Source: a virus. From it: a stretch of 20,719 nt of DNA. The stretch is from positions 1-20,719 of IMG/VR virus record IMGVR_UViG_3300042505_000558, one strand, 5' to 3'. The translations under genes and the position numbers were made by a program. Under the pieces are notes generated by a model, which searched no databases, had not been told where the DNA came from, and was given only the letters and a program-made list of their open reading frames with translations. Each line of letters starts with the position of its first letter. Positions within the stretch are counted from its first letter, which is position 1. Below, in pieces: positions 1 to 20,719 of this stretch.

Positions 1-9
1 GTTAGTGAT

Positions 10-339
10 TTATCCTTCGCCAGCTGACGCTGTGTTATCGTCTTCTGTTTTGTTCTTTTGAATCTTTTCGTTGATAGCCATCTCAGCTTCAACTCGTTCA
101 TGTTCGATTGTCTTACCACGTAAATGTAATACTGTATTAACTTTTTGGTTCAATCGAATTAAATCGTTGTCTAACATCCGTATACGGTCAATAAGAGCAA
201 TCAATACTGTATTAGCATCATTGATAACAGGTTTTACTTCTTTAGTGGCCCATTCAAATACATATTTGATAATGAAACCCATTCCAACGGCCATGACAAT
301 TGGGAAACCATACTTATTGATTAACTCGACTACATCCAT
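10..339 (-). CDS. Small membrane protein, paralogue of the 637-918 product (holin-like?)
   Basis: A 109-residue protein with a short N-terminal lead, one hydrophobic segment at about residues 11-30 beginning GFPIVMA, then a hydrophilic helical region (residues 43-75) and a charged tail. Seen directly: the N-terminal GFP-xx-MA motif, an ALIDRIR stretch and a DLIRLNQKV stretch match the 93-residue protein at 637-918 in order and spacing, so the two are paralogues. It is the last of four overlapping minus-strand genes; its ATG lies inside the end of the 43-residue gene (10-base overlap) and has no strong ribosome-binding site, suggesting translational coupling. One-helix proteins with a soluble tail in a small phage cassette can be holins, pinholins or antiholins, but no lysin is visible here, so the function is inference only. 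Confidence 0.7.
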   Translation of the reverse strand: MDVVELINKYGFPIVMAVGMGFIIKYVFEWATKEVKPVINDANTVLIALIDRIRMLDNDLIRLNQKVNTVLHLRGKTIEHERVEAEMAINEKIQKNKTEDDNTASAGEG

Positions 340-461
340 ACTAGTATTGCGCCTATAATTAAACCTGCTATAAATGAAAAAACCATATCTCTACTTGTCC
401 ATATCATAAGGTCTCGGTCTGCTTGAAAATAAAAATCATATTTTCTGAAAAAGTTTTTCAT
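330..461 (-). CDS. Very small single-helix membrane protein (43 aa)
   Basis: A 43-residue ORF found by reading the gap between its neighbours. It begins MKNFFRKYDF, has a charged middle (QADRDLMIWTSRD) and ends in a hydrophobic helix at about residues 27-42 (VFSFIAGLIIGAILVW). The start follows a strong purine-rich site (GGGAAGGTGG) and overlaps the upstream stop by one base (TAATG); its own stop lies inside the next gene's start region. The gap-free packing on both sides and the good ribosome-binding site argue that it is real. Topology is probably N-in with a C-terminal anchor. I do not recognise a family; a role in lysis or envelope modification would be guesswork from context. Confidence 0.65.
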   Translation of the reverse strand: MKNFFRKYDFYFQADRDLMIWTSRDMVFSFIAGLIIGAILVWM

Positions 462-637
462 TAGCCACCTTCCCATATTTGCCGAGGTGGTTGTTTTACG
501 AATGTAATTTTACCATCAACAACAACAGCTTTAAATAAATCCCCGTCTTTTAGATTTATTTTGTCAGCAGTTAATTCTGGATCCATCTGAATAGACCCAT
601 CTGTTAATAATAGAAATGTGTAATCTACAAATATCAT
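461..637 (-). CDS. Small conserved-type soluble protein (58 aa), function unknown
   Basis: A 58-residue ORF starting MIFVDYTFLLLTDGS and ending QPPRQIWEGG. It shows alternating hydrophobic strands with turns (TDGS, KDGD, VDGK), suggesting a compact beta-rich fold. The start has a clear GGAGA ribosome-binding site and overlaps the stop of the 637-918 gene by one base (TAATG); its stop overlaps the start of the 43-residue gene in the same way. One of the six GATC sites in the window (580-583) falls on its Asp-Pro codons. No catalytic motif is visible and I do not recognise the family. The tight coupling suggests it is made together with the two paralogous membrane proteins. Confidence 0.65.
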   Translation of the reverse strand: MIFVDYTFLLLTDGSIQMDPELTADKINLKDGDLFKAVVVDGKITFVKQPPRQIWEGG

Positions 638-918
638 TAATCTCTCCTTGCATCGTTCTTGCCGTCAGCTCGAGCAATTCGGTCGACATCAGGTTTTAAT
701 CCCAACGCATTAGATACAACAGTATCAATGCGCACAACGTCATGGTTCATTGTCCTAACTCTATTATCTAGAGCGGTAATAATACCAGCCATCCCCTTGA
801 TAGAACCTAATACACCACCTAATAATAACTTGATGGTTAAAAATACAAAATAACCACCAGCTAAAGCCATGGCAACTGGGAAACCAAGGTCTCCAATTAA
901 TTTGAATATATCATTCAT
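637..918 (-). CDS. Small membrane protein, first gene of the minus-strand cassette (holin-like?)
   Basis: A 93-residue protein with one hydrophobic region at about residues 11-40, including GFPVAMALAGGYF and a Leu/Gly-rich stretch, then a soluble helical part with ALDNRVR and DVVRIDTVV, and a charged Arg/Asp tail. The GFP-xx-MA motif and the later AL-xx-R-x-R pattern repeat in the protein at 10-339, so the cassette holds a divergent duplicate pair. The start is preceded by TAAGG at a normal distance, and a late-promoter-like CATAAATA lies 27 bases upstream on the minus strand. Late expression and small-membrane-protein topology fit a holin/antiholin or envelope role, but no lysin neighbour is in view, so this stays a hypothesis. 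Confidence 0.7.
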   Translation of the reverse strand: MNDIFKLIGDLGFPVAMALAGGYFVFLTIKLLLGGVLGSIKGMAGIITALDNRVRTMNHDVVRIDTVVSNALGLKPDVDRIARADGKNDARRD

Positions 919-944
919 AATAATACCTTAACACTTTATTAAAG

Positions 945-952
945 TATTTATG
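945..952 (-). promoter_or_regulatory. Late-type phage promoter element CATAAATA for the minus-strand cassette
   Basis: On the minus strand CATAAATA sits 27 bases before the start of the 637-918 gene. It fits TATAAATA of T4 late promoters and the relaxed NATAAATA described for T4-like cyanophages, read by a gp55-type sigma with gp33 and the clamp. The distance matches the three plus-strand examples in this window (13573, 18217, 20626). It abuts the -35 box of the divergent early promoter. Confidence 0.55.
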
Positions 953-953
953 C

Positions 954-982
954 TTGACATGTCTTTAAATATGATATATAAT
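954..982 (+). promoter_or_regulatory. Consensus sigma70 (early) promoter for the replication genes
   Basis: TTGACA at 954-959 and TATAAT at 977-982 are separated by 17 bases: exact consensus hexamers at the optimal spacing. An AT-rich stretch at about 921-953 could act as an UP element. Transcription would start near 989, giving a short leader with an AAAAGGAG ribosome-binding site before the ATG at 1012. It is the only clear sigma70 promoter I found upstream of the tightly packed run starting at 1012, so it probably drives the polymerase operon early with host RNA polymerase. Confidence 0.8.
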
Positions 983-1011
983 CTATTACTTGTTGATAAA
1001 AGGAGATTGTT

Positions 1012-1320
1012 ATGGAAGTTATAGCATTAAAATTAATTAGTGGTGAAGATGTATTAGGTGAAGTGGAATCACAATCTGAGACGGAATATGTGTTTGTTAA
1101 TCCAGTGGGTATCTCAATTGTTCGAGGTCAAGACGGACAACCAAATGTTGGATTCACTCCGTTCCCAATGCACGCTGAACAGAAAAGTGGTGCAACAGTT
1201 ACAATTAAAAAGAAACACATCGTTTATGACTATGTTCCCGCAGAAGACTTTATTGCTAATTATAATCAAATATTTGGCACAGGCATCATCACACCTACAA
1301 AACAAATCATTACAGGATAA
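1012..1320 (+). CDS. Small beta-rich protein, first gene of the early replication operon
   Basis: A 102-residue protein starting MEVIALKLISGEDVLGEVE. The strand-turn pattern (LISGEDVLGEVE, then EYVFVNPVGISIV, GFTPFPMH, ATVTIKKKHIVYDY) and the final short helix (FIANYNQIFGTGI) resemble small Sm-like barrel proteins seen beside replication genes in T4-like phages; that family link is from memory and tentative. It has an AAAAGGAG ribosome-binding site and is the first gene after the consensus sigma70 promoter, two bases upstream of the polymerase start. The position suggests a regulator, RNA-binding protein or replication accessory factor, but no motif proves it. Confidence 0.75.
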   Translation: MEVIALKLISGEDVLGEVESQSETEYVFVNPVGISIVRGQDGQPNVGFTPFPMHAEQKSGATVTIKKKHIVYDYVPAEDFIANYNQIFGTGIITPTKQIITG

Positions 1321-1322
1321 TA

Positions 1323-3848
1323 ATGTTTTATACAAGCGTCCAATCAATAGGCAACTATATACTATATCGTGGTGTTAAAAATGGTAAACGATTCAAACAA
1401 CGAATCGAATATCAACCAACACTTTACGTTCCAGCCAAGAAAGTTACCAATTATACCACTTTGAAAGGTGAATATCTTGAACCTTTCAGAGCTGGTGGTA
1501 TCCGTGATACCAGAGATTTCGTTAAGAAATATGATGAAGTTGATGGATTCAAAATCTACGGTAATACACGATATGAATATGCTTTTATTGCCGACCATCA
1601 TCCAGAAATGGTTGATTGGGACCAAGAAAATATATTAGTTGCTGTAGTCGATATTGAAGTTGGTTCTGAGAATGGGTTTCCAGACCCATATAAAGCTAAT
1701 GAACCAATCACAGCTATTGGTATGAAATATATTGGTGGCGATATGTATGTCTTTGGTTGTGGTGATTATGTGACTAAAGGTGATGAAATTTACATTAAAT
1801 GTAATGACGAATATTCATTATGTAAGAAGTTCTTAGACCTATGGACTAAAGATTGCCCCGACATCATTACTGGTTGGAATACCAAGTTCTTTGATATTCC
1901 ATATATCATCAATCGGTTCCGTAAAATTCTAGGTGAAGATGAAACTAAAAAGTTATCACCTTGGAACTATATTTCAGAACGTAAAACAGTTATCAATCAA
2001 CGTGAACAGATTGCCTACACAATGGAAGGCGTCGCATCACTTGATTATATTGAGTTGTATAGATGGTACGCTCCTGGTGGAAAGTCACAGGAATCTTATA
2101 AATTAGACCACATCGCTTCAGTTGAAGTCGGTGAGAATAAAATTTCATATGATGAATTTGATAGTTTACACCAATTATATCGGTTAAATTATCAGAAGTT
2201 TATTGAATACAACATTAAAGACGTTGAATTGATTTTGCGTTTGGAAGATAAGTTGAAATTGCTTGAATTGGCAATGACTTTGGCTTATGATACTAAATGT
2301 AATTATGAGGATGTGTTTGCACAAACTCGTATGTGGGATGCTCTGACAAATAGTTATCTATTGAATAAGAAAATTATTGTTCCTCCAAAAGAGCGTAAAG
2401 AAAAAGATGGAATGTTTGAAGGTGCTTACGTTAAAGATGTTCAAGCCGGTAAACATGATTGGGTAGCTTCATTTGACTTAAACTCATTGTATCCTCATTT
2501 GATGATGCAGTATAATATTTCACCTGAAACCTTAATTGAACCCAAAGACTACACTGATGTGATGCGTAAAATTATCACAGATGGCGTTTCTGTTGACAAA
2601 ATGTTATTGAAAGAAGTGGACACCTCGGCACTTACCGGTGTCACTTTAACACCAAATGGTCAGTTCTTCCGTACAGATGTGCCAGGATTCTTACCAAGTA
2701 TGATGGAAGAAATGTATGAAGACCGTAAGAAGTTTAAGAAGTTGGCTTTGAAAGCCAAACAAGATTATGAAAACGAAATGGATGATAGCAAAAAATATGA
2801 AATTGAAAAACGAATTGCCAGATTTGAAAATCTTCAGTTGGCAAAAAAAGTATCACTTAATTCAGCATATGGTGCTTTGGGTAGTCAGTATTTTCGTTTC
2901 TACGATTTACGTATGGCCTTGGGTGTTACAACTGCGGGTCAATTAAGTATTCGTTGGATTGAAGCCAAGCTTAATCAATTTATGAACAAACTATTAAAAA
3001 CCGAGGATGACTATGTTATTGCGTCTGATACTGACTCGATTTACCTTAAGCTTGGCCCTCTTGTTAATCAAGTATTCAAAGCGGAAAAATCAACTGAGAA
3101 GGTCATCTCCTTCATGGATAAAGTCTGTGAGGATAAATTACAACCTTATATTGATAAGTCTTATGAAGAACTTGCTAATTATGTTCATGCACATTCTCAG
3201 AAAATGCAAATGAAACGTGAAGCCTTGGCTGACAAAGGTATCTGGACTGCCAAGAAACGATACATTTTAAACGTGTATAATAATGAGGGTGTTCAATATA
3301 AAGAACCCAAGATGAAAGTCATGGGCCTTGAAATGATTAAATCATCTACTCCGGCTGTTGTTCGGGATAAAATGAAACAATCTATCAATGTGATGTTGAA
3401 TGGCCAAGAATCCGATATGCACAAGTTTGTTGCTGATTTCAAACAGGAGTTTAAAACACTGCCTGTGGAGTCCATATCATCTCCTCGTGGTTTGAACGGA
3501 ATGAAAGAGTATGCGGATTCGGTAACAATATATAGAAAGAGTACTCCAATTCATTCAAAAGGCGCTTTGATATTTAATCACTTTTTAAAAGAATTTAAAT
3601 TAGATAAACAATATCCATTAATTCAACAAGGTGAAAAGATTAAATACATATATCTTAAATTACCAAACACTTTCAACCAATCTGTTATTTCGTTTACATC
3701 TAGGATTCCAAAAGAATTTGATATTGAGAAATATGTAGATTATGATTTACAATTTGAAAAAGTATTCTTGGAACCAATTAAAATAATTTTAGAGTGCATG
3801 AACTGGCATACGGAAAAACAGAGTTCATTAGAGGACTTCTTTTCATGA
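1323..3848 (+). CDS. 43: DNA polymerase, family B, T4 gp43-like
   Basis: An 841-residue replicative polymerase with 3'-5' proofreading, somewhat shorter than T4 gp43 (898). Exonuclease motifs: D110-I-E112 (Exo I), TGWNTKFFDIPY around 184-194 (Exo II) and YNIKD 296-300 (Exo III). Polymerase motifs: A, D385 in SFDLNSLYP; B, KKVSLNSAYG 508-517; C, D569-T-D571 in ASDTDSIY. All catalytic residues appear present. The extreme C-terminus has Q833-xx-L836-xx-F839-F840, a clean clamp-binding (PIP-like) box, so it should bind a gp45-type sliding clamp encoded elsewhere. The start follows ACAGGA and lies two bases after the previous stop; its stop overlaps the next start in ATGA. Confidence 0.97.
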   Translation: MFYTSVQSIGNYILYRGVKNGKRFKQRIEYQPTLYVPAKKVTNYTTLKGEYLEPFRAGGIRDTRDFVKKYDEVDGFKIYGNTRYEYAFIADHHPEMVDWDQENILVAVVDIEVGSENGFPDPYKANEPITAIGMKYIGGDMYVFGCGDYVTKGDEIYIKCNDEYSLCKKFLDLWTKDCPDIITGWNTKFFDIPYIINRFRKILGEDETKKLSPWNYISERKTVINQREQIAYTMEGVASLDYIELYRWYAPGGKSQESYKLDHIASVEVGENKISYDEFDSLHQLYRLNYQKFIEYNIKDVELILRLEDKLKLLELAMTLAYDTKCNYEDVFAQTRMWDALTNSYLLNKKIIVPPKERKEKDGMFEGAYVKDVQAGKHDWVASFDLNSLYPHLMMQYNISPETLIEPKDYTDVMRKIITDGVSVDKMLLKEVDTSALTGVTLTPNGQFFRTDVPGFLPSMMEEMYEDRKKFKKLALKAKQDYENEMDDSKKYEIEKRIARFENLQLAKKVSLNSAYGALGSQYFRFYDLRMALGVTTAGQLSIRWIEAKLNQFMNKLLKTEDDYVIASDTDSIYLKLGPLVNQVFKAEKSTEKVISFMDKVCEDKLQPYIDKSYEELANYVHAHSQKMQMKREALADKGIWTAKKRYILNVYNNEGVQYKEPKMKVMGLEMIKSSTPAVVRDKMKQSINVMLNGQESDMHKFVADFKQEFKTLPVESISSPRGLNGMKEYADSVTIYRKSTPIHSKGALIFNHFLKEFKLDKQYPLIQQGEKIKYIYLKLPNTFNQSVISFTSRIPKEFDIEKYVDYDLQFEKVFLEPIKIILECMNWHTEKQSSLEDFFS

Positions 3849-4798
3849 TTTTCTTAACATTTCTAGCAGCTTTTTTATTATCGGGAATTGCTGGATATTA
3901 TTCAATTATTGGTTTAGCTTTAATATTTCCAGGTGCTTTCTGGCCAGTTGTAATCATGGGTGGTTCACTAGAGTTTTCTAAACTAGTTACCGCCTCATGG
4001 TTGTATCGTAATTGGAAAACGGCACCAATATTACTCAAATCATATCTAACATTTGCTGTATTGATATTGATGTTGATTACTTCGATGGGTATTTTTGGTT
4101 TCTTATCAAAAGCACACATTGAACATTCTACTGAATCTGCTCCAATTGCGGATAAGATAGCAATGTATGACGATAAGATTGCTTCTTTCAAAATACAAAT
4201 TGATGAAAATAAGAAAGCAATTAAACAGATGGATGACTCGGTTGACCAAGTTTTATCTAGGTCAACTTCTGAAAATTCAGCTTTACGGTCAGTTCAAATC
4301 CGAAAATCACAACAAAAGGAACGGTCTAGGTTAACAAAAGAAAATACCGTATTATTAGCACAGATTGCTCAAGTAAATGAAGAAAAGACACCTATCATGG
4401 TGGAATTACGTAAGACTGAAGCTGATATTGGTCCAATTAAATATGTTGCTGAATTGGCTTACGGCAGTTCAGATAGTGGAATCGTAGATAAAGCAGTAAG
4501 AATGGTAATAATGATAATTATGCTTGTCTTCGACCCATTAGCTGTGTTATTATTGGTAGCAGGTAATATCTCATTGGATAAAAAGGAAGATAAAAATGAA
4601 AGGCCAATGTCGACTAAGAACGAGGACAACTCGCCAACGATACAGAAGATGGTACAGCCTAATTCGAATAAAATGCAGGTTCCGATTCAGGATGCAACCA
4701 TTGAAATTCAGAAAGAAAATGTAATTAGTATGCAAGAACCCGAGCATGTTGAAACACACCATGAAGAGGGAATATATTCAACCGAACCAACAAATTAA
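3845..4798 (+). CDS. Multi-pass membrane protein with long coiled coil
   Basis: A 317-residue protein read from the ATG at 3845, which overlaps the polymerase stop as ATGA; a start at 3794 would overlap the polymerase by 55 bases and is less likely. Hydrophobic segments lie at about residues 2-22, 23-41 and 66-86, then a Lys/Glu/Gln-rich coiled coil at about 95-190, a further membrane segment near 214-240 (VIMIIMLVFDPLAVLLLVAG) and a polar tail. Similar coil-containing membrane proteins occur in marine T4-like phages; no enzymatic motif is visible. Lying between polymerase and recombinase, it could anchor replication or host-takeover complexes to the inner membrane, but that is inference. Confidence 0.85.
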   Translation: MIFLTFLAAFLLSGIAGYYSIIGLALIFPGAFWPVVIMGGSLEFSKLVTASWLYRNWKTAPILLKSYLTFAVLILMLITSMGIFGFLSKAHIEHSTESAPIADKIAMYDDKIASFKIQIDENKKAIKQMDDSVDQVLSRSTSENSALRSVQIRKSQQKERSRLTKENTVLLAQIAQVNEEKTPIMVELRKTEADIGPIKYVAELAYGSSDSGIVDKAVRMVIMIIMLVFDPLAVLLLVAGNISLDKKEDKNERPMSTKNEDNSPTIQKMVQPNSNKMQVPIQDATIEIQKENVISMQEPEHVETHHEEGIYSTEPTN

Positions 4799-4807
4799 AG
4801 GAAAATT

Positions 4808-5062
4808 ATGAAAGTATTGAAATTTTATGCTTCATGGTGTGCACCATGTAAAGGTTTAGCAATGATAGTAGATGGAATTAAAGATGAAGTTGATATTCCT
4901 TTTGAAGATGTAAATATTGAAGAGCAATTAGAATTAGCCGCCAAGTATGGTATTCGTTCTGTCCCTACTATGGTTATTGTTGATGATGAAGGTGTTGAAA
5001 TCAAACGACAATCCGGTATGTTAAATGAAGAACAGTTGTTAGCGTTTATTGATGTGGAGTAA
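4808..5062 (+). CDS. Thioredoxin-fold protein with WCAPC active site
   Basis: An 84-residue compact thioredoxin. The redox motif is W10-C11-A12-P13-C14-K15, and the conserved cis-proline is P53 in SVPT, followed by the MVIVDDEG beta hairpin. At 84 residues it is shorter than bacterial thioredoxin (about 108) and close to the phage/archaeal glutaredoxin-like size. It would act as a cytoplasmic dithiol reductant, for example for ribonucleotide reductase or other phage enzymes; T4 encodes the analogous NrdC. It has an AAAGGA ribosome-binding site and sits two bases ahead of UvsX. The substrate is not shown by the sequence. Confidence 0.93.
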   Translation: MKVLKFYASWCAPCKGLAMIVDGIKDEVDIPFEDVNIEEQLELAAKYGIRSVPTMVIVDDEGVEIKRQSGMLNEEQLLAFIDVE

Positions 5063-5064
5063 AA

Positions 5065-6126
5065 ATGAGTATATTAGCTAAATTAAAAAAGAATTCAAAT
5101 ATTAAAGAAACATCCGTTCTATCGGAATCTAAATTCTTTACCGACAAGGATATGATTCCAACATCTATTCCTATTATTAATGTGGCATTATCTGGTCGAT
5201 TAAATGGTGGATTAACTCCAGGTCTGACCATGTGGGCGGGTCCTTCTAAACACTTCAAAACAGCGTTTAGTTTGTTGATGGCTAAATCATACATGGACAA
5301 ATATCCAGATTCAGCTTTGTTGTTTTATGACTCAGAGTTTGGTACTCCTCAGGCTTATTTTGACTCATTTGGTATTGACACCAAACGAGTATTACATACA
5401 CCAATTACCGATATTGAAGAATTGAAATTTGATATTATGCAACAATTGAAAGAAATCAACCGTGGCGACCGTTTGATTATCGTTGTGGATTCTATTGGTA
5501 ACTTGGCTTCCAAGAAAGAAGTAGATGATGCTGAAAATCAAAAATCAGTAGCCGATATGTCCCGTGCTAAACAGATTAAATCTTTATTCCGTATGGTCAC
5601 ACCACATTTGAATATTAAAGATATTCCAATGGTCGTAGTGAATCACACTTATATGGAAATTGGTATGTTCCCGAAAGCTATTGTTGGTGGAGGTACTGGT
5701 TCTTATTATTCAGCCGATAACATCTTCATTCTAGGTCGTCAACAAGAAAAAGAAGGCACTGAGGTGGTTGGTTACAACTTTATTATTAACGTGGAGAAAT
5801 CTCGCTACGTCCGTGAGAAATCTAAAATTCCAGTCACAGTATTACAAAAAGGTGGTATCAGTAAATATTCAGGTTTATTGGATATTGCTTTGGAATCTGG
5901 CCATGTAATTAAACCGACCAATGGTTGGTACTCACGTGTCAATACTGAAACTGGTGAAATTGAAGAGAAGAAATGGCGAATTAAAGATACGGACTCTAAA
6001 GATTTTTGGACTGATGTTTTAAGTGATGTGACATTTCAGAAATTTGTTGAAGCCAAATATACCGTTGGCCAAGGGGACATTCTCCAATCAGAAATTGATG
6101 AAACCTTTGGAGAAGATGATGAGTAA
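5065..6126 (+). CDS. uvsX: UvsX recombinase (RecA-like)
   Basis: A 353-residue RecA-family strand-exchange protein, somewhat shorter than T4 UvsX (about 390). Walker A is GPSKHFKT at 59-66, with the phage-specific Phe in place of the usual Gly before Lys, as in T4 (GPSKSFKS). The likely catalytic Glu is E92 in YDSEFG, and Walker B ends at D142 in IIVVDSIGNLASKKE. NHTY and GGGTGSYYSAD match the L1/L2 DNA-binding region of UvsX, and NGWYSR plus a DFW motif are near the C-terminus, which ends acidic (EIDETFGEDDE). It would load on ssDNA with UvsY-type help to drive recombination-dependent replication. It directly precedes the small gene at 6119. Confidence 0.97.
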   Translation: MSILAKLKKNSNIKETSVLSESKFFTDKDMIPTSIPIINVALSGRLNGGLTPGLTMWAGPSKHFKTAFSLLMAKSYMDKYPDSALLFYDSEFGTPQAYFDSFGIDTKRVLHTPITDIEELKFDIMQQLKEINRGDRLIIVVDSIGNLASKKEVDDAENQKSVADMSRAKQIKSLFRMVTPHLNIKDIPMVVVNHTYMEIGMFPKAIVGGGTGSYYSADNIFILGRQQEKEGTEVVGYNFIINVEKSRYVREKSKIPVTVLQKGGISKYSGLLDIALESGHVIKPTNGWYSRVNTETGEIEEKKWRIKDTDSKDFWTDVLSDVTFQKFVEAKYTVGQGDILQSEIDETFGEDDE

Positions 6127-6433
6127 TTTTGTTCAAGGTGTTGATTATGAATATGTGGTGGATGATAAAGATATAAATTCAGTTCACATCAAATTAATAA
6201 CAGGTGAATATGCCGACACTATTTTTAAATATGGTAAAGTAGGTATTGAAGAAAAAGATGGTAATGCCTATTTACAGTTCAACTTTGATGTGATACAATC
6301 ACCTATTAAGAAACTCGAAAAAAAGATAGAGTTTAGAAATTACATTGGTGATTTATTGACAACGATTATCACCAGCCAATTAGACGTTGAAGAGAGTTAT
6401 ATTGATGAGAATGTGGTTAAAGACGGAGAATAA
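6119..6433 (+). CDS. Small conserved protein between uvsX and helicase, function unknown
   Basis: A 104-residue protein starting MSNFVQGVDYEYV. The ATG at 6119 is chosen because GGAG lies six bases upstream and it overlaps the UvsX end by eight bases; an adjacent ATG at 6116 is too close to that site, and the longer upstream ORF merely shadows UvsX. The sequence looks like a small beta sheet (VHIKLITGEYADTIFKYGKVGIEE, AYLQFNFDVI) followed by a helix (EFRNYIGDLLTTIITSQL). In T4 the gene in this place is gene 40, but I see no clear likeness to it. Position suggests a replication or recombination accessory role. Confidence 0.8.
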   Translation: MSNFVQGVDYEYVVDDKDINSVHIKLITGEYADTIFKYGKVGIEEKDGNAYLQFNFDVIQSPIKKLEKKIEFRNYIGDLLTTIITSQLDVEESYIDENVVKDGE

Positions 6434-6458
6434 CGACAATTATTTATATGGAAATGTT

Positions 6459-7844
6459 ATGCGAATTGAAACAACAATATTAAAAAATCTGATTTATAAT
6501 GAAGATTATTCCAGAAAAGTACTGCCATTTGTAAAGCCTGAATACTTCTCCGATAAAACGGAGAGGTTGATTCATAAAGAAGTTAATGATTTTGTATTAA
6601 AATATAATTCACTTCCATCTTATGAAGCGCTTGTTTTGTCAGTCAAAGAAACAAATGGTTTACAAGAAGAAGAAGTGAAACGTGTTGTTGATTATCTGCA
6701 AGTTGTTAATGCCAACAAAGAAGACATATCCAAAATGGACTGGCTTGTTGACGTTACCGAGAAATTCTGCCAAGAAAAAGCGGTATACAACGCAGTTTTA
6801 GATTCAATTCATATCTTAGATGGTAAAGATAAAAATCAAAATGATAAAGGTGCAATCCCTAAAATATTGTCTGACGCTCTTGCTGTTACCTTTGACACGA
6901 ATGTTGGGCATGATTATCTACAAGATTCCGACTCACGTTATGATTTTTATCACCGTAAGGAGGAACGAATTCCCTTTGATTTGGACTATTTTAACAAAAT
7001 CACTAAGGGTGGATTACCAGCGAAGACCCTCAATATTGCGTTGGCTGGAACGGGTGTTGGTAAGAGTCTTTTTATGTGCCATGTTGCCGCTGGTGCTATG
7101 GTACAAGGTAAAAATGTCCTGTACATCACTATGGAGATGGCTGAAGAAAAGATTGCTGAACGTATAGATGCTAATCTACTTAATACCAATTTGGATGACT
7201 TGATATCTTTACCTAAAGACTTGTATGATAAGAAGGTTGCTCGGGTTAAAGAAATGACCACGGGTAAATTGATTATTAAAGAATATCCAACAGCTGCGGC
7301 CTCAGTAACACACTTTAGAGCTTTATTGAATGAACTTAACCTCAAACGTAATTTCATTCCCGATATTATCTTTATTGATTATCTAAACATCTGTGCTTCA
7401 TCTAGGCTTAAAGTTGGTTCAAATGTCAATTCATACACCTATGTTAAATCTATAGCTGAAGAAATTCGTGGATTGGCCGTGGAATTTAATGTGCCGGTTG
7501 TATCTGCTACACAGACTACTCGAAGTGGTTTTACAAGTTCGGATCCCGGTCTTGAGGATACATCTGAATCTTTTGGTCTTCCCGCTACGGCTGACTTGAT
7601 GTTTGCTTTGGTTTCTTCAGAAGAATTAGAAGAACTTGGCCAAATCATGGTTAAACAATTAAAAAACCGATATTCCGACCCAACACATTACAAACGATTT
7701 GTCTTGGGAGTTGACCGTGCTAAAATGAAATTGTTTGATGTTGAACAATCAGCGCAAAGTTTAACGGATTCGGGCCAAGATAAACCTGTAAATACTTTTG
7801 GTAACAACGAAAGAAAAAGTAAGTTTACGGGTTTCAAAGTATGA
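6459..7844 (+). CDS. 41: Replicative DNA helicase, T4 gp41-like (DnaB family)
   Basis: A 461-residue hexameric 5'-3' helicase related to T4 gp41. The N-terminal helical domain begins MRIETTILKNLIYNEDY, comparable with the T4 start, which is why 6459 is preferred over an upstream in-frame ATG at 6387. Features match gp41 in order: GAIP followed by SFD-like TFDTNVGHD, FDLDYFNKITKGG, Walker A GTGVGKS near 196-202, YITMEMAEEKIAERIDAN, Walker B IIFIDYLNIC near 302-311, SYTYVKSIAEEIRGLA, and GLPATAD. It would unwind the fork with a gp61-type primase and gp59 loader, neither seen here. Its stop overlaps the next start as ATGA. Confidence 0.95.
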   Translation: MRIETTILKNLIYNEDYSRKVLPFVKPEYFSDKTERLIHKEVNDFVLKYNSLPSYEALVLSVKETNGLQEEEVKRVVDYLQVVNANKEDISKMDWLVDVTEKFCQEKAVYNAVLDSIHILDGKDKNQNDKGAIPKILSDALAVTFDTNVGHDYLQDSDSRYDFYHRKEERIPFDLDYFNKITKGGLPAKTLNIALAGTGVGKSLFMCHVAAGAMVQGKNVLYITMEMAEEKIAERIDANLLNTNLDDLISLPKDLYDKKVARVKEMTTGKLIIKEYPTAAASVTHFRALLNELNLKRNFIPDIIFIDYLNICASSRLKVGSNVNSYTYVKSIAEEIRGLAVEFNVPVVSATQTTRSGFTSSDPGLEDTSESFGLPATADLMFALVSSEELEELGQIMVKQLKNRYSDPTHYKRFVLGVDRAKMKLFDVEQSAQSLTDSGQDKPVNTFGNNERKSKFTGFKV

Positions 7845-8236
7845 TTTACGTAGAAGTAGCCGGCACAAAGAAGATAGAACTTCTTAAAGAGGCTTGCTAC
7901 TTCTATTTAAAACGGCTAAATATCTATAAGAAGACAATACCCTTAGATATCTATATCCACGTTTGTCGAATGGTTGTTTCTGGCCATTGTGCGTTTAACC
8001 ATGATTTTAAAGAACCAGAAATAACGGTATCACTTAACAAGAAACTAAGTGAAGAAGAGTTGTTAATAACGCTGGCACATGAATTGGTTCATGCCAGGCA
8101 GTTCCTTAGGAAGCAACTGACTAATGAGGGTAGAATACATTATTGGAAAGGTGTGGCTACTGATAATGAAGAATGGGAAGATGAAGCCTATGAACTTGAA
8201 CAAAATTTATATAGTGATTATTTAACATGGAAATAA
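7841..8236 (+). CDS. HExxH zinc metallopeptidase-like protein
   Basis: A 131-residue protein with a zinc-protease signature H80-E81-L-V-H84 in a helix (TLAHELVHARQF); a candidate third ligand is E115 in WEDEAYELE, the arrangement used by gluzincin-type families such as SprT-like and ImmA/IrrE peptidases. A Cys pair (C42, C50) lies upstream. The start overlaps the helicase stop (ATGA) with no separate ribosome-binding site, implying translational coupling to the helicase, so its dose is tied to the fork. A role in removing protein blocks from DNA (SprT-like) or in cleaving a host regulator (ImmA-like) are both possible; neither is shown. Catalytic residues look intact. Confidence 0.8.
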   Translation: MIYVEVAGTKKIELLKEACYFYLKRLNIYKKTIPLDIYIHVCRMVVSGHCAFNHDFKEPEITVSLNKKLSEEELLITLAHELVHARQFLRKQLTNEGRIHYWKGVATDNEEWEDEAYELEQNLYSDYLTWK

Positions 8237-9336
8237 CCAGAGAAGATGGCCTGTATTGTTTAAAAGCATTTAAAGATTATTTTGATAACTTTGATAATAT
8301 TGAACAATACATGCGTGATGAGAAATTAAAGTCGCTTGAGAATATGCCTGCGACTTTATTTCCAATTGAGGATGATTTGTTCTCAGATTTTGATATGCAC
8401 CCGAATGATATGGATATTGAAGTGTGTGAAATTCCAGGTGAACAATGGGAGACGCTAATGAAGATTACGTCCTCACATATCAATAAAGCTCCAGTTGGTC
8501 GAAATATTCAATTGGCTGTCCGTGAAAAGAAAACTAGTAAAGTTTTAGGGTTTATTCGTTTAGGTTCTCCAGTCATATACATGCGCCCACGTAATGAATA
8601 CATTGGACATGTGTTCTCACAAACATCGGAAGGGTCCAAACGATTTAACGAAGCAACTATGATGGGTTTTGTTATTGTACCTGCACAACCGTTTGGATTC
8701 AACTATCTTGGTGGTAAATTATTATCAGCGATTTGTACCTCACATGAAGTTAGACAAATCTGTAATAAAAAATATAATATGAATATGTGTTTGTTTGAAA
8801 CTACCAGTTTATATGGAAGTAGTAAAACAGTATCACAATATGACGGCATGAAACCATATATACGATTTAAGGGTTTGACGGATTCTGATTTTGTTCCAAT
8901 GATGCACGGTGAAAGATATTGGAGTCTAAAAAAATATCTAGAGGATAGATATGGTGACTTATTGGAAGGCGAGGAATCAACCACAAGTCGCAAATTGAGA
9001 ACGTTCACCAAGATGATAGCATTAACCAAAGCTGTTCTAAAAGGAACACCCGATGGTGATGATTTCAATAAAACTATTGAAAATGCCAAGGCTTTGACTG
9101 AAAAGAAAAGATATTATATTTCTGATTATGGTTTTAAAAATACAACTGAATATGTTGGTAACAAAACCGATACATTAGTACCTGGTGAAAACTACGAGAA
9201 ACACAATTTAGAAAATATTATTGAGTGGTGGAAAAGTAAAGCGGCCAATCGTTATGAAACTTTAAAATCAGAAGGTCGATTAAGAAAAGAATTAGAAATC
9301 TGGACATCTGGAAAAGATATTCAGATAATTAGATAA
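8227..9336 (+). CDS. DruA/DUF4338-like protein of the replication operon
   Basis: A 369-residue protein whose middle (about 88-220) resembles the DUF4338 domain found in DruA of Druantia anti-phage systems. In order: VGRNIQLAVRE, VLGFIRLGSPV, R-x-EYIG, FVIVPAQPFGFNYLGGKLLSAI, YNMNMCLFETTSLYG and a YIRFKG end. These line up with DUF4338 elements (GR-x-L-x-YL, LG-x-I-x-F, RD-x-x-IGW, RFLILP-x-V, LASHLL, YG-x-x-P-x-LLETFVD). The C-terminal third is helical and charged. No obvious nuclease or ATPase motif is seen. It overlaps the metallopeptidase by 10 bases. The family call is from recalled patterns and needs a profile search; a DNA-binding or processing role is inferred from its replication context. 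Confidence 0.6.
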   Translation: MEITREDGLYCLKAFKDYFDNFDNIEQYMRDEKLKSLENMPATLFPIEDDLFSDFDMHPNDMDIEVCEIPGEQWETLMKITSSHINKAPVGRNIQLAVREKKTSKVLGFIRLGSPVIYMRPRNEYIGHVFSQTSEGSKRFNEATMMGFVIVPAQPFGFNYLGGKLLSAICTSHEVRQICNKKYNMNMCLFETTSLYGSSKTVSQYDGMKPYIRFKGLTDSDFVPMMHGERYWSLKKYLEDRYGDLLEGEESTTSRKLRTFTKMIALTKAVLKGTPDGDDFNKTIENAKALTEKKRYYISDYGFKNTTEYVGNKTDTLVPGENYEKHNLENIIEWWKSKAANRYETLKSEGRLRKELEIWTSGKDIQIIR

Positions 9337-9352
9337 CATAAGGAATATAAAC

Positions 9353-9637
9353 ATGGCACTCTCATTAGACGCACAAAACATATTAAAACAATATGAAACA
9401 TTAGATGATGACTTTGGTTTCTCAGCTGTATCTGAAGAAGATTACAATTCAGTTATTAATAAAACAGCCGAAACTGCGGATGATTATAAGACCAGATTAC
9501 ATGAGGTCGAAAAGTTAATTATTCCTTTTTTACAGAAGTTGTATGCTACATCTGATAAGGAATATATCTATTGGCCTAATCGTAAACCAATCATTGAAGG
9601 TCAACTAAATAAAATATTGAAATTAACACGTGGATAA
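9353..9637 (+). CDS. Small helical conserved protein, function unknown
   Basis: A 94-residue protein starting MALSLDAQNILKQYE. It is mostly helical and acidic at the N-terminus, with a distinctive end EYIYWPNRKPIIEGQLNKIL preceded by a helix (KLIIPFLQKLYA). Short proteins with a helix followed by a YI-x-WPNR element occur in cyanophage-type T4-like genomes as conserved unknowns; this is recalled, not searched. An AAGGA site lies nine bases before the start, the 16-base gap being the largest in this stretch. It closes the replication run; the sugar genes follow two bases later. Confidence 0.75.
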   Translation: MALSLDAQNILKQYETLDDDFGFSAVSEEDYNSVINKTAETADDYKTRLHEVEKLIIPFLQKLYATSDKEYIYWPNRKPIIEGQLNKILKLTRG

Positions 9638-9639
9638 TT

Positions 9640-10308
9640 ATGAATATTTTTGTTATTACCTCAATCTTGCGACCTAAGATTGGTATTATTGATTTTGAAA
9701 TCAGATATCAACAAACACTCAAAACAATCCAATCTATTAAAGATAAAGCGCCAGGTTCAATCATTCTTTTATTGGATTCGTCACCTGAACTAGAAGACTA
9801 CAAGATTGAACGTTTGAGAAAAGAAGTAGATTATTTTATTTCTTTATCCAATCATACTCTTGCAATCGATTTAGCAACAAAAGGCTTAAAAAGTCCAGGC
9901 GAGTGTTATATTATGATTGTAGCTTTGGATGTTATTAGAAATCTATCATTGACAAACATCAATAGAGTATTTAAAATTACAGGACGTGCTGAGTTAACCG
10001 ATAACTTTCATATCGAAGATTATGATAATCCAGAAATGCAAGGAAAATATGTTTTCAAAACACCTGTCGTTTCTTGGATGACATCACAATTAAAATTGGT
10101 AGATACTCGTTTATGGTCGTTTGATTATTCTATGTTGGAAGATGCTGATAAATTAATACGTCAAACATACGAAGATTGTATGTCAAAACCACAGTTTGAT
10201 TTAGAGCATACATATTATAGACTGTTAGATAAAACTAAATTATTTGAAAAAGATGTGATTGGGTTAACATGCCAATTAGCATCTTGTGGGACAATTATAA
10301 ATGAATAA
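9640..10308 (+). CDS. Possible glycosyltransferase-like protein opening the sugar cassette
   Basis: A 222-residue protein. The start (MNIFVITSILRP), a hydrophobic strand at 41-46 (IILLLDSSPE) and the segment INRVFKITGRAELTDNF resemble a GT-A-like nucleotide-sugar binding fold, and NHTLAIDLATKGLKSPGECYI resembles the region ahead of the acceptor site in such enzymes. A canonical DXD motif is not evident, so activity is uncertain and it could be a degenerate or accessory member. It overlaps the next glycosyltransferase by eight bases and belongs to the five-gene block 9640-13577. Confidence 0.5.
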   Translation: MNIFVITSILRPKIGIIDFEIRYQQTLKTIQSIKDKAPGSIILLLDSSPELEDYKIERLRKEVDYFISLSNHTLAIDLATKGLKSPGECYIMIVALDVIRNLSLTNINRVFKITGRAELTDNFHIEDYDNPEMQGKYVFKTPVVSWMTSQLKLVDTRLWSFDYSMLEDADKLIRQTYEDCMSKPQFDLEHTYYRLLDKTKLFEKDVIGLTCQLASCGTIINE

Positions 10309-11023
10309 TCCATTAGTGACAATTATTACACCAACAACCGGCACAAAACATTTAGAACAATGTGTCGATTCTGTAGCAAACCAATCATATAAAAATATTC
10401 AGCACTTAATAGTTGTTGATGGTAAAGAGCATAGAAAGAAAGCCGAACAACAGATTCGTTCAGATGCTGATGTTTTGGTATTACCATACAACACAGGCCA
10501 TGACCAATACAATGGCCATCGAATATACGGCGCCTCTACTTTCTTAGCTAAAGGTGCTTACTATATTTTCTTAGATGAGGATAATTGGTTAGAACCTAAT
10601 CATGTTGAAAGTTTAGTCAATTCAATAGATAATAACGGTTGGGCTTACACCTTACGTAAAATAGTTGATACGGAAGGAAACTACATATGTAATGATGATT
10701 GTGAATCACTAGGTAATTGGCAATCAATTTTAAATGATTATTTTGTTGATGTTAATTGTTATATGGTTCGTAAAGATGTAGCTTTAAATTTTGCTCCTGG
10801 TTGGTATCGTAGAGCTAGACACCCACAAGAACAACCGGAAGTGGACCGCTTATTGAGTGGATGGTTAAGACAAAATAATTTCAAAGCAAATTGTACCGGA
10901 GATTATACGGTAAATTATCGAGTTGCTAGTCGAGCGGACTCCGTAACAGGTGAGTTTTTCTTAAAAGGTAATGAATATATGAAACAAAGATTGAACGGAG
11001 AATTTCCATGGCGAAAGATTTAA
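10301..11023 (+). CDS. Glycosyltransferase family 2 (GT-A fold)
   Basis: A 240-residue enzyme with the GT2 layout: strand VTIITPTTG at 6-14, CVDSVANQSYKNIQHLIVVDG at 21-41, and YYIFLDEDNWLEPNHVESL at 88-106, in which D92-E-D94 is the metal-binding DXD. A second acidic patch (PQEQPEVDRLL) near residues 175-185 could supply the catalytic base. It would transfer a sugar from a nucleotide-sugar donor, in the cytoplasm because no signal peptide or membrane segment is seen. The acceptor is unknown; phage glycosyltransferases decorate virion proteins, DNA or host envelope. It overlaps both neighbours (8 and 16 bases), implying coupled translation. Confidence 0.88.
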   Translation: MNNPLVTIITPTTGTKHLEQCVDSVANQSYKNIQHLIVVDGKEHRKKAEQQIRSDADVLVLPYNTGHDQYNGHRIYGASTFLAKGAYYIFLDEDNWLEPNHVESLVNSIDNNGWAYTLRKIVDTEGNYICNDDCESLGNWQSILNDYFVDVNCYMVRKDVALNFAPGWYRRARHPQEQPEVDRLLSGWLRQNNFKANCTGDYTVNYRVASRADSVTGEFFLKGNEYMKQRLNGEFPWRKI

Positions 11024-11880
11024 TTATTGGTGTATGTTCTAATTACAAGTTTAACGATGTGTTGCCTTGGGTTAGGTCATCTAAAGAATGTGGTTTCAAA
11101 GGTGATGTTGTTTTAGTTACCATAGAAATGGATGAAGAAACAAATAAACAGATTGAAGCGGAAGGTGTGATTGTTGTTCGTGCTAAACGAAACAGTGACA
11201 TGATGATACACATGGAAAGATTCTATCATGTCCATAAGTATTTGTCTGAAAATCCAGATTATGTGTATGTTATTTCTACAGATGTGCGAGATGTAATCTT
11301 CCAAAACGACCCGTCTGAATGGTTTGAATTCTTTACCAAAGGAATCGTTTCTTCTGGTGAAGCAATCTTGATTAAAGATGAGGAATGGAATAGAAATAAC
11401 ATAATCAAAAACTTCGGCGAGTATTTCTATAATGAATTCAAAGAGAAGATTGTCCAATGTGTTGGTGTCTTAGGCGGGCAATCACATTACATGAAAGATT
11501 TGTGTTTTTACATTTATCAAATGTCGCTGAATCGTCCAGATTGGGTTGCAGACCAAGCAGCTTACAATGTTATTGTTCATAGTAGTCCTTGGAAACAATT
11601 AACACACTTTGCTAATTTAGCAGATGGATGGGCTATAAATGCTCATGTAACCAACTATGACCGTTTGATGGACCACTTCAGCCCTCATCTGTTGGAAGAA
11701 AGACCAGTATTTGAAAATGGACGAGTTAAGGTTAGAAAAACAGGGCTCGAATTCTATATTGTCCATCAATATGACCGTGTCAAAGAATGGAAGAAATACT
11801 ATGAAGAAAAATATGGTATAAAAATCAATTCACAATATACACCAGATGAAGATGTAATTGTTATTAATACAGGAGTTTAA
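11008..11880 (+). CDS. Glycosyltransferase-like protein with TDVRD motif
   Basis: A 290-residue protein. YVYVISTDVRDVIFQNDP at about 85-102 is characteristic of a group of GT-A-type enzymes in which D92/D95 would bind metal and nucleotide sugar. DWVADQAAYNVIVH at 186-199 resembles the acceptor-side acidic helix of such enzymes, and a late H-x-YDR (VHQYDR) may bind diphosphate. No membrane segment is present. The ATG at 11008 has GGAGAATTTCC upstream and overlaps the GT2 gene by 16 bases. Donor and acceptor cannot be told from sequence. Confidence 0.7.
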   Translation: MAKDLIIGVCSNYKFNDVLPWVRSSKECGFKGDVVLVTIEMDEETNKQIEAEGVIVVRAKRNSDMMIHMERFYHVHKYLSENPDYVYVISTDVRDVIFQNDPSEWFEFFTKGIVSSGEAILIKDEEWNRNNIIKNFGEYFYNEFKEKIVQCVGVLGGQSHYMKDLCFYIYQMSLNRPDWVADQAAYNVIVHSSPWKQLTHFANLADGWAINAHVTNYDRLMDHFSPHLLEERPVFENGRVKVRKTGLEFYIVHQYDRVKEWKKYYEEKYGIKINSQYTPDEDVIVINTGV

Positions 11881-11881
11881 T

Positions 11882-12772
11882 ATGAAAGTTATTGTTACCG
11901 GCGGATGTGGATTTATTGGTTCAAATCTGGTTGACAAATTGATAGATATGGGTTATGATGTATCAGTAATTGATGATGAATCAGCAACAGCACATGAACG
12001 TTTCTATTATAATAAAAAAGCAAGATATTACAAATATGATATATGTGATTATGTGGATGTTCGTCCTTTATTTGAAAATGTCCAATATGTTTTCCATTTG
12101 GCAGCCGAATCACGTATTCAACCAACATTAGAAAATCCAATTGGTGCAGTTAAGACCAATACTCTAGGCACTGCTACTATTTTACAATGTGCTAAGGAAG
12201 CTGGCGTTAAACGAGTAATGTATTCTTCCACATCTTCAGCTTATGGTTTGAAAAATACACCACCATTATCTGAGAATATGATTGAAGACTGTCTAAATCC
12301 TTACTCAGTATCTAAAGTTGCTGGTGAGAAATTATGTCACATGTATACGGAATTGTTTGGACTAGAAACTATTTCATTCAGATATTTCAATGTGTATGGA
12401 CCGAGAGAACCTAGACGTGGTCAATATGCGCCAGTGATTGGTCTATTTTTACGTCAACGGGCAGCTAATGAACCATTGACTGTTGTTGGAGATGGCACAC
12501 AAAAACGAGATTTTACTCATGTCAATGATGTTGTACAAGCGAACATCACATGTATGACAGAAGGTAAACCTGGAGAATTATACAATGTTGGCACCGGTAC
12601 AAATCATTCTGTGTTAGAATTAGCAAACATGATTTCTAAAGACATTTCTTTTATTCCTGCTAGACCAGGTGAAGCAAAAGAATCTCTAGCCAATAATGAC
12701 CGATTAATGGGCCTAGGTTGGAGACCAACTATTAAACTTGAAGATTATATTAAGGAACAATTGAATGGGTAA
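11882..12772 (+). CDS. NAD-dependent NDP-sugar epimerase/dehydratase (SDR family)
   Basis: A 296-residue extended SDR enzyme. The Rossmann motif is G7-G-C-G10-F-I-G13, the catalytic triad is formed by S116-T117 in SSTSSAYG and Y141-xxx-K145 in YSVSK, and FRYFNVYGPRE and YNVGTG are the usual nucleotide-sugar binding parts. It most resembles UDP-glucose or UDP-GlcNAc 4-epimerases, but 4,6-dehydratase or other epimerase activity is not excluded. The ATG at 11882 has CAGGAG upstream; a start 24 bases earlier would overlap the previous gene without a better site. It would supply an activated sugar for the adjacent transferases. Confidence 0.93.
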   Translation: MKVIVTGGCGFIGSNLVDKLIDMGYDVSVIDDESATAHERFYYNKKARYYKYDICDYVDVRPLFENVQYVFHLAAESRIQPTLENPIGAVKTNTLGTATILQCAKEAGVKRVMYSSTSSAYGLKNTPPLSENMIEDCLNPYSVSKVAGEKLCHMYTELFGLETISFRYFNVYGPREPRRGQYAPVIGLFLRQRAANEPLTVVGDGTQKRDFTHVNDVVQANITCMTEGKPGELYNVGTGTNHSVLELANMISKDISFIPARPGEAKESLANNDRLMGLGWRPTIKLEDYIKEQLNG

Positions 12773-13577
12773 TATTTCTATTGTAACGGCCTTCTTTGAC
12801 ATTGGCCGAGAAACTTGGACACAAGATAAAGGTCTACCTCATTACCTTTATCGTCCATTACAAACATACTTCGACAGGTTTGCTAACATGGCACAACTTG
12901 ATAATGAAATGACCATTTTTACAACACCAGATTTGGTTGATAAAGTATGGGAATATCGTAAAGGTAAAGAAGATAAGACAACCGTTTCTGCGGTTGACTA
13001 TGCTTCTGAGTTTAAAGACTTACGTTTAGCTATTGCCGCTGTCCAAACTAATCCAGAATATCAAAAAAGAATTAATCCAAATCAAGTTCGTAATCCTGAA
13101 TATTGGTCAGCAGATTATGTTCTAGTTAATACATTGAAAGCACATTTTGTTAATCGTGCAATCACAAATGGTTTCGCTACTAAAGAATTGGTTGCGTGGG
13201 TTGATTTTGGTTATTGTCGTAATGTGGAAGAATTTATCAAAGGTACAGAATGGAATTATGATTTTGACCCATCTAAAATGACATTGTTTAGATTGAAAGA
13301 ATTTGACCCAACTAAAACTATCTTGGACTTGATTGTAAACAATGATGTACATATGACTGGTGGTGCTATTGTTGGTGGTAAAACAGTTTGGCCAACATTT
13401 GATGCTTTAGTTCAACATGCGTTTAATGAATTATATAAAAATGATTTAATAGATGATGACCAAACATTATTGTTAATGGCATCGTTGTTGAAACCGGAAA
13501 TATTCAAAATATATGATGTTACACACGGAGAAGATTGGTTACGTCATAATTCAGTTTTTAATAAATATAATACATAA
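12765..13577 (+). CDS. HtrL/YibB-family protein, likely sugar-related
   Basis: A 270-residue protein matching the HtrL/YibB pattern (PF09612 as I recall it): an N-terminal VTAFFDIGRE, DYVLVNTLKAHFV, AWVDFGYCR with D147, TGGAIVGGKTVW and a late DDDQTLL at 230-236. Length is near that of E. coli YibB (about 285), encoded by the LPS-core gene cluster; the biochemical role is poorly defined, with a transferase fold suspected. It overlaps the epimerase by eight bases and is the last sugar gene. Its stop codon lies inside the first late promoter motif of the next unit (CATAAATA, 13573-13580). Confidence 0.8.
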   Translation: MGNISIVTAFFDIGRETWTQDKGLPHYLYRPLQTYFDRFANMAQLDNEMTIFTTPDLVDKVWEYRKGKEDKTTVSAVDYASEFKDLRLAIAAVQTNPEYQKRINPNQVRNPEYWSADYVLVNTLKAHFVNRAITNGFATKELVAWVDFGYCRNVEEFIKGTEWNYDFDPSKMTLFRLKEFDPTKTILDLIVNNDVHMTGGAIVGGKTVWPTFDALVQHAFNELYKNDLIDDDQTLLLMASLLKPEIFKIYDVTHGEDWLRHNSVFNKYNT

Positions 13578-13580
13578 ATA
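13560..13580 (+). promoter_or_regulatory. Tandem late-type promoter elements AATAAATA and CATAAATA
   Basis: AATAAATA at 13560-13567 and CATAAATA at 13573-13580 sit 33-54 bases before the start of the ligase-like gene. Both fit NATAAATA. The second spans the stop codon of the sugar cassette, and the flank GTATTATTACG is AT-rich. The distance of the second copy to the start matches the other late elements in the window. Confidence 0.6.
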
Positions 13581-13613
13581 AGTATTATTACGACCACAGA
13601 GCGTTGTTATTCC

Positions 13614-14789
13614 ATGAAAAATATAAAACACTTCCTAAAAGAACAGACCGAGGGTGAAGGTGAAAAACTCAAGCATATTGAGCACCTAGAAGACCATCCT
13701 ATCAATGATGGCGCTAAGGGGTTTCAACATGCAGTTGGCGCTTTACAAAAAGTAAAGCAACATGTTGATATGAAACATACAAGTCCTGATTTAGCCATGA
13801 AACATGATGGTTCTCCATCTATTGTGTATGGACACCATCCTGATACCGGTAAATTCTTTGTCGCTTCAAAGAGTGCATTTAATAAAACACCAAAAATCAA
13901 TTACACAAATGCAGATATTGAGGCCAATCATGGTCATGCTCCAGGTTTGGTTGATAAATTAAAATCAGCTTTAAAACATCTACCTAAAGTTTCACCTAAA
14001 AAGGGTGTGTTTCAAGGTGATGTTTTATATTCAGAAGGTGATGTCAAAAAAGACTCAGGTAAAGTTCAATTTAAACCAAATACTATTACATATTCAGCTA
14101 AAGAAAATAGTCCAGACGGTCAAAAAATAGCAAAATCTAAATTTGGATTATATACACATACAGAATATCGTGGTAATGATAGTGCTTCTATGAACGCTCA
14201 TTTTGATCCAGATTTAACTAAATTTAAAGACCATCCAGATGTTTATCATAGAGAACCTGGCCATGACACATCTAAAGTTAGTATTAGTCCAGAAGAAAAA
14301 GAGCAATATGACCACCATTTAAAAGCTGCTATGGATTTACACACAAAACATGGCCATCAAATGTATGGCCCAATTGAAAAAGTGAAAGACCATGTAAAAA
14401 CATATATCAATACAACTGTTAGGACCGGAGAAGAACCAAGTTCTGAAGGTTTACAACACCATCTGATAACTAATTATGGTAAAGCTATTGATAAGTTAAA
14501 AACACCACAATCTAAAAATAAAAAATCTGACGAATTAAAAGGCCACGTTAATCATGTTCAGGTTAATCAAAAACATTTTGAGAATTTCTTTAAATTACAT
14601 AGACACTTACAAGTTGCTAAAGATTCCTTAGTTCGTTCATTATCCAAACACACTGGTGGACTAGACCATGAAATTGCTGGCAAAAAAGTCAAACCAGAAG
14701 GTTTTGTGATTAACCACGAAGGCCGCCCAACAAAATTGAATGATAGACATGAATTTAATAAGATGAACTTTTTGGCGAGGAATCCATGA
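13614..14789 (+). CDS. DUF6267-type ligase-fold nucleotidyltransferase, capsid-targeting-like N-terminus
   Basis: A 391-residue protein. It carries the covalent nucleotidyltransferase signature: motif I K63-H-D65-G66 (MKHDGSPSIVYG), a motif III-like VFQGDVLY at 132-139, a KFGLYTHTEYRG segment near 176-187, motif IV E362-G363-F-V-I and motif V K374-L. SAFNKTPKINYTNADI and FKPNTITYSA match the DUF6267 family of phage proteins as I remember it. It may therefore seal or cap nucleic-acid ends by a Lys-AMP intermediate, though the substrate is unknown. The N-terminus MKNIKHFLKE has F7-L8 and E10, like the T4 capsid-targeting sequence MKTYQEFIAE cleaved after E10. Rich in His and Lys. First gene of the late unit; its stop overlaps the next start. 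Confidence 0.75.
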   Translation: MKNIKHFLKEQTEGEGEKLKHIEHLEDHPINDGAKGFQHAVGALQKVKQHVDMKHTSPDLAMKHDGSPSIVYGHHPDTGKFFVASKSAFNKTPKINYTNADIEANHGHAPGLVDKLKSALKHLPKVSPKKGVFQGDVLYSEGDVKKDSGKVQFKPNTITYSAKENSPDGQKIAKSKFGLYTHTEYRGNDSASMNAHFDPDLTKFKDHPDVYHREPGHDTSKVSISPEEKEQYDHHLKAAMDLHTKHGHQMYGPIEKVKDHVKTYINTTVRTGEEPSSEGLQHHLITNYGKAIDKLKTPQSKNKKSDELKGHVNHVQVNQKHFENFFKLHRHLQVAKDSLVRSLSKHTGGLDHEIAGKKVKPEGFVINHEGRPTKLNDRHEFNKMNFLARNP

Positions 14790-15766
14790 TAAATTTTAGC
14801 GAATTATTATCAGAAGGTCGCGGCGTTATAAATGCTACCAATGAAAGACACATGAAGAATTACTTGATGCCACATCAAGGCTCTGGTGAATTTTCCCATA
14901 CAACAGCCAAAGACCATGGTGAGTTGCCAGCTGGGTCTAAAGTTAAAATTAATAAAGTAGAATGGAATTATCCAACACCCAAATCGACACAGGGTAAATG
15001 GCACGTAGAAGCGGAAGACGAGAAAGGTAATAAACATTACATGCCTGCTTCTAAATTATACAAACCTGGCGAAGAATCTGAAAATAAAGGCCACAAATAT
15101 GAAAAAGACTTTGTTGAGAGATTGAAAACACATGGTATTATGCCAAAACATTTAGCTGGTGCAGGTTCTACAGCTGGTACCGATTTCGTGGCGGAACATA
15201 AGAAAAAAGGTGAATTTCATGCCGGTACAGTTAATGGTGATTTATTAGAAGGCGAAACAAAAGAAGGTGTTACTGCCGCTATGGGCCAATTAACAGTCCA
15301 TCATAATAAAGAAAAAGGTTGGCACATTAGTGATAAAGCTCGTGCTTTGAGACCTAAGTATGCTGCAGCAATTGAAAAGGCTGGTATAATTGACCATATG
15401 AATAATCATATTCCTGATCCAGAACAACAAGAAAAAACAGCATCTGGTCGAGCAAAAACTATTAGTGTTAAACATCCTGATTTGGAACCAGCACATGATT
15501 ATTTGAAAGACCATCATGTCAAATTACTACAAGTTGGTGGATATGGTACATACAGTGTGGGCGGAAAAGATGTAACTGGCCATGGTCTTCCATCTATATC
15601 AGGTAAGGGTAAATGGAGTATTAGGCAGAAAGCTGAAAAACAAACGAATGCTAGAACTGTTGCTTTTCAGCCTGATGGTAAAAAAGGTTTGGATAAAAGT
15701 CATGTAGATTTGGATAATGACGAACATCTACAACAATTTAAGAAAACATTAGGACATATCGATTAA
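14786..15766 (+). CDS. PD-(D/E)XK nuclease-like protein, capsid-targeting-like N-terminus
   Basis: A 326-residue protein without a family I recognise. Residues 46-95 look like a small beta-barrel (GELPAGSKVKINKVEW, KWHVEAEDEKGN). Residues 101-185 fit a PD-(D/E)XK core: helix with E106 (GHKYEKDFVERL), a strand ending D133 (GTDFVAE), then E157-x-K159 (LLEGETKEG), and Q168 on the next helix (AMGQL). Residues 215-326 are basic with a GGYGTYSVGG hairpin. It may cut or bind DNA, like a resolvase or recombination nuclease; this is fold-pattern inference. The N-terminus MINFSELLSE-G has L7-L8 and E10 before Gly, fitting the T4 prohead protease rule (L/I)-x-E|(A/G/S). Start overlaps the ligase-like stop in ATGA with GAGGA upstream. 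Confidence 0.7.
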   Translation: MINFSELLSEGRGVINATNERHMKNYLMPHQGSGEFSHTTAKDHGELPAGSKVKINKVEWNYPTPKSTQGKWHVEAEDEKGNKHYMPASKLYKPGEESENKGHKYEKDFVERLKTHGIMPKHLAGAGSTAGTDFVAEHKKKGEFHAGTVNGDLLEGETKEGVTAAMGQLTVHHNKEKGWHISDKARALRPKYAAAIEKAGIIDHMNNHIPDPEQQEKTASGRAKTISVKHPDLEPAHDYLKDHHVKLLQVGGYGTYSVGGKDVTGHGLPSISGKGKWSIRQKAEKQTNARTVAFQPDGKKGLDKSHVDLDNDEHLQQFKKTLGHID

Positions 15767-15767
15767 A

Positions 15768-16382
15768 ATGATTTTAAACGAAGATTATTTAATGGAAAGT
15801 AATTTGCACATGTTTGATGTGGATGATACTCTATTCCATACTACGGCCAAAATCCATGTAAAGAATTCGAAAACTGGAGAAACAGTTAAGACATTATCTA
15901 ATAGCGAGTTCAATACTCACACTCTGCCGCCGAATCATCATTATGATTTCAATGAGTTTAGAAATGCTGATAAATTTCACAAAGAATCTAAACCAATCTC
16001 TAAGATGATTGATAAAATCAAAAAGGTTCACAAAAATATTCGTGGAAAAGAAGGAAGTAAGGTCATACTAAATACAGCAAGGGCCGACTTTGACAACAAA
16101 GAAAAGTTCTTAGATAAGTTCAGACAACACGGAATTGACATTGATAAAATACATGTTGAACGTGCTGGTAATATTCCAGGTGATGAACATCCAGCTGAGA
16201 AGAAAGCTCAAGTTGTTCGTAATCATTTAGCTCGCCATGATTATAAAAATGTAACTTTATATGATGATAATAAAAGTAATTTAAATAGGTTGTTGAAAAT
16301 GAAACAAGAATATCCTCTTGTTAAATTTCACGCATATCATGTTCAACCAAATGGAAGTGTAAAGAAACATAACAATGAGTAA
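15768..16382 (+). CDS. HAD-superfamily phosphatase-like protein
   Basis: A 204-residue protein. HAD motif I is F-D17-V-D19-D20-T21, motif II T103 in ILNTARADFD, motif III a Lys near 145-146 (PAEKKAQVV), motif IV D166-D167 in LYDDNKSNL. Phage HAD proteins of this pattern are related to the 3'-phosphatase half of T4 polynucleotide kinase, though substrate cannot be read here. The annotated ATG at 15768 follows the previous stop by one base with a poor ribosome-binding site; an ATG at 15792 is an alternative. With 15768, the start MILNEDYLME-S again puts L8 and E10 where the T4 capsid-targeting peptide has them. It overlaps the next gene by eight bases. Confidence 0.8.
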   Translation: MILNEDYLMESNLHMFDVDDTLFHTTAKIHVKNSKTGETVKTLSNSEFNTHTLPPNHHYDFNEFRNADKFHKESKPISKMIDKIKKVHKNIRGKEGSKVILNTARADFDNKEKFLDKFRQHGIDIDKIHVERAGNIPGDEHPAEKKAQVVRNHLARHDYKNVTLYDDNKSNLNRLLKMKQEYPLVKFHAYHVQPNGSVKKHNNE

Positions 16383-18225
16383 AATTAAATCCTTTATTGA
16401 ACTTATGGAAGAAGAAACCAAATCAGTAGCAGTCTTGTTTGGTCGGATGAATCCGCCTACAAAGGGCCATGAAGAAAATGTCAATGGCCTAAAAGACTTA
16501 GCTAAGAAACACAACGCTGACCATTTGGTTGTGGCTTCTCGTTCTCACGACCCCAAAAAGAATCCATTATCTCCAGAAGATAAAGAGAAACACTTAAAAC
16601 GGGCATTTCCAGGTACTAACATTAAAGTTGCTACTAAAGAACAACCAACAATCTTACACCATGCATCTGCATTGAGTGGCCAAGGTTACACACACTTACA
16701 TGTTGTTGCTGGTTCAGACCGAGTGGAAGAATACAAACGATTACTGAATCAATATAATGGAGTTTCAGGTAAACACGGAACATATAATTTTAAAAAGATT
16801 ACAGTTCAATCTACAGGCGAAAGAAAACAAGGTGTATCTGGTACAGATATGCGTAATCATGTTAAGAATAATGATTATAATTCTTTCAAATCGAATTTAC
16901 CATCAGCTACACAAAATAACGAGAAGCATTCTAAAGAATTATTCCATGACGTTAAAAAAGGTATGGGCATCCATGAAAATGTAAATCGTGGGATGTTTAA
17001 AGCTTTATTCTTAGTTGGTGGTCCGGGTTCAGGTAAAGATGTTATCATACATGAAGCCGTAGCTGAACGAAATGCTGTAGAAATCAATTCCAACAAAGCA
17101 TATGATTTCTTATCTGATAAAAAGAAACTATCAGAAGAAACTAAAGACCACCAATACAATGCTATTCGTAATCGGTCAGCATTGGTCATCAATGGCGCAT
17201 CTGATGATAAAGATAAAATTACTTCCATTAGAGAAGAATTAGAAGAATTGGGTTATACTTCAATGATGGTGTTTGTTACAACCACAAATGAAGTATCTCA
17301 AAATAGAAATAACCAACATTCAAGAGTTATTTCTGAACAAATTAGAAATGAAAAGTGGGTAAAATCACAAGAGAATTTGAATCACTTTTATGATGAGTTT
17401 GAGTACTTTTTAGAATTTGATAATTCGGTAAATTTACAAAACTCAAACATTCTAATTAAAGAAGCAAAACAGTCCGAAATCAGTGAAATCTGTAACGAGA
17501 TATCCTATTTCTTTAAAACTAAAGCTTATAACGAGAGTGCTACCAATTGGTTACGCTCACATGGAAAAATAAACATCAACGAAGATGTTAATACATTATT
17601 TGAAAAGGAACTACACCATGACAACTATACTGACATTCGTAAAAAATATAATCACAAAAATTACTCAAGTCTTAAATCCAAACATAGCCCAGCCGCCAAA
17701 GGCGTGCGAGCAGAAAACAATGCCCCAGTCGACCAAATGCTCAGAAAATCCGGCAAAATCGATGACGTCCGAGACGGCGACATCCGCGGCAATAACGGCT
17801 ACGCCTTTAGAACCTACGAAGAAACGAGGCAGGAACAGACGGAGCCGACGCTCAAAATCAACCCAGAGCCAAAAGAACCAAAGTTCAACACCGACAAAGA
17901 AAGTCCAAAACTCAAACGAAAAGCGGGGGTAAATCTATTACCTGGCAAATCAATTAACGGCACTGGTGTTGGTCCAACATACGATACTCGCCAACAAGGC
18001 GGTGTATATCCAATGGGTGGATTGGGAAATACAACATATCGTGAAAGTTTCAATTCATTTAGAACGAAACTAAAACAAGAATCTATTGATGACCCAGGTG
18101 CTTCAGATATGGGGACATTTGGTGGTATGGGTAACGGTGCCAATAAAGAACCATTACAAACACAATTAGATAAATTAGCAACAACGTCAGAAAATAAACC
18201 AACAAAAAAGAAAAGAAATAAATAG
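16375..18225 (+). CDS. NMNAT-like nucleotidyltransferase fused to a P-loop kinase-like domain and a long tail
   Basis: A 616-residue three-part protein. Residues 17-177: adenylyl/cytidylyltransferase fold with FGRMNPPT-K-G-H32 (the (H/T)xGH motif) and V-S-G-T-D-M-R at 154-160 (the S-x-T-x-x-R phosphate motif). Residues 206-355: P-loop G215-GPGSGKD222, then LVINGASDD and an R-rich helix, like polynucleotide or zeta-type kinases; the pairing also recalls NadR (NMN adenylyltransferase plus ribosylnicotinamide kinase). Residues 390-616: low-complexity polar tail. The N-terminus MSKIKSFIELMEEE resembles the capsid-targeting peptide in F7-I8, but E is at 9, not 10. The stretch 17701-17880 has far higher GC than the rest. 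Possible roles: end healing of nucleic acids or NAD+ restoration. Confidence 0.75.
   Translation: MSKIKSFIELMEEETKSVAVLFGRMNPPTKGHEENVNGLKDLAKKHNADHLVVASRSHDPKKNPLSPEDKEKHLKRAFPGTNIKVATKEQPTILHHASALSGQGYTHLHVVAGSDRVEEYKRLLNQYNGVSGKHGTYNFKKITVQSTGERKQGVSGTDMRNHVKNNDYNSFKSNLPSATQNNEKHSKELFHDVKKGMGIHENVNRGMFKALFLVGGPGSGKDVIIHEAVAERNAVEINSNKAYDFLSDKKKLSEETKDHQYNAIRNRSALVINGASDDKDKITSIREELEELGYTSMMVFVTTTNEVSQNRNNQHSRVISEQIRNEKWVKSQENLNHFYDEFEYFLEFDNSVNLQNSNILIKEAKQSEISEICNEISYFFKTKAYNESATNWLRSHGKININEDVNTLFEKELHHDNYTDIRKKYNHKNYSSLKSKHSPAAKGVRAENNAPVDQMLRKSGKIDDVRDGDIRGNNGYAFRTYEETRQEQTEPTLKINPEPKEPKFNTDKESPKLKRKAGVNLLPGKSINGTGVGPTYDTRQQGGVYPMGGLGNTTYRESFNSFRTKLKQESIDDPGASDMGTFGGMGNGANKEPLQTQLDKLATTSENKPTKKKRNK
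17618..17932 (+). CDS. Possible overprinted ORF inside the nucleotidyltransferase/kinase gene
   Basis: A 104-residue ORF in the +2 frame, from ATG at 17618 with AAAAGGA eight bases upstream, to TAA at 17930-17932. The product is Ser/Thr/Pro/Lys/Arg-rich (ending KKRGRNRRSRRSKS then a Gln/Ser tail). Its span nearly coincides with the GC-rich patch. However the main frame remains convincing protein throughout, and the S/T/P/A bias is what C at the main-frame third position would produce. Weak candidate only. Confidence 0.2.
   Translation: MTTILTFVKNIITKITQVLNPNIAQPPKACEQKTMPQSTKCSENPAKSMTSETATSAAITATPLEPTKKRGRNRRSRRSKSTQSQKNQSSTPTKKVQNSNEKRG
17690..17930. other. GC-rich patch with altered codon use inside the 616-aa gene
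   Basis: By hand count 97 of 180 bases at 17701-17880 are G or C (about 54%), versus 21-22 of 60 in sample lines before and after (about 36%). The main frame here uses C- or G-ending codons (GAC, GGC, ATC, CGC, TAC, GCC) where the rest of the window prefers A/T-ending ones. The encoded protein is not visibly broken. It may mark a segment acquired from a higher-GC relative, or a stretch under selection in another frame. Confidence 0.7.
18217..18224 (+). promoter_or_regulatory. Late-type promoter element AATAAATA
   Basis: AATAAATA fits NATAAATA and lies 39 bases before the ATG at 18264. It overlaps the Asn-Lys-stop codons of the upstream gene. A strong AACAGGAG ribosome-binding site follows, and the 38-base intergenic gap is unusually long for this window, consistent with a new transcription start. 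Confidence 0.5.
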
Positions 18226-18263
18226 GTAATTAAATGTTCACAGCGAACTAACAGGAGAATAAA

Positions 18264-20177
18264 ATGTTTCAAAAATTTGGTAAAAGTATCCCCCAATCAC
18301 TAGTAGATGCCGTTTCTGGTATCATGTCTGAAGCGAAAGCTGATGATTTGCCACCAATCGATAAAGATGCAGCAGCTGCTCGCAAAGCTCGCCAAGCTCG
18401 ATTAGACGCTATTGAAGATGCTAAGGCGGAAAAAGATTCTGGTGAAAAGAAATCTTCTGTTGTTCGTAAAGTTGCTGGTTCTGCTTATGGTGGCGCTAAA
18501 CAAAAAGATCCAGAAGATATGGAAGAAGCTGCTGGTAATCCAGGTCCAGTGAGAAAACACATTCCAACACCAATGCAAAATCCAAGCAAAGAAGATATGG
18601 CAGCGTGGCATGCAAAACAAAAAGAAAAACATGCTTACGAACCTAAAAAAGAAGAATTGATTGGCGGCCAAAAGAAACTAGACAAGAACCATAACGGCAA
18701 ACTAGATGTCGATGATTTTAAAAAACTTCGTAAAGAAGAGGAAGACCTTGAAGAAGCCAAAGATATAGTGACTAAAGATGCTTCAGGTAAAGTAACTTCT
18801 TGGTCACATGAAGGTGATTGGAAGAAATCAACAGCTAAAAAGAATCCAAAAGGTATAGCTCCTCACCTAAGTGACCTTGCTCGCCGCAAAACAATTAAAA
18901 TGGCTAAAGAAACAATGATGGGTAAAGCCGGTTGCACTTCAGAAGAAGCGGAGATTGAAGAGTCTCGTGGCCATAAAATCATTGCAAATAAATTAGCACA
19001 AATTAACCGTATGAGTTCTGGTGTTGCACCTGACCATAGTACAAATAACCAAAGCACTAAAGATAAAATCAAAGACGCAAGTAACATTGGTAAAGTTGAA
19101 ATTGTCACTCAAAAAGATACCACAATATCAGGTAAGGACAATGAAGCTGACCAAATGGAAACAAAACACAAATTGAATAAAATTTCACATGGTTACGGTA
19201 ATGTTGTTCATAAAGAAGAAGTTGTAAATGAATTAACCAAAAAGACTTTGAGTTCATATATTAAAAAAGCATCCAGTTCAAGTGATGAGCGCTCTGCTTC
19301 AAACTTAGCATCGAAAGCCGCGGCAAAATTAGCAGCTGATGATGGTAAAGATGATGGTGAGAAGGATGATATGAAATCATTCCAACGTTCTAAAGGAATT
19401 GGTCGTGCTGTTGACCGTTTAGCTAAAGAAGAAGTTGAATTGACCGAAAGTCACAATTTCACTCCTAATGTGGATTCACATGTGAAATCATTAGGTCACG
19501 GTAAAATTGGTTTCGTTATGGACCAACAAAAAGATGGTTTAATTGCTATACATCACCAAGACGGCGGTAAACACCATGTAGCTATTTTCCATAAAGACAA
19601 ATTGGTTCACACTTCTACACATCCTGATTTTGAAACTGCTAGTGGTCAAGCTCACACATCATTGACAACTAAAAAAGGTATTAAAGCTTTGTCATTGAAT
19701 GAAGAAGTTGAAGAGGTGGATGAGGCTCTATTTGATAGACTACCTTCTAGTAAAGCAGGCCAAAACTATATTGATAAAAAACGGGCTGAACGTGATGCAG
19801 AACATAAAAAACAAGACCCAAAAATGTCAAAAATGTATGCTAAGAATATGGTAGATACACATAAAGCTTCTAAGAAAGCTGCAGAACGTGGCATCAAAAA
19901 GGATCCAGAAGATTTTGGTTGGAAAGTTCGTAACGGTGTTCAACGTGGCAAACTACCAGAAGAAGTTCAAATTGATGAAACAGCTACACTAAATCAATAC
20001 ATCAAATCTTTAGGTTATGACCCAGAGCATTTAGATACCAACAAGAAAGTAATGTATTCAAAAACTAATGCTTTTAAATCATATGCCGCAAGACAAGAAG
20101 CGTTATATGACGCCGGCCAAAAAGGTACACAAGATATTGAAGCCGGTATGTCTCCAAGTGCCACAGCTAGAGGTTAA
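18264..20177 (+). CDS. Large modular late protein with EF-hand and repeated prohead-protease-like sites
   Basis: A 637-residue, charged, Lys/Glu/Ser-rich protein with no membrane segment. One canonical EF-hand loop lies at D140-N142-N144-G145-L147-D148-D151 (KLDKNHNGKLDVDDF). A helical ELTKKTLSSYIKKAS module is at 323-337, a small beta domain at about 397-475 (SLGHGKIGFVMDQQ, KHHVAIFHKDKLVHT), and a YIKSLGYDPEHLD module at 579-591 that recurs in the next gene. Short acidic links fit the T4 prohead protease rule roughly as hydrophobic-x-E|(A/S/T): after E23, E88, E164, E233, E395, E487 and E572. This looks like a modular internal-head or scaffold-like protein that could be cut into pieces; that is inference. 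AACAGGAG ribosome-binding site; late-type promoter upstream. Confidence 0.75.
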   Translation: MFQKFGKSIPQSLVDAVSGIMSEAKADDLPPIDKDAAAARKARQARLDAIEDAKAEKDSGEKKSSVVRKVAGSAYGGAKQKDPEDMEEAAGNPGPVRKHIPTPMQNPSKEDMAAWHAKQKEKHAYEPKKEELIGGQKKLDKNHNGKLDVDDFKKLRKEEEDLEEAKDIVTKDASGKVTSWSHEGDWKKSTAKKNPKGIAPHLSDLARRKTIKMAKETMMGKAGCTSEEAEIEESRGHKIIANKLAQINRMSSGVAPDHSTNNQSTKDKIKDASNIGKVEIVTQKDTTISGKDNEADQMETKHKLNKISHGYGNVVHKEEVVNELTKKTLSSYIKKASSSSDERSASNLASKAAAKLAADDGKDDGEKDDMKSFQRSKGIGRAVDRLAKEEVELTESHNFTPNVDSHVKSLGHGKIGFVMDQQKDGLIAIHHQDGGKHHVAIFHKDKLVHTSTHPDFETASGQAHTSLTTKKGIKALSLNEEVEEVDEALFDRLPSSKAGQNYIDKKRAERDAEHKKQDPKMSKMYAKNMVDTHKASKKAAERGIKKDPEDFGWKVRNGVQRGKLPEEVQIDETATLNQYIKSLGYDPEHLDTNKKVMYSKTNAFKSYAARQEALYDAGQKGTQDIEAGMSPSATARG

Positions 20178-20325
20178 TATGGAACAAATTAATGAATACA
20201 GTAAAGAGGTCGTAGATAGATATTTAAAATCTATGGGTTACGACCCTCAACATATTGACCGAGATAAACGTATGGCTTTCACTAAAACTATTCGGTTTCA
20301 ACAGTTCGCTCAACGTATGGGTGAA
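19983..20325 (+). repeat. Duplicated YxKSxGYDPxHxD module spanning a gene boundary
   Basis: Residues 574-614 of the 637-aa protein (19983-20105) and residues 13-49 of the 151-aa protein (20215-20325) align without gaps: Y-[IL]-K-S-[LM]-G-Y-D-P-[EQ]-H-[LI]-D, then K and, later, F-x-x-[YF]-A-x-R. The DNA is diverged, so this is an old duplication. In each case the module begins just after a candidate cleavage Glu. Confidence 0.75.
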
Positions 20326-20634
20326 TCGGTTGTTTTATCCAAGCCAGCACAGGTCATTAAAGAAATCTTTAAAAAGAAAAGAATGGTTGAGGATTTATAT
20401 GACCATGAAAAAGATGATAAAGATGGTACGACATACGGTAAGAAACCAAAATTAAATAGCGCCAAGGAAGAAGATAACATTGGCGATGACAAGACTCAGG
20501 CAGCTGCTGTATTGAGTGGTGGAACTACTTTAACGGGTCAGAAAAGAGATACCGTTTCGATAGACCCGGTTATTAAAAAACCAAAACAAGGTACGCCTAG
20601 CTCAGATACAGGCGATATTAAATATAATAAATAG
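20179..20634 (+). CDS. Small late protein sharing the C-terminal module of its neighbour
   Basis: A 151-residue protein read from the ATG at 20179, one base after the preceding stop with AGAGG upstream; a longer in-frame ORF from 20068 merely overlaps the previous gene. It starts MEQINEYSKEVV (E10 again), then the module at residues 13-49 repeated from the upstream protein, a basic stretch (IKEIFKKKRMVEDLYDHEKDD) and a polar tail. RMGE49-S is another possible prohead-protease site. Its end (KYNK-stop) carries the next AATAAATA element. Probably a virion or head-internal protein by context; the family is not recognised. Confidence 0.7.
   Translation: MEQINEYSKEVVDRYLKSMGYDPQHIDRDKRMAFTKTIRFQQFAQRMGESVVLSKPAQVIKEIFKKKRMVEDLYDHEKDDKDGTTYGKKPKLNSAKEEDNIGDDKTQAAAVLSGGTTLTGQKRDTVSIDPVIKKPKQGTPSSDTGDIKYNK
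20626..20633 (+). promoter_or_regulatory. Late-type promoter element AATAAATA
   Basis: AATAAATA lies 34 bases before the ATG at 20668 and overlaps the last codons and stop of the 151-aa gene, repeating the arrangement at 13573 and 18217. A strong TTAAGGAGAAA ribosome-binding site follows. Confidence 0.5.
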
Positions 20635-20667
20635 TAATACAAATCGCAAGATTAAGGAGAAATTTAA

Positions 20668-20719
20668 ATGGCTTTAAACCAAGGTAATTATGATTCAGCT
20701 GCAAACACCCCATTGTGGG
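20668..20719 (+). CDS. Start of a probable virion protein, cut by the window end
   Basis: Only the first 17 codons are present, reading MALNQGNYDSAANTPLW. A strong AAGGAG ribosome-binding site and an upstream late-type promoter element make the start secure. A start of the form NQGN-x-x-SAANTP-x-W is one I associate with structural proteins of marine T4-like phages; that is a recollection, and 17 residues cannot prove it. Confidence 0.6.
   Translation, partial: MALNQGNYDSAANTPLW

Follow-up and report, generated by a model that had tools for sequence, protein, structure and literature searches.

By fold, the closest described systems to the protein reported here are the endonucleases HhaI and HinP1I (PDB 6uke and 2fkc) and, more weakly, the Holliday junction resolvases archaeal Hjc and RecU. 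HhaI is the best fold match of the protein's family and is of near-equal length (258 versus 259 aa), and HinP1I is listed among the matches too. In contrast, identity is 12%, there is no sequence-profile match and no methyltransferase partner was seen, and the protein has an extra N-terminal barrel and leader and belongs to a family found only in phages. With the Hjc/RecU resolvases it shares a PD-(D/E)XK core bearing a helix Glu, an Asp and a Glu-x-Lys, at ranks 3 and 6 of the fold matches; however, these matches span only 60-90 columns, the protein has extra domains, and the likeness is one of fold. Direct homologues are found in P-TIM40 (PTIM40_181), P-SSM2 (PCMG_00197) and the PHROGs family phrog_26930, where they adjoin DUF6267 and/or a cytidylyltransferase, but these are unannotated and have neither the barrel nor the leader.

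For the N-terminus, the closest comparison is with the internal proteins IPI, IPII and IPIII of phage T4, in which one 10-residue leader is common to unrelated mature proteins. Residues 4 and 7 of the T4 leader serve targeting and residues 8 and 10 processing, and the gp21 protease cuts after L/I-x-E (PMC9026906). Those T4 internal proteins whose roles are known act as inhibitors of restriction enzymes (PMC12373910). The locus described here shares the leader length and register, followed by L/I-x-E and a small residue; the T4 proteins are small, whereas the cargo of this locus is enzyme-like, and the protein under study is itself nuclease-like.

The stretch of DNA that was analysed (the window; IMG/VR virus record IMGVR_UViG_3300042505_000558, 20,719 nucleotides) is a 20.7 kb fragment of a T4-like phage, encoding a gp43-like polymerase, UvsX, a gp41-like helicase and sugar-modification genes, and then a cassette of four genes. 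The nuclease-like gene belongs to a T4-like freshwater virus of bacteria. An Rfam scan of the window yielded no matches. Elsewhere in the window, at 8227-9336, lies a phage-encoded relative of a defence protein, a DruA/DUF4338-like gene (Pfam DruA E 5e-12, PADLOC DruA1 E 2e-8), which adjoins an SprT-like metallopeptidase and is found in several related loci. The genes of the cassette are as follows.

13614..14789, plus strand: DUF6267 protein, candidate polynucleotide ligase/covalent nucleotidyltransferase, with leader MKNIKHFLKE (Pfam DUF6267 E 3e-93; invariant motifs)
14786..15766, plus strand: PD-(D/E)XK nuclease-like protein, 326 aa (translation, five invariant residues, AlphaFold model, a homologue's PDB match to HhaI)
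15768..16382, plus strand: HAD-family phosphatase-like protein (DVDDT), with leader MILNEDYLME (PHROG polynucleotide kinase E 3e-6; leader pattern in 7/8 members)
16375..18225, plus strand: cytidylyltransferase-like domain fused to a P-loop kinase (zeta/AAA_33-like), with leader MSKIKSFIELME (family matches; homologues in virions, PMC3037559, PMC10665884, PMC9146016)

The nuclease ORF starts with ATG, has a GAGG ribosome-binding site immediately 5', and shares a 4-base overlap with the stop of the DUF6267 gene before it. The first-pass annotation had claimed a PD-(D/E)XK-like motif set here, and the translation does carry the residues at the claimed positions (Y105-E106, G131-T132-D133-F134, G156-E157-T158-K159 and Q168). 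Scans of IMG/VR found approximately 150 loci with relatives (the best 80 of 98 in one scan and 59 in another), the freshwater ones at ~60-67% identity and the marine ones, the cyanophage P-TIM40 included, at ~22-27%. An alignment of 46 non-redundant relatives, of which 33 are from fresh water (60-67% identity) and 13 are marine (22-27%), has 24 invariant positions, and because E106, D133, E157, K159 and Q168 are all among so few, the motif goes beyond chance. Distant members show the textbook form (APDAMFM...KLEVK in P-SSM2, APDAEI...KVEVK in L069 and KPDLTI...CELK in L197); L197 has no Gln equivalent to Q168, so this residue is not universal.

The earlier remark that no named family was known for the whole protein agrees with our searches: none was found in Pfam, NCBIfam or PADLOC, the last of which assigned it no defence family, and the PHROGs match is to the unnamed phrog_26930. 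Sequence-profile searches with the window family and the marine family against PDB sequences retrieved nothing relevant, HhaI included, and no curated family was matched either. The Hjc profile (PF01870) had 0 matches in the window record; one relative gave a weak Pfam Hjc match (E 0.02). The sole bacterial match, L254 (NZ_RMVE01000006.1, a Nonlabens xiamenensis assembly), is near-identical to the P-TIM40 cyanophage region and is therefore probably contamination of the Nonlabens assembly. One contig holds two nuclease paralogues (L069:866-1591 and L069:8001-8966), one with leader and barrel and the other marine-like without the barrel. Together with the models below, these searches suggest that the protein represents a new family of restriction-enzyme-like putative nuclease.

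An AlphaFold2 model of the window protein, made with alignment input, has a mean pLDDT of 86 and consists of a short N-terminal helix, a barrel (38-87), a helix (101-115), strands (134-137, 153-159 and 167-174), helices to residue 208 and a strand-rich C-terminal domain. Within the protein we distinguish three parts.

14897..15046, plus strand: small beta barrel, residues 38-87, which marine homologues lack (model strands; PDB matches to SAWADEE/Tudor/SH3)
15083..15325, plus strand: nuclease core, residues 100-180, with E106, D133, E157-x-K159 and Q168 (alignment, model, fold match)
15461..15763, plus strand: C-terminal strand-hairpin domain, residues 226-326, with invariant Q249, G252, G254, D262, P269, R280 and K282 (alignment, model)

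The expectation that D133, E157 and K159 would sit on an alpha-beta-beta-beta core is borne out in the order of the model's elements, with E106 in helix 101-115, D133 just before strand 134-137, and E157 and K159 in strand 153-159; Q168 falls in strand 167-174, with helices next. The same strand order, taken with the fold match described below, suggests that the three side chains would cluster. The small barrel proposed ahead of the core appears as strands at 38-87, for which the PDB matches of the full-length model are SAWADEE, Tudor and SH3 folds, and the hairpin-containing C-terminal domain appears as strands 247-250, 254-257, 275-281 and 289-296.

Searched at full length against the PDB, the window model retrieved barrel matches alone, with no nuclease and none below E 1e-3; against viral models it retrieved P-SSM2 and other uncharacterised phage proteins. 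The nuclease fold match was obtained by modelling a marine homologue without the barrel instead of the full-length window protein. The two belong to one family (hhalign probability 100, E 1e-67, 234 columns), and the marine model (pLDDT 85.6) has the same helix-strand-strand-strand order. Its top PDB match is the HhaI endonuclease (E 4.1e-4, probability 1.00, TM 0.43/0.43, 204 columns), the only one below E 1e-3, followed by I-Ssp6803I, Hjc, HinP1I and RecU and, lower, by FokI and a VRR_NUC domain. It is well established that these share the PD-(D/E)XK fold. The original comparison with restriction-endonuclease-fold nucleases and Holliday junction resolvases thus stands as to the PD-(D/E)XK core, but the fold that comes closest is that of a type II restriction enzyme, not of a resolvase. 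The models support the window protein as a divergent PD-(D/E)XK endonuclease, HhaI-like in its core and C-terminal part, which would presumably be catalytic and metal-dependent.

The earlier description of this one protein was largely sound, and it had missed both the cassette and the N-terminal leader. The cassette, DUF6267 - nuclease - (HAD) - nucleotidyltransferase/kinase, is kept in well over 100 phage loci, and in loci built around the nuclease or DUF6267 the synteny of DUF6267, nuclease and nucleotidyltransferase holds in most. The freshwater order is DUF6267 - nuclease - nucleotidyltransferase/kinase and the marine order nuclease - DUF6267 - nucleotidyltransferase; in P-SSM2 the nuclease lies two genes ahead of the cytidylyltransferase. 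Besides the window, a few close relatives have the HAD gene; most cassettes do not. A glycerol-3-phosphate cytidylyltransferase role has been suggested for the neighbouring cytidylyltransferase (PMC9146016).

An alignment of 40 DUF6267 proteins shows invariant K63-x-D65-G66, E362-G-x-V365 and K374, which follow one another as motifs I, IV and V do in covalent nucleotidyltransferases; the DUF6267 EGFVAIKDGTALKL resembles T4 Rnl1 EGYVAVMKDGSHFKI. Comparison by hhalign with T4 Rnl2, Rnl1 and gp30 was not significant (probability <1%, where an unrelated pair scored 15%), and the DUF6267 profile retrieved nothing relevant among PDB sequences. Since the hhalign scores against T4 ligases are within noise, it is by motif only that we name DUF6267 a candidate ligase. 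We found no paper naming DUF6267 in the open-access literature. In L197:5974-7758 and phrog_455, DUF6267 is fused to a cytidylyltransferase domain as one protein.

Where a phage lacks this nuclease family, the gene immediately 5' of DUF6267 often has, as judged by eye, another D...(S/E)-x-K pattern: TDILF...CSMK in S-SM1 (SSM1_188), TDFTI...ISLK in Pelagibacter phage HTVC008M, TDITL...LSVK in S-CAM1 and S-RIM44, and PADIW...SLKK in Syn9 and P-SSM7. These patterns suggest that the position upstream of DUF6267 may be a nuclease slot taken by unrelated folds. Upstream genes with such patterns and no named family lie at L150:26447-27280, L149:4167-5225, L229:4763-5986, L255:2197-3927, L257:2523-3920 and L259:2754-3986.

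The four unrelated proteins of the cassette begin alike, with the leaders given above for DUF6267, the HAD protein and the nucleotidyltransferase/kinase and, for the nuclease, the following.

14786..14815, plus strand: putative capsid targeting leader MINFSELLSE, predicted cleavage before G11 (T4 ipIII/ipII register; L/I-x-E motif, PMC9026906; 49/49 freshwater homologues)

In most relatives the leader takes the form MKSFxxFLxE, and all of the cassette leaders are in the same register as the MKTYQEFIAE with which T4 IPIII and IPII start. A relaxed leader pattern was found in 86/117 DUF6267 proteins, 68/109 nucleotidyltransferase/kinases, 7/8 HAD proteins and 36/77 nucleases (34/49 of the freshwater ones), with 2.4, 1.8, 0.2 and 1.5 matches, respectively, expected from shuffled N-termini; these counts are descriptive, as the sequences counted are related to one another. 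Other ORFs of the same contigs show the pattern in 21 of 657 cases, close to their own shuffled expectation of 15.4. An L/I-x-E-type site stands right before (G/A)R in all 49 freshwater nucleases, even where the leader is otherwise different; the simple pattern is missing in ~15 of them, several of which have another N-terminus (YWERAGI...LSE). This second leader, QKKxYWERAGI...LSE before (A/G)RG, takes the place of the MKSF type in the nucleases of L028, L032, L060, L021 and L089, and often occurs where DUF6267 is two split ORFs. Marine homologues of the nuclease and of DUF6267 have no leader, so packaging cannot be general. Many more unannotated genes with an MKSF/MKTF...E leader lie inside the cassette or up to 6 kb downstream (for example L161:7179-8468, L176:7182-7832 and L194:11323-11763), and these N-termini suggest a larger set of head-packaged proteins. 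We found no publication in the open-access literature proposing these leaders or the nuclease family.

A gp21-type protease (PF03420) is encoded in 11 of 12 long related contigs and gp23 in all 12. In the N-terminal region of gp23, an LTE, LNE or LSE lies ahead of the point where, by comparison with T4, the mature protein should begin. The PD-(D/E)XK fold and capsid targeting are both already known, and packaging of the cytidylyltransferase has been published. Mass spectrometry detected the cassette cytidylyltransferase in S-SM1 virions (T4-GC190, PMC3037559), and its gene, SSM1_190, carries the leader MKKFSAFLNE. By the annotation of the respective papers, S-CREM2 virions contain the cytidylyltransferase ORF154 with its neighbours ORF155 and ORF156 (PMC10665884), and S-SZBM1 virions contain the cytidylyltransferase S-SZBM1_140 with its neighbour 139 (PMC9146016). 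The virion proteomes of these three cyanophages, S-SM1, S-CREM2 and S-SZBM1, report the cytidylyltransferase and some neighbours and do not report the nuclease; that the leaderless DUF6267 and nuclease go unreported in those virions fits the leader as the determinant.

The reading that we consider most likely, and which we favour with moderate confidence, is that the phage loads an HhaI-like nuclease into its head and delivers it with the genome, as one member of a kit for processing nucleic acids. The nuclease would be synthesised late, and MINFSELLSE, acting as a T4-type targeting sequence, would draw it into the prohead core, where the gp21-type protease would remove the leader after L-S-E (E10). 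The mature nuclease, from G11, would stay in the head through packaging and enter the next host along with the genome, the DUF6267 candidate ligase, the HAD phosphatase-like protein and the nucleotidyltransferase/kinase, there to cut or trim DNA at once, ahead of phage gene expression. Possible targets would be the DNA of the host or of a competitor, or phage DNA or RNA that is broken and has to be trimmed before it is sealed. Among the scanned genes of the window and in the marine cassettes that carry annotation, no DNA methyltransferase was labelled or matched, so the phage DNA would need other protection (lack of sites, modification or timing). Site avoidance, used as a proxy for GCGC specificity like that of HhaI, gives no more than a faint hint: the observed/expected ratio of GCGC is 0.81 in freshwater and 0.46 in marine nuclease-bearing loci and 1.12 in loci without the nuclease, and other sites are more strongly avoided. 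Marine loci L090-L148 strongly avoid CCGG (0.11 of expected), AGCT (0.30) and GTAC (0.42), as if under host restriction pressure.

An ordinary intracellular role, in host-DNA degradation or as a recombination endonuclease, with expression alongside the neighbouring replication genes and a leader-like N-terminus unused for packaging, would agree with the gene's place downstream of gp43-uvsX-gp41 and with the marine homologues, which retain the nuclease and its gene order without any leader. It also has a precedent in T4, which degrades host DNA by DenA produced after infection. Nevertheless, we think such a role unlikely, as the leader is common to unrelated neighbours, is far more frequent there than in other ORFs of the same contigs and keeps the exact T4 register, and as the L/I-x-E site is conserved in every freshwater homologue. 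Still less probable, and in our view very unlikely, is a protein that has the PD-(D/E)XK fold but is non-catalytic in vivo and serves as a DNA-binding internal head protein, condensing or piloting DNA. Packaged proteins are often DNA-binding, and the nuclease, besides having a barrel, is basic in its C-terminal part, yet the catalytic-type residues are all invariant down to 22% identity and distant members restore the canonical PD and ExK.

The packaged proteins may also make up an end-repair set, in which the nuclease trims, 3' and 5' ends are healed by the HAD protein and the P-loop kinase, and DUF6267 seals. The set would act at entry, on phage DNA that has been nicked or cut by restriction or on tRNA that has been cleaved. 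This we regard as possible, if doubtful. The HAD gene beside the P-loop kinase, with its PHROG polynucleotide kinase match, resembles a split Pnkp, and the invariant KxDG, EGxV and K of DUF6267, its likeness to T4 Rnl1 and its fusion to the nucleotidyltransferase in some phages point the same way; against this, the hhalign comparisons with T4 ligases were not significant, the HAD protein is missing from most cassettes, and the nucleotidyltransferase has no obvious repair role.

Returning to the head-packaged, injected nuclease, we tentatively propose a wider scheme for freshwater T4-like phages, in which every cargo gene gains the same leader and the virion would inject a candidate ligase and an end-processing kit, with an HhaI-like nuclease at their head, to act on nucleic acids before the first phage transcript. 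In marine relatives the slot would be taken by PD-(D/E)XK-like proteins of several kinds unrelated in sequence, so that what selection keeps may be the pairing of a nuclease with DUF6267. If this is true, some phages arrive in the cell already equipped with DNA-processing enzymes of their own; the known injected proteins of T4 are mostly small inhibitors, plus Alt. The proposal would offer a testable role for DUF6267 and its cytidylyltransferase neighbours, which occur in about 470-530 sequenced phage records and have hitherto had no explained role, and the leader would provide a simple sequence rule by which to predict head-packaged proteins in aquatic T4-like phages.
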